A DNA stretch of 64,000 bases, from assembly GCA_030431975.1 (NCBI GenBank), contig JAUIHP010000023.1, forward strand, positions 1 to 64,000, given 5' to 3'. Below, one piece after another: positions 1-64,000 of the stretch; position 1 is the first letter of the stretch, and each line of letters begins with the position of its first letter. The notes under the pieces were generated by a model, which was given only the letters and a program-made list of their open reading frames with translations, was not told the origin of the DNA and did no database searches. The DNA is from a bacterium (GTDB lineage: Bacteria > Eisenbacteria > RBG-16-71-46 > CAIMUX01). Both the position numbers and the translations under genes were made by a program.

Positions 1-803
1 CCCAAGCCGGCTAACCACGCCGACGGAACGCGAGACGCGAACCGCGACAAGCCCAGACCGACCAGTATCACAAGGAAAACCCATGCGCCATGGATCGTCG
101 CACTGCGGCCGAAGAGGTAACCCAGGAGGCCGCCGAATCCAATCATCATCCCGCCGGTGCGCGCCCAGTCATCCCACGGATCGAAAGGCCGGGAAGCGAG
201 GTGCCGCGCCACCGTGGCGGCTCCCTGGCTCCCCATGGTCCCGGCGCGTCCGGCAAACAAGAGCAGAACTGTAGCGTAGAGACCCGCGGAAATCAGCAAA
301 GCAGGTACACCGCTGGACAATGCCAGAAGTGCGGACATCGCTCCGTAGGCCAGGGGATAGCTTTGATGAAACGGACCGTCGCCGGCCGCGGCCACCGCCG
401 GCGCCAGAGCCGATTTGACTCGTCTCCACTGGTCGTCGGATGAAGATTGAGCTCCGCCCAGAACCCAGCCGATCAGAACCGGTTGCGTTTGCGCGGCACC
501 TTCCCGCCAGTGTTCGGGGAGGACGGTGTCGTCGGGAAGATCCCTTCCCCACTCCAGGATCCAGGCGAGGCGCTGTTGGCCCCCGGCGGAAAACTGCAGG
601 TCAAGACGGAGGGGCAGAAAACGCGAGGCCTTACGTCGCGACTTCGGGCGATGCTGCTCTCTATCGTTCCCGCGATCCAGGCCTGCGTGGTGGGCTGCGT
701 GGTGCGCTGCGTGGTTGGCTGCTTGGTGACCCGCGTCGCTGCCCGCGTCGTTGCCCGCGACCTTTCCGGCGTTGCTTTCTGTGTTCGTTTCTTCTCGGGT
801 CAT
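1..803 (-). CDS. EIID-position PTS-like membrane protein, partial
   Basis: The reading frame begins with ATG at 803, overlapping the EIIC stop codon by ATGA, and runs off the left edge after 267 residues. Residues 1-42 are Ala/His/Asp/Gly-rich, built from short repeats (HAAHHAAHHA at 31-40). Residues 43-140 are hydrophilic, and hydrophobic segments follow at about 151-186, 217-232 and 239-252. Position directly after EIIA, EIIB and EIIC of a mannose-family PTS makes EIID the natural assignment, and the C-terminal pattern of a Gly/Phe-rich hydrophobic pair fits loosely. I do not see the usual EIID signature blocks, so it may be a degenerate EIID or an unrelated membrane protein. The family role would be the second membrane subunit of the sugar permease. 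Confidence 0.5.
   Translation of the reverse strand, partial: MTREETNTESNAGKVAGNDAGSDAGHQAANHAAHHAAHHAGLDRGNDREQHRPKSRRKASRFLPLRLDLQFSAGGQQRLAWILEWGRDLPDDTVLPEHWREGAAQTQPVLIGWVLGGAQSSSDDQWRRVKSALAPAVAAAGDGPFHQSYPLAYGAMSALLALSSGVPALLISAGLYATVLLLFAGRAGTMGSQGAATVARHLASRPFDPWDDWARTGGMMIGFGGLLGYLFGRSATIHGAWVFLVILVGLGLSRFASRVPSAWLAGL
675..767 (-). repeat. short imperfect repeat coding for the Ala/His/Asp-rich N-terminus
   Basis: A run of roughly 12-15 base units (variants of GCGTGGTGGGCT on the plus strand) encodes the AGNDAGSDAG and HAAHHAAHH segments of the EIID-like protein. The units are in frame, so copy-number change would lengthen or shorten the tail without a frameshift. Confidence 0.6.
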
Positions 804-1537
804 TTCAAGAGGATCCCGAAGAAAAGACCGATCGTGACGAATACCCAGGTGCGCCTCGGAACCCGAGGCGCAAGCCCGATCACCGCGACGAGCGCGGCCG
901 CAGCCAAGAAAAATGCCGGGGTACCGCCGTCGGCTCCGAAGTCGACAAGACGGTCCTCACCTACGACAAGGTGCGAAGGCAACTGGCCCATGAGAGAGCG
1001 CAGCAGTAGACCGGCGCCCGCAATCCCGAGCGCCAGGACGATGGTTTCTCTTTGGGCCACACGCCAGGCCTTCCGCACGTCGCCCAAGGTGGTCCTTCGC
1101 CCGGCTCGGAACAACTCCAACTCACGGAGGTCCAGGCGGACCCGGTGGCGGCGCTCCAACGCCTGATGTCCGAAGGCAACGATCCATCCGACGACAAGCC
1201 CGAGGAACAGTGTGCCCGCATCTACGCGAAGCCAGTCGTCGTGCAAGGCTTGGGCCCGGTGCGCGGCCGCGTGGACATTCGCCGCGATGCCGGCGCCGAA
1301 AGCGGCCGCCACTCCCCGGGAGAGGCTCCGTTTGCCCCCACTTCGAACCGGCATGGGTCGGCCCAGCAAGAAAACCATGCCGATCCAAAAACCCAAGCCA
1401 GGCATACCGGCCAACCAGCCCGCCACGGTTCCGGCAACAGGCGGACTCCGCAGGGCGCCCAGTAACAAACCCCGCTCGTCGTAGAAGACCAGGAGCCACC
1501 AGAGGAAGAGTGCGATTTCGGGGGCGGCGCCAGGCAT
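800..1537 (-). CDS. PTS mannose/sorbose-family EIIC-like membrane component
   Basis: 245 residues, strongly hydrophobic, with about six predicted membrane segments and the Gly-rich N-terminal pattern of mannose-family EIIC (SPPVAGTVAGWLAGMPGLGF near residue 31). EIIC forms the sugar channel in the inner membrane together with EIID. The ATG at 1537 is the first start after an in-frame TAG, which is also the EIIB stop codon. The sequence is clearly diverged from canonical EIIC. In this group such clusters, lying next to hprK, may serve in regulation more than transport (inference). Confidence 0.72.
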   Translation of the reverse strand: MPGAAPEIALFLWWLLVFYDERGLLLGALRSPPVAGTVAGWLAGMPGLGFWIGMVFLLGRPMPVRSGGKRSLSRGVAAAFGAGIAANVHAAAHRAQALHDDWLRVDAGTLFLGLVVGWIVAFGHQALERRHRVRLDLRELELFRAGRRTTLGDVRKAWRVAQRETIVLALGIAGAGLLLRSLMGQLPSHLVVGEDRLVDFGADGGTPAFFLAAAALVAVIGLAPRVPRRTWVFVTIGLFFGILLK

Positions 1538-1558
1538 TCGAGTACGCGCGTTTCCGGA

Positions 1559-2071
1559 CTACTGGTCCAGGAGAGAGGTCACGGTCTGTGTCGGCGTCCC
1601 GGGAAGATCACGAACCTCGATCTCGAAACCTTCCGCGTTCAGTTCCCGCAGCAGCGCGCACTCCGCGTCGTTGAGGTGGATGTAGTCGAGGAACGGAGTG
1701 GCTCCGGGATGGGCATGAAGACCGCCCAGGTTGACCGGGCCCGGCACTCCCCCGCGCAGGAGTTCCGCAGCGGTTTGCAGAGAACGAACCAGCAGGATCG
1801 ACTTTTCCATCGCGCCGGAAGGCCGAGTGTTCTGCAGGAACGCGTGTACGTCCGTGACTTCGACATGCGTTCCTTCCGGCGCGACCGCAGAGAAGAGGGC
1901 CGCCGAAAGATCGTCGGCGGCCGCCTCGTCGTCGACGATGACATACGCCTCGGGCTCGAGTCGTGTTCCCCACCCCACCGTGACCTGGCCGTGGAGCAGT
2001 CGGTCATCGACACGAAAGAGCAGGAAGGATCCCTCCCATCGCCCGTCGCGCTCCGTGGAAGACTCATTCAT
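1559..2071 (-). CDS. PTS mannose/sorbose-family EIIB component
   Basis: 170 residues. The stretch FRVDDRLLHGQVTVGW at 19-34 is the EIIB(Man) phosphorylation loop, with His27 as the expected phospho-acceptor. The role is cytoplasmic relay of phosphate from EIIA to the sugar entering through EIIC/EIID. The length is close to the usual 160. The ATG at 2071 is preceded by GGAGA at a good distance. It is followed by EIIC after 21 bp and preceded by EIIA 75 bp upstream, all on one transcript. Confidence 0.9.
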   Translation of the reverse strand: MNESSTERDGRWEGSFLLFRVDDRLLHGQVTVGWGTRLEPEAYVIVDDEAAADDLSAALFSAVAPEGTHVEVTDVHAFLQNTRPSGAMEKSILLVRSLQTAAELLRGGVPGPVNLGGLHAHPGATPFLDYIHLNDAECALLRELNAEGFEIEVRDLPGTPTQTVTSLLDQ

Positions 2072-2146
2072 CGCTGGTCTCCGTCCATCTGAGGCGTCGT
2101 CCTGGCCTCCGGACCTTGTCTACATTTCCCGAGCTGGTCTTGGCTC

Positions 2147-2521
2147 TCACTTCCGGGTCACGGCATCCCTTCCGCGGGAGAGCACTCGCTCGAGGAGTTC
2201 CTCCACGCTGACCGTGTCCCGATGATGCAAAAACTCGAGAAGCATCGGTAGATTGACACCCGTGACGACGATGATTCGTTCGTCCCTGGCCGCAACCGAA
2301 AGGGCCGCCAGAAGACAGCTGCCGCCTGGCATGTCGAGAAAAACGAAAATCGGGTCGCTCCCGGGTCCCAGCGACTCGTGCAGATGACGAACGAGGTCAT
2401 CTCCGCTCCGGCCTTCGTTGGTCAAAGCGGCCACACCGTCGGGCACGCCGTACAGCCGGCCGGCCACTTTCAGAAGCTCCGCCCCGAGCATCCCGTGCGT
2501 GATGAGGATGGCGCGTACCAA
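2147..2521 (-). CDS. PTS mannose-family EIIA component
   Basis: 124 residues. The N-terminus MVRAILITHGMLG contains His9 of the EIIA(Man) active site, and FVFLDMPGGSC (58-68) is the family's second conserved block. It accepts phosphate from HPr and passes it to EIIB. The start is a TTG at 2521 preceded by AGGGGGCGG, which lies just after the hprK stop codon, so the two are translationally close. No ptsH or ptsI is in the window; they may lie beyond the left edge. Confidence 0.9.
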   Translation of the reverse strand: MVRAILITHGMLGAELLKVAGRLYGVPDGVAALTNEGRSGDDLVRHLHESLGPGSDPIFVFLDMPGGSCLLAALSVAARDERIIVVTGVNLPMLLEFLHHRDTVSVEELLERVLSRGRDAVTRK

Positions 2522-2529
2522 ACCGCCCC

Positions 2530-3498
2530 CTACTCGGTGTCGTCTCGAGCGAGCACGGCAAGGTTGGCCTTGCGCCGCATCAGTTCGAGGAGGTTCTCGT
2601 TGAAGTGCTCGGCCGGATCGTAACCGTAGGCTTTGACCAGGTAGTGCATCGCTACCGTTTCGCAGATGACCGTCACGTTCTTGCCGGGAATGATCGGAAC
2701 CACGACCTTCTCGATGGCGGCCCCGAGAATTTCCGTCCGCTGCGTGTTCAGACCGTGGCGCTCATAGTCGTCATCCTTGGACCATTCGCGTAGGTTGACC
2801 TCGACCTCGACTCTCTTCTGCGCACGAATCGACCGGATGCCGAAAATCGACTGCACGTCGATGATCCCGAGGCCCCTGATTTCCATTCGATGTCGCAGGA
2901 GATCGTTGCCGGAGCCGATGAGCACATTGTCTGCCTTGCGCCGGATCGTTACGGCGTCGTCCGCAACCAGTCGCTGTCCGCGTTCGACCAGATCGAGTGC
3001 CGTCTCTGACTTTCCGATCCCGCTTCGGCCGGTCAGAAGAAGCCCGACACCGTAGACATCGACCAAGGATCCGTGAACGGTCGTGGTCGGCGCGAGTTCG
3101 TCGTCCAACAGGTGGGACACTTCATGGATGACGTCGACGGCGGGACGGGCCGACTGGATCACCGGCACATCGAACTCGCCCGCCACCTGCTCCATTCCTT
3201 CCGGAAGCGGGACGCCTCCGGAAACGATGATGCAGGGAACCCGTTGCTCGCACACATGGCGAAGCGCGACGGGGCGCTCGCCGGCGGGCAAGGTTCGAAG
3301 GTAGCCCAGTTCGGTACCACCGAGAATCTGCACGCGGTCCCGCGGAAACCCTTCGACATAGCCGGTCAGAGCCAGGCCAGGCCGATTGACGTCCGCGCTC
3401 TCGATCGCTCGGGTCGGGTCGATCTTCCCCCCGACGGCCTCCAGACCCAGCCGGTCGCGGAGACGGTCGAGGAGATCGACCAGAGGAAACGAAGGCAA
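2530..3498 (-). CDS. hprK: HPr kinase/phosphorylase
   Basis: 322 residues from a TTG at 3498. I chose this start because GGCGGAG lies 5 bases upstream, across the hpf stop codon, and the protein then has the family length (about 310-320). The enzyme phosphorylates HPr on Ser and reverses it by phosphorolysis. The P-loop GRSGIGKS sits at 157-164, the conserved His/Gly block HGSLVDVYGVG at 142-152, and the C-terminal signature EIRGLGIIDVQSIFG at 206-220. Placement between hpf and the EIIA/EIIB genes matches the rpoN-hpf-hprK-PTS arrangement common in Gram-negative bacteria, linking carbon supply to regulation. Confidence 0.95.
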   Translation of the reverse strand: MPSFPLVDLLDRLRDRLGLEAVGGKIDPTRAIESADVNRPGLALTGYVEGFPRDRVQILGGTELGYLRTLPAGERPVALRHVCEQRVPCIIVSGGVPLPEGMEQVAGEFDVPVIQSARPAVDVIHEVSHLLDDELAPTTTVHGSLVDVYGVGLLLTGRSGIGKSETALDLVERGQRLVADDAVTIRRKADNVLIGSGNDLLRHRMEIRGLGIIDVQSIFGIRSIRAQKRVEVEVNLREWSKDDDYERHGLNTQRTEILGAAIEKVVVPIIPGKNVTVICETVAMHYLVKAYGYDPAEHFNENLLELMRRKANLAVLARDDTE

Positions 3499-3500
3499 GA

Positions 3501-4049
3501 CTACTCCGCCTCGACGAGACCGTAGTTGCCGTCGGCCCGGTGGAAGAGCATGGCCATCCGATCGCTGCGCGAATCGTGGAAGAGCAGCTGATCCCAATCC
3601 TTCTCCCGCATCAGATGGATCGCCTCTTCCACCGTCATCGGAGCCGGAGCGCGGTGACTACTCCGAACCACGACCGGCGAGAACTCCTCCTCGACCTCGA
3701 TCTCGGGCAGATCGTCTTCGTGGATGATCGACTCCGGCGGCACCGTTTGGCGAGCCGTCGTGCGCCTCTTGATCCGGCTGTTGTGTTTCTTCAGCTGGCG
3801 CTCGATACGGTCACAGACACGGTCGACGGCTGCCGCCATGTTGTTCTTCTGTTCCTCCCGGCTCATGACGTCGAGGCCGGCGCCGTGAACCGAGAGTTCC
3901 GCAATGGATCGGTACTTCTCCTGGGCCAGGACGAGATGGGCTTCCTGAATCTGATCGAAGTAGCGCTCGAACTTGTTGATCCGCCGCTCGGCCAGATCCT
4001 TCACTTCAGGCTCCATGTCGTAGCGACGGCAAGTCGTCGTGATCTCCAT
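3501..4049 (-). CDS. hpf: ribosome hibernation-promoting factor, long form
   Basis: 182 residues from the ATG at 4049, which has AGAGGAG 6 bases upstream; the longer frame upstream lacks a better ribosome site. Residues 1-100 form the ribosome-binding HPF domain (MEITTTCRRYDMEPEV start, basic end near 85-99). Residues 120-182 form the C-terminal dimerisation domain with MTVEEAIHLMREKDW and a final RADGNYGLVE. Long HPF pairs 70S ribosomes into inactive 100S dimers in starvation. It sits between rpoN and hprK. Confidence 0.93.
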   Translation of the reverse strand: MEITTTCRRYDMEPEVKDLAERRINKFERYFDQIQEAHLVLAQEKYRSIAELSVHGAGLDVMSREEQKNNMAAAVDRVCDRIERQLKKHNSRIKRRTTARQTVPPESIIHEDDLPEIEVEEEFSPVVVRSSHRAPAPMTVEEAIHLMREKDWDQLLFHDSRSDRMAMLFHRADGNYGLVEAE

Positions 4050-4137
4050 CTCGAACTCCTCTCGTTCTCCAAATGTCGGGCCCCGGCCGGGCTGGTCCAG
4101 CCGGATCCCGGAGGGGACATCCAATCGTTGCCCCGGG

Positions 4138-5532
4138 TCAGCTCAGTAGAGCCGCGCTCGTCGCGTCGACCGCACCGCCTCCCCCGCCAAGGCGGTGGGA
4201 GGACAGGCGCCGGAGCCGAGCCCGAGGAATCCTCATACCATCTCTGTACTTCGCCACGGTCCTCCGCGCAATCCGTATTCCCTCGGATCGGAGTTCCGCC
4301 GCGATTTCCGTATCGGAAAGGGGCTTTACCGCCGACTCCGCCGCGATCAGGTCCCGGATTCTCTGCTGCACGGCCCGGCTCGCCGCCGCCGCAGAACCCC
4401 GTCGGTGAACCCGGCCCGAGAAGAAGTAGCGCAGCGGAAAGATTCCCCGCGGAGTGTCGATGTACTTGGCTTGCGTGACCCGGGCCACCGTCGACTCGTG
4501 GAGCCCTGTCGGCCCGGCGATGTCGCGCAGGGTCATCGGCACGAGGCCATCCGGCCCGTTTCGGAAGAAGTTGCCCTGCAACCCGACGATCTCCCGTCCG
4601 ACTCGAAGCAGCGTCTGTTGGCGACGCTCCATCGCCTGAATCAGCCCTTGGGCAGACCGGCCTCGTTCCTGCAAAAACGCCTCCGCTTCCGCAGCCTCGC
4701 GGACCTCCTTTGGAGGCGGCACGAGACGGAGCTTGGGTAGATGCGACTCCTCCAACCGTACCACCCAAGGCCTTCCCGTGCTTGCCGGTCCCTCCTCGAC
4801 ACGGAGTTCGGGCCAGACCGGATGCGGAATGGACGCCGGACTGAAACCGGGGCTGGGACTCAACTTCCTGAGTTCCCCAATCGCCCGGCGAATTTCAGAC
4901 TCCTCGATCCCGAGCTCGCCGGCCAGATGACGGATGCGCCCAGCCAGCAGCAGGTCCCAACCGTCCCGGACGATGCCTGCCAGCAGCGAGTCGCCGTCTC
5001 CGTTTCGCTCGAGTTGTTCGAGAAAGCACTCTCGCACGTTCCGTGCACCGATTCCCGCGGGGTCCAACGACTGAACGAGTTGCCGGCCCGCGCGGGCGGT
5101 CGGCACATCAACCGCCGCGCCCAATGCCACTTCCGAGTCGGGAACGGCCGCAAACCCCCGCTCATCCAGGCAGCCCGTCCAGAACAACGCCGCTCGACGA
5201 ACCTCTTCGTCCAGATCGCGGAGACAGCCGATCTGACGACGAAGACGGGCCTCGACGCCGGGATCCGGCTCCGGTAGTTCCCGCTCCCAGCTGGCCCCGT
5301 CCGGGCCGACCGGCATACCTGCTGCGGGACGCTCCCACGATCGCTGTAGGGAAAACGGCACCTCGAGTTCCGTATCGTCCTCGAGTTCGAGACAGGGATT
5401 GGAGAGGACTTCTTCGCGAAGGACCGCTCCCAGTTCCGCCGCAGGAACCTGGAGCAGATGAAGCGCCTTTTGCACCTGCGGGCTGAGTCGCAGCCCCGTC
5501 GAAAGGGAAAGAGCCAAACGTGGAGCGGGCAT
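4138..5532 (-). CDS. rpoN: RNA polymerase sigma-54 factor
   Basis: 464 residues. The N-terminal activator-interacting region (LALSLSTGLRLSPQVQKALH, 7-26) is followed by an acidic linker, the core-binding domain, a helix-turn-helix region with STVARVTQAKY, and the RpoN box ARRTVAKYRDGM at about 422-433. The box matches the family consensus with Asp in place of Glu. Some 30 extra residues after the box, including a Gly run, are unusual. Sigma-54 needs AAA+ enhancer-binding proteins; none is encoded here, and the only response regulator in the window has no AAA+ domain. Confidence 0.95.
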   Translation of the reverse strand: MPAPRLALSLSTGLRLSPQVQKALHLLQVPAAELGAVLREEVLSNPCLELEDDTELEVPFSLQRSWERPAAGMPVGPDGASWERELPEPDPGVEARLRRQIGCLRDLDEEVRRAALFWTGCLDERGFAAVPDSEVALGAAVDVPTARAGRQLVQSLDPAGIGARNVRECFLEQLERNGDGDSLLAGIVRDGWDLLLAGRIRHLAGELGIEESEIRRAIGELRKLSPSPGFSPASIPHPVWPELRVEEGPASTGRPWVVRLEESHLPKLRLVPPPKEVREAAEAEAFLQERGRSAQGLIQAMERRQQTLLRVGREIVGLQGNFFRNGPDGLVPMTLRDIAGPTGLHESTVARVTQAKYIDTPRGIFPLRYFFSGRVHRRGSAAAASRAVQQRIRDLIAAESAVKPLSDTEIAAELRSEGIRIARRTVAKYRDGMRIPRARLRRLSSHRLGGGGGAVDATSAALLS

Positions 5533-5622
5533 GAAGAGTTACCTCTCCACCCCCGAGGAGACCGACGAATTCGTGTCTGTAGGAAGGACGTCAGACAATT
5601 CCCAGGCCGTCCGGGAACCTCT

Positions 5623-5654
5623 TTGGACAAAAGTGACCGCCAGTCGTGGCGGTC
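5623..5654 (-). terminator. intrinsic terminator after lptB
   Basis: A perfect 7-bp stem (GACCGCC/GGCGGTC, 5635-5654, loop AGTCGT) is followed on the minus strand by ACTTTTGTCC. It sits about 100 bp downstream of lptB and about 100 bp upstream of rpoN, where a transcript boundary is expected. The T-run is short, so strength is uncertain. Confidence 0.5.
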
Positions 5655-5752
5655 GGAGAAATGTGGCAGGCGATCGGTGCCGATGTGCGTCGGCCTTCGG
5701 TGCCGGTGGGTCGGCGTTCCACGGTCGGCGTTCGGCGTTCGGGACCGCGTTG

Positions 5753-6616
5753 TCAGAGCCGAAAGTCCTCGCCCAGGTAAAGCTCTCGCGCCTGCGGGTC
5801 GTTGGCCAACTCTTCGGCCGAACCGGAGAGAAGAATCTTCCCGTCATACATGAGATAGGCCCGATCGGTGGCGGAGAGACACTCACGCACGGAGTGGTCG
5901 GTGATGAGAATGCCGAGTCCTCTCTTCTTGAGGGAGAGAATGATGTGGCGGATCTCCTGAACAGCGATCGGGTCGATCCCGACGAACGGTTCATCCAAAA
6001 GAATGAACGCCGGATCGGTGACAAGAGCGCGACTGATTTCGACGCGACGTCGTTCGCCACCCGAAAGCTGATACCCGCGCCGGTCACGGAGACGCAGCAT
6101 GTCCATCTCTTCCAGGAGCTGGCGGCACCGGTCCTCGCGTTCCTGCCGGCCCATGTCGGTTGTTTCGAGAATGGCCATGACGTTTTCCCAGACCGTCAGC
6201 TTCCGGAAGACGCTGGGCTCCTGGGCGAGGTACCCGATACCCATTCGGGCGCGGCGATGCATGGGCAGTCGAGTAACGTCCTTGCCCGCCAGTCGGATCG
6301 ATCCCTCGGTCGGAGGCAGTTGCCCCACGATCATGTAGAACGTGGTCGACTTCCCCGCTCCGTTCGGCCCTAGAAGTCCGACCACCTCCCCCGGATCAAC
6401 GTGGAGAGAGACGCCTTTGACGACGCGGGTCTTTCCGTAGTCACGGATCAGATCGACGGCCTGAAGCGCGCCGGGGTCGATGGACGCGGCCTTTTCCTCT
6501 TCAGGGGAATGGGCCAGAACGCTGACGTTTCCGGGCTCGTTTCCGGGCTCGGGTCCCGCAGTGCTGCCCGGACCGTTCGACCCCGGGAGTCCGGGGTTCT
6601 GGAACTCTTCGCTCAT
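5753..6616 (-). CDS. lptB: LPS export ABC transporter ATP-binding protein
   Basis: 287 residues from the ATG at 6616, which overlaps the lptC stop codon (ATGA). Walker A GPNGAGKS at 83-90, signature LSGGE at 184-188, Walker B ILLDEP at 205-210 and switch His241 are all intact. The LptB hallmark GYLAQEPSVFRKL lies near 128-140. LptB drives lipopolysaccharide extraction from the inner membrane with LptF and LptG, which are not in the window. The first 48 residues form a Gly/Pro/Asn-rich extension absent from typical LptB. No lptA lies between lptC and lptB, the usual place. Confidence 0.94.
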   Translation of the reverse strand: MSEEFQNPGLPGSNGPGSTAGPEPGNEPGNVSVLAHSPEEEKAASIDPGALQAVDLIRDYGKTRVVKGVSLHVDPGEVVGLLGPNGAGKSTTFYMIVGQLPPTEGSIRLAGKDVTRLPMHRRARMGIGYLAQEPSVFRKLTVWENVMAILETTDMGRQEREDRCRQLLEEMDMLRLRDRRGYQLSGGERRRVEISRALVTDPAFILLDEPFVGIDPIAVQEIRHIILSLKKRGLGILITDHSVRECLSATDRAYLMYDGKILLSGSAEELANDPQARELYLGEDFRL

Positions 6617-7188
6617 GGATTGTCGATCTCTTCCAGGTCCGGCGGGTCGAGGACGACCGCCTTGAAGTCCTTGCTCACCGTGTATGTCCCCAGGTCGGGC
6701 GAAGCGACGATGCCGATCCCGGTGACTTTGTCTTCCGCCCGATAGAGCACGAACGGCAAATCCGTGCGTACGTTCTCCGTCTTTGGATCCCACTCCAGAC
6801 GTTCGGTTTCCAACCGCTCGCCCTCTTCCGTGACCACGACGACGTTGCCTTCGGCGACGAGTGACTGGCTGTCGGGATCGATCCAGCCGGCCTTGCTGGT
6901 CAGCGTCGACTTCACTTCCTTCGTCCCGTCATAGAACTCGATGAAGAGGGTCTCCAGTTCCGTGGGATCGTCCTCCTCGTACTTGTAGGCGCGCTCGGCC
7001 TTGAGGACCCAGAGCAATCCCCTAACACTGCTTTGGCGCATGACGGCGTTGGACATCGTCTGCGTCGGCATGCCGTCCTCGACCGCGACCCCGCGGGAGG
7101 TCGGCTCGTCATTGCCGCAGGCGGGAAGCAGGAGAAGCAGCGGAAGGAGCAGCGGAGGGAGCGCCATCGCCCAAACGCGTCTTGTCAC
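6613..7188 (-). CDS. lptC: LptC-like lipoprotein
   Basis: 191 residues from the GTG at 7188, with CGGAG just upstream spanning the end of the preceding gene. The N-terminus is a lipoprotein signal (LLLPLLLLLPACGNDE). The body has the OstA/LptC beta-jellyroll pattern: LVAEGNVVVVTEEGERLETERLEWDPKTENV is the repeated strand-turn motif of this fold. LptC would receive lipopolysaccharide from LptB2FG and pass it on. Most LptC proteins have a membrane anchor, so the lipid anchor is a variant seen in several phyla. The overlap with lptB supports the assignment. Confidence 0.82.
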   Translation of the reverse strand: MTRRVWAMALPPLLLPLLLLLPACGNDEPTSRGVAVEDGMPTQTMSNAVMRQSSVRGLLWVLKAERAYKYEEDDPTELETLFIEFYDGTKEVKSTLTSKAGWIDPDSQSLVAEGNVVVVTEEGERLETERLEWDPKTENVRTDLPFVLYRAEDKVTGIGIVASPDLGTYTVSKDFKAVVLDPPDLEEIDNP

Positions 7189-7189
7189 G

Positions 7190-8155
7190 TCACTCCGTAT
7201 CAACTCTCTCGTCTCCCCGATCGTTCCCATCCCTGGCCGCGGCGGCCGTCTTGTTTCGGCCGCTTCGCACCTTCCAGCGGTTGTAGAACCACGGCCACTG
7301 CGACGGTTCTTCACGGACGATCTCTTCTGTCCACGCAGTCATCCTTCGCGAGATCTCCTCGGCCGCCCCCGGCACGTCGGTCTGGCCGGACAGGTCCCAC
7401 GCGGGCCAAAACCGAACTCGGTAGCCGGACGAGGCATCCTCCCACAACGCGGCACACAGGACCAGCGCCCCCGCTCTTAGAGCCAGTCGGGCCGCGCCCG
7501 GTGTCGTGAAACACTCCTTCCCGAAGAATCGGCACGAAACGCCGCCGTCCCTAGGGATCCGGTCTACGAGGATGCCGACAAGTTCCTGACGAAGAAGGGC
7601 ACGCATCGCAGGCGCCGGCTGCTCCGCCGAAATCAAACGGACTCCCGCCCGTTCACGGGTCTCCTCGACGAAGCGGTTGAGACGCTGCTCGGGAAACGGG
7701 TGATAGAGCACGTGAATCGACCGTTCCCGATCGGCCAGATACGCGGCCAGAAGCTCCCAGTTCCCGAAGTGGGCCGTGATGAGCAGCGTCGGCCGCCCCG
7801 ACTCTTCGGTGGACCGAAGATGCTCCTCCCCCGTCACATCCAGGTTGCGGAGAAGTTCCGCCGACAGCCCCCTCCGAATCCGCAGAAAATCCACGGCCAG
7901 GTGCCCGACATGGTGAAAGGTCTCCTTCACCAACTGCTCGCGATCCGCCGCCGACTGCTGGGGAAAGGCCGTTTCCAGGTGACGGCGCGCCCGTCGTGTC
8001 TCTCGGGGCAGGACAAGACGACAAAGGTCTCCAAGTCTTCGGGAGAGGGCCCGGGCCCAGGGTCTGGGGAGATAGCCCAACGGCAGGGCGATCGGTGCAA
8101 AGAGGGCGAAGCGGAGGAAGCGCTTGCCGCGTTTCCGCCACACCGAAGCCGTCAC
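7190..8155 (-). CDS. lysophospholipid/lipid A acyltransferase, LpxL/HtrB family
   Basis: 321 residues. The HX4E acyltransferase motif HFGNWE is at 129-134, and the DRIPRDGG block (about 198-205) and WPWFYNRW near the C-terminus match the LpxL/HtrB family. A hydrophobic N-terminal segment (17-30) anchors it to the inner membrane. It would add a secondary acyl chain to Kdo-lipid A or a related lipid. Overlap with kdsD by 4 bp places it in the Kdo/LPS operon, which supports the lipid A role; the exact acyl position cannot be told. Confidence 0.86.
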   Translation of the reverse strand: MTASVWRKRGKRFLRFALFAPIALPLGYLPRPWARALSRRLGDLCRLVLPRETRRARRHLETAFPQQSAADREQLVKETFHHVGHLAVDFLRIRRGLSAELLRNLDVTGEEHLRSTEESGRPTLLITAHFGNWELLAAYLADRERSIHVLYHPFPEQRLNRFVEETRERAGVRLISAEQPAPAMRALLRQELVGILVDRIPRDGGVSCRFFGKECFTTPGAARLALRAGALVLCAALWEDASSGYRVRFWPAWDLSGQTDVPGAAEEISRRMTAWTEEIVREEPSQWPWFYNRWKVRSGRNKTAAAARDGNDRGDERVDTE

Positions 8156-9144
8156 GACGAGGTCGGCCCCAATCGCAGGCAGTCGTGAAGGTGGACGACT
8201 CCGACCGGCCGATCTTCGTCATCGACCACGACCAGGGCCGTGATCGGTCCCGGCGCGTTCGTCTCCATGGCTGCGACGGCCTGGGCGACCAGCGCATCGC
8301 CCGCAATGGTCCTGGGGTTTGTCGTCATGACCTCGTGAACCTTCAGGTCGTCGATCGATCCATGGGCATGGATGACCCGCCGGATGTCTCCGTCGGTCAG
8401 AATGCCGACGAGCTTGCCGTCCGCGTCGACAACCGTCGTCATCCCGAGGCGCTTCTCGACCATTTCGACGACGGCTTCGCGAATCGGCAGCGTCATGGGG
8501 ACTCGCGGCAACTCCCGGTCCCGGTGCATCAGCGCCTCGACCCGGCTCGTGGCCTGATGTCCGATCAATCCTCCCGGGTGAAGGAAGGACAACTCTTCCT
8601 CGCTCAGTCCGCGCGCGGTGTAGGCACACGCCACCCAGAGATCGCCCAACACCTGAAAGACGGTCGTCGAAGTCGATGGAACGAGGCGCAGCGGACCGGC
8701 CTCTTCCAACGGGCCGACGTTCACCGCCAGGTCGGCATCACGGGCCAGTGTGGAACCCGCGTCGGCGACGACGGCGACCACCGGCACGCCCATCCGACGG
8801 AAACGCGGAGCCAGTCCGATGAGTTCCTGACTCTCCCCGCTCTTGCTGAAAAAGATGGCGAGATCGGCCGGGCCGACCAGCCCGAGGTCGCCATGTACGG
8901 CTTCGGTCGGATGGAGAAAAACCGCCGGCGTTCCGGTGGAACGGAAGGAGGCCGCGATCCGTTGGGCGACGTGGCCGGACTTGCCGACTCCCAAGACGAC
9001 GACTCGCCCACGACACCCGACGATTCGTTCAATGACTTCACTGAATGGCGGCGAATCGATGACCGGACGAAGCGATCCCACGCCCTCGAGTTCGCGGGCC
9101 AGAACGTCCCGCGCCACTCCGAGAAGATCCGACGTCGGCTTCAC
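8152..9144 (-). CDS. kdsD: arabinose-5-phosphate isomerase (SIS plus two CBS domains)
   Basis: 330 residues from the GTG at 9144, overlapping the kdsA stop (GTGA). This start aligns with the family N-terminus, though GGAGG abuts the codon; an in-frame ATG at 9180 is the alternative. The SIS domain spans about 40-175 with VLGVGKSGHVAQRIA and FFSKSGESQE, and the family block FLHPGGLIGHQ follows. Two CBS domains occupy about 205-330. The enzyme converts ribulose 5-phosphate to arabinose 5-phosphate, the precursor used by KdsA encoded immediately upstream. Confidence 0.93.
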   Translation of the reverse strand: MKPTSDLLGVARDVLARELEGVGSLRPVIDSPPFSEVIERIVGCRGRVVVLGVGKSGHVAQRIAASFRSTGTPAVFLHPTEAVHGDLGLVGPADLAIFFSKSGESQELIGLAPRFRRMGVPVVAVVADAGSTLARDADLAVNVGPLEEAGPLRLVPSTSTTVFQVLGDLWVACAYTARGLSEEELSFLHPGGLIGHQATSRVEALMHRDRELPRVPMTLPIREAVVEMVEKRLGMTTVVDADGKLVGILTDGDIRRVIHAHGSIDDLKVHEVMTTNPRTIAGDALVAQAVAAMETNAPGPITALVVVDDEDRPVGVVHLHDCLRLGPTSS

Positions 9145-9995
9145 CCTCCGGCCTCTTCCACCGGATCGGGACGCGACCATTTGGCCTGCAGCGCCTTCCA
9201 CTCCCGAAGCTCTTCCAGCAGCGGCCGCATCGCCGCCAGTGGCAGCTGGGTCGTGGCATCACTCTGCGCCTTGGATGGATCGGGGTGCGTTTCGATGAAG
9301 AGCCCGTCGGCGCCGGCGCCCAAAGCGGCGCGGGCCAGAGTGAGCGCGTACTTGCGGTCTCCCCCAACTCCGGGGTGCTGCAGCGAATGGGTAACGTCGA
9401 AGACGACGGTCGCACCCGTCTCACGCATGTCCCGAAATCCGCGCATGTCGACGACCAGATCGTTGTGACCGAAAGTCGTGCCTCGCTCCGTGAGCCAGAC
9501 TTCCCCACCCGGTCGGTGATGCCGAAGCTTGCCCACGATGTGGCGCGTATCACCGGGCGCGAGAAACTGTCCCTTCTTTACGTTGACGGCTTTCCCGGTT
9601 TCGACCGCGGCCACGAGCAGGTCGGTCTGCCGGCAGAGAAAAGCCGGAATCTGCAGAACATCCAGAACCTGTCCCGCCGCCGGGACCTCCTCTGGAGTGT
9701 GGACGTCGGAAAGAATGGGCAGACCCGTAGCTTCCCGAACTCGGGCCAACGCAGCCAAACCCTCGGTCTGACCGGGACCGACGTAGGAGTTGATCGAGGT
9801 TCGGTTGGCTTTCTGGTAGCTGGCTTTGAAGAGGATTTCGATGTCGAGAGCGCGGCCGATTTCTTTCATCGTCCCGGCGATCTCGTGCAACATCTCGTCC
9901 GACTCGATGACGCACGGACCGGCAATGACAAAGAGCTGGTCCGGACTGAGTTCTTTCCCCAGGTACTGAACGCTTCGCGCACCGGACTCAGGCAT
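9141..9995 (-). CDS. kdsA: 3-deoxy-8-phosphooctulonate (Kdo-8-P) synthase
   Basis: 284 residues from the ATG at 9995, which overlaps the pyrG end. The enzyme condenses arabinose 5-phosphate with phosphoenolpyruvate. Diagnostic blocks are FVIAGPCVIES, KASYQKANRTS (active-site loop), LSDVHTPEEVPAAG, LQIPAFLCRQTDLL, NVKKGQFLAP and FDVTHSLQHPG. The Cys in FLCRQTD is a conserved Kdo-8-P synthase position. Length matches the family. No kdsC phosphatase gene is adjacent. Confidence 0.96.
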   Translation of the reverse strand: MPESGARSVQYLGKELSPDQLFVIAGPCVIESDEMLHEIAGTMKEIGRALDIEILFKASYQKANRTSINSYVGPGQTEGLAALARVREATGLPILSDVHTPEEVPAAGQVLDVLQIPAFLCRQTDLLVAAVETGKAVNVKKGQFLAPGDTRHIVGKLRHHRPGGEVWLTERGTTFGHNDLVVDMRGFRDMRETGATVVFDVTHSLQHPGVGGDRKYALTLARAALGAGADGLFIETHPDPSKAQSDATTQLPLAAMRPLLEELREWKALQAKWSRPDPVEEAGG

Positions 9996-11712
9996 GTGTG
10001 GTCCTACCCGCGCCGGCTTCCTCATCCGACGCCGAGCTGTCCTTGGACTTCTCGCTGACGGCGGGCGAGTCGTGACCTTGCCGTTCACCGGCACCGACGC
10101 GCCCCGTTCGGTGGACGATGGCTGCAGCGACGAACGAACGGAAGAGCGGATGTGGCCGGTCCGGCCGCGACTTCAGTTCCGGATGGAACTGGACGGCAAC
10201 GAACCACGGATGGTCGCTGAGCTCCAGAATCTCGACGAGACCGTTGTCGGGGCAGATCCCGGTGAAGCGGACACCCGCTTCCTCGAACGGCTGCCGGTAG
10301 GAGTCATTGAACTCCCAGCGGTGACGGTGACGTTCCCGAATGCGTTCGTCGCCGTAGGCTTCCCGGGCCCGACTCCCCGCCGCCAGATCGCACGGGTACG
10401 AACCCAGACGCATCGTTCCGCCTTTGAGATGAGTCTTGAGCTGGTCCGGCATGAGATCGATGACCGGATGAGGAGTCTCCACGTTGAACTCGGTCGAGTC
10501 TGCGTGTTCCAGATGACAAAGGTTCCGCGCGATCTCGATGGAGGCGCAGTGAAGACCAAGGCAGATTCCGAAAAACGGAAGTCCGCTTTCCCGGGCAAAG
10601 CGAATGGCCTGGATCATCCCTTCGATTCCGCGTTCTCCGAAACCGCCCGGAACGAGCAGACCGTCGACGTGCTCGAGCACTTCCTGCGGTGATTTCGTTT
10701 CGAACTCGGTCGACTCGATCCACTTCACTTCGATCTGAACGCCGTTGGCGGCCCCGGCATGAACAAAGGACTCGAGGATGCTCTTGTAGGCGTCCTGAAG
10801 ATGGGTGTACTTCCCGCACATCGCGATGCACACCTTTTCCTTCGGCTCGAGGATGTCCCGAACCGTCGATTCCCATCGTGTCAGGTCGAGAGGCTTGTCC
10901 CCTTGAAGTCCGAGCGCCTCGATGACCAACGCATCGAGTCCGCCTCGATGGACGATGAGAGGAACTTCATAGATGGACCGAACGTCGGGAGCGGAAATGA
11001 CCGCGTTGTTGGGTACGTTGCAGAAGAGCGCGATCTTGTTGCGCACTTCCTGCGGGATAGGCGTGTCACTGCGACAGATGAGAACGTCCGGCTGGATACC
11101 GATCTCACGGAGCCCTTTCACCGAGTGCTGGGTCGGTTTCGTCTTCAGCTCTTTGGCGGCGCGAACCAACGGCACCAGGGTGACGTGAATGAAGAACGTC
11201 TTCCGGGCGCCGACTTCCAGACGGAGCTGACGAATGGCTTCGAGAAACGGAAGCGATTCGATGTCGCCGACGGTCCCGCCGATCTCGATGATGGAGACGT
11301 CGGCGTCGGACTCCTCCGCCGTTTCGACCATGCGGCGCTTGATCTCGTCGGTAACGTGCGGGATGACCTGGACGGTCTTGCCCAAGTAGTCCCCGCGGCG
11401 CTCGCGGGTAATGATGGTGTCGTAGATCTGGCCTGCAGAAACGCTGTTGCGCCGCCCCAAGGTCACGTCCGTGAAGCGCTCGTAGTGACCGAGGTCAAGG
11501 TCGGTCTCCGCCCCGTCGTCGGTAACGAAGACTTCTCCGTGCTGAAAGGGAGACATCGTTCCCGGATCGACGTTGAGGTACGGGTCGAGCTTCTGCAGCG
11601 TCACCTTGTAGCCACGCTCTTTGAGCAGGAGCCCCAGGGACGCGGCGGCGATTCCCTTGCCCAAAGAAGAGACGACACCGCCGGTGACGAAAACGAAATT
11701 CGGTTGTTTCAT
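9988..11712 (-). CDS. pyrG: CTP synthase, glutamine-hydrolysing
   Basis: 574 residues. The synthetase domain (1-270) opens with FVFVTGGVVSSLGKG; the class I amidotransferase domain (about 295-530) has nucleophile Cys384 in FGICLGLH and the catalytic His510/Glu512 in QFHPEL. It makes CTP from UTP, the co-substrate of KdsB, and the pyrG-kdsA overlap couples nucleotide and Kdo supply. About 35 charged residues (SEKSKDSSASDEE) extend past the normal C-terminus. The usual Met-Gln after the nucleophile loop is Leu-His here. Confidence 0.97.
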   Translation of the reverse strand: MKQPNFVFVTGGVVSSLGKGIAAASLGLLLKERGYKVTLQKLDPYLNVDPGTMSPFQHGEVFVTDDGAETDLDLGHYERFTDVTLGRRNSVSAGQIYDTIITRERRGDYLGKTVQVIPHVTDEIKRRMVETAEESDADVSIIEIGGTVGDIESLPFLEAIRQLRLEVGARKTFFIHVTLVPLVRAAKELKTKPTQHSVKGLREIGIQPDVLICRSDTPIPQEVRNKIALFCNVPNNAVISAPDVRSIYEVPLIVHRGGLDALVIEALGLQGDKPLDLTRWESTVRDILEPKEKVCIAMCGKYTHLQDAYKSILESFVHAGAANGVQIEVKWIESTEFETKSPQEVLEHVDGLLVPGGFGERGIEGMIQAIRFARESGLPFFGICLGLHCASIEIARNLCHLEHADSTEFNVETPHPVIDLMPDQLKTHLKGGTMRLGSYPCDLAAGSRAREAYGDERIRERHRHRWEFNDSYRQPFEEAGVRFTGICPDNGLVEILELSDHPWFVAVQFHPELKSRPDRPHPLFRSFVAAAIVHRTGRVGAGERQGHDSPAVSEKSKDSSASDEEAGAGRTTHA

Positions 11713-11807
11713 GATCGCGGATCCCCCGAATGGGACGGCCTACATTCCTACGCTGACAATCAGGAACGGGTCGCCGTTACCTCGCCCTGTTCGTTCTTAA
11801 CACAATC

Positions 11808-12602
11808 CTACGGGCTGGCAAGCCCGTCTGTCCCCGCACTCTCCAACGCCCCTTCGTTCGGGTACGCAAGTCGCAGTCTCTCCAGATCCTCCGGCACGTC
11901 GATCCCCGGACTCCCAGCCGTCTCGACAACCCGAACGCGAATGGGAATCCCCGATTCCAACGCTCGCAACTGCTCGAGCTTCTCCGTCTGTTCCAACGGA
12001 CTCGGATCCAGAGTGAGAAACTCACGCAAACGACCCACCGGAAATCCGTAGATCCCGACGTGGCGAAGAAACGCGACGCGGTTTCCGTCAGCGGCCTCTC
12101 CCCGAGGGTCGTACGGGATCGGAGCCCGGGAAAAGTAGAGAGCGCGGTCCTGTCTTCCGATCACGACTTTGACGACGGTCGGCCGCATCGCCTCCTCCGT
12201 CTCGCCGATCGGTTCCGCAAGCGTCCAGATCGCATCATCGTCGGCTTTCATGGCCTCGATCATCGCGGCGACCGGAGCGATCGGAAAGACCGGTTCATCG
12301 CCCTGAAGATTCACGACGAAATCGGGCGGCGTTTCGAAAGATTCCAAGACCTCGCCGATCCGGTCCGTACCCGTCCGGTGATCCGAGCGAGTCATGACGA
12401 CACGAGCGCCGAAGCCTTCCGCCGTGCGACGAATGCGATCGTCGTCGGAGGCGATAAGGACGTCGTCGACGCCGTGGATCTGCAAGGCGCGTCGATGAAC
12501 CCACTCGAGGACCGGCCGGCCGTGAATCTCGGCGAGCAGCTTTCCGGGAAAGCGGGAGGCTTCGTAGCGGGCGGGAATGACGATGACGACACGGGAATCC
12601 AT
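11808..12602 (-). CDS. kdsB: 3-deoxy-manno-octulosonate cytidylyltransferase
   Basis: 264 residues. The N-terminal nucleotide loop VVIVIPARYEASRFPGK (5-21), VNLQGDEP near 97-104 and HVGIYGF are hallmarks of CMP-Kdo synthetase. It activates Kdo with CTP for transfer to lipid A. A perfect 7-bp inverted repeat (ACGGGCT/AGCCCGT, 11810-11827) covers its last codons and stop; no T-run follows, so I do not call it a terminator. pyrG follows 95 bp downstream. Confidence 0.96.
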   Translation of the reverse strand: MDSRVVIVIPARYEASRFPGKLLAEIHGRPVLEWVHRRALQIHGVDDVLIASDDDRIRRTAEGFGARVVMTRSDHRTGTDRIGEVLESFETPPDFVVNLQGDEPVFPIAPVAAMIEAMKADDDAIWTLAEPIGETEEAMRPTVVKVVIGRQDRALYFSRAPIPYDPRGEAADGNRVAFLRHVGIYGFPVGRLREFLTLDPSPLEQTEKLEQLRALESGIPIRVRVVETAGSPGIDVPEDLERLRLAYPNEGALESAGTDGLASP

Positions 12603-12708
12603 CTACACCAGGTCCAGTGGGGTTCACCCAGGTCCGAACGACAAAAAGAGAGAAGGGCGCCAGCCCGGTGGACCGTCGCCCTTCACTTGGAATCTATGTC
12701 AGGAGCCC

Positions 12709-12972
12709 TTAGGCACTCTCGGCCGGCTCCACGCGGACGGCCTTCTTTCGCTTGCCGACCCGCTCGAAGACGACGTGGCCGTCGACCAGGGAAAAGAGGG
12801 TGTCGTCCTTCCCCTTCTTGACGTTCCGGCCCGGATGCACGGCCGTACCGCGCTGGCGGATGAGGATCGTGCCGGCCGTGACCCACTCGCCGCCGAACCG
12901 CTTGATGCCGAGACGCTGGCCCGGAGAGTTCCGGCCGTTCCGCGTACTACCTACACCTTTCTTATGAGCCAT
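12709..12972 (-). CDS. rpmA: 50S ribosomal protein L27
   Basis: 87 residues from the ATG at 12972: [31 protein letters not shown] is nearly canonical, with the conserved [11 protein letters not shown] block. L27 sits near the peptidyl-transferase centre. The N-terminus has no cleavable extension as in Firmicutes. It follows rplU by 34 bp, the usual gene pair. Some 106 bp separate it from kdsB and hold nothing recognisable. Confidence 0.97.
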
Positions 12973-13006
12973 TTGAGATAGGTCTCCCTTTTCGCCTGTT
13001 CTCGGA

Positions 13007-13318
13007 TTAGCCCGTGATGGACTTGATCCGAACCTCGGTGTAGTCCTGACGGTGGCCGTTCTTCCGGCGATAATCCTTGCGCCGCTTGAACTTGCCGACG
13101 ATGACCTTCTTGCCGCGACCATGGGAGACGAGTTCCGCCTCGACCTTGGCATTGGCAACGACCGGGCATCCGACGGTGGCATTGGTCCCGTCGTGCAGGA
13201 AAAGGACCCGATCGAGGGTCACGGTATCCCCGGGCTCGCCCGCAGTCTTGCTCAACTGGACCACCTGGTCCGGCGTAACCCGGTACTGAAAACCCTGGTG
13301 TTCGACGATGGCGTACAC
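13007..13318 (-). CDS. rplU: 50S ribosomal protein L21
   Basis: 103 residues, starting at a GTG (13318) with CGGAGGTGGAGC upstream. [14 protein letters not shown] at the start and the C-terminal [21 protein letters not shown] identify L21, which binds 23S rRNA. Upstream, a T-rich stretch on the minus strand (around 13335-13350) precedes the ribosome site; an autoregulatory leader is possible but not clear. Confidence 0.97.
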
Positions 13319-13410
13319 GCTCCACCTCCGAGTGGAAAAATCCTACAAAAGAGGGAGGTTACCGATACGGGTCAGGTTCGTCAAGCCAGGAAAGCGAGAT
13401 GAATGGAATG

Positions 13411-13434
13411 GGCGGGACTCGCTCAAGTCCCGCC
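13411..13434 (-). terminator. hairpin after the Cys-rich secreted gene
   Basis: A perfect 9-bp stem (GGCGGGACT at 13411-13419, AGTCCCGCC at 13426-13434, 6-base loop) lies 17 bp past the stop codon of the Cys-rich gene. The following minus-strand bases CATTCCATTC are only weakly T-rich. The position between two transcripts fits a terminator. Confidence 0.5.
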
Positions 13435-13450
13435 ACATTGTGAAGGATCT

Positions 13451-13951
13451 CTAGCGGTAGCGAGCTTTGATCGTTCCCCAGGTTTCTTCGGAAACAGGTG
13501 TTGTCTCACAGGGGTTCGGATCACACGGGACGTCATACCCCAGGTAGGTTCCACCCACACCTTCGCATGCAGACTCGTAGGGAATCGGCTCGCATGACCC
13601 GTCATCGAAACAACACGCGCCACCGGGCCAGCACAGATTCGGGTCACAGTCGGTCCCTTCTCCCTGCCAATTCCCGAACGTCACCGCACAGACGTAGGCG
13701 GTCGTCAGCGTACAGTCACCCTCCTCATCGCAGCACGCCCCGAAGGGCTCGCACGGATAAGGATCGCAGGGCACGTCGTCTCCCAGGTACCAGCCGCCCT
13801 CCTGATCACATTCCTCGGGCGTGAAGTCCGTCACGCAGGCACCCGTCACGAAACAACAGGCACCGTATTCCTCACCCGCAAATCCGGGCTCAGAGGCCCA
13901 GACCCCAGCCAGGAACGCGATCCCAACGGCTCCCAGTAGCTTCTGAATCAT
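13451..13951 (-). CDS. secreted Cys-rich repeat protein with WG-K-R tail
   Basis: 166 residues. A signal peptide (about 1-25, ending near PGFAG) precedes three modules of roughly 40-45 residues. Each begins Gly-Ala-Cys-Cys, has a mid-module Cys, and ends with a CDP-N/Y-x-C type turn (positions about 30-70, 71-108, 109-150). Six Cys per module suggest disulfide-bonded exported domains. The C-terminus PVSEETWGTIKARYR closely resembles that of the protein at 43338-44234. GACC-type modules are known from Planctomycetes and FCB-group surface proteins with no assigned function. It stands alone between rplU and the RNase G gene. Confidence 0.7.
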   Translation of the reverse strand: MIQKLLGAVGIAFLAGVWASEPGFAGEEYGACCFVTGACVTDFTPEECDQEGGWYLGDDVPCDPYPCEPFGACCDEEGDCTLTTAYVCAVTFGNWQGEGTDCDPNLCWPGGACCFDDGSCEPIPYESACEGVGGTYLGYDVPCDPNPCETTPVSEETWGTIKARYR

Positions 13952-13976
13952 ACTTCTTTTCTCCCGTCTGAACGCC

Positions 13977-13998
13977 GGCCTGACTCGAAAGTCAGGCC
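13977..13998. terminator. strong hairpin between RNase G and the Cys-rich gene
   Basis: A perfect 9-bp stem, GGCCTGACT/AGTCAGGCC, with a CGAA tetraloop lies 26 bp upstream of the Cys-rich gene start and about 150 bp past the RNase G stop. No T-run follows on either strand. It could be a terminator, an RNA-stability element or an operator in the Cys-rich gene's leader. Confidence 0.4.
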
Positions 13999-14144
13999 AT
14001 CCGGTTCAAACGTCGGTCAGACTGAGAGGGCCGGAGGTAGGGAATCCGGGTCGCCGCCGCTTGAAGCTTCGATGTGATACAAGAAGATTAGCAAATCCCC
14101 TCATCACGAAGCCACGAAAGCCGTAGCGGAGCCCTGCAGGCACG

Positions 14145-15674
14145 TCAGGGCAGGTACTCTTCCGTAACTTCCTTCCGAAGTCTCGGGAAGAAGATTCGCA
14201 GGCCGTCCCGCGTCATCCGGGGATCTTCCCGAATGTCGACCCGCAGCTTGAACTTCTTCTCGAGGTCTTCGATGAAGGCCGCCCGCTCGAAGAGGAACGT
14301 GGCCACCGCGGGGTGCACCCGAACCTGGATCATGTTCTCTTTCGACTTGGCCCCGATTCGGCGGATGACCCGCTCGGTCTTGAGAGCCACGGTCTTCAGG
14401 GAGAGGATCTGGCCGCTTCCGTCGCAGCAGGGACAGCGATCGGTGAAGTAGTGGAACAGCGACTCACGTTCCCGCTGCCGGGTCATCTCGATGAGACCCA
14501 AGTCGGAGATCGGGAAGATCTTCGTCCGGGCGCGGTCTTTGCGCAAAGCCGCCCGGAAGGTCTCCAGGACGGACTTCTTGTTCTGCTCTTCTTCCATGTC
14601 GATGAAGTCACAAACAACAATGCCCCCGAGATCTCGGAGGCGAAGCTGGCGGGCGATTTCCTCGGCGGCTTCCAGGTTGGTCTTGTGGATCGTGTCTTCC
14701 TGGCTCTTCTTGCCGGTGAAGCGGCCGGTGTTCACGTCGATCACGACCATGGCCTCGGCCTGATCGATGATCAGGTAGCCCCCCTTCTTCAACCAGACCT
14801 TGCGATCGAGGGTCTTCTGGATCTCGGCCTCGATTCCGTACTCGTCGAAGATGGGACCGTCGCCTTTGAAGAGCTTGACCCGGTTCTTGAGTTCCGGGGA
14901 GAACACCTTCAGATAGTTCACGATCTGTTTGTAGTGAACGCGGGAGTCGATGGTGAGGCGATCGACGTCTTCATTGAAGAGGTCGCGGATCATCCCGGTC
15001 ATCATTTCCATGTCGCGATGAATGATCGCGGGAGCTTCTGAAGACGCGGAGGTCTCTTCGATCTCTTTCCAAAGCCCGACCAGGAACTCGACGTCGGCCT
15101 CCAGCTCTTTGCGGGTCCGGCCCTCGGCGGCGGTCCGGCAGATGAGCCCGGCGTGGTTCGGACGAAGTTCGGTCAGAATCTGCTTGAGGCGGGTCCGCTC
15201 GTCCCGGTCGACGATCTTGCGGGAGACCCCGGCATGCTTGAGCCCCGGCATGAGGACCAGGTAGCGCCCGGGCAGCGACAGACGGCAGGTGACCTTGGGC
15301 CCTTTCGTCCCGATCGGTTCCTTGATCACCTGGATCATGACGTCCTGACCCTTTTTCAGGTGATCCTGGATGTTGAGGTCCGCCTTGCCGCGACGACCTC
15401 CCCCACCACTTCCTTCATCGATGTCGAAGCCGTCAAAGTCGATGATCGACTCGAGCAGATCGGAGGAGTGGAGAAACGCGGTCCGGGACAGACCGACGTC
15501 CAAGAACGCTGCCTGGATTCCGGGCAGCACCGCGTTGACTCGTCCCTTGTAGACGTCCCCGACCAGACGACGCTCTTCCTCGCGCTCGACGAAGAGCTCC
15601 ACCAGCTTGGCATCTTCCAACACCGCGATCCGTGTTTCGCTGGGATCGGCGTTGATCACAATCTCTTTGTACAT
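14145..15674 (-). CDS. rng: ribonuclease E/G family protein
   Basis: 509 residues, the length of RNase G rather than the longer RNase E. An S1 domain covers about 38-125 with an acidic/Gly insert. The catalytic DNase-I-like core holds VVIDVNTGRFTG and VVCDFIDME, which carry the two metal-binding Asp residues, and the zinc-link CPCCDGSGQ follows. The enzyme cleaves single-stranded A/U-rich RNA and matures 16S rRNA 5' ends. The 269 bp between it and comF contain short GC hairpins (for example CCCGAC/GTCGGG, 15884-15900) but no gene. Confidence 0.94.
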   Translation of the reverse strand: MYKEIVINADPSETRIAVLEDAKLVELFVEREEERRLVGDVYKGRVNAVLPGIQAAFLDVGLSRTAFLHSSDLLESIIDFDGFDIDEGSGGGGRRGKADLNIQDHLKKGQDVMIQVIKEPIGTKGPKVTCRLSLPGRYLVLMPGLKHAGVSRKIVDRDERTRLKQILTELRPNHAGLICRTAAEGRTRKELEADVEFLVGLWKEIEETSASSEAPAIIHRDMEMMTGMIRDLFNEDVDRLTIDSRVHYKQIVNYLKVFSPELKNRVKLFKGDGPIFDEYGIEAEIQKTLDRKVWLKKGGYLIIDQAEAMVVIDVNTGRFTGKKSQEDTIHKTNLEAAEEIARQLRLRDLGGIVVCDFIDMEEEQNKKSVLETFRAALRKDRARTKIFPISDLGLIEMTRQRERESLFHYFTDRCPCCDGSGQILSLKTVALKTERVIRRIGAKSKENMIQVRVHPAVATFLFERAAFIEDLEKKFKLRVDIREDPRMTRDGLRIFFPRLRKEVTEEYLP

Positions 15675-15943
15675 AGCCCCATCTTCATCCGGACCTTCCC
15701 GGTCCGGGCCACTGAGGGTCAGAAAACACGCGCCTCCCGCGCGATCGTCGGTACGCGCAACGGGGCCGGGTCGCAGCTTGACGCCGCAACCCTACCGAGG
15801 GGTCGCACCGGATTTCAGAGGAGTACGTTAGCAGGTCGCCCGGATCGCCGAAACTCGTGAGTTCAAAGGAAGTTCCGCCCGGTCCCGACTCGGGGTCGGG
15901 CTCCGGGTAGGGAGTCCGGTCCGCTTCCGGTTCGGCTCGAGAC

Positions 15944-16789
15944 TCAGTCCGAGTTGCGACCCAATTCGGCGGAGGCCAGGACGAGCCCCGAGATCCTTCG
16001 AATGCCGGCGCCCCGCAGCGCTCGCGCGGCCTCGGCCAGGGTCGACCCGGTCGTAAGCACGTCGTCGATAAGAATGACGGCCGGGGAAGCATCCCGGTGA
16101 TGGTGGATGTCCGGACCCGGAGACATCGCTCCCTGTAGGCGCTCCTGTCTCTCCCCGGCCCCCAGGCCCCGCAGCGGACCGTGATAGTCATGACGCTCCA
16201 GGAGCCTCGGACGCCACTCTCCCCCGAACGACTTCGCCGCCCAGCGCGCCAGAACCTCCGGCGGGTTGAAACCCCGTTCCCGAAGTCGAACCGAGGCGGC
16301 CGGAATCGGCGCCAGCAGCAACCCGGACATTGGATCCACCTCTCTCATCACCCTGCCCATGACGCCCTGAACCACCTCCCGGACAACGCGATCCGGGTCC
16401 TCCTTGAAGTGAAGGATGACATTCCGCCACGGAGGCTCGTAGGGCAGCAAGGCCGTCACGACCAGAGGATCACCATCCCGGACATCGACGGTCCGACGGA
16501 CCGGCGACGGGAGTACGGCGATGGCGGCCGAGCACACGTCGCAAAGCCGCGGCCGGTCGACTCGAATCAGGCATCCCGGACATTGGAGAGGCTCGAAAAG
16601 CTGGCGGGTCCCGGCGACGAGTTGGTGAGTCCCATCGGCGAGTTGGTGAGTCGCGGCGGCGAGTTGGCGGAGCCACCCAAGACCGTGAGGGGCCCCTGGA
16701 CGGGCCTCGTGACGGGCCTCGGAACGGACCTCGGGACGGGCTCCCGGCCCGACGCCCGGATCGGTGTCGGGATCCAGAGCCGGGTTCAC
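15944..16789 (-). CDS. ComF-family phosphoribosyltransferase with repeat-rich N-terminus
   Basis: 281 residues from a GTG at 16789 overlapping the aroE stop (GTGA). A CxxC zinc pair (CPGC and CDVC, near residues 66-85) precedes the PRTase fold; the PRPP loop VILIDDVLTTGSTLAEA is near 250-266. ComF proteins act in DNA uptake or an unknown nucleotide step. Residues 1-62 are repeat-derived: Asp/Pro and Arg/Glu/Ala-rich runs, then three variants of (A/G)T(H/R)QL, coded by imperfect repeats at about 16600-16760. Family members normally begin close to the zinc motif. Confidence 0.85.
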   Translation of the reverse strand: MNPALDPDTDPGVGPGARPEVRSEARHEARPGAPHGLGWLRQLAAATHQLADGTHQLVAGTRQLFEPLQCPGCLIRVDRPRLCDVCSAAIAVLPSPVRRTVDVRDGDPLVVTALLPYEPPWRNVILHFKEDPDRVVREVVQGVMGRVMREVDPMSGLLLAPIPAASVRLRERGFNPPEVLARWAAKSFGGEWRPRLLERHDYHGPLRGLGAGERQERLQGAMSPGPDIHHHRDASPAVILIDDVLTTGSTLAEAARALRGAGIRRISGLVLASAELGRNSD

Positions 16790-17700
16790 TTCACCGGCCG
16801 GATCCGGCCCTTGGGAATCCGATTGGCCTTCAGGTAGAGGTCCGTCGGGACGGCCTCGCCAACCCAGTGACTCATCGACAGCGCCGCCTGCTCCACCAGT
16901 GGACCCAGCCCGTCCGCGGCTCGGAACCCCCGATCGCGCGCCCACGCGGCCAGCGTCGACCTTCCCTCTCCGTAGTTCATGTCGAGGACGACGGCACCTT
17001 TCGGAAACCTTGCGAGTAGCTCAACAGGAGGAATCACTCCCGGAGGCCACGTCGAGACCCAAAGTGAAATCTGATCCGGACCGCTGCGAGCATCCCCCGT
17101 TTCCGCGGAAGCGAGGTCCTTGAGAGAGGCCACTTCCGGTGCTGCGCCTGCCAGTCGCGGCCGGCGCGGATCCGTCTTCCACCGGCTGAGCTGGCGCCGG
17201 ACCACTGCAGGTCGCTGGCTCACGATGAGCTCCGGCTGATGACCGGCAGCCCACGCCCGGTGAACGAGACTCCTCGCCGTCGCGCCAAAACCAAGAACGC
17301 CAAACGGTCGGTCGTCCAAACCGTTGCGTTTCATCCACGCCAAAATCCCGGCGCCATCCGTCCCGCACGCAGCCACCGTGTCGCGCTTCCAACTGAGAGT
17401 GTTGGCCATCCCGACCCTTGCCGTCTCCGCATCCGAAGGGGATGCCACCTTGATTACCGCCTCTTTGTAGGGCGTGGTTACGTTGCAGCCGATGAATCCC
17501 AGGTCGCCTCCCAAACGCAGAAACGCCGGGAGTCGACGTATCGACACCGGTACCGGAACGTAAAGCCAATTCCGTGCCAGCTTCGCCAGGACGGCGTTGT
17601 GCAGTGCCGGGGAAAGAGAGTGTTCGATCGGGTCTCCGACGATGCCCAGAAGCTTCGTCCGACCATCGACCCAGGGCGGTTTCCACTCAGAGGTAGGCAT
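16786..17700 (-). CDS. aroE: shikimate dehydrogenase
   Basis: 304 residues. GIVGDPIEHSLSPALHN (about 19-35) binds shikimate, NVTTPYKEAV carries the catalytic Lys, and CGTDGAGILAWM the paired Asp. A nucleotide-binding region follows (VLGFGATARSLVHRA). It reduces 3-dehydroshikimate in aromatic amino acid synthesis. Upstream, a 20-bp tandem duplication (about 17696-17735) has doubled the segment GACTGACCATGCCTA, so a second ATGCCTAATGAG mini-frame now sits between the rodA stop and the aroE start. Confidence 0.94.
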   Translation of the reverse strand: MPTSEWKPPWVDGRTKLLGIVGDPIEHSLSPALHNAVLAKLARNWLYVPVPVSIRRLPAFLRLGGDLGFIGCNVTTPYKEAVIKVASPSDAETARVGMANTLSWKRDTVAACGTDGAGILAWMKRNGLDDRPFGVLGFGATARSLVHRAWAAGHQPELIVSQRPAVVRRQLSRWKTDPRRPRLAGAAPEVASLKDLASAETGDARSGPDQISLWVSTWPPGVIPPVELLARFPKGAVVLDMNYGEGRSTLAAWARDRGFRAADGLGPLVEQAALSMSHWVGEAVPTDLYLKANRIPKGRIRPVK

Positions 17701-17722
17701 GGTCAGTCCTCATTAGGCATGG

Positions 17723-18946
17723 TCAGTACTCATAACGATGGGCTGCGACATTTCCCATAAGGCCGATCGCGGCCAACATCGTCCACAAGAACGACCCGCC
17801 GTAGCTGAGGAACGGCAACGGCAGACCCGTGACGGGAAAGAGTCCCATCGTCATCGCCATGTTGACGGCCGCGTGGTAGAAGATGAGCCCGCCCACTCCG
17901 ACCAGGAGCAACGAACCGAAAGCCGACCGGCACTGCACGGCCAACCGCAGTGCTCTCAACACGAGAGCGACAAAAGCCAGGACGACGAGGACGGTTCCGA
18001 AGAACCCGAGTTCCTCCCCGATCACCGAGAAGATGAAATCGTTGTGCTGCATGGGAAGAAAGGCCAGAGCCTTCTGGCTGCCTTCGAGGTAGCCCTTCCC
18101 AAACAGCTCGCCGGACCCGATGGCGATCCGCGACTGCAACACCTGCCAGCCGCTCCCGGACGGGTCGCTCCCCGGATCGAAGAAGGTCTGAATGCGAGCC
18201 TGCTGGTAGGGATGAAGCGTCGCGATGAACCGCGGCGCACCGAAGTGCAAAACGACCTGACAGGCGATGAACAGACCCAGCAGCAGATTCGACAGGCGAG
18301 AGACGCGGAAGGCGACGACGGCTACCAGGAGAAACACGATCCAAAGCCAAAGATTGTAGATGAGCATGAGTCCGATCATCGGAGAGACGAGGACGAAAAG
18401 AAGAATCCTCGGCATCCCTCCCCAGATCAGCATCGGCAGCGCGAGAGCCGGGAAGGCGCCCGCGGTTCCGAGATCCGGCTGCTGCAACACGAGAGCCGTC
18501 GGTAGCAAGACCAAACCCAGCGTCAGAACGATCGGCCCGCCGCGCGAAAGGTCGACCCGTTTGCCCGAGATGTAGCGTGCAAGGACGACGATGAGGGCGA
18601 GTTTGGCAAACTCCGATGGCTGAAAGCGAAATGGACCAACGGCAAACCAGCGCTGGGCCCCGTAGGTCTGCACTCCAAAGAAGAGAACGACGATCAGCAG
18701 GATCAGCGAAAAGGCAAAGACGATGTAGGCGCTGTCCTCCCATAACCGCAGCGGCATGAAGAAGAAAACGCCGAAGACCCCCATCCCCATTCCCAGATAG
18801 ATGAGATGGCGCTCGAAGTAGATGTCGGCATCCCCGGTGGCAAGCCGCGTCGCGCTGTAGATGGCAAGAACGCCGAGCACGAGGAGAAACATGGCGGGAA
18901 AGAGAAGCGCCCAATCGTTGTGCTTGCGATAGACCCGCAGGTTCAT
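17723..18946 (-). CDS. rodA: rod-shape SEDS glycosyltransferase
   Basis: 407 residues with about ten membrane segments. The SEDS hallmarks are present: FAVGPFRFQPSEFAK (about 111-125), GSGELFGKGYLEGSQKALAF, PMQHNDFIFSVIGEELGFFG and TGLPLPFLSYGGS. RodA polymerises glycan strands for lateral wall growth, paired with PBP2, whose gene lies just upstream and overlaps by 4 bp. Confidence 0.95.
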   Translation of the reverse strand: MNLRVYRKHNDWALLFPAMFLLVLGVLAIYSATRLATGDADIYFERHLIYLGMGMGVFGVFFFMPLRLWEDSAYIVFAFSLILLIVVLFFGVQTYGAQRWFAVGPFRFQPSEFAKLALIVVLARYISGKRVDLSRGGPIVLTLGLVLLPTALVLQQPDLGTAGAFPALALPMLIWGGMPRILLFVLVSPMIGLMLIYNLWLWIVFLLVAVVAFRVSRLSNLLLGLFIACQVVLHFGAPRFIATLHPYQQARIQTFFDPGSDPSGSGWQVLQSRIAIGSGELFGKGYLEGSQKALAFLPMQHNDFIFSVIGEELGFFGTVLVVLAFVALVLRALRLAVQCRSAFGSLLLVGVGGLIFYHAAVNMAMTMGLFPVTGLPLPFLSYGGSFLWTMLAAIGLMGNVAAHRYEY

Positions 18947-20799
18947 GGCTGAGTCTCCCCCACCTCGGCCAGGTCGCCGCCGCCGGAGAAGTACGCGTCA
19001 AGAATGCGCTGCGCGACAGGCGCCGCGACCGCTCCCCCATGGCCGGCGTGCTCGGCAATGGCCACGACGACGATCGTCGGGTCGTCGGCCGGCGCGTAGC
19101 AGGCAAAGAGCGCGTGATCCTCGCCCGGGTTCTCGGCCGTTCCCGTCTTTCCGGCGATGCGAATGAGACCCACGCGGGCTTTCTTACCGGTCCCGCGGGG
19201 ATGCATGACCACTTCTTCGAGCGCGGACCGGATGAAGTCGAGGTGCTCCCCGGAAACGGGCAAAGCGCCGTCGCTCCAGTCTTCGTTCGCCGTCTGCCGA
19301 ACGACGTTTCCGTCCTGGGTCCGGACTTCGCGCAGCAGGTGGGGTCGGACCCAGTTTCCCCGGGTCGCCAGGGCGCCGTAGAAACGCGCCAGGGAAAGCG
19401 GAGACATTAGAAGCTCGCCCTGTCCGATCGAAAGATTGAGTGCAACGCCGCGCCCGAATCCCCCGAGTCGTTCTCGGTACCACTGCGGCGTCGGAACGAG
19501 TCCCGCCCGCTCCCCCGGCAGGTCAATCCCCGACACGCTGTGGCACTGCAGCCTTCGCGCCATCGACGAAATCCCTTCGACCTGAAGTTCGTCCGCAAGC
19601 TGGTAGTAGAAGACGTCGCAGGACTGCCGAAGAGCTCCGGTGTGATCGAGCTTGCCGTGCCCAACGCGCTTCCAGCAGCGGAAGTAGCGGTCCCCGTAGC
19701 GGAGTCGTCCCCAACACGGATCGAGCACCGACTCGGGACCGACCAGTCCCTGCTCCAGCCCGGCCAGGCTTGTCACCGGTTTGAAAGTCGACCCCGGCGG
19801 ATAGGTCGATTGGATGACGCGATTCTGCTGTGGAAAGAGCGGACCGTGAAGCTCCTGGTACTCCTTTTGGGAGAGACCGCCCACGAAGACGTTGGGGTCG
19901 TAACCGGGGTAGCTGGCCAAGGCCAGGATCTCTCCGGTCCGTGGATCCATCGCCACGACGCAGGACGCCGGGGGCGGGTCGTCCGCATGGCCGTCCTTGC
20001 CGCCGTGCGGACGAATGTCGGCCAGGGCCCGCTCCGCTTCCTTTTGCAACGCGGCATCGATCGTGATGACGATATCGTGACCGGGAACGGCCGATCGTCG
20101 CGCCAGTTCCGGGAACATTCGCGTCCGCCGCCCGCGCGCGTCGACCTCGACGTAGGCTTCGCCGTCCTCACCGCGAAGAAGGTGCTCATACTGCAGTTCG
20201 AGCCCCGTTTTTCCGATCAGCTCGCCGCCGCGATAGCCCTGGTTCCGCTCAAGGTCTTCGACCGTGACTTCGGCCAGGTACCCGAGAAGGTGGCAGGCCA
20301 AACGACCCTGTGGGTACCGGCGGACGGGAACGACCTCGACCGCGAGTCCTGCCAACGGAACCGACCGCTCCTCGATGCGGGAAACCTGTCCGAATTCGAG
20401 CTGCCGGGCGAGAACTACGGGACGGTTTCCCTGATGTCGCTCGACCTTCTTGGAAAGAGACGCGGGCGACACTTCCAAGACCCGGGCGACGGCATCGATG
20501 ACGGCGTCCACGGAATCGGGATGCTGACGAAAAACCCGAAGGCTGGGATCGAACGTCAGCTGCGAGCTGGGATAGTCATCGGCCAGAACGGTGCCGTGGC
20601 GGGTGAGAATGCGTCCCCGGTCTGCAGAGAGGACCTCGGATCGGATCCGGTTTTCCTGCGAGCGGGTTCGGAAGAAGTTCCCGTGAAGAATCTGCAGATC
20701 AAAGAGACGGACGAGCAGAATGACCGAACTGACCAGGACCAGCCCGGCAAGCCAATGCGATCGCTCGATTCGCGCCTCTTTGTTGAAATCACGTGGCAT
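18943..20799 (-). CDS. mrdA: penicillin-binding protein 2 (peptidoglycan transpeptidase)
   Basis: 618 residues. One N-terminal membrane helix (about 16-34), a dimerisation domain and a transpeptidase domain. The active-site triad motifs are STFK (in YPPGSTFKPVTS), SCD (in LRQSCDVFYYQ) and KTGT (in IAGKTGTAENPG). It crosslinks lateral-wall peptidoglycan with RodA. The start at 20799 overlaps mreD by 11 bp. The second motif is SxD rather than SxN, as is common in PBP2. Confidence 0.95.
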   Translation of the reverse strand: MPRDFNKEARIERSHWLAGLVLVSSVILLVRLFDLQILHGNFFRTRSQENRIRSEVLSADRGRILTRHGTVLADDYPSSQLTFDPSLRVFRQHPDSVDAVIDAVARVLEVSPASLSKKVERHQGNRPVVLARQLEFGQVSRIEERSVPLAGLAVEVVPVRRYPQGRLACHLLGYLAEVTVEDLERNQGYRGGELIGKTGLELQYEHLLRGEDGEAYVEVDARGRRTRMFPELARRSAVPGHDIVITIDAALQKEAERALADIRPHGGKDGHADDPPPASCVVAMDPRTGEILALASYPGYDPNVFVGGLSQKEYQELHGPLFPQQNRVIQSTYPPGSTFKPVTSLAGLEQGLVGPESVLDPCWGRLRYGDRYFRCWKRVGHGKLDHTGALRQSCDVFYYQLADELQVEGISSMARRLQCHSVSGIDLPGERAGLVPTPQWYRERLGGFGRGVALNLSIGQGELLMSPLSLARFYGALATRGNWVRPHLLREVRTQDGNVVRQTANEDWSDGALPVSGEHLDFIRSALEEVVMHPRGTGKKARVGLIRIAGKTGTAENPGEDHALFACYAPADDPTIVVVAIAEHAGHGGAVAAPVAQRILDAYFSGGGDLAEVGETQP

Positions 20800-21286
20800 G
20801 AAGCACCCAGTCCTTCCACCCGAAAACGCGGGAAAGGATCCAGGATGTTCCGCCGACCCAGAGCAGCGTGTAGAGCGCTCCGGGCAGGTACCAACGAAAG
20901 ATGCCGATCAGCCATTGCAGCAGCGACTCGCTCAGGGCGAATCCGCGGATGGTCTCGGTACCCAACGCGATGAGAAAGAAAAGAATCCCGACGACGATGG
21001 GACTCGATCGGTCGAAATTCTTCGACCAGCGTTCGATCCCGAAAGCCGAGAGCACGTAGGCCAGAGAGTGGAGTCCCAGTCGTTCGGGCTGCTCGATGTC
21101 GACGAGGAGGCCGATGATGAATCCGGTCCAGACTCCCCAGTGCAGTCCTTTCTTCAGGGACACGAAGAACACGACGCCGAGCAACAAGTCGGGTTGCCAA
21201 CCAAGCCAACTGATCCGGGGAACCCACGTGCCCTGTGCTACCAGGACGACGAAGACCGCGACTGCGATGCGAAGTCCCTGAATCAT
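20789..21286 (-). CDS. mreD: rod-shape-determining membrane protein
   Basis: 165 residues from the ATG at 21286, overlapping the mreC stop (ATGA). Five or six hydrophobic segments, with the MreD pattern of QPDLLLGVVFFVSLKKG and GFIIGLLVDI. It links MreC to the RodA/PBP2 elongation complex in the inner membrane. The assignment rests mostly on size, topology and its place between mreC and mrdA. Confidence 0.92.
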   Translation of the reverse strand: MIQGLRIAVAVFVVLVAQGTWVPRISWLGWQPDLLLGVVFFVSLKKGLHWGVWTGFIIGLLVDIEQPERLGLHSLAYVLSAFGIERWSKNFDRSSPIVVGILFFLIALGTETIRGFALSESLLQWLIGIFRWYLPGALYTLLWVGGTSWILSRVFGWKDWVLHAT

Positions 21287-22190
21287 GGGGACGGCGCCAA
21301 TCCGAAAGTCAAACCGCGACCATCGTCGAGCTGCAAGGTGCTGAGCGCAGGTTCGGGATCCGAGGGAAACCAGTCCGGCCGGTCGCCGGTCCCGGCCGCG
21401 CCCGGCAGGAGAACGAAGACCTCCTCCGCACGGGAGGGACTGGCCGCAGGACGCACCCAGGCACGCTCCAGCGGACCGGTCGCTTCCCGTTCGACCTGTT
21501 CCACCGTGCCGACCAGCAAACCTCGAGGAAAGACGTCGCCCAATCCGGAGGTAATGACCCGATCCCCCACCTGCCAATCGGCCTGAACGGGAACGTCGAG
21601 AATGACGAGGCGATCCCGGTCCCGAAGAGCTCCTCGAAGAATGCCTTCGTCCCGCGTTCGTTGGTCGAGAACGCTGGCCGTGGTCTGCGGATTGGTCAGG
21701 CAGCGGACGCGGAGGCGCGTTCCATCCTGCGATACAACCGAACCGAGCAACCCTTCGGGGACGATGACGGGGGATCCCGTACGGATGGTCTCGGCGGCGT
21801 CAGTCTCGACGAGCAGGACGTCACCGCCCCGGCCTCGTTCGCGGGAGACCACCGTTGCGGGAATGAGGATGTCGGCAGCACGGCGCCTGAGCCCGAGCAG
21901 GCGGCGCAACCGCCGATTCTCCTCGGAGACTTCCTGCATCTGCATCTGGTCGAGCCCGGCCGTGGTTTCCAGCTTGGAGAGCCGACGTACTTCCAGGCGA
22001 GCCGCCAGGGAGCCCTGTCCCCAACCAACGGCGTACCGGTACGGGGCGAACACGGAATACTCGAGAACAGATCCGATGGTGTGGCAGACGCGATCGGGAA
22101 GCGCGAGCAACGTGATGGACACGAGCAGAGCGGCGACCGGTCCGGCCCAACTGCGGACCGGTGTGGACTGCTTCCCCCGCCAGGGGTTTA

Positions 22191-22194
<4 letters not shown>
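21283..22194 (-). CDS. mreC: rod-shape-determining protein
   Basis: 303 residues. A single N-terminal membrane helix (about 18-38), a coiled coil (about 65-98, ending ENRRLRRLLGL) and a periplasmic beta-domain with PVIVPEGLLGSVV and GDRVITSGLGDVFPRGLLVG. MreC scaffolds the elongasome outside the membrane. The mreB stop and the mreC start overlap. Confidence 0.94.
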
Positions 22195-23219
<1,025 letters not shown>

Positions 23220-23627
23220 TCCGCCTTACCCGATCCCTCGATGTTCGCGATGTACGCAATGATTCGGCAACAGGCCCCAGACTCGCGGAAATCCCTCTCC
23301 GCCCTCGGGCCGACGACTCGACGCCGGGACATGCCCCTCCCGGCGAAAACGGTTCCGAAACACGGCTTTGAGGCCCGATTCCGGCCTGGACCGAGTGAGA
23401 TTGCCCCGGTCAAGTCGTGCACCGCATCAATCTATGCCAGGTTCTGCCTGCGAGCAAACGGTTTAAGGCCCCAGGGGCATGAACTTGACCCCTTGGGACC
23501 TCGTTGGTAGGCTCCGGTGTATCTAGAGGTGATCGGCCGACTTCCGCCGCCCTCTGCCGGGGTTTCGAACTGTTTGAAAATCACGACGCAGAGGAAACCT
23601 CAACGTCTTCCCACGGAGGGACCCAAC
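23220..23627. other. 408-bp region between mreB and a divergent secreted-protein gene
   Basis: No convincing gene. It should hold the divergent promoters for the rod-shape operon (minus) and the gene at 23628 (plus). A hairpin (CCCCAGGGG at 23469-23477, CCCCTTGGG at 23489-23497, 8 of 9 paired, 11-base loop) lies near the middle and could insulate the two units or be an operator. Confidence 0.5.
23429..23457 (-). promoter_or_regulatory. possible sigma-70-type promoter for the mreB operon
   Basis: On the minus strand TTGCTC (23452-23457) and TAGATT (23429-23434) are spaced by exactly 17 bases. The match to TTGACA/TATAAT is partial, and it would leave a 5' leader of about 200 bases. Confidence 0.3.
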
Positions 23628-24077
23628 TTGATCCGCTCGCTCATTCGTACTTTCGCACTCGCCGGCGCCTCGCTGGCTGTCATTCTGGCCGCAACCCCCG
23701 CTTCCGCCGATCCGGTCGAGGCGTCGTTCTCCGGCATGACGATGGATGCGGATGACCTCGGGCTGGGCGGCGTCCAAGTCAAGGTCTTCGTGGATGGCTA
23801 CCTCAAAGGCTCCGCGGTGAGCGGCGCGGACGGATCGTTTGATACGACCTTCCGCTACGACGAACTCGGAGACCAGACGATCGTAGCCTGGTTCGTCCCG
23901 CAGCAGGGTTACGTCCCCGAAGTCGTCGTCCTCCGGGAAAGCAGCGCCTCCAAGGAGCTCGGTCTCTGGAGTCCGTGCCTTCCCCGCATCGACGTTTCGG
24001 CCTCCGTCTCCTACGACGCCACGATCTACGACGAAAAGTCGAAGTTCGCAGCGTTGGGAGAACAGGACTGCTTCTAG
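23628..24077 (+). CDS. secreted protein with carboxypeptidase-regulatory-like beta-sandwich
   Basis: 149 residues from a TTG at 23628, chosen because GGAGGG lies 7 bases upstream and the product then begins with a clean signal peptide (RSLIRTFALAGASLAVILAATPASA). The mature part, with LGGVQVKVFVDGYLKGSAVSG and ADGSFDTTFRYDE, has the strand pattern of CarboxypepD_reg/SdrD-B-like domains that vary inserted sugars or peptides. Two Cys near the C-terminus may pair. I do not know a named family or function. Confidence 0.65.
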   Translation: MIRSLIRTFALAGASLAVILAATPASADPVEASFSGMTMDADDLGLGGVQVKVFVDGYLKGSAVSGADGSFDTTFRYDELGDQTIVAWFVPQQGYVPEVVVLRESSASKELGLWSPCLPRIDVSASVSYDATIYDEKSKFAALGEQDCF

Positions 24078-24128
24078 ACGATCGAGAGTTCCCTGTGCGT
24101 CCCCTCGGACGTGCTGAGTGATGGAGCC

Positions 24129-24157
24129 GGGCCGGTTCGTTTCACGAACATCGGCCC
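24129..24157. other. GC-rich two-step hairpin between two secreted-protein genes
   Basis: GGGCCG (24129-24134) pairs with CGGCCC (24152-24157), and inside it GTTCGT pairs with ACGAAC around a 3-base loop, leaving a 2-base bulge. It sits 51 bp past one stop codon and 52 bp before the next start. There is no T-run; a Rho-type stop or processing site is as likely as an intrinsic terminator. Confidence 0.4.
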
Positions 24158-24209
24158 TGCTGCAGCACCTGCTCGAATTTTGGATGTGTGGCAAGTGGAG
24201 GTCAGCAGG

Positions 24210-25778
24210 ATGCTCCGGCTCCTTTTTCTCTGTTCCCTGGTTTTGGTTTTCGCGGCTTGTAGTGACGACTCCACGACGGTCGTGGAAGAACCTGCCGAAG
24301 CGTCCCGCGCTCCCGGCACTTTGACTGTCGAGTCCGTTGCGACGAACAACATCATCCTCGGTTGGCGGGACCTCTCCGACGACGAAAGCGGCTTTCAAAT
24401 CGAGAGACGGCCTGCGGGTGACGTCAGCGACTTCGAGGCGATCGGTACCGTCAATCTGAACGAAGTTCGCTACATTGATCGGACGGTAGTCTCCGGCAGT
24501 CTCTATGAGTATCAGGTCCGCTCCATCGCCGAGGACGAGAGGACGCTGAGTGACCCGAGCGAAACAGTCACCGCGAGGGCAACCCAGAACAACTCGCCCT
24601 CCGTCCCCTTCAATCCGTCTCCGGCCAATCTCACCCAGAACATCGCTCCCGACAGTTCGATCGTTCTGACCTGGGCCGCCACCGACGACGACGGAGAGAC
24701 ACTCCTCTACGACGTCCTCTTCGGTCAGACGCGCGCCTCCATGGAGCCGATCGCCACGGCGCAAACATCGACCGAACTCGCGCTATCGGATCTCCGCGTC
24801 GAACTCAATCGCTCCTACTTTTGGCAGGTCATCGTTCGCGACGGCGCCGGAGTGACGCGTCGCTCGCCGGTTTGGGTCTTCGTGGCGCGAGTCGAACGGG
24901 TCAACGTACCCAACGGCGAGTTCGTCATGGGGACGGACGAGAACACTCCGTTCTTCCACCCGGGCAATCCAGTCCGAGTGAGTGACTTCAATCTCGACAA
25001 GTTCGAAGTCACCAATCAGCAGTACGCGACGTTCCTCAATCAGTCCTGGGCGCAGGGACTGATTACGGTCGTCAACGGCGAAGTCTTCAACGGTGACCGG
25101 ACTCAGGTCCTACTGGACGTCGCTCCCCCGACGGCCCGCTCCCCCATCGGAGACCGGGACTCCGCCATTCGCTTCCTTACCGCCGAGCAACTCTTCGTCG
25201 TGGTCGAAGGTTGGGAAACGTATCCCGTTGTCGAGGTCTCGTGGTACGGGGCCAACGCGTATGCAAACTTCTTCAACCGGCGCCTTCCCTCCGAAGCGGA
25301 ATGGGAGAAAGCCGCCCGCGGCCTCAGCACCGAGCTGGGTACGAGGACGTTCATCCGTTCCGACACCGTCGTCATTGGGCTGGGATTCCCATATCCGTGG
25401 GGTCCCCAAGCGGATCTGACCCGCGGAAACTTCGACAACAGCGGTGACCCGTTCGAGAACCAGGGCAATGTCCGTTCGACGCCGGTCGGTTTCTATGACG
25501 GAACAGTTCGCAGCGGATACGCGACCAGCAACGGCGAGAGCTTCTACGGCGCGGCCGACATGGCCGGGAACGTCTGGGAGTGGGTCGACGACTGGCATGA
25601 CACCATCTACCGCCAGCCGCACACGCCGCCGACGACCGGAATCTACAAGGTCATTCGCGGAGGGTCCTACCGAGCCGGACTGGGGTCGGCTCGAGTCACG
25701 AATCGCAGTCTTCTCGGACCGTCCTCACGGGACCGGGCAGTGGGCTTCCGCACGGCGGCCACGGGGCTGACTCAGTAG
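24210..25778 (+). CDS. lipoprotein with two FN3 domains and an FGE/SUMF1-type domain
   Basis: 522 residues from the ATG at 24210, with AGCAGG just upstream. The lipobox LVFAAC puts Cys17 at the mature N-terminus. Two fibronectin-III-like domains (about 30-125 and 130-225) precede a formylglycine-generating-enzyme fold (about 230-520): GEFVMGTDEN, KFEVTNQQYATFLN, RRLPSEAEWEKAARG, MAGNVWEWVDDWH, VIRGGSY and GFRTA. No Cys is seen in the C-terminal catalytic region, so it is probably not an active sulfatase-maturing enzyme. It more likely binds a ligand or acts as a surface scaffold. Confidence 0.85.
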   Translation: MLRLLFLCSLVLVFAACSDDSTTVVEEPAEASRAPGTLTVESVATNNIILGWRDLSDDESGFQIERRPAGDVSDFEAIGTVNLNEVRYIDRTVVSGSLYEYQVRSIAEDERTLSDPSETVTARATQNNSPSVPFNPSPANLTQNIAPDSSIVLTWAATDDDGETLLYDVLFGQTRASMEPIATAQTSTELALSDLRVELNRSYFWQVIVRDGAGVTRRSPVWVFVARVERVNVPNGEFVMGTDENTPFFHPGNPVRVSDFNLDKFEVTNQQYATFLNQSWAQGLITVVNGEVFNGDRTQVLLDVAPPTARSPIGDRDSAIRFLTAEQLFVVVEGWETYPVVEVSWYGANAYANFFNRRLPSEAEWEKAARGLSTELGTRTFIRSDTVVIGLGFPYPWGPQADLTRGNFDNSGDPFENQGNVRSTPVGFYDGTVRSGYATSNGESFYGAADMAGNVWEWVDDWHDTIYRQPHTPPTTGIYKVIRGGSYRAGLGSARVTNRSLLGPSSRDRAVGFRTAATGLTQ

Positions 25779-25812
25779 ATTCGCTGACTCGGTAGACCTG
25801 TAGACTTGTAGC

Positions 25813-26640
25813 CTACCGCTCGCTGTTTCCAAGGCCGGCCGCGCACGCGGCCGCCTTCTCCACCGCACGTGCCAACGTGCTACGGATCCGGCCGTCTTCC
25901 AGAGCCAGGATCCCGGCAATGGTGCACCCTGCCGGAGTCGTGACATCGTCCTTGAGCGCCGCCGGGTGGGACCCGGTGGCCAGGACCATCTCCGACGCTC
26001 CAAGAAGAGTCCGGGCAGCCAAGCGGACGGCCACGTCGCGGGGAAGCCCCATCATGACCCCTCCGTCGGCCAGCGATTCCACCATGAGGTAGGCGAAGGC
26101 CGGACCGCTCCCGGAGAGTCCAGTCACGGTGTCGAAGTGCTTTTCGTCAAGTTCCAAGGACTCGCCCAAAGGCTGAAAGATGCGGTGAGCCGTCTGCAGG
26201 TGTTTCTTCTTGGCCCGAGCTCCGCCGGTGAGGACGGTCGTTCCCTTTCCGATGGCGCAGGGAGTATTCGGCATGGCACGGACGACGGGCGACTTGCCGA
26301 CAACGGACTCCAATGCCTGGGTACTCACTCCCGCCGCGACCGAAAGGACAAGCGGAGCGTGTTCGAGCGCACCCGCTTCCGCCAACTCACGCAGGACCCG
26401 CAGGACATTCATCGGTTTCAGGCAGACAACGACAACGGAGGCTTCCCGGACGGCGTGAACGTTGTCAGTCCCGATACGAACGCGCAGTCGCCGGGTCAGC
26501 TCCTGAGCCCGGCTCTTTCCCCGGACCGTGCCGCGGAGTCGTGAGGCCGGCACAGGATGGTCGCCGCTGCGAAGCCCCTTGAGGATGGCCTCCCCCATCG
26601 TTCCCACACCCAGCACCGCAACGCGTCCGTCGATCGACAT
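25813..26640 (-). CDS. proC: pyrroline-5-carboxylate reductase
   Basis: 275 residues from the ATG at 26640, with GGAGGGA 5 bases upstream. The Rossmann motif VAVLGVGTMGEAIL is at 8-21. The C-terminal signature LSGSGPAFAYLMVESLADGGV and the VTTPAGCTIAGI block are canonical. It performs the last step of proline synthesis using NAD(P)H. Convergent with the FGE-type lipoprotein gene across 34 bp, and 16 bp downstream of the GWxTD gene. Confidence 0.95.
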   Translation of the reverse strand: MSIDGRVAVLGVGTMGEAILKGLRSGDHPVPASRLRGTVRGKSRAQELTRRLRVRIGTDNVHAVREASVVVVCLKPMNVLRVLRELAEAGALEHAPLVLSVAAGVSTQALESVVGKSPVVRAMPNTPCAIGKGTTVLTGGARAKKKHLQTAHRIFQPLGESLELDEKHFDTVTGLSGSGPAFAYLMVESLADGGVMMGLPRDVAVRLAARTLLGASEMVLATGSHPAALKDDVTTPAGCTIAGILALEDGRIRSTLARAVEKAAACAAGLGNSER

Positions 26641-26656
26641 CGTTCTCCCTCCGCGG

Positions 26657-27949
26657 CTAGGACCGGCCCGGCTGATAGAGTTCGTAGCGTCCAAACCCGT
26701 CGTAGTCGATGAAAACGAATCTCAGCCCGAGCTCCAGATAGATCCATACCTCAACGGCCAGGCCGTCCAGCCGACTCGGACGGGACTCGACCTCGTCCGC
26801 AGCTCCGTACTTGATGAAGATGCGTCCGCGGTCCGACTTCCAGCCCGGTTCGAGGATTCCAAAGGCCTCGTTGGCATGTCGAACGCGGGCAAAGAAGCTG
26901 TCCTTGAATTCATTGTCCGGAGTTCCCGGGGTCGGATCACGATCGCGCCAGAACTCGGCCCAGGCCTCGGCGCGTTGCGCTTCCGGAGCCGCCTCGAGTT
27001 TGCGGACTTCGTCCTGGTTCGCGATCAGACGGATCAGGTCGATGCTCTGCTCCATGTCGTTCGCCAACGAGACCATGGTTTCGTCCATCTGAAACTCGAA
27101 ACGGCGACGCGCCTTGTCACCATCGTTCTCGACTTCGACTTCGAAGATGTAGCTGCCCAGATACAGCGAACTCAGATCCGGGCGAACCCGGAACGGAACG
27201 CGGGTACCTCCGTGCCAGACCGCGGAATCACGGAACAGTTCGTCGCGACGGGCGTCGAGCACCCTCCACGTCAGCTTGACCGGGGAATCCGTCTCGCGGC
27301 GATAGACTTCACCGACGATACAAAGCTTGTCCAATGGTTCGCCGAAGCTGTGGTCGAGGACCCAGCGATTCGGGGGAAGGTCGATTGCGCTGTCGTCATC
27401 CGGCTCGCATTCCGCGACCCAGAGACTCGACACGCCGAGCTTTTCCTTGGTGTAGTTGGGTACTTCGAGTTCCCACGTCGTGCCGCTGCCTCTACCCGAT
27501 TGCCGTTCCCGGACGGAGACTTCCGCGCGCAGGCGTCCCGGCTCGACGGGGATCCGGACGACCTTCCGAAACTCCTCCTGCCGAGACTTCGTTTCCTTCT
27601 CGTCCTCGACACGAACGCTTTCCTCCCAGAGGTCGCCACCGATTTGGCGGTTGCCGTCGTAGAGAAGCATGACGAGGTTGAAGTCCGCCTCGTAGAACGT
27701 CGCGCCGTTCCGGTCGGCCTTTTCCTCGAAGAAAAGTTCCCCGTACGGAATGCGGAAAGAGAGTACGACCTCGGGCCGTCCCTCGTTCATGTAGTTGGCG
27801 GAGTTGACGATGAACCGCGGTCGGGAGGCACTGGGGAAAGGCGGAACATCGGTGATGTCGAAGCCGGCCTTGGCTTCCAAACTGAGGAGCCCCAGCAGAA
27901 GGACGAGGACACCACCTCGAATCCGCCAGGGTGTGAAGGGACACTTCAT
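26657..27949 (-). CDS. GWxTD domain-containing exported protein
   Basis: 430 residues from the ATG at 27949 (AAAGGA upstream; in-frame starts at 27955 and 27985 are alternatives). A signal segment (GGVLVLLLGLLSLEAKA) is followed by two beta-rich regions. The C-terminal GWxTD domain has FWRDRDPTPGTPDNEFK and the signature EPGWKSDRGRIFIKYG near 370-386, with Lys-Ser in place of the usual x-Thr. These proteins are frequent in Acidobacteria, Gemmatimonadetes and FCB lineages. Their role is unknown, and they are often encoded near envelope genes. Confidence 0.85.
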   Translation of the reverse strand: MKCPFTPWRIRGGVLVLLLGLLSLEAKAGFDITDVPPFPSASRPRFIVNSANYMNEGRPEVVLSFRIPYGELFFEEKADRNGATFYEADFNLVMLLYDGNRQIGGDLWEESVRVEDEKETKSRQEEFRKVVRIPVEPGRLRAEVSVRERQSGRGSGTTWELEVPNYTKEKLGVSSLWVAECEPDDDSAIDLPPNRWVLDHSFGEPLDKLCIVGEVYRRETDSPVKLTWRVLDARRDELFRDSAVWHGGTRVPFRVRPDLSSLYLGSYIFEVEVENDGDKARRRFEFQMDETMVSLANDMEQSIDLIRLIANQDEVRKLEAAPEAQRAEAWAEFWRDRDPTPGTPDNEFKDSFFARVRHANEAFGILEPGWKSDRGRIFIKYGAADEVESRPSRLDGLAVEVWIYLELGLRFVFIDYDGFGRYELYQPGRS

Positions 27950-28287
27950 GTACATCCTTTGGTCGACATGCTTTGCGGGTCGCATCCCCGGAGGCGTCCC
28001 GCGGCTAGGACTCTCTACCCGGAAAACCCCGATCCGCTCCCGCCATCCTGGGCCTCCGTCTGGTCGTATCGTAGAGGAGCACCCGTCCCGGCGACAGGGC
28101 CAATCCCGATCCTCCTAAGCCGTTGTCCGTTCGATCGTTGACCTGAATTGCGCCGTTTCCTCCATTTTCGGCTCTCGCGTTCGACTTCTGCAGGTGTGCG
28201 CCTCGGGATCCGATGATCGAAGCAGAGCCCGGGCGTCCCGGGGGCGGTGGTCGGGCATCCGATTCGAAGCGAGCTTGGGAGGAAACG
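27950..28287. other. 338-bp divergent intergenic region
   Basis: This separates the GWxTD gene (minus) from the histone-like fusion (plus). No gene is supported here. Candidate promoter elements for the plus strand are listed separately. Confidence 0.5.
28138..28166 (+). promoter_or_regulatory. possible promoter of the H1-like/AAA+ fusion gene
   Basis: TTGACC (28138-28143) matches the -35 consensus in 5 of 6 positions and is followed after 17 bases by TCCATT, a poor -10. It would give a leader of about 115 bases. Confidence 0.28.
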
Positions 28288-29520
28288 ATGGCAGCCAGGA
28301 AGAAGACGGCAAAGAAGGCCGCAAGCACACGGACCCAAGCCGCCCGTAAGACGGCCAAGAAGGCCGCGAAAAAAGCCGCTGGGACCGTGAAGAAGAAGTC
28401 CACGAAGAAGGCGGCCGCCGCAAAGACTGTGAAGAAGAAGTCCACGAAGAAGGCAGCTGCCGCGAAGACCCGCAAGAAGAGCACGCGTCGCTCCGCAGCC
28501 AAGTCCGCCGTAGCGAAAGCCGGAGCCCGCAAACCCGCTCGTCGTAAGGTTCGTAAGTCGACCTCTCCCGAGGCGCTTCTCACCGCTCAGTTCGCCGATA
28601 CGCTCCTTCACCTGGAAGACCGCTTGCAAGAGCGGATCGTCGGGAAGCGAAGCGCCATCGAGTCCATCGCGCGGATCATTCGGATCACCGGAACCGAACT
28701 CGACTTTCGCCCTGAGCGCCCCAACGGCGCGTTCCTTCTCGTCGGTCCGGAAGGCGTGGGCAAGAACGAGATCGCCTATGCCATCGGAGAAGTCCTACAG
28801 GGTTCGGAGGACGCCGTCGTTTCCATCGACCTCGGTGAGGTTGCCGAAGAAGAGGACGTGGCCAAGTTGGGGGCCACGCTCGTGCCGGGAAGCGAAACCC
28901 ACTTCCTCCCCGGAATGCTGACCCATCCGGTTCGAGAGAATCCGAAGACCATTCTGCTGCTTCGCGGCCTGGAGCAGGCCCATCCAACCTTTCATCGGCT
29001 GCTGCTGACCATTCTCGAACGCGGCCGCATCGACGACATGATTGGTCCGGTTCACTTCGATCAGACTCTGATCTTCGTCACCCTGACGTTGACGCGGGAA
29101 GAGCTCGCGCCGCAGGAAATCGGATTCGGAAGACCGTCCAAGAGCGAGGAGGACCGCCTCCGGGAACTCCTCGGACGCTTCGTCATGCCCGACCTTCTGG
29201 ACGCCTTCAACGAAGTCCTCGAGCTTCCGCCGCTCAGCGTGCCGGAGGTTCGGCAGATCGCGCGCTACAAGGTGGAGCGGGTCATTCGTCGAATGGCCAA
29301 GAAGAGGAAGGACATCGCGATCTCGGATTCCGTCTTCGACGAACTGATCACGGACGAACTGTGCCGGGATGGCGGGGCGAAGTTTCTCAACCGGACGTTG
29401 CAGGAGCGGTTGTTCAATCCTCTCGCCAGGTTTCTGCTGACGCACCAGTCGACCAGTCAGATCTCGATCGACTTCACGAAGGGATCGGTGGTCATCGATC
29501 CTCAGGAGCGCAAGTCGTGA
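28288..29520 (+). CDS. histone H1-like Lys/Ala tail fused to a degenerate ClpB-type AAA+ domain
   Basis: 410 residues from the ATG at 28288 (GGGAGG 4-5 bases upstream). Residues 1-93 are Lys/Ala/Arg/Thr-rich with AKKAA-type motifs and a duplicated 14-residue unit, resembling eukaryotic H1 tails and bacterial AlgP/H1-like proteins. Residues about 95-410 align by eye with the second AAA+ module of ClpB/ClpA. The key positions are altered: Walker A reads GPEGVGKN (153-160, Thr/Ser replaced by Asn), Walker B reads ILLLRG (222-227, Asp-Glu replaced by Arg-Gly), the pore loop GYVG is GSET, the Asn-Arg finger motif is Asp-Ala (305-306), and sensor 2 Arg is Lys365. It probably binds DNA or RNA and may not hydrolyse ATP. 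No neighbour suggests a partner. Confidence 0.85.
   Translation: MAARKKTAKKAASTRTQAARKTAKKAAKKAAGTVKKKSTKKAAAAKTVKKKSTKKAAAAKTRKKSTRRSAAKSAVAKAGARKPARRKVRKSTSPEALLTAQFADTLLHLEDRLQERIVGKRSAIESIARIIRITGTELDFRPERPNGAFLLVGPEGVGKNEIAYAIGEVLQGSEDAVVSIDLGEVAEEEDVAKLGATLVPGSETHFLPGMLTHPVRENPKTILLLRGLEQAHPTFHRLLLTILERGRIDDMIGPVHFDQTLIFVTLTLTREELAPQEIGFGRPSKSEEDRLRELLGRFVMPDLLDAFNEVLELPPLSVPEVRQIARYKVERVIRRMAKKRKDIAISDSVFDELITDELCRDGGAKFLNRTLQERLFNPLARFLLTHQSTSQISIDFTKGSVVIDPQERKS
28384..28467 (+). repeat. 42-bp tandem duplication in the H1-like tail
   Basis: Two adjacent 42-base copies (28384-28425 and 28426-28467) encode the same 14 residues, TVKKKSTKKAAAAK, with a few synonymous differences. The retained protein identity suggests the unit is selected at the protein level. 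Confidence 0.85.
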
Positions 29521-29534
29521 AGGACGGGCGGGAT

Positions 29535-30860
29535 TCAGTCTACGATCACGGCGCGGGCGGGCCGGCCGCCCGTGGGCGACTCTAGAAAGTACACTCCCGC
29601 GGGAACATCCCGTCCCCGACCATCCGTCCCGTCCCAGCTGACCGTTGCGCCGCCTTCCCGGAACGGAGAGGTGTTCAGCGTACGGATCGTTCTCCCGTAG
29701 ACATCCCAGATTCGTAGGGCCTCGGTCCTTAGGTTCTGTCCAGCAAACGAGAAGTCGATCTTCCCACTGCTGGGAGTCGGAAAGACCGTGACGCTCCCCT
29801 GCGGGTCACCGACACCCTGAACGTCCACGACCTCACTGAGATCGAGGAGAAACAGGCCCATCCCCGGCACCGACAACGCCAACTGCGGCACACCGGGCGC
29901 GGCCGCGAACTGGAACTGCGATACCTGCTCGCTGGGATCCGGGATGGAAGCTGTCGGCAATCCCGTCCCGACGGGCGTCCATTGACCAAGCGGATGAGGC
30001 GCCGCCAAGACCTGGAGCCGGTCGTCATCGTCCGTTCCAACGAGGTAGATCTGGCTTGGATTCCAGATGGGCCACTCGATGCCGATGTGAACCAACAGCG
30101 GGCGGTAGAAGCCCACGTACTGCCCGCTGCTCCAGACATAGCCCGTTTCTTCCCCGATGTAGGTGGCAAACTCCGCGGTCAGCGGCGTCGATGCCAAGTC
30201 TACAGGGTACGCCGAGAACGCAACGCTGTTATACATTGACCAGGTTGTGCCTGAATCTGTTGTCTCGACTAGTCGACCCTCATCAAACCCAGAGTACAAG
30301 ACAGCAATCGCATGGTTGATACTTGTGACACTATAATGCAGGTATCCAGGCGAAAAGCATCCGCCACACCTTTCCCAGTAGTCCCACGTTCCGCCCAGAT
30401 CGACAGAGCGAAGAATCCCCATCGTATCCGAGTTTGACCCAGATGTGTATACGAGGCCAGGCACCCCGGGCGAACTCCCAAACGATATTGCATAGTCCAA
30501 ATCCGGCTCGAGGGGTTGGGGCTGCCAGACCCCACCGCCATCCGACGAACGCTCAACGGGTGGGTTGGCCGCCTTACAGACCAGGAGGTCTTGGTCGCTC
30601 GCACCCGGCGACGCAATGTCCCGGATCGGAACACCCGCGAACCCCAGATAGGTCCAGTCAGTCGGTTTCTCTCGGGTTGCCTTGAAGACGCCCAACGGAA
30701 GACCGGTCGAGTCTTCGAACGCCGCAAAGACGAAGTGCTCTCCGAGCAGCAGGGCGGTGCTGTTTCTCGCGTCCGCCGGGAAAGCGAACGGCTCCCATAC
30801 CGATGCGGTCCCCAATGAAGGTACCATCACCAGGAAGCAAAAGGCCAAACGGGCAATCAT
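29535..30860 (-). CDS. secreted BNR-like propeller protein with C-terminal FlgD-type sorting domain
   Basis: 441 residues from the ATG at 30860, with AGGAGGGG 5 bases upstream. The signal peptide is ARLAFCFLVMVPSLGTASV. The body shows repeated VERSSDGGGVW- and ETTDSGTTWSMY-like Asp-box turns of sialidase/BNR propellers. The last 80 residues form a FlgD Ig-like domain (LRIWDVYGRTIRTL, WDGTDGRGRDVPAGVYF), which serves as an export or anchoring tail in FCB-group bacteria. Substrate unknown. The gene is convergent with the H1-like fusion, 14 bp apart. Confidence 0.8.
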   Translation of the reverse strand: MIARLAFCFLVMVPSLGTASVWEPFAFPADARNSTALLLGEHFVFAAFEDSTGLPLGVFKATREKPTDWTYLGFAGVPIRDIASPGASDQDLLVCKAANPPVERSSDGGGVWQPQPLEPDLDYAISFGSSPGVPGLVYTSGSNSDTMGILRSVDLGGTWDYWERCGGCFSPGYLHYSVTSINHAIAVLYSGFDEGRLVETTDSGTTWSMYNSVAFSAYPVDLASTPLTAEFATYIGEETGYVWSSGQYVGFYRPLLVHIGIEWPIWNPSQIYLVGTDDDDRLQVLAAPHPLGQWTPVGTGLPTASIPDPSEQVSQFQFAAAPGVPQLALSVPGMGLFLLDLSEVVDVQGVGDPQGSVTVFPTPSSGKIDFSFAGQNLRTEALRIWDVYGRTIRTLNTSPFREGGATVSWDGTDGRGRDVPAGVYFLESPTGGRPARAVIVD

Positions 30861-31057
30861 CGTACCCCTCCTGATCCACCACCGTCTGCTGGGATGATGT
30901 GTAACACCTTGCTGCCACGCGGACGTTGCCGACACCCTCCGCAGTGGTGGAATGCACTTCCGCCCAGTCTATCACAGCGTTCGGAACTGAGGGCTGTAGG
31001 CGTTTCCCGGCAGACGTGCAGTGCCCGTGTGTTCACTCCGCCACGAAGCTGGCGCTT

Positions 31058-32344
31058 CTACTTCGGTCGGACCGAGGACACTCCAAACCGGTTGTCGTGG
31101 ACTCGCGCGCTTTCCGATCCACCCATAAGGACGATCGTCCGGCCCGGTTCCGGGTTGCGGAATTGATTCTCGACGATTTCGACCGGCTGCTCCGGTGTCC
31201 CACGAATGACGACGGCAGGAAACTGTGCCGCTTCGACGATGTTTTGGTGGATTCGAATGCGGGTACCGGCGACATCGGTCCCGTCTTCGCGATCCTTCCC
31301 ACCGTGCATGTCGAAGGCGTGGCCGCTGGCGTTGGCGAGGACGAAGTTGAACCGGGCTTCGTAGCTGGTGCCCGGCCGACCGGATCCGGCCACGCAATGG
31401 CGATACCAATCAAAGAGATTGGCTTCCGCCTTCACCTCGGCCTGATCGACATAGATGCCGTAACCAAGACCGAGCCGTTGGTTGTGATGGATGAAGCAAT
31501 GGCGAACGACAACGCCCGTCGCTCCGCCTACGACTTCGATTCCGGATCGGCTCCACGCCCAGACTTCACAGTTCTCGATGACGACATCCGAAGCCTCCAC
31601 ACGCACGCCGACGGCCGTGGGTACAGCGTAGTAGAGTTCGCGCCCTCCCTCGGCCCGAAGCCGCTCCAACTGATACGTGCGCGGGGATGGGTCCGGTCCC
31701 ATGAGACTCAGCCCGACGATTCGAGCGCCACGGCCGGGAAGAAACACACCGTTGCCGGAGTCGTTGGTGTAGACCAGTGCTCCTGAAGATCCTCCGATCC
31801 CTCGGTCGCTCGCCAGGGTGACCCCGTCGGGGATCCGGAGCGCAGGGTGTCCGGTCAGGTCGATCCGAGACGTTCCCGGAAGGAAGACCACGGATCCCGA
31901 CTTGGCGGCGGCAAGCGCGGACTTCAACTCCTCGGCCGTACGAGCCGTGACGTCCCCTGATGGGATGCTCGCAACGTTCGCGATGTCCGAACCCGCGGAC
32001 GCCAGTGCTCCACGAATCGTTTGCTGGAAGGCCAGATAGTCGATGGTCCGGTAGGAGCTGATTTCCAGGTCCCGCTCGCGCGCGTCCGCCGAAACTCCGG
32101 TGTCACCCCCGTAGGCTGGAGTCGACGAGTTGCCGTCCCGGGTGTTCGCAGATCCTGCCTGCACTGCCTGACTCTGAAATCCCAAGGCTTGCGTGTCGCC
32201 GGAAGCTGGCACATCACCGGAAGGCGAGTCTGAGGGTGAACTGCAGGCAAGACCCGTTGCGATGAGGACCACGAGACCCAAGCTGCAAAGCCGGTATCCG
32301 GGGGCGGACTCAAGGGTCCCGAAATGAGCGAACGTCAATGACAC
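31058..32344 (-). CDS. lipoprotein with right-handed parallel beta-helix
   Basis: 428 residues. The lipobox IATGLAC places Cys34 at the mature N-terminus, followed by a Ser/Asp/Gly-rich linker. From about residue 135 the spacing of LKSALAAAKSGSVVFLPG, IENCEVWAWSRSGIEVVGG and FIHHNQRLGLGYGIYV is typical of right-handed beta-helix (pectate-lyase-like, NosD/PbH1) repeats. Such folds bind or cleave surface polysaccharide. No catalytic set can be identified, so the activity is open. The 197 bp upstream of the 30860 gene contain nothing clear. Confidence 0.75.
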   Translation of the reverse strand: MSLTFAHFGTLESAPGYRLCSLGLVVLIATGLACSSPSDSPSGDVPASGDTQALGFQSQAVQAGSANTRDGNSSTPAYGGDTGVSADARERDLEISSYRTIDYLAFQQTIRGALASAGSDIANVASIPSGDVTARTAEELKSALAAAKSGSVVFLPGTSRIDLTGHPALRIPDGVTLASDRGIGGSSGALVYTNDSGNGVFLPGRGARIVGLSLMGPDPSPRTYQLERLRAEGGRELYYAVPTAVGVRVEASDVVIENCEVWAWSRSGIEVVGGATGVVVRHCFIHHNQRLGLGYGIYVDQAEVKAEANLFDWYRHCVAGSGRPGTSYEARFNFVLANASGHAFDMHGGKDREDGTDVAGTRIRIHQNIVEAAQFPAVVIRGTPEQPVEIVENQFRNPEPGRTIVLMGGSESARVHDNRFGVSSVRPK

Positions 32345-32395
32345 AGTCTCTCCCCGTCTCGGCGGATTGTCGGCGAGCCGGTGTTGTGCGGCGAA

Positions 32396-33247
32396 TCATG
32401 AAGGGAGCGAGTCGATGCGGGAGACGATTCCCTCGATGAGCGCTGCCAGCCGAGTGCCTGCCTGATCGGCCACTTCCACCACTTCGTCGTGCGAAAGAGC
32501 CGTCCGGGAGATCCCCGTCCCGTAGTTCGTGACCAGACTGAAAACCAAAGTACGCATTCCGAGTTCGCGGGCCTGCACGGCTTCGGGGACGGTCGACATC
32601 GAAGCCACGGTTCCGCCGAGTTTGCGCCAGGCTCGAACCTCCGCCGCCGTCTCGTAGTTGGGTCCGGTCGAGCCGACGAGAATGCCGTTGCGGAGAGGGA
32701 TACTGAGTTGCCGTGCGGTCTCTTCCGCAAGGTCTACGAGGTCGGGATCCGAGAGCGGCCCGCGCGGACGCCAGCGGTCTCTTCCCTGAAATGTCGGTTC
32801 GAGTTCTGCCGGCGCGAGGGGACGAAAGAAAAGGTTCAGCGCGTCGCGGTCGACGACGATCTCGCCGGGCCCGACAGAGGAATCGACGGAGCCTGCGGCA
32901 TTCGTCAGGATGAGCGTGTCGACTCCGAGGGCTCGGAGCAGACGTACATAGCGTGTGGCGACTCGTGGGGCCAAGCCTTCATAGGTGTGGACCCGCCCCT
33001 GCACGACCCAAAGAGAACGGCCTGCCCAGGTGCCGAAGTGGAGCTTCCCCTGATGTCCGGTCACGGTGCTCTCGGGATAACCCGGGATCTCGGAAGATGA
33101 AATCGTACGACGGTCTTCCAGGCGGTCCGCGATCGGGCCCAGGCCGCTGCCGAGAACGAGCCCGAGAGAGCTGCGTCCGCCGGCGCGGGCGGCAACCTCT
33201 TCGACGATCTTTGGGGTCGGCCAGTCTTCGTTCTTGAGATCACTCAT
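32396..33247 (-). CDS. purine-nucleoside phosphorylase
   Basis: 283 residues from the ATG at 33247; an in-frame ATG at 33304 would overlap the permease gene. LGLVLGSGLGPIADRL, GHQGKLHFG, the LILTNAAGSV block, GSTGPNYETAAEVR and the SMSTVPEAV motif are the phosphate, base and ribose sites of trimeric PNP. It splits purine nucleosides to base plus ribose 1-phosphate. It is the last gene of the uptake/salvage operon, directly after the transporter. Confidence 0.95.
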   Translation of the reverse strand: MSDLKNEDWPTPKIVEEVAARAGGRSSLGLVLGSGLGPIADRLEDRRTISSSEIPGYPESTVTGHQGKLHFGTWAGRSLWVVQGRVHTYEGLAPRVATRYVRLLRALGVDTLILTNAAGSVDSSVGPGEIVVDRDALNLFFRPLAPAELEPTFQGRDRWRPRGPLSDPDLVDLAEETARQLSIPLRNGILVGSTGPNYETAAEVRAWRKLGGTVASMSTVPEAVQARELGMRTLVFSLVTNYGTGISRTALSHDEVVEVADQAGTRLAALIEGIVSRIDSLPS

Positions 33248-33278
33248 TCGAAGTTCTCGGTCCCTTTCTGGAACGGCA

Positions 33279-34184
33279 TCACGATCGCGCCCCGCTTCGG
33301 TCATACGGCTCGCCCAGATGCCGCGGCGGATGCGCGCGGCCGATCCAACCGGCCAGCACGACGAGAGTGACCAGATACGGAAGCATCTGCAAGAACTGTG
33401 TCGGTATCCACTCCGCAGAAACGCGAATCTGCAAAGTCTCCGCAGCTCCGAAGAGTAGGCAGGCCAAGGCGACCTTGTAGGGGTGCCACTTCCCCACGAT
33501 CATGGCGGCGAGCGCAATGTAGCCGCGACCGTTCGACATGCCGTCCGTGAAACTGTGTTGTTCCGTCACCAGCCAGGTACCGGCGAGTCCGCCCAAGGCT
33601 CCGCTCAGAAGAACGCCGGCGAAACGGTAGCCGTCGACCGACAGCCCAGCGCCGTCCAGGGCCCGCGGTCCGTCGCCCGCGGCGCGCAAAGCCAAACCGA
33701 ATCCGCTGCGAAAAAGCAGCAGGTACGCCAGGATCACGAGGCCGGCAGCCATCCAGAACAAGGGGTGTCCCAACAGCTGCAGGAACGCGGCGCGCCCTTC
33801 GAAGACGGACGAAACACCTTCAAACCGAGGCGAGTTGCTGGCGCTGCCGTAGAGAACCTTGAGACCGCCCCGCGTCGCGCCCAGCGCGAGCATGTTGATG
33901 GCCAGGCCGCTTAAGATCTGGTCGGCTCGTCCCCAGATCGTGATCACGCCGTGGAGCGCTGCGAGCAACATCCCCACGGCCATTCCACCGAGGACACCGA
34001 CCCACGCACTTCCGGTAGCCAACGTGATGACTGCGGCTCCGAAAGCGCCACCAAGAAGAATGCCTTCCAAGGCGATGTTGATCACGCCCCCGCGTTCGGA
34101 AAAGGTGCCGCCCAGCGCCGCGAGGACGTAGGGCACGGAGATCCGGAGCACCTGGGCCAGGAAGGCCAGAGTGATCTCGATCAC
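33279..34184 (-). CDS. nucleoside ABC transporter permease (NupC/YufQ type)
   Basis: 301 residues, about eight to nine membrane segments. The family pattern is TFSERGGVINIALEGILLGGAFGA near 26-49 and NGRGYIALAAMIVGKW near 225-240, as in BMP-family nucleoside importers. It forms a heterodimeric channel with the permease encoded upstream; the two genes overlap by 4 bp. Confidence 0.92.
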   Translation of the reverse strand: MIEITLAFLAQVLRISVPYVLAALGGTFSERGGVINIALEGILLGGAFGAAVITLATGSAWVGVLGGMAVGMLLAALHGVITIWGRADQILSGLAINMLALGATRGGLKVLYGSASNSPRFEGVSSVFEGRAAFLQLLGHPLFWMAAGLVILAYLLLFRSGFGLALRAAGDGPRALDGAGLSVDGYRFAGVLLSGALGGLAGTWLVTEQHSFTDGMSNGRGYIALAAMIVGKWHPYKVALACLLFGAAETLQIRVSAEWIPTQFLQMLPYLVTLVVLAGWIGRAHPPRHLGEPYDRSGARS

Positions 34185-35326
34185 GTCCGTCCCTCCCCTG
34201 CCGTCCGTCGCGCTTCGAAGACGATAAAGAGAATGAGGATGACAGCCTGCAAAACATCCAGGACTTCACGCGGGACGGTTCGATTGACGACGAACCCTCC
34301 GTAGGACAACGCACCGAAGAAGATGGCCGACGGGATCACCGCAAGCGCGCGGTTGCGAGCCAGTAGAGCCACGGCGATGCCCAGGAAGCCGGCGCCGCCG
34401 GTGAATCCCTCTTCGAAGTAATGTTTGAAACCGAGAACGAAGCTGGCCCCGCCGAGTCCGGCCAGAGCACCGGCTCCGCTCATGGCAAACGCCGTCAGAC
34501 GTCCGACCGGCAGACCGGCGTAGCGCGCGGCGCCCGGTCCCTCTCCCAGAATCTGTAGGGACAGTCCCCACGGTGTGAAGCGCAACCAGGCGGCAAGAGC
34601 CACCGCACACAGAAGCGCGAGGAAGAGTGCCGCGTTGACCGGCGCCCCTCGAAACGCCGGAACGAAGTCCGAGAGACGAAACAGGTGGGCCGACTCCACG
34701 ATTTCCGCCGTGCGCACCGTTTCCGGCAGGGCCAGTCCGCGAACGAGCAGGTAGTTGACGACGGCAAACGCAATGAAGTTGAGGAGAATCGTGACGATGA
34801 CTTCATGGCTTCCGGTCCGCGCCTTGAGAACTCCGGGGATGCCGCCCCAGATTCCCCCCGCCAAAGCGCCGGCTCCCAAAGCCAGGATGAGCGCGATCGG
34901 TCCGGCACTTGGAGCCACCGCGCCGACGGCAGCCATGGCCAAACCACCGACCGCCATCTGTCCTTCGGCTCCGATATTGAAGAGCCGCGCCTGAAAGGCG
35001 AAGGCCACCGAAAGGCCGCAGAAGATGAGCGGCGTCGCGCGATAGAGAACCTGCCCCCACCCAAAGGACGAACCGACGGTTCCGGACCAGAGTTGTCCGT
35101 AGAAATCGAGCGGCGACACTTGTAGCAAGGCGGCGATGATTCCGCCCAGGGCCAAGCCGAGCGAAACGGAAAGAAGGACCGGAGCGGCCACGCGAAGTCG
35201 GCGACGCAGCGTCTTCGAATTCATCAGGGTTGTGGCCCGGTTCTTCGGCGCGCCCGGCGTGCCGGGGGTTTCCGGGTTCCTCGGTGTCCTCGGCGAACCC
35301 GGTGTTCTCGGCATCGATCCTGTCAT
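34181..35326 (-). CDS. nucleoside ABC transporter permease (NupB/YufP type)
   Basis: 381 residues, starting at the ATG at 35326 that overlaps the ATPase stop (ATGA). Residues 1-33 are a repeated Pro-x-Thr-Pro-Gly tract coded by a short repeat at about 35240-35315; a typical permease N-terminus begins at the second Met (35224). Core blocks are FNIGAEGQMAVGGLAMAAVG and LLNFIAFAVVNYLL. It pairs with the next permease. The extension could be ignored if translation starts at 35224. Confidence 0.9.
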   Translation of the reverse strand: MTGSMPRTPGSPRTPRNPETPGTPGAPKNRATTLMNSKTLRRRLRVAAPVLLSVSLGLALGGIIAALLQVSPLDFYGQLWSGTVGSSFGWGQVLYRATPLIFCGLSVAFAFQARLFNIGAEGQMAVGGLAMAAVGAVAPSAGPIALILALGAGALAGGIWGGIPGVLKARTGSHEVIVTILLNFIAFAVVNYLLVRGLALPETVRTAEIVESAHLFRLSDFVPAFRGAPVNAALFLALLCAVALAAWLRFTPWGLSLQILGEGPGAARYAGLPVGRLTAFAMSGAGALAGLGGASFVLGFKHYFEEGFTGGAGFLGIAVALLARNRALAVIPSAIFFGALSYGGFVVNRTVPREVLDVLQAVILILFIVFEARRTAGEGRT

Positions 35327-36822
35327 CGCCGCGACTCAGAGGGACCCAGACCCAACAATGCGGACTGCATTCCGTCGGTATCGATCTCGTTCCGCGCCGC
35401 CTCGTAGAAGCTACGACCCCGGTAAAGAATGTGAATACGATCGCAGACGGCTTCCAGCTCGGAAAGGTCGGCCGTAATCAAAAGTATGGCCGCTCCCCTC
35501 GCCCGTTCTTCCAAAAGCCGGCCATGCAGAAACTGAACGGCGCCAAGATCGACACCGCGCGTTGGATGAACGGCCAGTAACAACGGAGGTCTTTGCGAAA
35601 GCTCCCGTCCGGCGATGAAACGCTGTTGGTTTCCGCCCGAGAAACTGCGGGCCGGGAGGGTAGCGTCACCCGGTCTGACACCGTACACGTCGATGATCTC
35701 GGCTGCATGAGCACGCATCTTGTCCCAACGCAGCACCCCCGCACTGGAGAACGGCGACCGGTCATGTCGGCCGAGCGCTCCGTTTTCGACCAGCGAACGC
35801 CCGAGGATCAAACCTTCCCGGTGACGGTCTTCCGGAATGACTCCGATCGAGCGCCGAAACTTTCGGACGTCCCGCTTCACCGGTTCGCCCATGAACCGAA
35901 TCTCTCCCGACACCAGCGGCTCGTATCCGAGCAGCGCGGAGGCCAGTTCCTTTTGCCCGTTTCCTTCCACGCCGCCAACCCCGACGATCTGCCCTTCGGA
36001 GACCGTAAGAGACAAGCCGTCGAGGCGGCCCAGTGTAGCGTCGCGCACCGCAAGGACCTCGCGACCGGGAACCTGCGCACTCCACTGCGCCGGCCGTGGC
36101 GGCGAACCGCCGACGATCAGACGCACCAGACGTTCGGTGTCGACATCCCGTCGTGGAAGTGTTTCCACAACCCGACCGCCTCGCAGCACAGTGACGCGGT
36201 CGGCCACGGCCAGAACTTCGGGAAGCTTGTGACTGACGAAGATGATGGAGCGGCCTTCCGCTGCCAGGGTGCGCATCGTCTGTAACAGGCTTTCGACCTC
36301 GGAAGCCGCAAGGACCGCCGTCGGCTCGTCAAGAATGAGGATTCGGGAATCGCGGTAGAGCAGCCCGAGAATCTCGACCCGCTCCCTCTCTCCCAGGGAC
36401 AGATCGTCCACAGGAACATCGAGCTCGACGTCCAGCCGGTAGCGTTGCATCAGCTCGCGAATGCGTTTGCGGTCTCCCCGTAAGGAACCGAAGAGGCCTC
36501 GTTTTCCGGCGCGGCCGAGGGCGATGTTCTCGTATCCGGTGAGGGTGGGGACCTGGTGAAAGTGCTGCGCACAAAGTCCGACCCCGTGCCGCAACATCGT
36601 CGCGGGAGTCGCGTCGCGAACCGGAGCTTCGTCGATGAGAACGGTTCCCGCGTCCGGTCGAACGAAGCCGGAAAGAATTCCCATGAGGGTCGACTTGCCT
36701 GCGCCGTTCTCACCGACCAGCGCGTGCACTTCACCGGGCAGGATGGAGAAGCTGACCTGCTCGTTGGCCGTGACCCGGCCATACTTCTTCGTGACTTCGA
36801 CGAAACGGGCGGTGGGAATCAT
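35323..36822 (-). CDS. nucleoside ABC transporter ATP-binding protein, two cassettes (NupA/YufO type)
   Basis: 499 residues from the ATG at 36822. The first cassette has GENGAGKS (about 39-46), a LSLGERERVEIL signature and ILILDEPTAVL. The second has GVEGNGQKELA in place of a classical Walker A, as is normal for this sugar/nucleoside family, and FSGGNQQRFIAGREL. It energises the two permeases. Coupled by overlap to the downstream permease and placed 22 bp after the binding-protein gene. Confidence 0.94.
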   Translation of the reverse strand: MIPTARFVEVTKKYGRVTANEQVSFSILPGEVHALVGENGAGKSTLMGILSGFVRPDAGTVLIDEAPVRDATPATMLRHGVGLCAQHFHQVPTLTGYENIALGRAGKRGLFGSLRGDRKRIRELMQRYRLDVELDVPVDDLSLGERERVEILGLLYRDSRILILDEPTAVLAASEVESLLQTMRTLAAEGRSIIFVSHKLPEVLAVADRVTVLRGGRVVETLPRRDVDTERLVRLIVGGSPPRPAQWSAQVPGREVLAVRDATLGRLDGLSLTVSEGQIVGVGGVEGNGQKELASALLGYEPLVSGEIRFMGEPVKRDVRKFRRSIGVIPEDRHREGLILGRSLVENGALGRHDRSPFSSAGVLRWDKMRAHAAEIIDVYGVRPGDATLPARSFSGGNQQRFIAGRELSQRPPLLLAVHPTRGVDLGAVQFLHGRLLEERARGAAILLITADLSELEAVCDRIHILYRGRSFYEAARNEIDTDGMQSALLGLGPSESRR

Positions 36823-36844
36823 CCGCCGTCCACTCCAACTTGGC

Positions 36845-37876
36845 TCAACGGATCGGCACCGTCGTCTTCTTGGAAATGATCTCCTGGCGCATGGACTCGA
36901 CCAGGCTCCTCTTCTCGTCATCGATCCAGCGGGCGTTCTGCTCGCCGAAGACGTAGTCGACCCCGCCCTCGGCCAGACCGAGAACTTGAACGCCGCCGAC
37001 GAACGTGCCGTCGACGACCGACTTCACCGTCTCGAAGACGGCAACATCGACTTCTTTCGTCATCGAGGTAAGGATGTGTTCGGGAGCCTCGGACTGCTGG
37101 TCTGAGTCAACTCCGATGGCCAGGATGTCCCGCTCGCGCGCCGCTTCAAACACTCCCAGGCCGGTCGAACCCGACGCGTGAAAGATGACATCGGCGCCCT
37201 GATCGATCTGGGCGAGCGCGAGTTCTTTACCTTTGGTCGGATTCTGGAAGGCGTCACCCGTGACGCCGGCATAGCGAACCAGAACCTTGCCTTCGGGACG
37301 GACGCGTTCAAAGCCCGCACGGTATCCCGCCTCGAACTTGTGAATCAGTGGAATGTCCATCCCTCCGACGAAGCCCCCGACACCGGACTCCGAAACCAGC
37401 GCAGCCAACGCGCCCACGAGGTAGGAACCTTCCTCTTCGCGAAACTTGATGCCGAGAAGATTGGAAGGAAGAGCGTCTCCTTCGTTCCAAGTAATGTCGA
37501 TGCAGGCGAACTTCTTCTCGGGAAACTCCTGGGCGACCTGTTTGATGTCATCCGTGAAGAGAAAGCCGACGCCGATGATCAGATCGAAGTCACCCGCTGC
37601 GAAAATGCGCAGTGCGGCTTCCCTCTCGGAACCTTCGGCGGGTTCGATGTACTCGAAGGCAGCGTCGAGTTCGCCCTTGGCCTGTAGGAGTCCGCGGTGT
37701 GCGGCATCGTTGAAGGACTTGTCGCCAAGACCGCCGATGTCAAAGACCAGGCCGACACTGACCGAGCCCTCGTTCTTTGATGTCTCGCCTCCTCCGCTGC
37801 ACGCTGAGACCAAAAGGACGAGAGCAGAAACACAGAAGAGCCGGACCCCGAACCGTCGGGCTACCATCGTCGCCAT
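36845..37876 (-). CDS. BMP-family nucleoside-binding lipoprotein
   Basis: 343 residues from the ATG at 37876, which has AAGGAG 8 bases upstream; a TTG two codons earlier is too close to it. The lipobox LLVSAC gives lipid Cys26. VGLVFDIGGLGDKSFNDAAHRGL, GVGFLFTDDI, GFVGGMDIPLIHKFEAGYRAG and IFHASGSTGLGVFEAA are Bmp/PnrA hallmarks. It captures purine nucleosides for the ABC importer encoded next to it. Confidence 0.93.
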   Translation of the reverse strand: MATMVARRFGVRLFCVSALVLLVSACSGGGETSKNEGSVSVGLVFDIGGLGDKSFNDAAHRGLLQAKGELDAAFEYIEPAEGSEREAALRIFAAGDFDLIIGVGFLFTDDIKQVAQEFPEKKFACIDITWNEGDALPSNLLGIKFREEEGSYLVGALAALVSESGVGGFVGGMDIPLIHKFEAGYRAGFERVRPEGKVLVRYAGVTGDAFQNPTKGKELALAQIDQGADVIFHASGSTGLGVFEAARERDILAIGVDSDQQSEAPEHILTSMTKEVDVAVFETVKSVVDGTFVGGVQVLGLAEGGVDYVFGEQNARWIDDEKRSLVESMRQEIISKKTTVPIR

Positions 37877-37888
37877 TTGCAAAGCTCC

Positions 37889-38668
37889 TTAGTGTAACGC
37901 GCTGGGTCGCGGATCGGATTGCGACTGGGGACGTGAAGCCGGACTGCCGGGCATGCGTGTTGCGGCGGCCTCCATAGCGTCAGACGAGTTGATGTGATCG
38001 TCCGTCTGGCCGTCCGCTTGCCTGTCCGTTTGGCTTCCCTGCCGACTTTGGGCCTGGCTGCCTTCCACCTTGCCTTCTACCTGACTTTGACCATCTTCTT
38101 TCGGCGGGACGAAGCAGGCGCGGCAACGGGCTTCGTAGTGGTCGGTCGAACCGACGACGATGCGGTTTCCTTCCTGAGTCACGCGTTGCGACCGGCTGGC
38201 CGGGTGTCCGCAGACGACGCAGATGGCGAGTGTCTTTGTGATGTACTCGGCGCGGGCCAGAAGCTGCGGCACCGGTTCGAACGGAACACCGCGGTAGTCG
38301 AGGTCCAGTCCGGCCACAATGACGCGCTTGCCCTTGTCCGCAAGTTCCTCGATCGCACCGACGATGTCCGGGCCGAAGAACTGCACTTCGTCGATTCCAA
38401 TGACGTCGGCATCCATCCCATGCCGACGAATCTCCTCGGCAGTGCGGGCCTGCAGAGACGGAATGCGCTGCGCATTGTGAGACACGACATGGTCATCGGC
38501 GTAGCGGTCATCCAACTGCGGTTTCAGGACAACAACCTTTTGCTTCGCAATCTGGGCCCGGCGAAGACGGCGGATCAGCTCTTCGGTCTTGCCGCTGAAC
38601 ATCGGGCCGCAGACGACCTCGATGACGCCGCAGCTGCGTGGGGGTTCACCGGTTCTGGAGTCGTGCAT
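37889..38668 (-). CDS. tdk: thymidine kinase with low-complexity C-terminal tail
   Basis: 259 residues. Walker A GPMFSGKT at 21-28, IGIDEVQFF (Walker B), GLDLDYRGVPF and a four-Cys zinc site (CVVCG with CRACF) define type II thymidine kinase, ending normally near residue 190. About 65 further residues, rich in Gln/Ser/Asp/Arg with QSQVEGKVEGSQAQ-like repeats, follow. It phosphorylates thymidine or deoxyuridine taken up by the importer. It overlaps udk by 23 bp. Confidence 0.94.
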   Translation of the reverse strand: MHDSRTGEPPRSCGVIEVVCGPMFSGKTEELIRRLRRAQIAKQKVVVLKPQLDDRYADDHVVSHNAQRIPSLQARTAEEIRRHGMDADVIGIDEVQFFGPDIVGAIEELADKGKRVIVAGLDLDYRGVPFEPVPQLLARAEYITKTLAICVVCGHPASRSQRVTQEGNRIVVGSTDHYEARCRACFVPPKEDGQSQVEGKVEGSQAQSRQGSQTDRQADGQTDDHINSSDAMEAAATRMPGSPASRPQSQSDPRPSALH

Positions 38669-39431
38669 CCTTCACTTCCTCTCGAGCGACCGGCTCCGCC
38701 GGTTGATTCGCAGGTTCCGCCTCGGGTTTCACCGTGGGTCGTCCCGGACCCGTGGATCCGGCAGGCTCCGTCGTCCTCGGGGAGTCTGCGATTGCAGATC
38801 CTGCGCCGCCGGCCATGGCGAGAACCGCTGCGATCTTCGTGGTCAACAGATCAACGGCAACCCGGTTGTCACCGCCCTCGGGAATGATGACGTCGGCGTG
38901 TCGCTTGCTCGGTTCGACGAACTGCTGATGCATGGGTCGGACGGAGCCTTCGTACTGATCAAGGACGGACTCGACCGTCCGCCCGCGTTCCTGCACGTCG
39001 CGCCGAATGCGGCGCATCAGCCGGACATCCGGGTCGGTGTCGACGTAGATCTTGATGTCCATGAGTTCCCGGAGTCTGGGCTCAACCAAGACCATGATGC
39101 CCTCGACGACAACGACGGGGCCGGAGCGGATGCGTCGCGTCTCGGGAGTTCGCGCATGGCGCGTGAAGTCGTAGATCGGTTCGTCGACTTCCCCTCCGCC
39201 GAGCAGCGATTCCAGATGCTCGACGAGCAGTGGGATATCAAACGCGTCCGGGTGATCGAAGTTCTGCCGCGAACGCGTCGGGGCATCGAGCCCGGTCAGG
39301 TCCCGGTAGTAGCTGTCCTGGCGCAGAATGGCTACGTCACGGGTAGCCATGGCCTCATGGATACGCGACGCCACCAGCGTCTTTCCGGAGGCGGTCCCTC
39401 CGGCGATTCCGATCAGGACTCGCTTTGCCAT
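38646..39431 (-). CDS. udk: uridine kinase with Pro/Ala-rich C-terminal tail
   Basis: 261 residues from the ATG at 39431. Walker A is in IGIAGGTASGKT (6-17); RQDSYYRDLT, NFDHPDAFD and YDFTRHART bind the nucleoside; VVVEGIMVL is Walker B. The enzyme makes UMP and CMP from uridine and cytidine. Homologues end near residue 205-210; here about 50 residues of Pro/Ala/Glu-rich sequence follow. The ribosome site lies inside the upstream eutN-like gene, with which it overlaps by 19 bp. Confidence 0.94.
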   Translation of the reverse strand: MAKRVLIGIAGGTASGKTLVASRIHEAMATRDVAILRQDSYYRDLTGLDAPTRSRQNFDHPDAFDIPLLVEHLESLLGGGEVDEPIYDFTRHARTPETRRIRSGPVVVVEGIMVLVEPRLRELMDIKIYVDTDPDVRLMRRIRRDVQERGRTVESVLDQYEGSVRPMHQQFVEPSKRHADVIIPEGGDNRVAVDLLTTKIAAVLAMAGGAGSAIADSPRTTEPAGSTGPGRPTVKPEAEPANQPAEPVAREEVKDARLQNR

Positions 39432-39688
39432 ACTTCGTCCACCACTCCTACGATGACACTTCGGATCGGTCCCCTGGGACGGCGCAGTACCTGGGCCGCC
39501 CCGTTTCCTTCGTCCAGCACGACCACGGTGTCCCCGACGCCAGCCTGAACGGAGTCTACACACAACGTCGACGTCGGAAGGTCGCTACCGTCGGGACCTG
39601 TCCGCTTCACCCAAAGAAGCCGTTGTCCTTCGAGAGCGGAATGCTTCAGCGTCGCAACCAACTGTCCGGTGACACGTCCGAGAAACAT
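39413..39688 (-). CDS. EutN/CcmL-family microcompartment vertex protein, orphan
   Basis: 91 residues, the family length, with GGGGAG 7 bases before the ATG at 39688. MFLGRVTGQLVATLKHSALEGQRLL at the start and the AGVGDTVVVLDEG and SVIVGVVDEV blocks are those of pentameric microcompartment vertex proteins (BMC-P). No hexameric shell gene, signature enzyme or encapsulation peptide is seen in the 64 kb. It is embedded between hpt and udk and overlaps udk, so it is co-expressed with nucleoside salvage. It may cap a shell encoded elsewhere or serve a non-shell role. Confidence 0.9.
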   Translation of the reverse strand: MFLGRVTGQLVATLKHSALEGQRLLWVKRTGPDGSDLPTSTLCVDSVQAGVGDTVVVLDEGNGAAQVLRRPRGPIRSVIVGVVDEVWQSES

Positions 39689-39798
39689 TCAACGTCTCCC
39701 CTGTGGGCCCGACGCATCCCATCGACTGCGCCCGCGTCGTTCGCAATGCGTGCAGCCATCTAACGTCATCTTCGCCACCTCGTCACGACCTTCAGAGA

Positions 39799-40356
39799 TC
39801 ATCCAGGCGAAGCTCCGCCGTTTCCTTCCGCCGAGTCGATGAGATCTTCATCGCTGAGGACCGCGACGTGCGGCAACCCTCGGTAACGCTCGGCATAGTC
39901 CAATCCGTATCCAACGACGAAGGCGTCGGGGATGTCGAACCCGACGTAGTCGACGAAGATCTGCGTCTCCCGTCGATCCTTCTTGTCGAGAAGGGCGACG
40001 ATCGAAATCGAAGCCGGGCCACGGGCGGCCAGGTTCTTTCGAATGTAGGACAGGGAGCGCCCCGAATCGACGATGTCCTCGATGACGATGACGTCGCGGC
40101 CGAAGACATCGCGATCGAGGTCCTTGAGCAACTGAACGCTTCCCGACGAAGTCGTGCGGTTGCCGTAGGACGAGATGGAGATGAAGTCGATCTCGCAGTC
40201 GATGGACATCGCGCGGATGAGGTCGGCCAAAAAGATCGCGGATCCCTTGAGGATCCCGATAAGAATAGGAGTCCTGCCGAGGTAGTCCCGAGAGAGTTCC
40301 TCTCCCAGTTCTTGGACGCGGTCGGCAAGTTTGGATTCGTCGATCAATACTTCCAG
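39799..40356 (-). CDS. hpt: hypoxanthine phosphoribosyltransferase, probable CTG start
   Basis: 185 residues if started at the CTG at 40356, which has GGGAGG exactly 5 bases upstream and gives MEVLIDESKLADRVQELG, matching the family N-terminus. The TTG at 40347 (182 residues) has only GGAAG two bases away. GILKGSAIFLADL, the SYGNRTTSSGSV loop, IVIEDIVDSGRSLSYI (PRPP loop) and the C-terminal VVGYGLDYAERYRGL are canonical. It salvages hypoxanthine or guanine to nucleotides. First gene of the uptake/salvage operon. Confidence 0.92.
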   Translation of the reverse strand: MEVLIDESKLADRVQELGEELSRDYLGRTPILIGILKGSAIFLADLIRAMSIDCEIDFISISSYGNRTTSSGSVQLLKDLDRDVFGRDVIVIEDIVDSGRSLSYIRKNLAARGPASISIVALLDKKDRRETQIFVDYVGFDIPDAFVVGYGLDYAERYRGLPHVAVLSDEDLIDSAEGNGGASPG

Positions 40357-40368
40357 GTGGGCCTCCCG

Positions 40369-40397
40369 TTGACGGGACTATCGAGGCTCGGTACGTT
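40369..40397 (+). promoter_or_regulatory. candidate promoter of adenosine deaminase
   Basis: TTGACG (40369-40374) and TACGTT (40392-40397) are separated by 17 bases and precede the add start by about 95 bases. It abuts the divergent hpt promoter candidate, so one regulator could govern both. Confidence 0.38.
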
Positions 40398-40406
40398 GCG
40401 GTCACG

Positions 40407-40435
40407 ATCCTAACCTCGGAAGAAACCAAGCGCAA
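40407..40435 (-). promoter_or_regulatory. candidate promoter of the nucleoside salvage operon
   Basis: On the minus strand TTGCGC (40430-40435) and TAGGAT (40407-40412) are spaced by 17 bases, about 45-50 bases upstream of the hpt start. The -10 matches 4 of 6 consensus positions. Confidence 0.38.
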
Positions 40436-40489
40436 CGGACGGGCGGCTCACCCCGTCCACGGACGGTCAGCGGGAGAACCACGTCCATC

Positions 40490-41533
40490 ATGCCCCTCGA
40501 CGAAGCCCGACTACGGTCCCTTCCCAAGACGGACCTTCACTGCCACCTCGACGGCTCGCTTCGGATCGACACGCTGCTCGAACTGGCCGACGAGGCCGGG
40601 TTCAAGCTGCCGACGCGCGACCGCAAGGCCCTGGAGGCCACCATCGTTCCCCAGGCCGGCTCGTCCCTCGAGGACTACCTGACGCGGTTCAAGATGACGC
40701 TGGGGGCCCTGCAGACCGCACCCGCCCTTTCCCGAGCCGCCTATGAGCTGGCCGAGGACGCCCACCGCGAGGGGGTCTGGTACCTGGAAGTTCGGTACGC
40801 ACCCTTTCTGCACCGGGAAAAAGGCCTCAACGACGAAGAAATCGTGGCCGCCGTGCTCGACGGACTCGGAAGGGCCCGGGAAGACTTCGGGATCCAGTCC
40901 GGGGTCATTCTTTGCGCGCTCCGGACCGACTCTCCGAAGGCCACGGACGATCTCGCGGAGTTGGCCATCCGGTTCCGAGGCCAGGGAGTCGTTGCCCTCG
41001 ACTTGGCCGGGGCCGAGGACGGATTTCCCGCCGCGGAGCACCAAGCGGCCTTTCAGCGGGTCCGCTCGGCCGACATGCACGTGACCGTCCACGCCGGGGA
41101 GTCCTTCGGGGCGGCATCCATCCGTCAGGCCATTCACGACTGCGGCGCGGAACGCATCGGTCACGGGACCCGCCTCGTCGACGACGACAGCCTGCTCCAG
41201 TACGTCGATGATCGCCGGATCGGAGTCGAGGTCTGCCTGTCCTCGAACCTGCAGACAGGCTCCGTCTCGTCATTGAAGGAGCACCCGCTGGCCCGCTTTC
41301 TCGCCCAGGGGGTCCGAGTCAGCCTGAACACGGACAACCGTTTGATGTCGGACACAACGGTCACCGGTGAGCTCATGATCGCCGTCCAGACCTTCGGCCT
41401 CAGCACCCGGGAGGTCGAAAGGTTGGTCCTGAACGGTTTCAAGAGCGCCTTTCTGTCGCGTCGGGACCGGGCCGAGCTGCTGGAGAGGGCCGGGACCCGG
41501 CTTCGGGAGCTGCTCGACGCCCCGGAATCGTGA
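40490..41533 (+). CDS. add: adenosine deaminase
   Basis: 347 residues. Metal ligands and catalytic residues lie in TDLHCHLDGSL (His17, His19), VHAGESFGAAS (His and Glu), RIGHGTRL and SLNTDNRLMS. SSNLQTG is another family block. It deaminates adenosine to inosine, feeding the PNP and Hpt steps encoded on the divergent operon. Lacks any signal peptide. Confidence 0.96.
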   Translation: MPLDEARLRSLPKTDLHCHLDGSLRIDTLLELADEAGFKLPTRDRKALEATIVPQAGSSLEDYLTRFKMTLGALQTAPALSRAAYELAEDAHREGVWYLEVRYAPFLHREKGLNDEEIVAAVLDGLGRAREDFGIQSGVILCALRTDSPKATDDLAELAIRFRGQGVVALDLAGAEDGFPAAEHQAAFQRVRSADMHVTVHAGESFGAASIRQAIHDCGAERIGHGTRLVDDDSLLQYVDDRRIGVEVCLSSNLQTGSVSSLKEHPLARFLAQGVRVSLNTDNRLMSDTTVTGELMIAVQTFGLSTREVERLVLNGFKSAFLSRRDRAELLERAGTRLRELLDAPES

Positions 41534-41679
41534 CCGGTCCGGGCCCCCGATCTTACGAAGTCGCGGGTTGAGGCCGTCCCCGCAGCCATCTATACTGCTC
41601 GTTTGCTCAGGGACATGAGTACGACCCTTCAAGACCTACGGAAGAGTCTCGATCAGCCTCAAAAGGAGGAATCTCGAGG

Positions 41680-42300
41680 ATGGCGCACAACCTCTCGGCA
41701 ATTCTGATCTCCGGCCACCCTGGCGCGGCCTCGCTCCGCTCCGGGCTCTTCGACTTCGGTCAGGGAAAGGTCTATGAAAAGACCGTGGCCGCCTTCGCCG
41801 GATTCACCGAGGTCATCCTCGTCATCCCGGGAAGCAGCGAAGGGTTTCAGGAGCCTTTGGGCGGCAAGATCGTCGTCGTCTCCGAGAACGCCGGATTGGG
41901 CGCGCAGCTCAAGGCGGGCGTCGGCGCCGTCTCCCCCTCCTCGAACGGATTCGCCATCGGCATGATGAACCAGGCGCTTCTCGAGCCGGACCTGGTCAAC
42001 GCTATGGCCGAGAAGTTCCTCGCCGGATCGAAAAAGATCCTCGTGCCGGTCGCCCATCGCCAGATCGGGCAGCCTGCTTTCTATGACAAGAGCTTCAGCT
42101 CGAAGTTTGCCGGTTTCAGTGAAGACGAGACCGCCTGGTCGATTCTCCGGGCCAACGATGACGACCTCGAGTTGCACGATGTCCTGGAGACCTCAGTCCT
42201 TCGCAGCATCGAAGACATCGAGGATTATCACGCCATGCTGACGATCGCCGGCCTGCCCGTCCCGGACAACACAGGCGCGGAAGAGGCCACCGAAGTCTAG
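41680..42300 (+). CDS. MobA/MocA-like nucleotidyltransferase-fold protein, degenerate
   Basis: 206 residues, with AAAGGAGGAA upstream of the ATG. Its layout follows MocA-type NTP transferases: FAGFTEVILVIPG for the second strand, a MMNQALLEPDLVNAMAEKFL segment where the DQP motif should be, VPVAHRQIGQPAFYD, and a final IEDIEDYHAML like the IDTPEDY end motif. The N-terminal LAAGxSxRMG nucleotide loop is replaced by LISGHPGAASLRSG, and the metal Asp is absent. It may bind a nucleotide or cofactor without transfer. Upstream is add; downstream is a HAD phosphatase. Confidence 0.55.
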   Translation: MAHNLSAILISGHPGAASLRSGLFDFGQGKVYEKTVAAFAGFTEVILVIPGSSEGFQEPLGGKIVVVSENAGLGAQLKAGVGAVSPSSNGFAIGMMNQALLEPDLVNAMAEKFLAGSKKILVPVAHRQIGQPAFYDKSFSSKFAGFSEDETAWSILRANDDDLELHDVLETSVLRSIEDIEDYHAMLTIAGLPVPDNTGAEEATEV

Positions 42301-42361
42301 TCCGCTCGGATCAAAGCCGCGACGACGACGAGTTCGAAGAACCGACGAGGAGCCGCGGCAT

Positions 42362-43087
42362 TTGATTTCGTCACACCCCAACACTTCCCCAGAGCACCAC
42401 AGACGCGTCGTCCTCTTTGACATCGACGGAACCATTCTCAACGGTCAGGGGGCCGGACGCCGCGCGGTCGTGCGTGCGTTCGAAGAACGGCTGGAACGCA
42501 GTCTCGCCGAGCTTCATATCGAGCTTGGGGGCAACACCGACCTGCAGATCCTTCGGGCCGTGCTTCGCGACCTGCAGCTTGCTTATCCATCACCGCCCGA
42601 GCGCCGAAAGCTTCTTCGGCGGTATCTCGGTTATCTCGAAGAAGAGCTCGAGAAGACTCCCCCGTTTCTTCATCCGGGAGTCGCCGATCTCATCACGGCA
42701 CTGGAAGAGCATGACGACGTCGAGATCGGGCTCGTCACCGGAAACGTGCAGCCCGGCGCGTATCGAAAGCTTCAGCCCGTCAGTCTGGCCGAAACGTTTC
42801 GTTTCGGGGCCTACGGGAGTGACCGGGAAGACCGGAACGATCTGGTCCCGATTGCGCTGAAGCGGCTGCACCGAATCACGGGGATTCGAGCCGCCGGCGA
42901 CCAGGTCGTGGTCATCGGGGATACGCCGAACGACATCGACTGCGCTCGCGCTGCAGGGGTGCGGGTTCTGGCGGTCGGTACGGGGTGGGGCGATCGCGAT
43001 TATCTGCAGAAGGAGAGCGATCTCTTTCTCGAAGATTTGGCGGACACAGCCGCGGTCGTGGAGATGATTCTGGGCGGGAGCCGCTGA
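42362..43087 (+). CDS. HAD-family phosphatase (phosphoglycolate phosphatase-like)
   Basis: 241 residues from a TTG at 42362, with GAGGAG 9 bases upstream. Motif I FDIDGTILNG (Asp20, Asp22), motif II VTGN, Lys in the RKLQ region and motif IV VVIGDTPNDIDCARAAG are intact. A helical cap follows motif I. The GLVTGNVQ and FGAYGSDREDRNDLVPIAL blocks fit phosphoglycolate or haloacid phosphatases. The substrate cannot be told. Confidence 0.87.
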   Translation: MISSHPNTSPEHHRRVVLFDIDGTILNGQGAGRRAVVRAFEERLERSLAELHIELGGNTDLQILRAVLRDLQLAYPSPPERRKLLRRYLGYLEEELEKTPPFLHPGVADLITALEEHDDVEIGLVTGNVQPGAYRKLQPVSLAETFRFGAYGSDREDRNDLVPIALKRLHRITGIRAAGDQVVVIGDTPNDIDCARAAGVRVLAVGTGWGDRDYLQKESDLFLEDLADTAAVVEMILGGSR

Positions 43088-43337
43088 CGATCGCTGAAGC
43101 GTGCATGCCTCGGCTGATGCCAACTTCGAGTCCCATTCCCGTTCGATGCCAAGCTCGTCCGCGTAAGACAACAACCGGCGGCCCTCGAGACATTCACGAT
43201 CGATCGTCAGATCTTCACGGAAGCACCAACCGGTCCCTTCAGGCCTCCGGGAGTAGGTGCTCGAGATGCTTGAACAGATGTAGGCTGTACGAACGTAGTC
43301 TGCACAGAAGACGGTGGCACGAAGGGAGACTCGGGAA

Positions 43338-44234
43338 ATGCGAAGCTCACTGCCGCAAAGACTCCACAGTCTTTCGCTCTTCACGTGTCTGCTGGCAACC
43401 TTTTCCCCCGCCGTCCATGCAGTCGGCGCGTCCCCAGGCAGTCCCGGAGCCGCGAGGGGCGGAGATGGTCCCAACCGAAACGGCGTCCTGATCCTTCACG
43501 CAGCAGACGCGCCGGAGAACAGCAACGGCACGGCCTGCGAAATCGTCGAGTTCTACGATCCGCTGGCGTCCTGCGAGGAAGCGGAAACCAACATCGACGA
43601 CGACGGCTTCTTCCGCGTTCACTACTTCGCAGTCTATGCGGCCTTTCCCCTGCGGGACTCCCCTCGGGTTGTCGGGATGACGTTCGGCATCGACTACGAT
43701 CCGGAGACCGTCTTTCTGACTTACAGCTGGGGAGAGTGGGGTCCTTGCACCGCCGACTTCGAACTCGCCGAGGATGGATGGCCCTCGCCAGGCTCGGGCA
43801 CCGCTCTGACTTGGGACACCGTCCAAACGGAGCACCTACTGTCCGTCTACGCGTTCGCCGGCTACGAATACTACGGACGCAGCACTTCGTTCGACCTCAT
43901 CCCCCATCCGACCCAGGGAGGAAACTTCGTCGACGACAGCATCCTTGGAGGGGGAATCATCGACCCCGTCGTGGACTACGGACGGCTCGGGTTCAACGAC
44001 GATCCGGGTTACCTACCGTGTCCAACACCGGACCCGGAAGGCGCGTGCTGCCTGGACGACGGGTCCTGCGTCCGGGCCTCTGAGTTCGACTGCACTCTCG
44101 TCGGAGGCTCTTTCGTCGGGGATGACGTTCCCTGTGACCCTGACCCGTGCGTGGCCGTGCCAACGCAAGAGTCTTCATGGGGGCTATTGAAGAAGCGATT
44201 CCGGCCCGCGGAGTCCACTCACGGTATCGAGTGA
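43338..44234 (+). CDS. secreted protein with one GACC Cys-module and WG-K-R tail
   Basis: 298 residues from the ATG at 43338 (GGGAG upstream; an in-frame GTG at 43314 is less likely). A signal peptide ends near PAVHA. Residues about 30-230 form a beta-rich domain with two early Cys. Then comes a single 40-residue module GACCLDDGSC...CTLVGG...DDVPCDPDPC of the type repeated in the 13451-13951 protein. The end is VPTQESSWGLLKKRFRPAES, matching that protein's tail. No function is known. The 250 bp upstream hold no other gene. Confidence 0.72.
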   Translation: MRSSLPQRLHSLSLFTCLLATFSPAVHAVGASPGSPGAARGGDGPNRNGVLILHAADAPENSNGTACEIVEFYDPLASCEEAETNIDDDGFFRVHYFAVYAAFPLRDSPRVVGMTFGIDYDPETVFLTYSWGEWGPCTADFELAEDGWPSPGSGTALTWDTVQTEHLLSVYAFAGYEYYGRSTSFDLIPHPTQGGNFVDDSILGGGIIDPVVDYGRLGFNDDPGYLPCPTPDPEGACCLDDGSCVRASEFDCTLVGGSFVGDDVPCDPDPCVAVPTQESSWGLLKKRFRPAESTHGIE

Positions 44235-44510
44235 CACTGAGTTTCCGGCGGACCGTTGAGGGCCACGGCACACTTTGTCCTCGGTGTGCCCGATCGCGGC
44301 CGTAGGTTGCGGGTTGTGCTTCGTCCACGGCTTGCCTGGTCCCGGTCGGGGTTGCGATTGGTCCCCCGGCCTGCTTGGTCCCCCGGGTCGGGGTTGCGCT
44401 TCGTCCACGGCTGCGTTTGGCACGCTCGCTGCTCGAGTTTCTACGAATCGGATCCGCCAGGGATCCTCAACTGAGCCGCCGGGCAGGTACAGAAGCAAAG
44501 GAACCCGTTG
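44235..44510. other. 276-bp intergenic region with imperfect internal repeats
   Basis: Two copies of TGTGCTTCGTCCACGGCT-like sequence (about 44316-44334 and 44396-44415) flank GGTCGGGGTTGCG repeats (about 44345 and 44390) and CCCCCGG runs. No convincing gene. It lies upstream of the serine protease gene and may hold its promoter. Confidence 0.5.
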
Positions 44511-45965
44511 ATGCGCAGCAGAGTACGCACCACCCATCCTGTGAAGTCTCGTCAAGGTCACCGTAAGCTGACAGGACTCGCTCCCCTTCTGAGCACCCTC
44601 GTCTTCCTATTTGAGGCGCAACCGGCGACCGCAATCGTCATCCGACATGACCGCGACGAAGCCGACTACCGACGTCTCGCGGAAACTGTGCCACCAATCG
44701 TCGTCCAGGTCGGAGGCGGAATGGGCACGTTGATCTCTGCAGATTGGATCCTGACCGCGGGACACGTTGCGGAGGGCATCCAGATGCGCGGCATCAAGAC
44801 TCTGACCACTGGCGATATCGAGCGCGAGGTCGAAGCGGTCTACGTCCATCCGCGATTCGGTTTCCCCGAGGACCACCGGGACATCGGTCTCATCAAGCTC
44901 GCCTCGTCTTCGGAGTTTCGTTTGGAAAGCTCCGCGGAGCTCTACGCGGGCACCGCAGAGGCAGGCCGCCAAGTGCTGTTGGTCGGTGACGGGTACACCG
45001 GAACCGGGAAGACGGGACCGCAGAAAGGGGAACGGATTCTTCGGGCGGCACACAACACCGTCGAGTCCGCCGCCGACGGCTGGGTCCGCTTCCACTTCGA
45101 CGCTCCGCCGGCCGGTGACGATCTCGAGGGAATCAGCGGTCCAGGTGACAGCGGTGGGCCGGCCTTTCTCGTCATCGACGGCACTTACCAGATCATTGGA
45201 GTCAGCGCCTACAATGCGGGCGGGCCGGCATGCACCTATGGGACGGACGAGTACTACTGTCGTGTCTCCGACGAATTGCCATGGATCCAAAGTGTCCTGT
45301 CCGGCGAGTCGGGCTCAAACCGTGGCGGCTCGGATTCGAACCCTGGCGAGTCGGCCTCGAACCGTGGCGGCTCGGATTCGAACCCTCACGAGTCGGCCTC
45401 GAACTCTGGCGGCTCGGATTCGAACCCTCACGAGTCGGCCTCGAACTCTAGCGGGCACGGCGACCTTGCCGTTCCGACGCTCCGACGCTACGGAACGAAC
45501 GAGTCCGGACAGCAGACGCTGGTTCGGGAGCCGGTCCGGACTGTACCCGTCACGAACCAGGAGCAGATCGAGCTCTGGCGCGTCGTGTTGAGCCTGACCG
45601 AGGCGCTGCACTCAGAAAGCCAATCCAAGTACCTGGCTCTTTTTGACCCGGCATACGTCCGGGCACGGAAGGCCTCGGGTGACCCGTTGGAAAACATGCA
45701 TGAGTTCATGCAAGGAGTCATCGAGGCCAAGGGCAAGGTCGAGACATACCATTCGGTTTCCGAGGAGGGTATCCAGATCCCCGAATCGGAGTTCCCGATG
45801 CGCCCCGTCGTCTTCCATTTGGAGGACGGGACCGCAGGCTACTACGGACTCGCGATCAACACGCAGGGCAAGATCGACCACTTCTCGTTGTTCGTTCAGA
45901 ACGGGATCTGCAAGGAAGGACGCCCCTGTCCAGTCAGCAAGCGCGTCGACGTCGTGACAAAGTAG
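44511..45965 (+). CDS. secreted trypsin-like serine protease with repeat linker and C-terminal domain
   Basis: 484 residues from the ATG at 44511 (AAGGAA upstream). A signal-like hydrophobic segment lies at 21-42. The catalytic triad is His85 (LTAGHV), Asp124 (DIGLIKL) and Ser214 (GPGDSGGP). A Ser/Asn/Gly/Glu linker of three and a half 14-residue repeats (about 266-314) leads to a roughly 150-residue alpha/beta C-terminal domain that resembles DUF3887/NTF2-like folds. Linker plus second domain suggests a protease targeted to a surface ligand. Confidence 0.88.
   Translation: MRSRVRTTHPVKSRQGHRKLTGLAPLLSTLVFLFEAQPATAIVIRHDRDEADYRRLAETVPPIVVQVGGGMGTLISADWILTAGHVAEGIQMRGIKTLTTGDIEREVEAVYVHPRFGFPEDHRDIGLIKLASSSEFRLESSAELYAGTAEAGRQVLLVGDGYTGTGKTGPQKGERILRAAHNTVESAADGWVRFHFDAPPAGDDLEGISGPGDSGGPAFLVIDGTYQIIGVSAYNAGGPACTYGTDEYYCRVSDELPWIQSVLSGESGSNRGGSDSNPGESASNRGGSDSNPHESASNSGGSDSNPHESASNSSGHGDLAVPTLRRYGTNESGQQTLVREPVRTVPVTNQEQIELWRVVLSLTEALHSESQSKYLALFDPAYVRARKASGDPLENMHEFMQGVIEAKGKVETYHSVSEEGIQIPESEFPMRPVVFHLEDGTAGYYGLAINTQGKIDHFSLFVQNGICKEGRPCPVSKRVDVVTK
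45306..45450 (+). repeat. 42-bp tandem repeat in the protease linker
   Basis: Units start at 45306, 45348, 45390 and (partial) 45432, each encoding a variant of ESASNRGGSDSNPH. The period is a multiple of three, so copy-number change keeps the frame. Confidence 0.9.
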
Positions 45966-46763
45966 GGCGGTCTTCCGGTTGAAGTCCGGTGTTCGCCCGG
46001 CGTTTCTCCGGCGCTCGTCCGGCGTTCCTCCGGCGCTCGTCCGGCCGCGCTCACTCGGTGCCTCCGATCCCCGGTCCATCGATTCTCTCCGGCTGGCACC
46101 ACTGCTTGTCACGGCGACGGGCACGGCCGGCGAAAAGGCGAGCGCACCCCAACGCCTCACTTGTACCCGCTGCGGGTGCAAACGGCGCATAAGTACGCGA
46201 TTCGTATGGTTATCGGACATTCGTTCCCGCTGCGGGTGCAAACAGACGCATAAGTACGCGATTCGTGTGGTTATCGGACATCCGTACCCGCTGCGGGTGC
46301 AAACAGGCGCATAAGTACGCGATTCGTGTGGTTATCGGACTTTCGTACCCGCTGCGGGTGCAAACAGGCGCATAAGTACGCGATTCGTGTGGTTATCGGA
46401 CATCCGTACCCGCTGCGGGTGCAAATGGCGCATAAGCACGCGATTCGTGTGGTTATCGGACATTCGTACCCGCTGCGGGTGCAAGACAGGCGCATAAGTG
46501 CGCGATTCGTGTGGTTATCGGACATCCATGCCCGCTGCGGGTGCAAACAGGCGCATAAGTACGCGATTCGTGTGGTTATCGGACTCTCGTACCCGCTGCG
46601 GGTGCAAACGGCGCATAAGCACGCGATTCGTGTGGTTGTCGGACTTTCGTACCCGCCCCTGCGACCCCGGGAACTTTCTTGTATCAGCTGCTGGACTCCT
46701 TCGTCCCTGTCGACGACCCAGGCTTGATCTGCCGGGAACGATCGAAAACCAGAAGGAGGAGTG
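45966..46763. other. 798-bp non-coding region carrying the hairpin repeat array
   Basis: From 45990 to 46050 a 22-bp unit of the form CTCCGGCGCTCGTCCGGCG is repeated about twice. From 46163 the two-hairpin array follows, and 46661-46763 is the leader of the small lipoprotein gene. The frames open through the array shift from unit to unit and are not credible genes. Confidence 0.7.
46163..46660. repeat. eight-unit 60-62 bp tandem array, two hairpins per unit
   Basis: Units begin at 46163, 46223, 46284, 46345, 46406, 46466, 46528 and 46589, with a truncated ninth at 46649. Each has hairpin 1, GTACCCG-CTG-CGGGTGC (7-bp stem with one G-U as RNA), and hairpin 2, ATAAGTACGC-GATTC-GTGTGGTTAT (10-bp stem with one mismatch and two wobbles). 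The units differ at few positions, so this is not a CRISPR. Several substitutions keep RNA pairing. It may be a structured RNA, a protein-binding array or a minisatellite. Confidence 0.85.
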
Positions 46764-47123
46764 ATGACTCGTCAGTTTCTATTCGCCCTTTGTGCCGCCA
46801 TCGTCGTCGTGCTTGCGGCGGGCTGCGGTGACGACTCGACGTCGTTGACCGCGTCCGACTCGGAGGTGTCGACCTCCAGCAGGACACCTTGGCACAGTTC
46901 CGGTTGCGTCCACTGGGTTCGCTGTTGGTGCGGCCCGCTCGACCTACCGATCTCCCAGGAAATGCGGGATAATCGTGCCAACTGGTGCTGGAAGATCAGC
47001 TGGATCGATCCGAACTGCGATCCGGTCTCGATCATCAACGAAATCAGAGAGGAAACGGGGATCGGAGAAGAATCGCCACCAATGCCACCCTCGGTCCCGC
47101 CGGGAAACGGCGGCGGGCACTAG
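46764..47123 (+). CDS. small Cys/Trp-rich lipoprotein
   Basis: 119 residues from the ATG at 46764, with AAGGAGG 4 bases upstream. Signal peptide and lipobox VLAAGC place the lipid Cys near residue 21. A Thr/Ser linker follows, then a compact region with GCVHWVRCWCG, NWCWKISWIDPNC and several Cys, suggesting a disulfide-stabilised domain, and a Pro/Gly tail. No family recognised. It directly follows the hairpin array and may share its transcript. Confidence 0.65.
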   Translation: MTRQFLFALCAAIVVVLAAGCGDDSTSLTASDSEVSTSSRTPWHSSGCVHWVRCWCGPLDLPISQEMRDNRANWCWKISWIDPNCDPVSIINEIREETGIGEESPPMPPSVPPGNGGGH

Positions 47124-47180
47124 CTAGAGCGAACTCTGGAGCGAACTCTTAGCGCGAACTCCTAGCACGAGCGATTCGAG

Positions 47181-47218
47181 AAGGGTCGTAGCGACATGGC
47201 AAGTCCGCTACGACCTTT
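47181..47218. terminator. bidirectional terminator between convergent genes
   Basis: AAGGGTCGTAGCG (47181-47193) pairs with CGCTACGACCTTT (47206-47218) with one mismatch, around a 12-base loop, and sits between the convergent lipoprotein and HAD genes. Upstream, AGCGAACTC occurs three times between 47127 and 47162. Confidence 0.65.
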
Positions 47219-47251
47219 CCAATGATGCAGAAGAGACTGATCTCTCAGAGA

Positions 47252-48253
47252 TCACTTGATCCGGAGGACGGGCACCTGTTGAACGTGCCTGTCGGTCTGC
47301 AGTCGTGCGAAGTAGACCCCGCTCGAGACCGGCTCGCCGTCAGTTCGACCGTCCCACACGACTTCGTGCCGGCCCGCGGACAGGACTCGGTCCAGAAGCA
47401 CAGCGAGGTTCCGCCCCTGTGCGTCATAGATGCCGACACGCGTGTGAACTGACTGCGCATCGCCGGGCGCAGCAACGTTGAACGAGATCCGGCTGTTTCC
47501 CGAAGACGGGTTGGGCTTTGGCGCGAATATCCGACTACTGGATGTCGAACTCACATGACCGAACCCAACATCCGCTGAGCCGCAGGTTTCGTCGACGATC
47601 GAGACAACCTGACCTAGATCGTCGGTCGGAATGGTGTAGTCGGTCAGCGGACTGGGAGGAGCATCGGAGAGGTGAATGCCGATCATTCCAACTGATCTCG
47701 CGCCAAGTGTAGGATCGACTTCCGCATTCGCAATCTCGCTCAGCGTCTCGCCTACGAAGGCTGCCGAAGTGATGGGTGGCCGCGGCGCCGCCAGTGCCTC
47801 ATGGGCGAAGATGTAGATGGCCGGATTCGGCTTCGAGGCGGGGGCCTCGGACGAGAGGATGACGACTTCGAACTCGTCCAGAAACTCCGGTTCCGCCATG
47901 ATGGCGCGGAGGTCGTCGATGTCCCAGCTTCCCGGTACGTTGGTGATGATGCCCAATCGAATCCCGGCGTCCTGAAGATCTGAAACCGTCTGCGCTGCGC
48001 CGACCCGAAGCTCGAATGTTCCGCTCCCGTTGTCCTCAATCAGCGTGTTTCCGAGATCAAAGAAGACGGCTTCGACGCAGGGTGTTCCGGCTTGGCTGGG
48101 CACGGGGGTCCACATAGCCATCGCGAGGACGGCCGCACACAGGGAAACGATAGATAGGGCTGCCGTGGAGAGGGCAAGGCAAAAGCCCCGCTGCACTTGA
48201 GCCCGCCCCTGACCGAATCGTCCAACCATCCACTGAGTTCCCATTCTTCTCAT
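47252..48253 (-). CDS. exported HAD-family phosphatase fused to a FlgD-type C-terminal domain
   Basis: 333 residues, with GAGGAG 6 bases before the ATG at 48253. A long N-terminal hydrophobic signal (about 25-50) is followed by a HAD-IA domain: FFDLGNTLIEDN as motif I, IITNVPGS as motif II, and SKPNPAIYIFAHEAL as motif III. The second motif I Asp is Gly, as in some YihX-like HADs. From about 240 the FlgD Ig-like domain has VGIYDAQGRNLAVLL, WDGRTDGEPVSSGVYFARL. HAD enzymes are normally cytoplasmic, so a surface-sorted one is unusual. Confidence 0.8.
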   Translation of the reverse strand: MRRMGTQWMVGRFGQGRAQVQRGFCLALSTAALSIVSLCAAVLAMAMWTPVPSQAGTPCVEAVFFDLGNTLIEDNGSGTFELRVGAAQTVSDLQDAGIRLGIITNVPGSWDIDDLRAIMAEPEFLDEFEVVILSSEAPASKPNPAIYIFAHEALAAPRPPITSAAFVGETLSEIANAEVDPTLGARSVGMIGIHLSDAPPSPLTDYTIPTDDLGQVVSIVDETCGSADVGFGHVSSTSSSRIFAPKPNPSSGNSRISFNVAAPGDAQSVHTRVGIYDAQGRNLAVLLDRVLSAGRHEVVWDGRTDGEPVSSGVYFARLQTDRHVQQVPVLRIK

Positions 48254-48266
48254 ATCGTTCTCCTCG

Positions 48267-48420
48267 GGCCTTGCTATATCTGGAACTTGCTATATCTGGG
48301 CCTTGCTATATCTGAGCCTTGCTATATCTGAGCCTTGCTATATCTGGGCCTTGCTATGCTCGGGCATTGCTATATCCGGGCCTTGCTTTGTTATACCTAG
48401 GTCCTTGTTATATCGGGCCT
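48267..48420. repeat. 16-bp A/T-containing tandem repeat upstream of the exported HAD gene
   Basis: CTTGCTATATCTGGGC is repeated with TTGC starts at 48271, 48287, 48303, 48319, 48335, 48351, 48367, 48383 and, after 22 bases, 48405. It contrasts with the GC-rich surroundings. On the minus strand each unit offers GATATAG, a -10-like hexamer, 20-150 bases upstream of the HAD start. Confidence 0.9.
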
Positions 48421-48475
48421 GTCATTGTGAGCTGTCCACGTGCCGCGTCGGCCGGACGAGCCGGCGCAATGACTG

Positions 48476-50608
48476 TCACTCCGCGAGTTCGGCCCACTCT
48501 TCCATCGCCGCATCGAGATCACCGGAGATCTGTTGATATTCCGACGTATAAAAGTTCGCCTTCTCGGCGTCCTGATAGACGTCTCCGCCGGCGAGAAGGG
48601 CTTCCAGTTTTTCCTTCTTCCCTTCCAACTCGGCAATGCGCTCTTCCAGTTTGGCGATCTTTCGCGCGTTTCCGGAGCGTTTTTTGGAAGACTTCGCTGC
48701 CCCAGCTGCGCCCGACGAGATGGAGCCATTGATCATTCCCGGCCCGGTACCAGGCTGCTCTCCGGAATCCGCCCCTTCGGGGCCGCCTCCAAAGTTCGTC
48801 CCAGCGCCACCGGCAGACCCGGACTTTCCAACCGACCCGGACTTCCCAACTGACCCGGGCTTTCCAGCTGACCCGGACTCTCCGGCGGCCCCGGACCGCC
48901 CTGCAGATCCGGAATTCGCCGCACCGTTTGTCGCAACGTTCCCGGTGGTCCCGCCTCGCTTCTTTCCGTCGACGGCCATTCCCTCGCGAAGTTCCCGCTC
49001 TTCCTTGTGCCTGAGGAAACCCTCAAAGTCTCCGGGATAGTCGTAGACTCCGCCTCCCCCGACCTCGACGACGCGGTCGGCCAAGGACGTCAAGAAGTGA
49101 CGATCATGCGAAACGAAAACGACCGTCCCTTCGAAGTCCTTGAGTGCACCGAGCAGCACGTCCTTCGCGTTCATGTCGAGATGGTTCGTTGGCTCGTCGA
49201 GCAGGAACAGATTGGACGGTGTCATCAGCATCAAGGCGAGCGCGAGTCGGTTGCGTTCTCCACCGGAGAGAACACTGATGGGCTTGTCGACAGCCGCTCC
49301 GGAAAAGAGAAACGCACCTAGCAGACCGCGAACCTGCGGGACGAAAGACGTCGGCGCCGATTCTTCCGCCACCTGAAGAATGGTTCGGTCGCGCGGCAAC
49401 TTATCGGCGGCGTCCTGCGCAAAGTACTCGGGAACGACCTTGCCGCCGGTGTCGACGGAACCCGCATCTGGGACGTCGTGTCCGGCCAGCAGTCGCATCA
49501 ACGTCGATTTCCCCGCGCCGTTGGGACCGACGAGCGCGACCTTTTGCCCACGTTCGATCTCCAGGCTGACGCGGTCAAAGACCCGAACGGGCCCATACGC
49601 TTTGTCTACGTCAACGACGGAAAGGACGCGGCGATCACTTCGGTCCGGCGGCGGAAACTTGAAGTGCACGCCCTTGACGGGCGCGAGCGGCTTCTCCAAC
49701 CGCTCCATCTTCTCCAACATCTTGACGCGGGACTGCGCCTGCGTGGCTTTGGTGTTCTTGGCTTTGAAGCGCTCGATGAACCGTTCGATGCGTTGGATCT
49801 CGTCCTGCTGCCGCTCCCATGCTTTCAGAGCTGCGTCGTAGCGGCGAACACGTTCCTTCTCGTAGAAACTGTAGTTCCCGCTGTAGTCGATGATCTCGTT
49901 CGACATGATCTCCGACGTTCGCGTAATCGTCTGATCGAGAAAGTGGCGGTCATGCGAGACGAGAACGAACGACCCCGGATACGAGCGTAGAAACTCTCCC
50001 AGCCACTCCCGGGCTTCCAGGTCGAGATGATTGGTCGGCTCGTCCAACAACAGAAGATCGGGTTGTTCGAGGAGGATTCGAGCCAACGCAACGCGCATCT
50101 GCCAACCACCCGAGAGTTCTTCCACCGGTCGCTCAAAATCTTCGAGCGCAAAGCCGAGCCCACGCAGGACCCGATCGACGCGCCGGTCGATCTCATAGCC
50201 CCCGCGGATGCGGAACGTCTCTTCCAGTCGATGATGCCGAGCGAGCAGAGTCTCCGCCTCTTCCGGAGTGGGCGGATTTTCCTCATCGGAGAGTTTGGCT
50301 TCCAGCGCCGACTGCTCCTCCTGCATCTGGAGGATCTCGTTGAAGGCGTCCTTGGCCTCGGACCGCACTGTCCCCTGCCCCAATCGAAAGGAGAACTGCG
50401 GGAGGTAACCGACCCGGTAGCCCTTCGGCTTCTCGTATCGCCCTGCGTCGGGCGACTCCTCCTCGGCCAGCATCTTCAGCCAGGTCGACTTGCCGGAACC
50501 GTTGGGACCGACGAGACCGATCCGGTCCCGGTCGGCGACGAACCAGGAAACCCGCCGAAAGAGCCGTTGGTTGGCGAAGTTTCTCTCGATGTCGATGGCT
50601 TTGAGCAC
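48476..50608 (-). CDS. ABC-F family ATPase with Gly-rich inserted linker
   Basis: 710 residues from a GTG at 50608. Two intact cassettes: GLVGPNGSGKS with LSGGWQMRVALARIL and LLLDEPTNHLD, then VALVGPNGAGKS with LSGGERNRLALALML and FLLDEPTNHLD. The Lys/Arg-rich P-site tether lies between them. ABC-F proteins act on ribosomes. After the second cassette, about 100 residues of collagen-like Gly-Ser/Ala-x repeats (GSVGKSGSVGKSGSAGG) precede the usual C-terminal coiled coil (IAKLEERIAELEGKKEKL). The insert comes from a short repeat at about 48790-48930. Confidence 0.93.
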   Translation of the reverse strand: MLKAIDIERNFANQRLFRRVSWFVADRDRIGLVGPNGSGKSTWLKMLAEEESPDAGRYEKPKGYRVGYLPQFSFRLGQGTVRSEAKDAFNEILQMQEEQSALEAKLSDEENPPTPEEAETLLARHHRLEETFRIRGGYEIDRRVDRVLRGLGFALEDFERPVEELSGGWQMRVALARILLEQPDLLLLDEPTNHLDLEAREWLGEFLRSYPGSFVLVSHDRHFLDQTITRTSEIMSNEIIDYSGNYSFYEKERVRRYDAALKAWERQQDEIQRIERFIERFKAKNTKATQAQSRVKMLEKMERLEKPLAPVKGVHFKFPPPDRSDRRVLSVVDVDKAYGPVRVFDRVSLEIERGQKVALVGPNGAGKSTLMRLLAGHDVPDAGSVDTGGKVVPEYFAQDAADKLPRDRTILQVAEESAPTSFVPQVRGLLGAFLFSGAAVDKPISVLSGGERNRLALALMLMTPSNLFLLDEPTNHLDMNAKDVLLGALKDFEGTVVFVSHDRHFLTSLADRVVEVGGGGVYDYPGDFEGFLRHKEERELREGMAVDGKKRGGTTGNVATNGAANSGSAGRSGAAGESGSAGKPGSVGKSGSVGKSGSAGGAGTNFGGGPEGADSGEQPGTGPGMINGSISSGAAGAAKSSKKRSGNARKIAKLEERIAELEGKKEKLEALLAGGDVYQDAEKANFYTSEYQQISGDLDAAMEEWAELAE

Positions 50609-50744
50609 GTCGCTTGCGTCCTGGAGTCTGGAAACCGGATACCAAAGGAAACGATAAGGGTAACGTCAACCGCGGGGCCGGCGAAACGAAGACTCGAACG
50701 AAGTCCCGGTGGGCGGAGGGCTAAGGCGGGGGCGGAGCCGGATA

Positions 50745-51182
50745 CTAGGCGGAGCGGCGATTCCGTTCCTGGCGCTTCTCCAGCCAGTCCACCGGAGGAT
50801 CCTGCAGCCAGCGCTCGACGAGGTCGAGGAGAGCCTGACGCCCGACGGGCTTGGCCAGGTAGTCATCGCAGCCGGCAGCGAGACACTTTTCGCGGTCTCC
50901 CACCATGGCCTTCGCGGTCAGGGCCACGATCGGGACGGTGTTCGTCCGCTCGTCCGCGCAAAGGATTCCAGCTGCCTCGTAGCCGTCCATGTTGGGCATC
51001 ATCATGTCGAGCAGAATGATGTCCGGCCGGTCGGCGAAGGCCGCTTCCAGACCCAGCAGCCCATCCTCGGCAATGGCTACGTCGTACCCACGGCTCGAGA
51101 GAATCGCTCTGAAGACGTACTGGTTCGTCGGATCGTCCTCGACAAGGAGAATCCGGAAGGAACTTTGCTGCGATTCCGTCAT
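50745..51182 (-). CDS. single-domain response regulator
   Basis: 145 residues from the ATG at 51182. Receiver domain: VEDDPTNQ acidic pair (15-16), phospho-acceptor Asp59 in ILLDMMMPNMDG, VALTAKAM and the conserved Lys in YLAKPVGR. After the domain only about 20 basic residues remain, so there is no DNA-binding output domain. It resembles DivK/CheY-like regulators controlling a partner protein or histidine kinase encoded elsewhere. Confidence 0.92.
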   Translation of the reverse strand: MTESQQSSFRILLVEDDPTNQYVFRAILSSRGYDVAIAEDGLLGLEAAFADRPDIILLDMMMPNMDGYEAAGILCADERTNTVPIVALTAKAMVGDREKCLAAGCDDYLAKPVGRQALLDLVERWLQDPPVDWLEKRQERNRRSA

Positions 51183-51345
51183 TCGGTCGCTGGACTCCCT
51201 GCGCCAAAAGCGCGATGCGTCTATACCCTCCTTCGGACGGGGTCCGGGCGAACTGTAGCTCTTCGTAATTCCTTGAAACAAAGAAGTTAGATGTTCCCAC
51301 GAACTTTCGTAGCCCGCCTGGGCCCGGCCAAACGGGGCTCTGGGT

Positions 51346-52344
51346 TCAGGACGGACGCCGCTGCTCGTTCAGCGACCAGTCGTACTTGATCCAACCCGTA
51401 TCGAGCCGCTTTCTGCGCAACGCGGTCACCGCCTCTGGAGGGAACCAACGAGCCACCCGGGCCAGGAGGCGACCTTGGTCTCCCCCACTTTGAACCCGCT
51501 CGATCTCGGAATCCGGACTCAAGTCGGCAAAATCTTCCCGGAACCAGTCGAGGATCTGGGTCAGCTTGATCTCTTTCTCATCCCAGACGAGCCCGGTCGG
51601 GGAGGCAAAGTATCGCTGGGCTTGCTCTTCCAGCTGCGTCTCGATGACGGCTCCTCGGTACGCCTCCCGCCGGAGAAAGGGGCAGCCGATCGACGCACAG
51701 ACGATGGCGAAGTGAATCCGCGGCTCGTCGAAGTCTTTGCGTAGAATCTCATGCTCGATCGCGTCCAGGCTTCGCTCGCGACCGGCCAGCGGGTAAAAGT
51801 TGCCCTTCCAGCGGCCGGGGACCATGAGGATCGAATTGTCTGGTAGGACAAGGTCGAGAGGAAAGCGGCCTTCGATGGGATAGTGGTCCGCGATGAGCTT
51901 GAGCGTGGCCAGATTGTAGGCATTGATCCAAAAGGCAAGCTGCTCGGCACGAGCCCAACCGGCCAGCTCACCGGCCCTTACCGAAAGAAGCCCCTGCCAC
52001 GCCGTGACAAACGCGGGATCGCCGAGCAGGCCTTCGTAGCGGACCCGGCCATTCGTATCGACCCGCGATTCCAGCACGACGTCGATCCGATCCCAAAGCT
52101 CGGTCGGGCCCTGAACCGGCGAGGCGACGGCGTCACGCGCTGCCCCGGAGACCGTAACGAGATGAATGGCAGCGAGAAGGAGAAGCGGCAAAGCCAGCGC
52201 TGCGGCCCGGTCCACCACCCAGAGGCCGACCCGTGCCCGTGCCTGGGCTTGGGCTTGGGTCTGAGTCTGGGTCCGGGTCTGGGTCTGAGCCCGGGTCTGG
52301 CCGGGCCTCAGGATCCAACTCGGCTTCCGCTGAAAACCTCTCAA
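51346..52344 (-). CDS. DUF547 domain protein
   Basis: 332 residues from a TTG at 52344 that overlaps the glycosyltransferase stop (TTGA); GGAGGTG lies 5 bases upstream. The N-terminus carries a Thr-Gln/Ala-Gln run (TQTRTQTQTQAQAQ) before a membrane/signal segment (RAAALALPLLLLAAIHLVTV). The DUF547 domain follows (AEQLAFWINAYNLATLKLIADHYP, IEHEILRKDFDEPRIHFAIVCASIGCPFLRREAY, LTQILDWFREDF). The role is unknown. It is translationally coupled to a TIGR04283-like glycosyltransferase gene. Confidence 0.88.
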   Translation of the reverse strand: MRGFQRKPSWILRPGQTRAQTQTRTQTQTQAQAQARARVGLWVVDRAAALALPLLLLAAIHLVTVSGAARDAVASPVQGPTELWDRIDVVLESRVDTNGRVRYEGLLGDPAFVTAWQGLLSVRAGELAGWARAEQLAFWINAYNLATLKLIADHYPIEGRFPLDLVLPDNSILMVPGRWKGNFYPLAGRERSLDAIEHEILRKDFDEPRIHFAIVCASIGCPFLRREAYRGAVIETQLEEQAQRYFASPTGLVWDEKEIKLTQILDWFREDFADLSPDSEIERVQSGGDQGRLLARVARWFPPEAVTALRRKRLDTGWIKYDWSLNEQRRPS

Positions 52345-53162
52345 GAACGCACCTCCGTTCTCTCGTAGTCTCGGGCCAGACTCTCGGGATCGGCCCCGTC
52401 GGCGTACTCCATCAGAAGCCGAATGTTGCCCAGAAGTTGCCGCAGAACCCCGCGAGCCAGGAACCGCCGCCCGCTCGTCCGGCAACGCGACTGCAGGACG
52501 TGAAAACGGTTCTCCGCCCGAAAGCGCCTCACCATCTTCCAATCCTCGAGGACGTCCACCTCCGGATATCCTCCCGCCGCCTGGAACGCCTCGCGAGAGA
52601 GCCCAAAACCCTGATCTCCCAGGGCGTATCTGCCCCAACTGGAAAGCCACCGGCCCGTGATGGCGAGAATGGCCAAGCGCCAGTCCCGCTCTTCGTACTC
52701 CAGGGCAAAAGCAAAGGCGTGAAGGGGTTGGCGGGCTAGGTTCGAGCGGAACTCGAGGAGCCCAGCCTCGTCGACGACGGAGTCTGAGTGCAGAAACAGG
52801 ATCGCCTCTCCGCGAGCGCGGGCGGCTCCGTGGTTCATCTGCAGGGCCCGCCCCCGAGGACTCCACACGTCGGTCCAGGGGCACGGATGGGGATCGTCGA
52901 CGGCACCTACGACGATGACCTCGAGAACCTGGGATGACGCCCGAAGACCGCGGATTAGGCGGCTGGGCGCCTCCCCCTCTCCGTACACGGGCACGACCAC
53001 GGAAACTGAGGGCAAGCGATCTTGGGCGGCGGCTCGGGGCCCTCTTCGGAGCTCATTCTCCGGCAGAACGGAACCCGAAGGGCACTCCGCGGGTTTTCGC
53101 CCTGGGGAGGCGGGACTCAACACCGGGTCCTCTACTGCCGTATACTCCAAGTTTCGAGCCAT
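52341..53162 (-). CDS. family 2 glycosyltransferase (TIGR04283-like)
   Basis: 273 residues from the ATG at 53162. Residues 1-50 are a poorly conserved Pro/Arg-rich leader. SVSVVVPVYGEGEAPSRLI starts the GT-A fold; GRALQMNHGAARARGEAILFLHSDS is the family hallmark with the HSDS metal motif; LGDQGFGLSREAFQAAGGYPEVDVLEDW and the C-terminal LARGVLRQLLGNIRLLMEYADG complete it. This family transfers sugars near radical-SAM/selenodomain or arsenosugar genes; the acceptor here is unknown. Divergent from the DUF1573 gene across 36 bp. Confidence 0.88.
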   Translation of the reverse strand: MARNLEYTAVEDPVLSPASPGRKPAECPSGSVLPENELRRGPRAAAQDRLPSVSVVVPVYGEGEAPSRLIRGLRASSQVLEVIVVGAVDDPHPCPWTDVWSPRGRALQMNHGAARARGEAILFLHSDSVVDEAGLLEFRSNLARQPLHAFAFALEYEERDWRLAILAITGRWLSSWGRYALGDQGFGLSREAFQAAGGYPEVDVLEDWKMVRRFRAENRFHVLQSRCRTSGRRFLARGVLRQLLGNIRLLMEYADGADPESLARDYERTEVRS

Positions 53163-53198
53163 AATCACGAGATTGTTTCGAGAGGAGAGTTGCATCCG

Positions 53199-54227
53199 AT
53201 GCGACCCCAGACGCTCATTCCTGCGGTCCTGACCACCCTCACCGCCCTCGTCCTTCTGTCGGCCTCCGACGCCGAAGCGCAGATCGATCTCAACGACGGT
53301 CCCCTCATCCGATTCGAGGCGCGCGAGTTCAACTTCGGCGACATGGAGCAGGCAGCCCACCAGTCGCACATTTTCGAATTCCGCAACGGCGGGACCGAGA
53401 CGCTTCTCATCGAGAAGGTCGAAGCCAGCTGCGGATGCACAGCCGCGGCCCCGGCCGATTCGATTCTCGCCCCCGGAGAGTCCTCCGGAATCGAGGTTAC
53501 CTTCCACTCCCGGGACTTCAAGGGTGAGCAGACCAAAGTTGTCGCCGTCTACACGAACGATCCCGCGGAGCCGCGCGTCGACCTCGCCATCAGCGCCAAC
53601 GTCATTCCCTTCGTTCGATTCGAGCACGACCAGCTCACGTTCGGAGAAGTGCCGCTGGGAACGAGGCCGACCTTGGCCACGCTCGTCACGGCCGACCTCG
53701 ACACCGACTTCGAGATCCTGAGCGTCAGCGGCGGCGAGGATGTCGTGGAATGGAAGGTCGTCCCGGCCAGCGCCCCGGACCAAATCGCCTACCGGCTGGA
53801 AGGAACGTTGCGGGGCGACGCTCCGATCGGGCCGTTCGACCAGCGCATCGTCCTGGAGCTCAACCATCCGAACAAGTCGAAGGAACGTGTCGGAATCAAG
53901 GGACACGTCTTCAGCTACTTCCTGCTCGACGAGCAGCGCGTCAACTTCCACACCGTGAAGCAACCGCGCAGCGTGACGCGAAACATGGACATTCGGTGCG
54001 GAGAGGATCGGAAGTACCAGATCACCGAGGTCGAGGTCCCGTCCGATGCGTTCGACCTTCAGCTCTCGGAAACGTCGGCCGGATACCGTCTCGACGCGAC
54101 CTTCCACTCCAACAAACTGGCGGTCGAGGGACGGCGTCAACGCTTCCGCGAGTTCGCGGTCCTTCACACGACCGATCCGAACCAGCCGGAGATCGTGGTC
54201 GAGCTTTCGGGAGTGGCGCGGAACTAA
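53199..54227 (+). CDS. exported DUF1573 protein
   Basis: 342 residues from the ATG at 53199 (GAGAGGAG upstream). Signal peptide ends near SDAEA. The first Ig-like DUF1573 domain has FNFGDMEQAAHQSHIFEFRNGGTETLLIEKVEASCGCT, with the conserved CGC, and a second, diverged domain follows around 130-235. A third beta region without the Cys motif ends the protein. DUF1573 proteins are periplasmic or surface ASPM/SPD-2-Hydin-like modules of unknown function. Confidence 0.9.
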   Translation: MRPQTLIPAVLTTLTALVLLSASDAEAQIDLNDGPLIRFEAREFNFGDMEQAAHQSHIFEFRNGGTETLLIEKVEASCGCTAAAPADSILAPGESSGIEVTFHSRDFKGEQTKVVAVYTNDPAEPRVDLAISANVIPFVRFEHDQLTFGEVPLGTRPTLATLVTADLDTDFEILSVSGGEDVVEWKVVPASAPDQIAYRLEGTLRGDAPIGPFDQRIVLELNHPNKSKERVGIKGHVFSYFLLDEQRVNFHTVKQPRSVTRNMDIRCGEDRKYQITEVEVPSDAFDLQLSETSAGYRLDATFHSNKLAVEGRRQRFREFAVLHTTDPNQPEIVVELSGVARN

Positions 54228-54257
54228 GCCCGGTTCAACCCTGGCCCAACGGCAGAT

Positions 54258-55289
54258 TCAACGAATCTCGCGGTCGGCCTCGGCCAGAACGCCCAGGGCG
54301 GCGTCGATGTGGTCGTCGCCGACGTCGAGATGGGTGACGAACCGGATTCCTCGTCCACCAAACGGAACGGCAAAGACTTCGCGCACGGCCAGGGCCTCGA
54401 GCCATCGCGCCGGCTCTCCACTCTGAACATCCGCGACGACGATGTTGGTCTCGGTTCGATCTGACGGCACGGACAGCCCCGTCAGCGAGGCGATTCCCGC
54501 CGCCAGGCGCTGGGCCCGAGCATGATCGTCGGCTAGGCGCTCGCGGTGGTGGGCCAGTGAGTGGATCGCTCCGGCGGCCAGGATGCCCGCCTGTCTCATC
54601 CCTCCACCCAGGCGCTTCCGCACATTGCGCGCCTCGTCGATGAACGTGCTCGTTCCGGCCAATGCCGAGCCGACCGGCGCCCCGAGCCCTTTGGAAAAAC
54701 AAACCGAAACAGAGTCAAAGGGTGAAGCGAGCTCGGCCTCAGGCGTGTTCGAAGCCACTGCGGCGTTCCAGAGACGGGCTCCGTCCAAATGGACCTGCAA
54801 ACCCCGCTGATGAGCGGCCGTGGCCAGTTCCTCGACCGCATCCTGCGGCAGGACGCGTCCGCCGGCCCGATTGTGGGTGTTCTCCAAACAGAGCAGACGC
54901 GACACGGGGTAGTGGACATCGACGCCGCGGATCCGTGAGACGACCTGCTCCATCGTGGGCATCCCGCGGTCGCCGGGGATGGGCCACAACTGAACTCCGG
55001 CCAGCGCGGCCGAACCCGCTCCTTCGTACTGAAAAACGTGAGCCGTCTCTTCGAGGAGAACTTCATCCCCGCGCCGGGTGTGGGTCGCAACCGCGACGGC
55101 ATTGGCCATGGTTCCGCTCGGAACGAAGAGAGCCGCTTCCTTGCCGAGGATTCGAGCCACTTCGATCTCCAGCGCCTGCACCGTCGGATCGTCACCAAAG
55201 ACGTCATCTCCGACTTCGGCGCCGGCCATCGCCTCACGCATGGCCGGTGTCGGCCGAGTCACCGTATCGCTTCTGAGATCCACCCGCAT
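54258..55289 (-). CDS. low-specificity threonine aldolase
   Basis: 343 residues from the ATG at 55289. [33 protein letters not shown], the [12 protein letters not shown] block, [13 protein letters not shown] and [14 protein letters not shown] (PLP Lys) identify the fold-type I threonine aldolase that splits threonine/allo-threonine to glycine and acetaldehyde. Length normal. Convergent with the DUF1573 gene. Confidence 0.93.
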
Positions 55290-55356
55290 ACCACCCCTAC
55301 CCTTCCCGTACTCATTCGCCACTCGGGCAACCACTCATTGTCACCACGCGGACGAA

Positions 55357-56592
55357 CTACCAGTTCGCCTCGACTTTGACCGGGCTCCCTCCGACCGAGA
55401 CGCGTGCCAGCGAAACCCCGGCTGAGTCGAAGACTTCGACCCGGGCCTCATTTCGTACGACGACCCAAACGTTGCCGGTCTGCGGATCGAAGGTGACACC
55501 ACTCGCGCCGCCGACCTCCCAGAAAGAGACTTCGTCTCCATTTCCGTCAAGATGGATGATCCCTCCTCGCCCGGTGTCGGCGACGTAGAGTCCGCCGTCC
55601 GCATCGGCGGAGCAGTCACGAGGGTCGCCGAACTCAGCTTTGCTTTCGACGATGACACCACTGCTCTTGAAGAGACGAGAGACGCCGACCTGGCCGCGGT
55701 CCACGACCCAGATCCATTCGTGGTCGGTGCTGGAAACAGCGACCGGCCAGACGAAGTTGTTCCAGCGACGGCTGACCCGATCGTCCTCGATCTCGACCAA
55801 ACCCACATCGCGCACCGCAATCCAAACGCCGTTGCGATCCCGCTTCGGTTCCAGGTCTTCGATGGGCCCAAGGTCGGGAAGATAGAAAATGCGTTGTCCG
55901 GTCAAAGTACGCCGGCTGATGGACTGGTCGGCAAACGCTCCGACCCAGAGCTGACCGGTTTCCGAGTCAAATGCCAGGGCGTTGGCGCCGAACTGTTCGA
56001 AAGCGTCCTCTACGACCCCGTCTTCACCTAGTCGAACGACCTGCCCCTGAAAGAAGTCGGCGCCCCAAAGGCGACCGGACGAGTCGAACGCGAGGTCGAG
56101 TAGGCTGCGATTGAACTGTGCGCGGAAGAGCCGGTCGCGTCCGTCGGGGCTCAGTCGTGAGAGCCCGCTGGCGCTGGCATCGCCGACCCAGGGAACGGCG
56201 CGTCCGGGAGTTGCGAGGTCAGAGCGCGTCTCGAGTTGAAGCCCGTCCCGAGCCACGACGACGGCGTGATAGGAATACGTGACGCCGTTCTCCACGGTCA
56301 CGTCTTCGAACGCGCCTTCCAGGTTGCCCGACTCCTGAACGATGACCGGGTCTGCCGCCCCTTGCAGCCGCTGCAACTGAATCGTTTCGATGTCGTCCAG
56401 ACCGGACAGTGACCAGGTCAGTCGAACCTGTGAATCTCCCGCCACCGCCTCGACCACGGAAGGCTCTCCACCAGTCGACGGATTGAGAGGATCGAAAGGA
56501 TTGTCTCGGTCGCGCTCCTCACAACCCGCCATCAGGAAAGCCGGGACGAGCAGGCAAAGCATCCGGGGTGTCCGTCCGCGGTATCCGATCAC
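55357..56592 (-). CDS. lipoprotein with FN3 domain and NHL-like beta-propeller
   Basis: 411 residues from a GTG at 56592 that overlaps the upstream stop (GTGA). A lipobox (AFLMAGC) gives a lipid Cys near residue 24. After the RDNPFDP motif shared by many FCB-group lipoproteins, an FN3-like domain (about 40-130) precedes a six-bladed propeller of repeats such as [41 protein letters not shown]. It probably binds protein or carbohydrate on the outer membrane. Last gene of the envelope operon. Confidence 0.82.
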
Positions 56593-57506
56593 CTCGCACC
56601 TCCCCCGCCAAAGCCGACCGTCCATCCGACTTCCACCTCGGTCGGGTTGTCGCTTTCGATCGACAAACCGGTATCGTCATCGCTACGAAGCCAACTGAAA
56701 ACGCTGGCCAGAAGAAGAGCCTCGGCCGCGACCCAACAGCCGACGGCAATGTCGTCGTAGCGAGCGGCGCGATCGAAGTGATCATCAAGCTGCGATCGAT
56801 CGACGGTGGAAAGATACTCATCGTACGACCGGTCCGCCGACTGCCGCGCCCAAACGCCAAGGACGCCAAAGGCGACGGCTCCCAGCGGATAGAGATACTT
56901 CCGTCGACTGGGGCGATGGAGGACCCGCGGCGCGCCTCGCGAAGGCATCGGTGTCGTAAGAACGAGCGTGCTCTCGGCCGCAGTCCCCGCCCGGTAAAGC
57001 TGCGGAATCTCGCCGGCGACCGTGATCTCGACCGAGCGATCCGTCGGCACGAGAAGCTGGAGCGGAGTGAATCCCATGTCCTCCCCATCCAGGCGAACCC
57101 GCGCAGCCCGGCCGGAGGCCTCCACGTTCAGACTCTGCAGAGGTGGAACGTCGACGTTCCGCACATCCTCGTCGTCAACGCTGACTTCCAGTCGAAACGG
57201 GTGGGCCCAGGTCGCATCGCCGGGCGAGGTGCCGATCAGGATTTCGCGAGTTCCCGGTTCGACGCCGGACACTGTGGTCGGAGTCAGTCCGTATGCCTCT
57301 CCATCGATCCAAACCGGACGGGAAACGTCCGCGGTAAAGATGCGAAGTTCGGCCGCGATCACAACCGGAGGCAAGACCGTCTGCAGGACGAGCAGGGCAG
57401 CCAGACCGCAACCAAGAAGAGGTCGGCAGAACCCAGCCCGGACGATTCGTGAACGGTTCGGGCAAGTGACCTGCTTCGAAGCTCCGTTAGTCGTGGTTGT
57501 AGACAA
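56589..57506 (-). CDS. PEGA-domain membrane protein
   Basis: 305 residues from a TTG at 57506, with AAGGAG 6 bases upstream; it overlaps the PQQ-protein gene by 20 bp. A signal/anchor (PLLGCGLAALLVLQTVLPPVV, about 28-48) is followed by two PEGA-like domains: VWIDGEAYGLTPTTVSGVEPGTREI, then VRLDGEDMGFTPLQLLVP. A later membrane segment (GAVAFGVLGVWARQ) and a second near the C-terminus suggest it spans the membrane. PEGA domains bind envelope proteins or peptidoglycan. Function unknown. Confidence 0.8.
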   Translation of the reverse strand: MSTTTTNGASKQVTCPNRSRIVRAGFCRPLLGCGLAALLVLQTVLPPVVIAAELRIFTADVSRPVWIDGEAYGLTPTTVSGVEPGTREILIGTSPGDATWAHPFRLEVSVDDEDVRNVDVPPLQSLNVEASGRAARVRLDGEDMGFTPLQLLVPTDRSVEITVAGEIPQLYRAGTAAESTLVLTTPMPSRGAPRVLHRPSRRKYLYPLGAVAFGVLGVWARQSADRSYDEYLSTVDRSQLDDHFDRAARYDDIAVGCWVAAEALLLASVFSWLRSDDDTGLSIESDNPTEVEVGWTVGFGGGGAR

Positions 57507-58596
57507 AAATGTCTCCTTGGTTCGTGGCCACGACGAGGTATCCGTCACTAAGGATCGGAGCCGCTGCAAGACGATCACTTAGTTCCAGAGACCAGACCTG
57601 GGTTCCATTGTCTGCGCGAAGCGCGACGAGGCGACCTGCTGCGGTCGCGACAAGAACAAACTCTCCGGCCATCGCAGCCGGACAAGCGACGGCCTCGTCG
57701 AGGTCGATTTCCCAGTCCAGGGCTTCGTCGACACCCAACGGCCAGAGGAACCGGCCGGACTGAACCCAACCGTCCGAGGAAACCGTAATGACGGACGCGT
57801 CACGTTGGACCGGAGGCTGTAGCTGCATGGAGCGGCGCGTTCCCGAAGGAATGACTTCTCCGGTTCGGGCGTCCACCTGGTAGAGCTGTCCTTCCACGGT
57901 CGTAACCGCCAGGATGTCGCCGTTCTTACTGGGAGGCGCCATGAAACGCCCAGGAACCGCGCTCCGCCACCGAATCTCTCCGCTCTCCGCGTCGACGGAG
58001 TACACCGAGTCGGCGCGCGCGACGACGAAGACGTCATCACCGTCCAGGACTCCACGCGGAGCGTCCCAACCAAAGCCGTCGAGTTTCCAGTTCTCCGAAC
58101 CGTCCACCGGATCCAGACTGTGCAACGTTCCACTGAGACCCAGAGTCAAGACCGCGTCGCCGGCCGGCTCCAGCCAGGTCAGGCGATCTCCCCAGGGCTT
58201 TTCCCACGCATCCTTTCCGTCGCGGGAGCGGAGGCCGCGCAGCTTCCCTTCCCTTCCATGTCCCTCTTGCAGAAGGATGAACCCGGTCTCGGAAATTCCG
58301 CCGACGACGGCGGGCGCAGCAGTCAGGTCCCGCTTGAAACGACGTCGCCACTTTCGATCGCCGGTCGTCACTTTGTGACAGTAGATCTTTCGGTCCGTGG
58401 TCACCGCGACGAGATAGCCGTCCGGCGTCACCTGAAGCGGCGAGGTCACGGCTCGACCGGCGTCAGTCTGCCACACGACCTCGAAAGGTTGTCCGGACCA
58501 GACGGAATCGTCCCGCCCGATCTCCTGAGCCACGACCGTTTGAAGTGGAAGAAGCAAGAACACCAGGACGGTGAGCGACGAAGCGAAACGTGCCAC
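57487..58596 (-). CDS. exported PQQ-type beta-propeller protein (BamB-like)
   Basis: 369 residues from a GTG at 58596, with GGGGGA 5 bases upstream. A signal peptide (SSLTVLVFLLLPLQTVVAQ) precedes propeller repeats, for example VSPLQVTPDGYLVAVTTDRKIYCHK, LHSLDPVDGSENWKLDGF, VYSVDAESGEIRWRSAV, LVALRADNGTQVWSLEL. The Ala/Trp docking motifs fit PQQ-like repeats rather than a quinoprotein dehydrogenase. BamB itself helps barrel assembly; whether this one does is inferred only from the adjacent barrel gene. Its start codon and ribosome site lie inside a large palindrome. Confidence 0.82.
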   Translation of the reverse strand: MARFASSLTVLVFLLLPLQTVVAQEIGRDDSVWSGQPFEVVWQTDAGRAVTSPLQVTPDGYLVAVTTDRKIYCHKVTTGDRKWRRRFKRDLTAAPAVVGGISETGFILLQEGHGREGKLRGLRSRDGKDAWEKPWGDRLTWLEPAGDAVLTLGLSGTLHSLDPVDGSENWKLDGFGWDAPRGVLDGDDVFVVARADSVYSVDAESGEIRWRSAVPGRFMAPPSKNGDILAVTTVEGQLYQVDARTGEVIPSGTRRSMQLQPPVQRDASVITVSSDGWVQSGRFLWPLGVDEALDWEIDLDEAVACPAAMAGEFVLVATAAGRLVALRADNGTQVWSLELSDRLAAAPILSDGYLVVATNQGDIFVYNHD

Positions 58597-58764
58597 TAGT
58601 GTCCCCCGTCAGAAGTACGTTGCCAGTTCCAGCGAGCCATCGTCGTCGCGGGCAAGGCGCGACGACGACGAGTACCCACGGTGGTACTTGGAGGAGGAGC
58701 AACGCAGACCGCGGCGATGAGGGCCGCTGGAACGGGTGACGAACTTCTGATGGGGGACACTAGT
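58595..58764. repeat. 170-bp structured palindrome between two envelope genes
   Basis: Arms 58595-58638 and 58721-58764 are inverted copies (37 of 44 positions; 21 of the outer 22). Between them are two more perfect inverted repeats: CGTCGTCGCG/CGCGACGACG (58641-58667) and AGTACC/GGTACT (58671-58688). On the minus strand the upstream arm contains the TAG stop of the barrel gene, and the downstream arm contains the GGGGGA ribosome site and most of the GTG start of the PQQ gene. It may be a MITE-like insertion or a mRNA element coupling the two genes. Confidence 0.85.
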
Positions 58765-61639
58765 AATTCCATCCGAGGTAGAAACGTGTGTGGTTCTGCT
58801 TGCCGAAACTCTTGAAGTCCGTCCTTCGACCGGTGTCGAGACGGAAGACGAGCAAGCCGCCGAAGCTCATCCGGAAACCGACACCGTAGGAACCTTCCCA
58901 CGGGGGTGGCCATCCTTCGTCCCAACCGGAACCGGCGTCGAGGAAGAGCGCGCCCTGCACTCCGGGAAGTTCGATATTGCCCATGGGAAGCCCGAGAAGA
59001 AGACCGCGCACCAACGGGAATCGAATCTCCTGATTGAGCATGAGAGTGCGCTTTCCGGCGATGGCTCTGCGGTCGTAGGTCCGCATTCCCAAGGATCCGC
59101 CGATCCAGTAGAACTCCGGATTGTCTCCTTCGGTCCAACGGCCCTGAAGTCGGACGGCGTAGGCGGACCGGCTTCCCAACCGGAAGTACTGCCGATAGTC
59201 GCCGAGCAGCCAGGTGCTCTCTTCCGCCCCTCGCTTGAGATTCAGCCGCAGCCCCGCAGTGAGATTGAAACGCCGGCCGTCGATCGGACCGGTGGGAAGC
59301 CACAACGAGTTGTCATGCACGTAGGAAACGAAGTGCGTTCCGACGGCGCCTTTCCGTTTGAAACTGATCGATGGCCGGTCCGTTTCCGAGTAGGCCAGCG
59401 CAAAGGACGTCTGCACGCGTTCAAACTTGGAGAGTGGGTAACTCAGAAGGACCGAGGCGCCGGAGCGCTGCTCGAAGAACGGAAAGGACAAGTTGTCATA
59501 GAAGTCGCCGGAGTAGTGAAACGCCGACAGCCCGTAGTTGAGACGGTTCCGCAGATTGAAGTAGGTGATCCCGGCGGAGAAGTTGCGAAGAAACTCCGAG
59601 GTCGAGAACGTCGTGTTGGAAAGATCGAAGGCCAGCAGGTGGTTGGCCATCATGTCCGACATGACGAACTGAAGGCCCTCTCCTGTCCGCAGCGACGGAT
59701 CGACCAGCACCCCACCCTGGGCGAAGTCGAGCGAGAACTCGGTCGTGTACTCCGCCTTTCGCGACGACACATCGGGCGACGCCGTCTCCCAGTGCCAGGG
59801 AGCGGACGTCGCGTAGTCGGCCAACGCCAGGGACTCGCCGAGCGAGTCCGGGTAGTCGAACTGATAGATCTGAAACTGCCCGCGACGATAGACGGTGGCG
59901 AGGAATCCCGATCCATCCGGCAAAGGACGGGGATCAATGATTCCGTCCAGCGTTCGGGTTAGCCGGTGGCCGTTGCCGTCTACGTCGACACGATAGACGG
60001 CCTGGAAACGGTCCCGATTCGAAACGAAGAGAATCGACTTGGTCTTCTCTTCCCAGGCCGGGGCCATGTCGACCCAGGGACCCCGAGTCAGGTGTTCGAG
60101 CTTCCCGGTCTCCAGGTCCAGCAGGAACAGATTGCGGACGCCGTCCCGTCCGCCGGGCGCCCGGTCACTCGAAAAGACGATCTTTTCATCCCAGGGACAG
60201 AAAGATGGTTCTACGTCCTCATACCGGTCATAGGTGAGCCGGCGCAGTTCTTCGCTTTCGATATCGTACAGATAGAGGTCGGAGAAACCGTCCCTTGAAA
60301 GGCCGGTAAAGACGAGTCGTCGCTCGTCGGAGGCCCAGCTCGGCGATGCGATTCCCACGAGATGATTCCATCCGAAGCGCCCCGACTCTTTCCGTTTGAC
60401 GACGTCATAGACGACGATCTCGTCCCGGTTCTGATGCTTGGAAACGAGCAGCAGTTTGCCGTCCGGAGACATGTCGATGCGATTGCGGAAGAGATGAAGC
60501 GATTCGAACGCGGAGCTGCGCTCTCCCTTGATCAGCACTTCGACGTCGCGTTCTTTGCCGGAGCGCGAACCCATGTAGACGTTGGTGAAGCCGTCACGCG
60601 GAGAAAGAAAGACGAAGCGGTTCTCGAGCCCCGGAAGGGAATCGGGCAACGGGACCGCCTTCATGTTGGCGCCGCCGAACGACGTCAGGACCCGCGAATC
60701 GAAACGCGCCGGCTCGGCTTTGGCCACATCCGGGAAGTAGCGGGTTTGCAGATCGAAGGCCCAACGTTCGGAAAGCTCCTGTTGCGAAACTCCCAGCACA
60801 TCCTGCAGTACCGACGCGAAGTCATTGGCAACATAGAGACGGCGATAGATCTGGTGGATGCGATCTTCGCCGTAGTTCTCCCCGATGTAATCGAGAACGG
60901 ACTGACCGAGCTTGTAGGTCAGGTACGAACCGGCGTAGCGCCAGAACTCATCGATCGACGGAAGCCCACCCGAGAGAACTAGATCGCGCAGGATCATGTC
61001 CGCTTCGGGATCGCGGGTTTCGGTCCAGTGAACGGCTAACCCTTCGGTGAACCACAACGGCGGGGAAACGAGCGGCTGCTTGAAGTGTTCGCGATAGACC
61101 TGCGCCGTTATCGAGAGCTGATAGACGTGCACCAGCTCGTGATGGATCGTCGTCCGAAAATCGAAGAGCGATCCGTTGAACGGAACCAGGACCCGTCCCC
61201 GCGCAAACTCCGTCAGACCGGCCACGCCCTCCGGAAGGAAGTAGGGTGTGATGTTGTTCTGCTCGAAGTCCATGAAGCTGTTGTAAATGATCAGGGGGAT
61301 GCGGCGATGGATCTGGTGGGCAAACTTGGCCTGAAGGTCCTGGTAGGACTCCTCCGCCATCTCGAGGGCCAGGCGCGCCAGCTCTTCTTCCTCGGTGTAG
61401 TAGTAGAGGTCGAAGTGGTCGCTCTCCAGCACGTTCCAGTCGAGGGTGCTGTACTGGACCTTGTTCTTTCCGAAAGCGGTGAACGGCTGGGCGAACGCGT
61501 GTGGGACGGCCAAGATCAGAAGCAGGATCGAGCCCAGGAGCAGAATTGGCGTTAGCGCGGACAGGCGGATACGGATCGCGGAGACAGGGGTCGGGAAAAC
61601 GCCGAACGGGCGCTGCGGCGTTCGCCTTGCGTCTATCAT
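58760..61639 (-). CDS. metallopeptidase / TolB-type propeller / BamA-like barrel fusion
   Basis: 959 residues from the ATG at 61639, with GGAGGAG about 13 bases upstream; an in-frame start at 61723 is an alternative. Signal segment about 30-50 (PILLLGSILLLILAVPHAFA). The peptidase-MA-like domain has the zinc motif HHELVHVYQ with a downstream WFTEGLAVHW Glu (near residues 160-220). A TolB/PD40 propeller (about 330-590: MSPDGKLLLVSKHQNRDEI, FCPWDEKIVFSSDRAPGGRDG, MAPAWEEKTKSILFVSNRDR) leads to a BamA/TamA-like beta-barrel ending FYLGWNY, with a terminal aromatic. It is an outer-membrane protein carrying a periplasmic protease domain. The operon continues with the PQQ, PEGA and NHL genes. Confidence 0.85.
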   Translation of the reverse strand: MIDARRTPQRPFGVFPTPVSAIRIRLSALTPILLLGSILLLILAVPHAFAQPFTAFGKNKVQYSTLDWNVLESDHFDLYYYTEEEELARLALEMAEESYQDLQAKFAHQIHRRIPLIIYNSFMDFEQNNITPYFLPEGVAGLTEFARGRVLVPFNGSLFDFRTTIHHELVHVYQLSITAQVYREHFKQPLVSPPLWFTEGLAVHWTETRDPEADMILRDLVLSGGLPSIDEFWRYAGSYLTYKLGQSVLDYIGENYGEDRIHQIYRRLYVANDFASVLQDVLGVSQQELSERWAFDLQTRYFPDVAKAEPARFDSRVLTSFGGANMKAVPLPDSLPGLENRFVFLSPRDGFTNVYMGSRSGKERDVEVLIKGERSSAFESLHLFRNRIDMSPDGKLLLVSKHQNRDEIVVYDVVKRKESGRFGWNHLVGIASPSWASDERRLVFTGLSRDGFSDLYLYDIESEELRRLTYDRYEDVEPSFCPWDEKIVFSSDRAPGGRDGVRNLFLLDLETGKLEHLTRGPWVDMAPAWEEKTKSILFVSNRDRFQAVYRVDVDGNGHRLTRTLDGIIDPRPLPDGSGFLATVYRRGQFQIYQFDYPDSLGESLALADYATSAPWHWETASPDVSSRKAEYTTEFSLDFAQGGVLVDPSLRTGEGLQFVMSDMMANHLLAFDLSNTTFSTSEFLRNFSAGITYFNLRNRLNYGLSAFHYSGDFYDNLSFPFFEQRSGASVLLSYPLSKFERVQTSFALAYSETDRPSISFKRKGAVGTHFVSYVHDNSLWLPTGPIDGRRFNLTAGLRLNLKRGAEESTWLLGDYRQYFRLGSRSAYAVRLQGRWTEGDNPEFYWIGGSLGMRTYDRRAIAGKRTLMLNQEIRFPLVRGLLLGLPMGNIELPGVQGALFLDAGSGWDEGWPPPWEGSYGVGFRMSFGGLLVFRLDTGRRTDFKSFGKQNHTRFYLGWNY

Positions 61640-61726
61640 CGTCTCTCGCGTACTCCTCCGCCCCCGGGAGTCCCAGACTACCATACCCGGAAGTGCCTCC
61701 CAGGTTCGGAAAAGCCTCTGCAACGT

Positions 61727-64000
61727 TTAGAACGTTCTCCAGCCATCGACGAAAATCTCGCGCCGAGAGGCCGACAGCCGGACGTCGGATGCGGACATCG
61801 GGCGATCGCCCTCCCGCGGAAACACGGCCCAGGTCGGCTTCCGGCCCCCTTCTTCCTTCTCCCGATAGACATAGCGCCCGAGTAGCTGCGCCCGCAGCCG
61901 CACCCGGAATTCGCCCTTCTGGGATCCCCGGGCCGGACTCAAGTCTTCGCCGTGATCCTGTCCATCGCGGACGAACCAACCGCGCGCCGCCGGGCTGTAG
62001 AGCCGGTGATCGGTCACGAAGCGAACATCCGCTCTCTCTCTATCGGTCGCGAAGAAGGTGAACTTGTAGGTCGAGGCGTCGTAGGGATTCTCGAGAAACG
62101 CCGGCATGCGAATCGAGCGATACGTCGTGTTGCTGAGATCGACATCGGAGTCCCCGAAGATCCGCAGTCCGCCACCACTGGCCTCGGTCAACTCGATCTC
62201 GATGATGACGTCTTCCCGTCCTTCCACCCAGGCGATCTCGATCGGGACACGGAACCACTGGCGGTAGTCTTTCATCCCGGCGTCCGGGTTGCGCCGCCTC
62301 TGGTGAACGAGTCGCTTCTCCAGGTCCCTGCGAACCCGGTCCCACCTCTTCTGCACGACATGGATGTGCTCATCGAACGTGTAGTCTTCTTCCGGATTGG
62401 TCAGCTCTTCGCGGTAGACGCGGGCGACCTCTCCGTTGACCCGAACGACACAGCCGATGGTCGAGCCCGGGTCCTGGGCCATGTCGATGAGAATCTCGGC
62501 ACGGCGGAACGCGTTCCAACCGAGGTTCTCCGGAAGATCGATCTGCTGAATGACCTTGTCCCCGGGTTTCGACAAACGGCAGGCCCACCGGTCCCGTTCC
62601 GGATCGACGTAGCGATCGCCCCACGTCGAGCCCGCAACGAGCAGAACGACGGCGGCGGCTCCGAGGGGCGGCCAGAAGCCCACACCACTCCGGCGGAGTC
62701 GAAGGAAGAGGAACGCAGCCAGCCCGAGCAAACCGAGAAAGGCGAATGTCAGTTGCAGGTTGGCCGCCGTCCGCCAGTCCTGCCCGAGCCCAACCCACAT
62801 GTCCCGCCCCAGAACGACGTCCAGGAACCAGAAAAGTGCAGCCAGACCCAGGACGATCCACTCCTTCCTCTGTAGCTGTCCGCCCAATCGCGCCCTCGCC
62901 AAATGAAAGAGGGTGACCGCGCCCAACCCGGCGTAGGGAAGCATCAGGGCAATGGCGGGAACGTTGTAACGAGTCACCATATGGCTCAAGGCATGAACAC
63001 CGGTCAATCCCAGGGCGGCCAACGCAGGTAGCGTGCCGCGCCCCCCCCGGTAAAGGCTGGTTCCCATTCCGATGAGCATGAGGAAGACGACGACGACCTG
63101 GAAGCGGGCAGGTGGAGGAATCCTTCCGAACCAGGTGAAGACATCATCGTTGCAGCCGGGTAGCGTCCAGAACCAGCGGACTTTGGCCGCCACCAGCCCG
63201 AGCCACGACACCGGATCGCTCTTGATGGTCGTGAGCAGCGCTTCCGTGTAGATCAGGCGCAGTCGATCGCTCTCCGGCGCCTCACCATGCTTCTTGATGA
63301 TGGGGATGATCTTTTCCGGCGTGACGTCGCCGAGTCCGACTGACTCGAATCCCAGGTCCGGAACGTAGTTTCCCCGGAAGAACCAAAGGGGACCGTCCTT
63401 TCGCACTGCCGGCGGATCGGCCGGCAATCCGGCCATGGCGAGGAAACCGAACCAGACAGCCGAGACGGCCAGGAACCCGGCGAACCGCGCTCCGAGCAGC
63501 CTCATCCGGTCCCGTTCTTTCCACGCCAACAGGAAGTCGACGAGGAGAATCGGAACAAAGAACCATCGCAGGCTGAACTTGACGAGAAGTGCGATCGCGA
63601 GCAACGCACCTCCGACGGCTCTGCCCCGAAATCCCCGCTCCCGCGTTTCGTCCAGGGCAACCAAACCGACGGCGAGGAAGAACGCGGTGGCCATCTCGGT
63701 CATGATGGCGTTGCCGAACCAGATGTGGCTGGGCCAGAAGACAAAGAGCAAACCGAAGATGATCGCAGCGGCCGTGCCGAAGCGTCTTTGCGACCAAAAG
63801 ACGAGAAGCGCGACGGTCAGCCCGACGAAGACGACGGTGAGAATTCTTCCAGAGTCCGGACGAGGAAACCCGAAGGCATAAAGATTCCCCACCGATACGA
63901 CGTAGGCCGGAGCATGCTGCAACAGTCCCTCGTCGAACCGGTACTCGGCCTGTTCTTCCTCGGACAAACCGCCCTGGAAGAACTTGGGCGCCAAGGAAGG
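61727..64000 (-). CDS. GT39-like glycosyltransferase/mannosyltransferase membrane protein, partial
   Basis: At least 757 residues; the frame runs off the right edge, so the N-terminus with the catalytic Asp-Glu loop is missing. About ten membrane segments lie in the first 480 residues visible (for example ILTVVFVGLTVALLVFW, RFQVVVVFLMLIGMG). A soluble beta-rich domain of about 260 residues follows and resembles a carbohydrate-binding module. Fits the ArnT/PMT (GT39) superfamily, using polyprenyl-linked sugars to modify lipids or proteins outside the membrane. Ends 88 bp before the downstream barrel gene. Confidence 0.72.
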   Translation of the reverse strand, partial: PSLAPKFFQGGLSEEEQAEYRFDEGLLQHAPAYVVSVGNLYAFGFPRPDSGRILTVVFVGLTVALLVFWSQRRFGTAAAIIFGLLFVFWPSHIWFGNAIMTEMATAFFLAVGLVALDETRERGFRGRAVGGALLAIALLVKFSLRWFFVPILLVDFLLAWKERDRMRLLGARFAGFLAVSAVWFGFLAMAGLPADPPAVRKDGPLWFFRGNYVPDLGFESVGLGDVTPEKIIPIIKKHGEAPESDRLRLIYTEALLTTIKSDPVSWLGLVAAKVRWFWTLPGCNDDVFTWFGRIPPPARFQVVVVFLMLIGMGTSLYRGGRGTLPALAALGLTGVHALSHMVTRYNVPAIALMLPYAGLGAVTLFHLARARLGGQLQRKEWIVLGLAALFWFLDVVLGRDMWVGLGQDWRTAANLQLTFAFLGLLGLAAFLFLRLRRSGVGFWPPLGAAAVVLLVAGSTWGDRYVDPERDRWACRLSKPGDKVIQQIDLPENLGWNAFRRAEILIDMAQDPGSTIGCVVRVNGEVARVYREELTNPEEDYTFDEHIHVVQKRWDRVRRDLEKRLVHQRRRNPDAGMKDYRQWFRVPIEIAWVEGREDVIIEIELTEASGGGLRIFGDSDVDLSNTTYRSIRMPAFLENPYDASTYKFTFFATDRERADVRFVTDHRLYSPAARGWFVRDGQDHGEDLSPARGSQKGEFRVRLRAQLLGRYVYREKEEGGRKPTWAVFPREGDRPMSASDVRLSASRREIFVDGWRTF

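Follow-up and report, generated by a model that had tools for sequence, protein, structure and literature searches.

The gene at positions 28288 to 29520 on the forward strand of the window (the entire 64,000-nucleotide stretch analyzed here) encodes a 410-residue protein that combines a basic, disordered N-terminal tail with a catalytically degenerate Clp-type AAA+ module. Sequence comparisons place this protein in a stand-alone, order-specific family of apparently hydrolysis-dead derivatives of the second AAA+ ring of the unfoldases that partner ClpP. We regard the chances as about even that the family functions as an ATPase-independent cap or tether that docks on ClpP. The docking-type loop that points to this function was missed in an earlier note on this DNA, which described a histone H1-like tail fused to a ClpB-like module.

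The ATG at 28288 is preceded by a Shine-Dalgarno-like GGGAGG (28277 to 28282, forward strand), approximately 6 bases upstream. The gene is solitary on its own strand in the window and therefore has no operon partner to hint at its function. It is divergent to a syntenic gene for a protein with a GWxTD domain (26657 to 27985, reverse strand; assigned from synteny and Pfam), which is considered here as context outside the system. This gene order is conserved among the orthologues, with pfk between the two genes in about half of the genomes, and genes for a purine nucleoside phosphorylase and transporters often follow downstream. A Pfam scan of the neighbors (PNP, transport permease, proC, PFK, and GWxTD protein) described a conserved housekeeping neighborhood. 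A run of genes conserved across the order, which includes a BPD_transp_2 transport permease and a purine nucleoside phosphorylase, is located on the reverse strand of the window (35323 to 36921, 34181 to 35326, 33279 to 34184, and 32396 to 33304). The forward-strand gene at 24111 to 25778 encodes a protein with Fibronectin type III and FGE-sulfatase (formylglycine-generating enzyme-like) domains and is syntenic in two relatives.

The AAA+ module, with large and small subdomains, spans residues 97 to 405 (28576 to 29502, forward strand) according to Pfam, AlphaFold, and Foldseek. The profile search that the earlier note had proposed returned AAA_2 (residues 144 to 307, E = 2.9e-20) and ClpB_D2-small (residues 316 to 390, E = 4.4e-8), both above the Pfam gathering score and both matched by all nine family members. 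NCBIfam profiles aligned the module with the second ring of ClpB, ClpV, and ClpA at scores far below each full-length cut-off, and the best of them, TIGR03346 (ClpB), matched at 6e-48, likewise far under its cut-off. The closest relative in a sequence search of the PDB was ClpC (2.3e-39). The AlphaFold monomer model was mostly confident over the module, with pLDDT blocks mainly of 85 to 93, and Foldseek searches with this model retrieved Clp second rings, among them the ClpB C-terminal domain 4fcw (E = 3.5e-26; TM 0.81 by target length). The protein has this single AAA+ module only, without a second ring or a middle domain.

All of the replaced residues named in the earlier note were found as it had described them. 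Walker A reads GPEGVGKN (residues 153 to 160, 28744 to 28767; this and the following features are on the forward strand). Its P-loop, GxxGVGK, is invariant in the family save for the x positions, including Lys159, and the next residue is Asn in four of the nine orthologues, among them the window protein (Asn160), and Thr or Ser in the others. The Walker B Asp-Glu is replaced by Arg226-Gly227 (28963 to 28968), with Arg in 8/9 orthologues, Gln in 1/9, and Gly in 9/9. The pore-1 loop, GAPPGYVG in Clp proteins, has degenerated to TLVPGSET (residues 197 to 204, 28876 to 28899), with Ser202 in place of the tyrosine, which is lost in all nine orthologues. The arginine-finger position is Ala306 (29203 to 29205; Ala in 8/9, Arg in one), and sensor 2 is Lys365. 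Two further changes had gone unmentioned: the sensor 1 region is T265-L266-T267 (29080 to 29088), in which the Asn of Clp proteins is Thr267 in the window protein and Arg in all eight of its orthologues, and Lys takes the place of Gln at position 120 in 9/9. In the reference set of 41 full-length Clps, Walker B, the sensor 1 Asn, the pore Tyr, and the arginine finger were kept in 100%. Recurrence of the same replacements in nine orthologues is a pattern far beyond chance. Judged from these residues, it is very unlikely that the family hydrolyzes ATP, and nucleotide binding is possible. The previous interpretation, a pseudo-ATPase that is not the product of simple decay, was thus borne out by the identical replacements across the nine orthologues. 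Homologues that keep both sites, Walker B and the arginine finger, had been suggested as grounds for its refutation; none was intact at both sites, with one orthologue keeping the finger Arg.

The loop between sensor 1 and the arginine finger carries the tripeptide IGF (residues 278 to 280, 29119 to 29127, forward strand), which is of the ClpP-docking type, is invariant in 9/9 orthologues, and lies 10 to 11 residues past sensor 1 in the family. The corresponding tripeptide is IGL, 10 residues past sensor 1, in Escherichia coli ClpA and LGF, MGF, VGF, or FGF, 10 to 12 residues past sensor 1, in ClpC-type proteins. No docking tripeptide was found in E. coli ClpB or in the ClpB-type proteins of the compared genomes, and loop-bearing and loop-less Clps separated cleanly within the compared set. 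An LGF loop is the usual mark that distinguishes ClpC from ClpB (PMC10149685). Conservation of IGF was 1.00, and its flanks, with a mean of 0.46, were the least conserved windows of the module. The loop had low pLDDT in the AlphaFold model (blocks of 57 and 70), as is to be expected for IGF-type loops, which are flexible and dock in hydrophobic sites of ClpP (PMC9035409). ClpX can bind ClpP once it has bound ATP, with no need for hydrolysis, and ADEP opens the ClpP gate by occupying the docking sites (PMC9035409). Because the IGF loop is invariant in the family and absent from ClpB, the family appears to have been derived from a ClpP partner rather than from ClpB.

Of the 11 genomes of the order, 9 yielded one stand-alone orthologue each in whole-genome searches; the 36 other genomes of the phylum yielded none. 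The eight other orthologues are 44 to 48% identical to the window protein over the core. Orthologues scored 475 to 540 bits against the family profile; the next-best matches were full-length Clps, at no more than 222 bits within the phylum and no more than 246 bits in a wider sample of 385 genomes. The nine orthologues formed a single clade with 100/100 support. In a wider tree the family grouped with an active, loop-bearing Clp that has a TPR-like N-terminus (L186, G099:C4:216000-220500), with 100/97 support on the complementary side, a placement that is suggestive only because both branches are long. The genome that encodes L186 also encodes a ClpP2-like protein with an acidic stretch. The earlier label of ClpB-like holds insofar as the module is kin to all Clp second rings; descent from ClpB is not supported, given the IGF loop and a tree that pairs the family with a loop-bearing active Clp. 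A phage origin was rejected, as viral relatives with a long match were full-length Clps with intact motifs. Rough dN/dS was below 1 in every orthologue pair (0.14 to 0.78), was 0.14 to 0.35 in many of the closer pairs, and was lowest in the well-matched f3/f4 pairs, values that are indicative only, with synonymous sites near saturation and composition differing.

The basic tail (residues 1 to 96, 28288 to 28575, forward strand) was delimited by composition and predicted disorder. The first 97 residues include 28 Lys, 10 Arg, 28 Ala, one acidic residue, and zero aromatic residues, and pLDDT in the AlphaFold model was below 50 nearly throughout to residue 96. The Lys/Ala tail of about 93 residues recognized earlier is therefore present, as about 96 disordered Lys/Ala/Arg-rich residues. 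Basic tails are found in 9/9 orthologues, with lengths of 42 to 152 residues and compositions that range from Lys/Ala to Arg/Ser/Thr/Pro. The NCBIfam search gave no significant match to an H1-like family model (best NF038053, E = 0.45, under its cut-off). The idea that the tail repeats an H1 protein encoded elsewhere in the genome was ruled out: the lone second match was at chance level, in a stretch that reads, by eye, as a sensor-kinase gene in another frame. A nucleoid (H1-like) role is possible as the function of the tail, either alone or as part of a ClpP cap.

ClpP is present in all genomes of the order, and a second, divergent ClpP (ClpP2) was found in 9 of the 11 genomes of the order and in 0 of the 36 other genomes of the phylum. 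The family gene and ClpP2 occur together in eight genomes, each occurs without the other in one genome, and neither was found in G003. This co-restriction to one order amounts to one phylogenetic event and not to independent co-occurrence. Co-loss in G003 was dropped as evidence for a pair because that genome is uninformative: its contig breaks inside the adjacent pfk, where the family gene should start, and trmB was also not found there. The ClpP2 gene of the source genome (L130 4679-5308; G000:C41 about 130678-131307) encodes an acidic N-terminal tail and an intact triad. Across the order, ClpP2 keeps the Ser-His-Asp triad and is catalytically complete, its acidic N-terminal tail is 35 to 53 residues long with 12 to 23 Asp/Glu, and the canonical axial hairpin sequence LVPxVIEQxxRGER is absent. 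Under the position numbering that we assume for the ClpP docking pocket (60, 62, 82, 112, and 114), Phe82, Phe/Tyr112, and Leu114 are conserved, Tyr60 is replaced by Thr, and Tyr62 is replaced by Val, Ile, Leu, or Phe. Given the replacement of Tyr60 and Tyr62, the docking surface of ClpP2 may be different. In Staphylococcus aureus ClpP, the Y63A substitution, which we take as equivalent to position Tyr62, yields a constitutively open protease (PMC9035409).

The pairing of a basic-tailed pseudo-motor with the acidic-tailed ClpP2 of the same order is attractive. In most genomes the ClpP2 gene follows mrp-like and trmB-like genes; it is unlinked to the family gene. No covariation between the tail charges of the two proteins was apparent by eye, and some genomes outside the order, which lack the family gene, encode ClpP2-like proteins whose acidic stretches are shorter. 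A structure prediction for ClpP2 was set aside (pLDDT 47.5, shallow alignment).

Two other Clp proteins of the source genome were recorded. One is an unusual large Clp-like protein (L005, G000:C11:46619-50449; open frame of 1266 residues) with a VGF loop and a noncanonical pore loop, GQKDGPVATR. The other is a full ClpV/TssH-type ATPase (L004, G000:C52:154411-158259; TIGR03345, 1164 bits, over the cut-off), which suggests a type VI or related contractile system in the source genome.

In the explanation that we favor, the AAA+ modules would dock on the face of ClpP through their IGF loops, in a ring that is probably held together by nucleotide that is bound and unhydrolyzed. The family protein would not pull substrates, because Walker B, the arginine finger, and the pore tyrosine are gone. 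The basic tail would carry the docked ClpP to a polyanion (DNA, RNA, or polyphosphate) or, alternatively, would pair with the acidic N-terminal tail of ClpP2, and the protein would gate, localize, or compete for ClpP. In its most specific form the proposal is that a motor-less ring docks without ATP hydrolysis and guides or gates ClpP2 through the basic tail, so that a Clp protease would be tied to DNA, RNA, or a charge-paired gate rather than to a translocating motor; here we judge the balance to tip slightly to the negative. We infer docking, ring formation, the choice of ClpP, nucleotide binding, and polyanion binding, and the earlier suggestion of a decoy partner of a Clp ring is thereby sharpened to a putative partner of the ClpP protease. 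Weighing against the cap or tether is that the tripeptide is a short motif and that docking is read from sequence. The separate locations of the family gene and ClpP2, their single shared phylogenetic distribution, the uncorrelated tail charges, the ClpP2-like proteins outside the order, and the altered ClpP2 pocket also count against it.

It is unlikely, in our estimation, that the family has no link with ClpP and is instead a nucleoid- or RNA-associated pseudo-AAA+ protein, in which an H1-like tail condenses nucleic acid and the module merely oligomerizes. Such a role would be consistent with the disordered basic tail, mostly Lys, Ala, Arg, and Ser, in all nine orthologues, with the invariant basic residues of the small domain (Arg326, Lys328, and Arg335), and with AlgP, whose H1-like tail binds DNA and organizes polyphosphate granules (PMC9239181). 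However, it leaves IGF, the lone invariant island in the most variable loop, unexplained, and the tail varies widely in length and composition and matches no H1 profile. The complete AAA+ fold and the intact ClpC-type, ClpB-type, and ClpV-type proteins encoded in the same genome would also suit a regulatory subunit that joins an active Clp, either ClpC or the unusual large one, in mixed rings and poisons or modulates those rings. We consider this quite improbable: a protein without a first ring fits poorly in two-ring hexamers, the intersubunit arginine finger is missing, and the family shares approximately 30% identity with the host Clps and sits on a very long stem in the tree.

It seems very improbable that the family associates with polyphosphate or ribosomes and binds, with no need of Mg, a nucleotide such as ATP or (p)ppGpp in a pocket where the new arginines at Walker B and sensor 1 hold the phosphates. 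The P-loop Lys is invariant, and two conserved arginines (226 and 267, each in 8/9) extend into the phosphate site, but the window protein lacks the sensor 1 Arg, and this explanation is silent on IGF. Such a pocket may nevertheless be compatible with a ClpP cap or tether. Plain decay of a duplicated clp gene would account for the loss of catalytic residues, yet it is already contradicted by nine open orthologues with identical replacements, conserved gene order, and dN/dS below 1, and a decaying pseudogene was ruled out on these grounds as next to impossible.

ClpP partners have been known as ATP-driven unfoldases. If the cap or tether explanation is true, evolution can turn AAA+ rings into passive caps or tethers for a chambered protease, and the family would provide a natural reagent for separating docking and gate opening from unfolding. 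The acidic-tailed second ClpP is flagged as unstudied. The fold and the docking motif were already known; the combination is apparently new, in that no equivalent order-wide family that has lost the motor, kept the ClpP plug, and carries a basic tail was found in the open-access literature.

Among known systems, the second ring of ClpA and ClpC shares the fold, the small domain, the P-loop Lys, and a ClpP-docking tripeptide at the same place. In contrast, the family has a single ring in which Walker B, sensor 1, the pore Tyr, and the arginine finger are replaced, and a basic tail substitutes for the N-domain and first ring. An [LIVM]G[FL] motif after sensor 1 is common to the family and the partner unfoldases ClpA, ClpC, and ClpX, whereas the pore-1 aromatic residue is absent from the family. 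The second ring of ClpB also shares the fold, and its profile, TIGR03346, scored best, but ClpB lacks an IGF loop and, unlike the family, combines a middle domain with two active rings. L186, a 1118-residue frame from an unrelated genome, resembles the family in its LDxxPERPDG spacing, its LGF loop, and its position in the tree; it differs in having intact catalytic residues, two rings, and an N-terminus that is TPR-like by eye. AlgP and other bacterial H1-like proteins likewise have a long, disordered, Lys/Ala-rich tail (PMC9239181). The AlgP tail, however, consists of C-terminal KPAA repeats on a helical domain with no AAA+ module, and the family has no profile match to these proteins. DolB of the Dodola defense system is related through AAA_2, and the family gives weak matches to the PADLOC profiles DolB and PDC-M37B. 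In contrast to DolB, the family resides in a conserved housekeeping neighborhood with no defense context seen in the Pfam domains of its neighbors, and a defense role appears unlikely, the PADLOC matches being only generic and weak. PA28 and Bpa/PafE are non-ATPase rings that dock on 20S proteasomes independently of ATP. The proposed cap resembles them as a non-ATPase ring on a chambered protease and differs in that their folds are unrelated to it and their partners are 20S proteasomes rather than ClpP.
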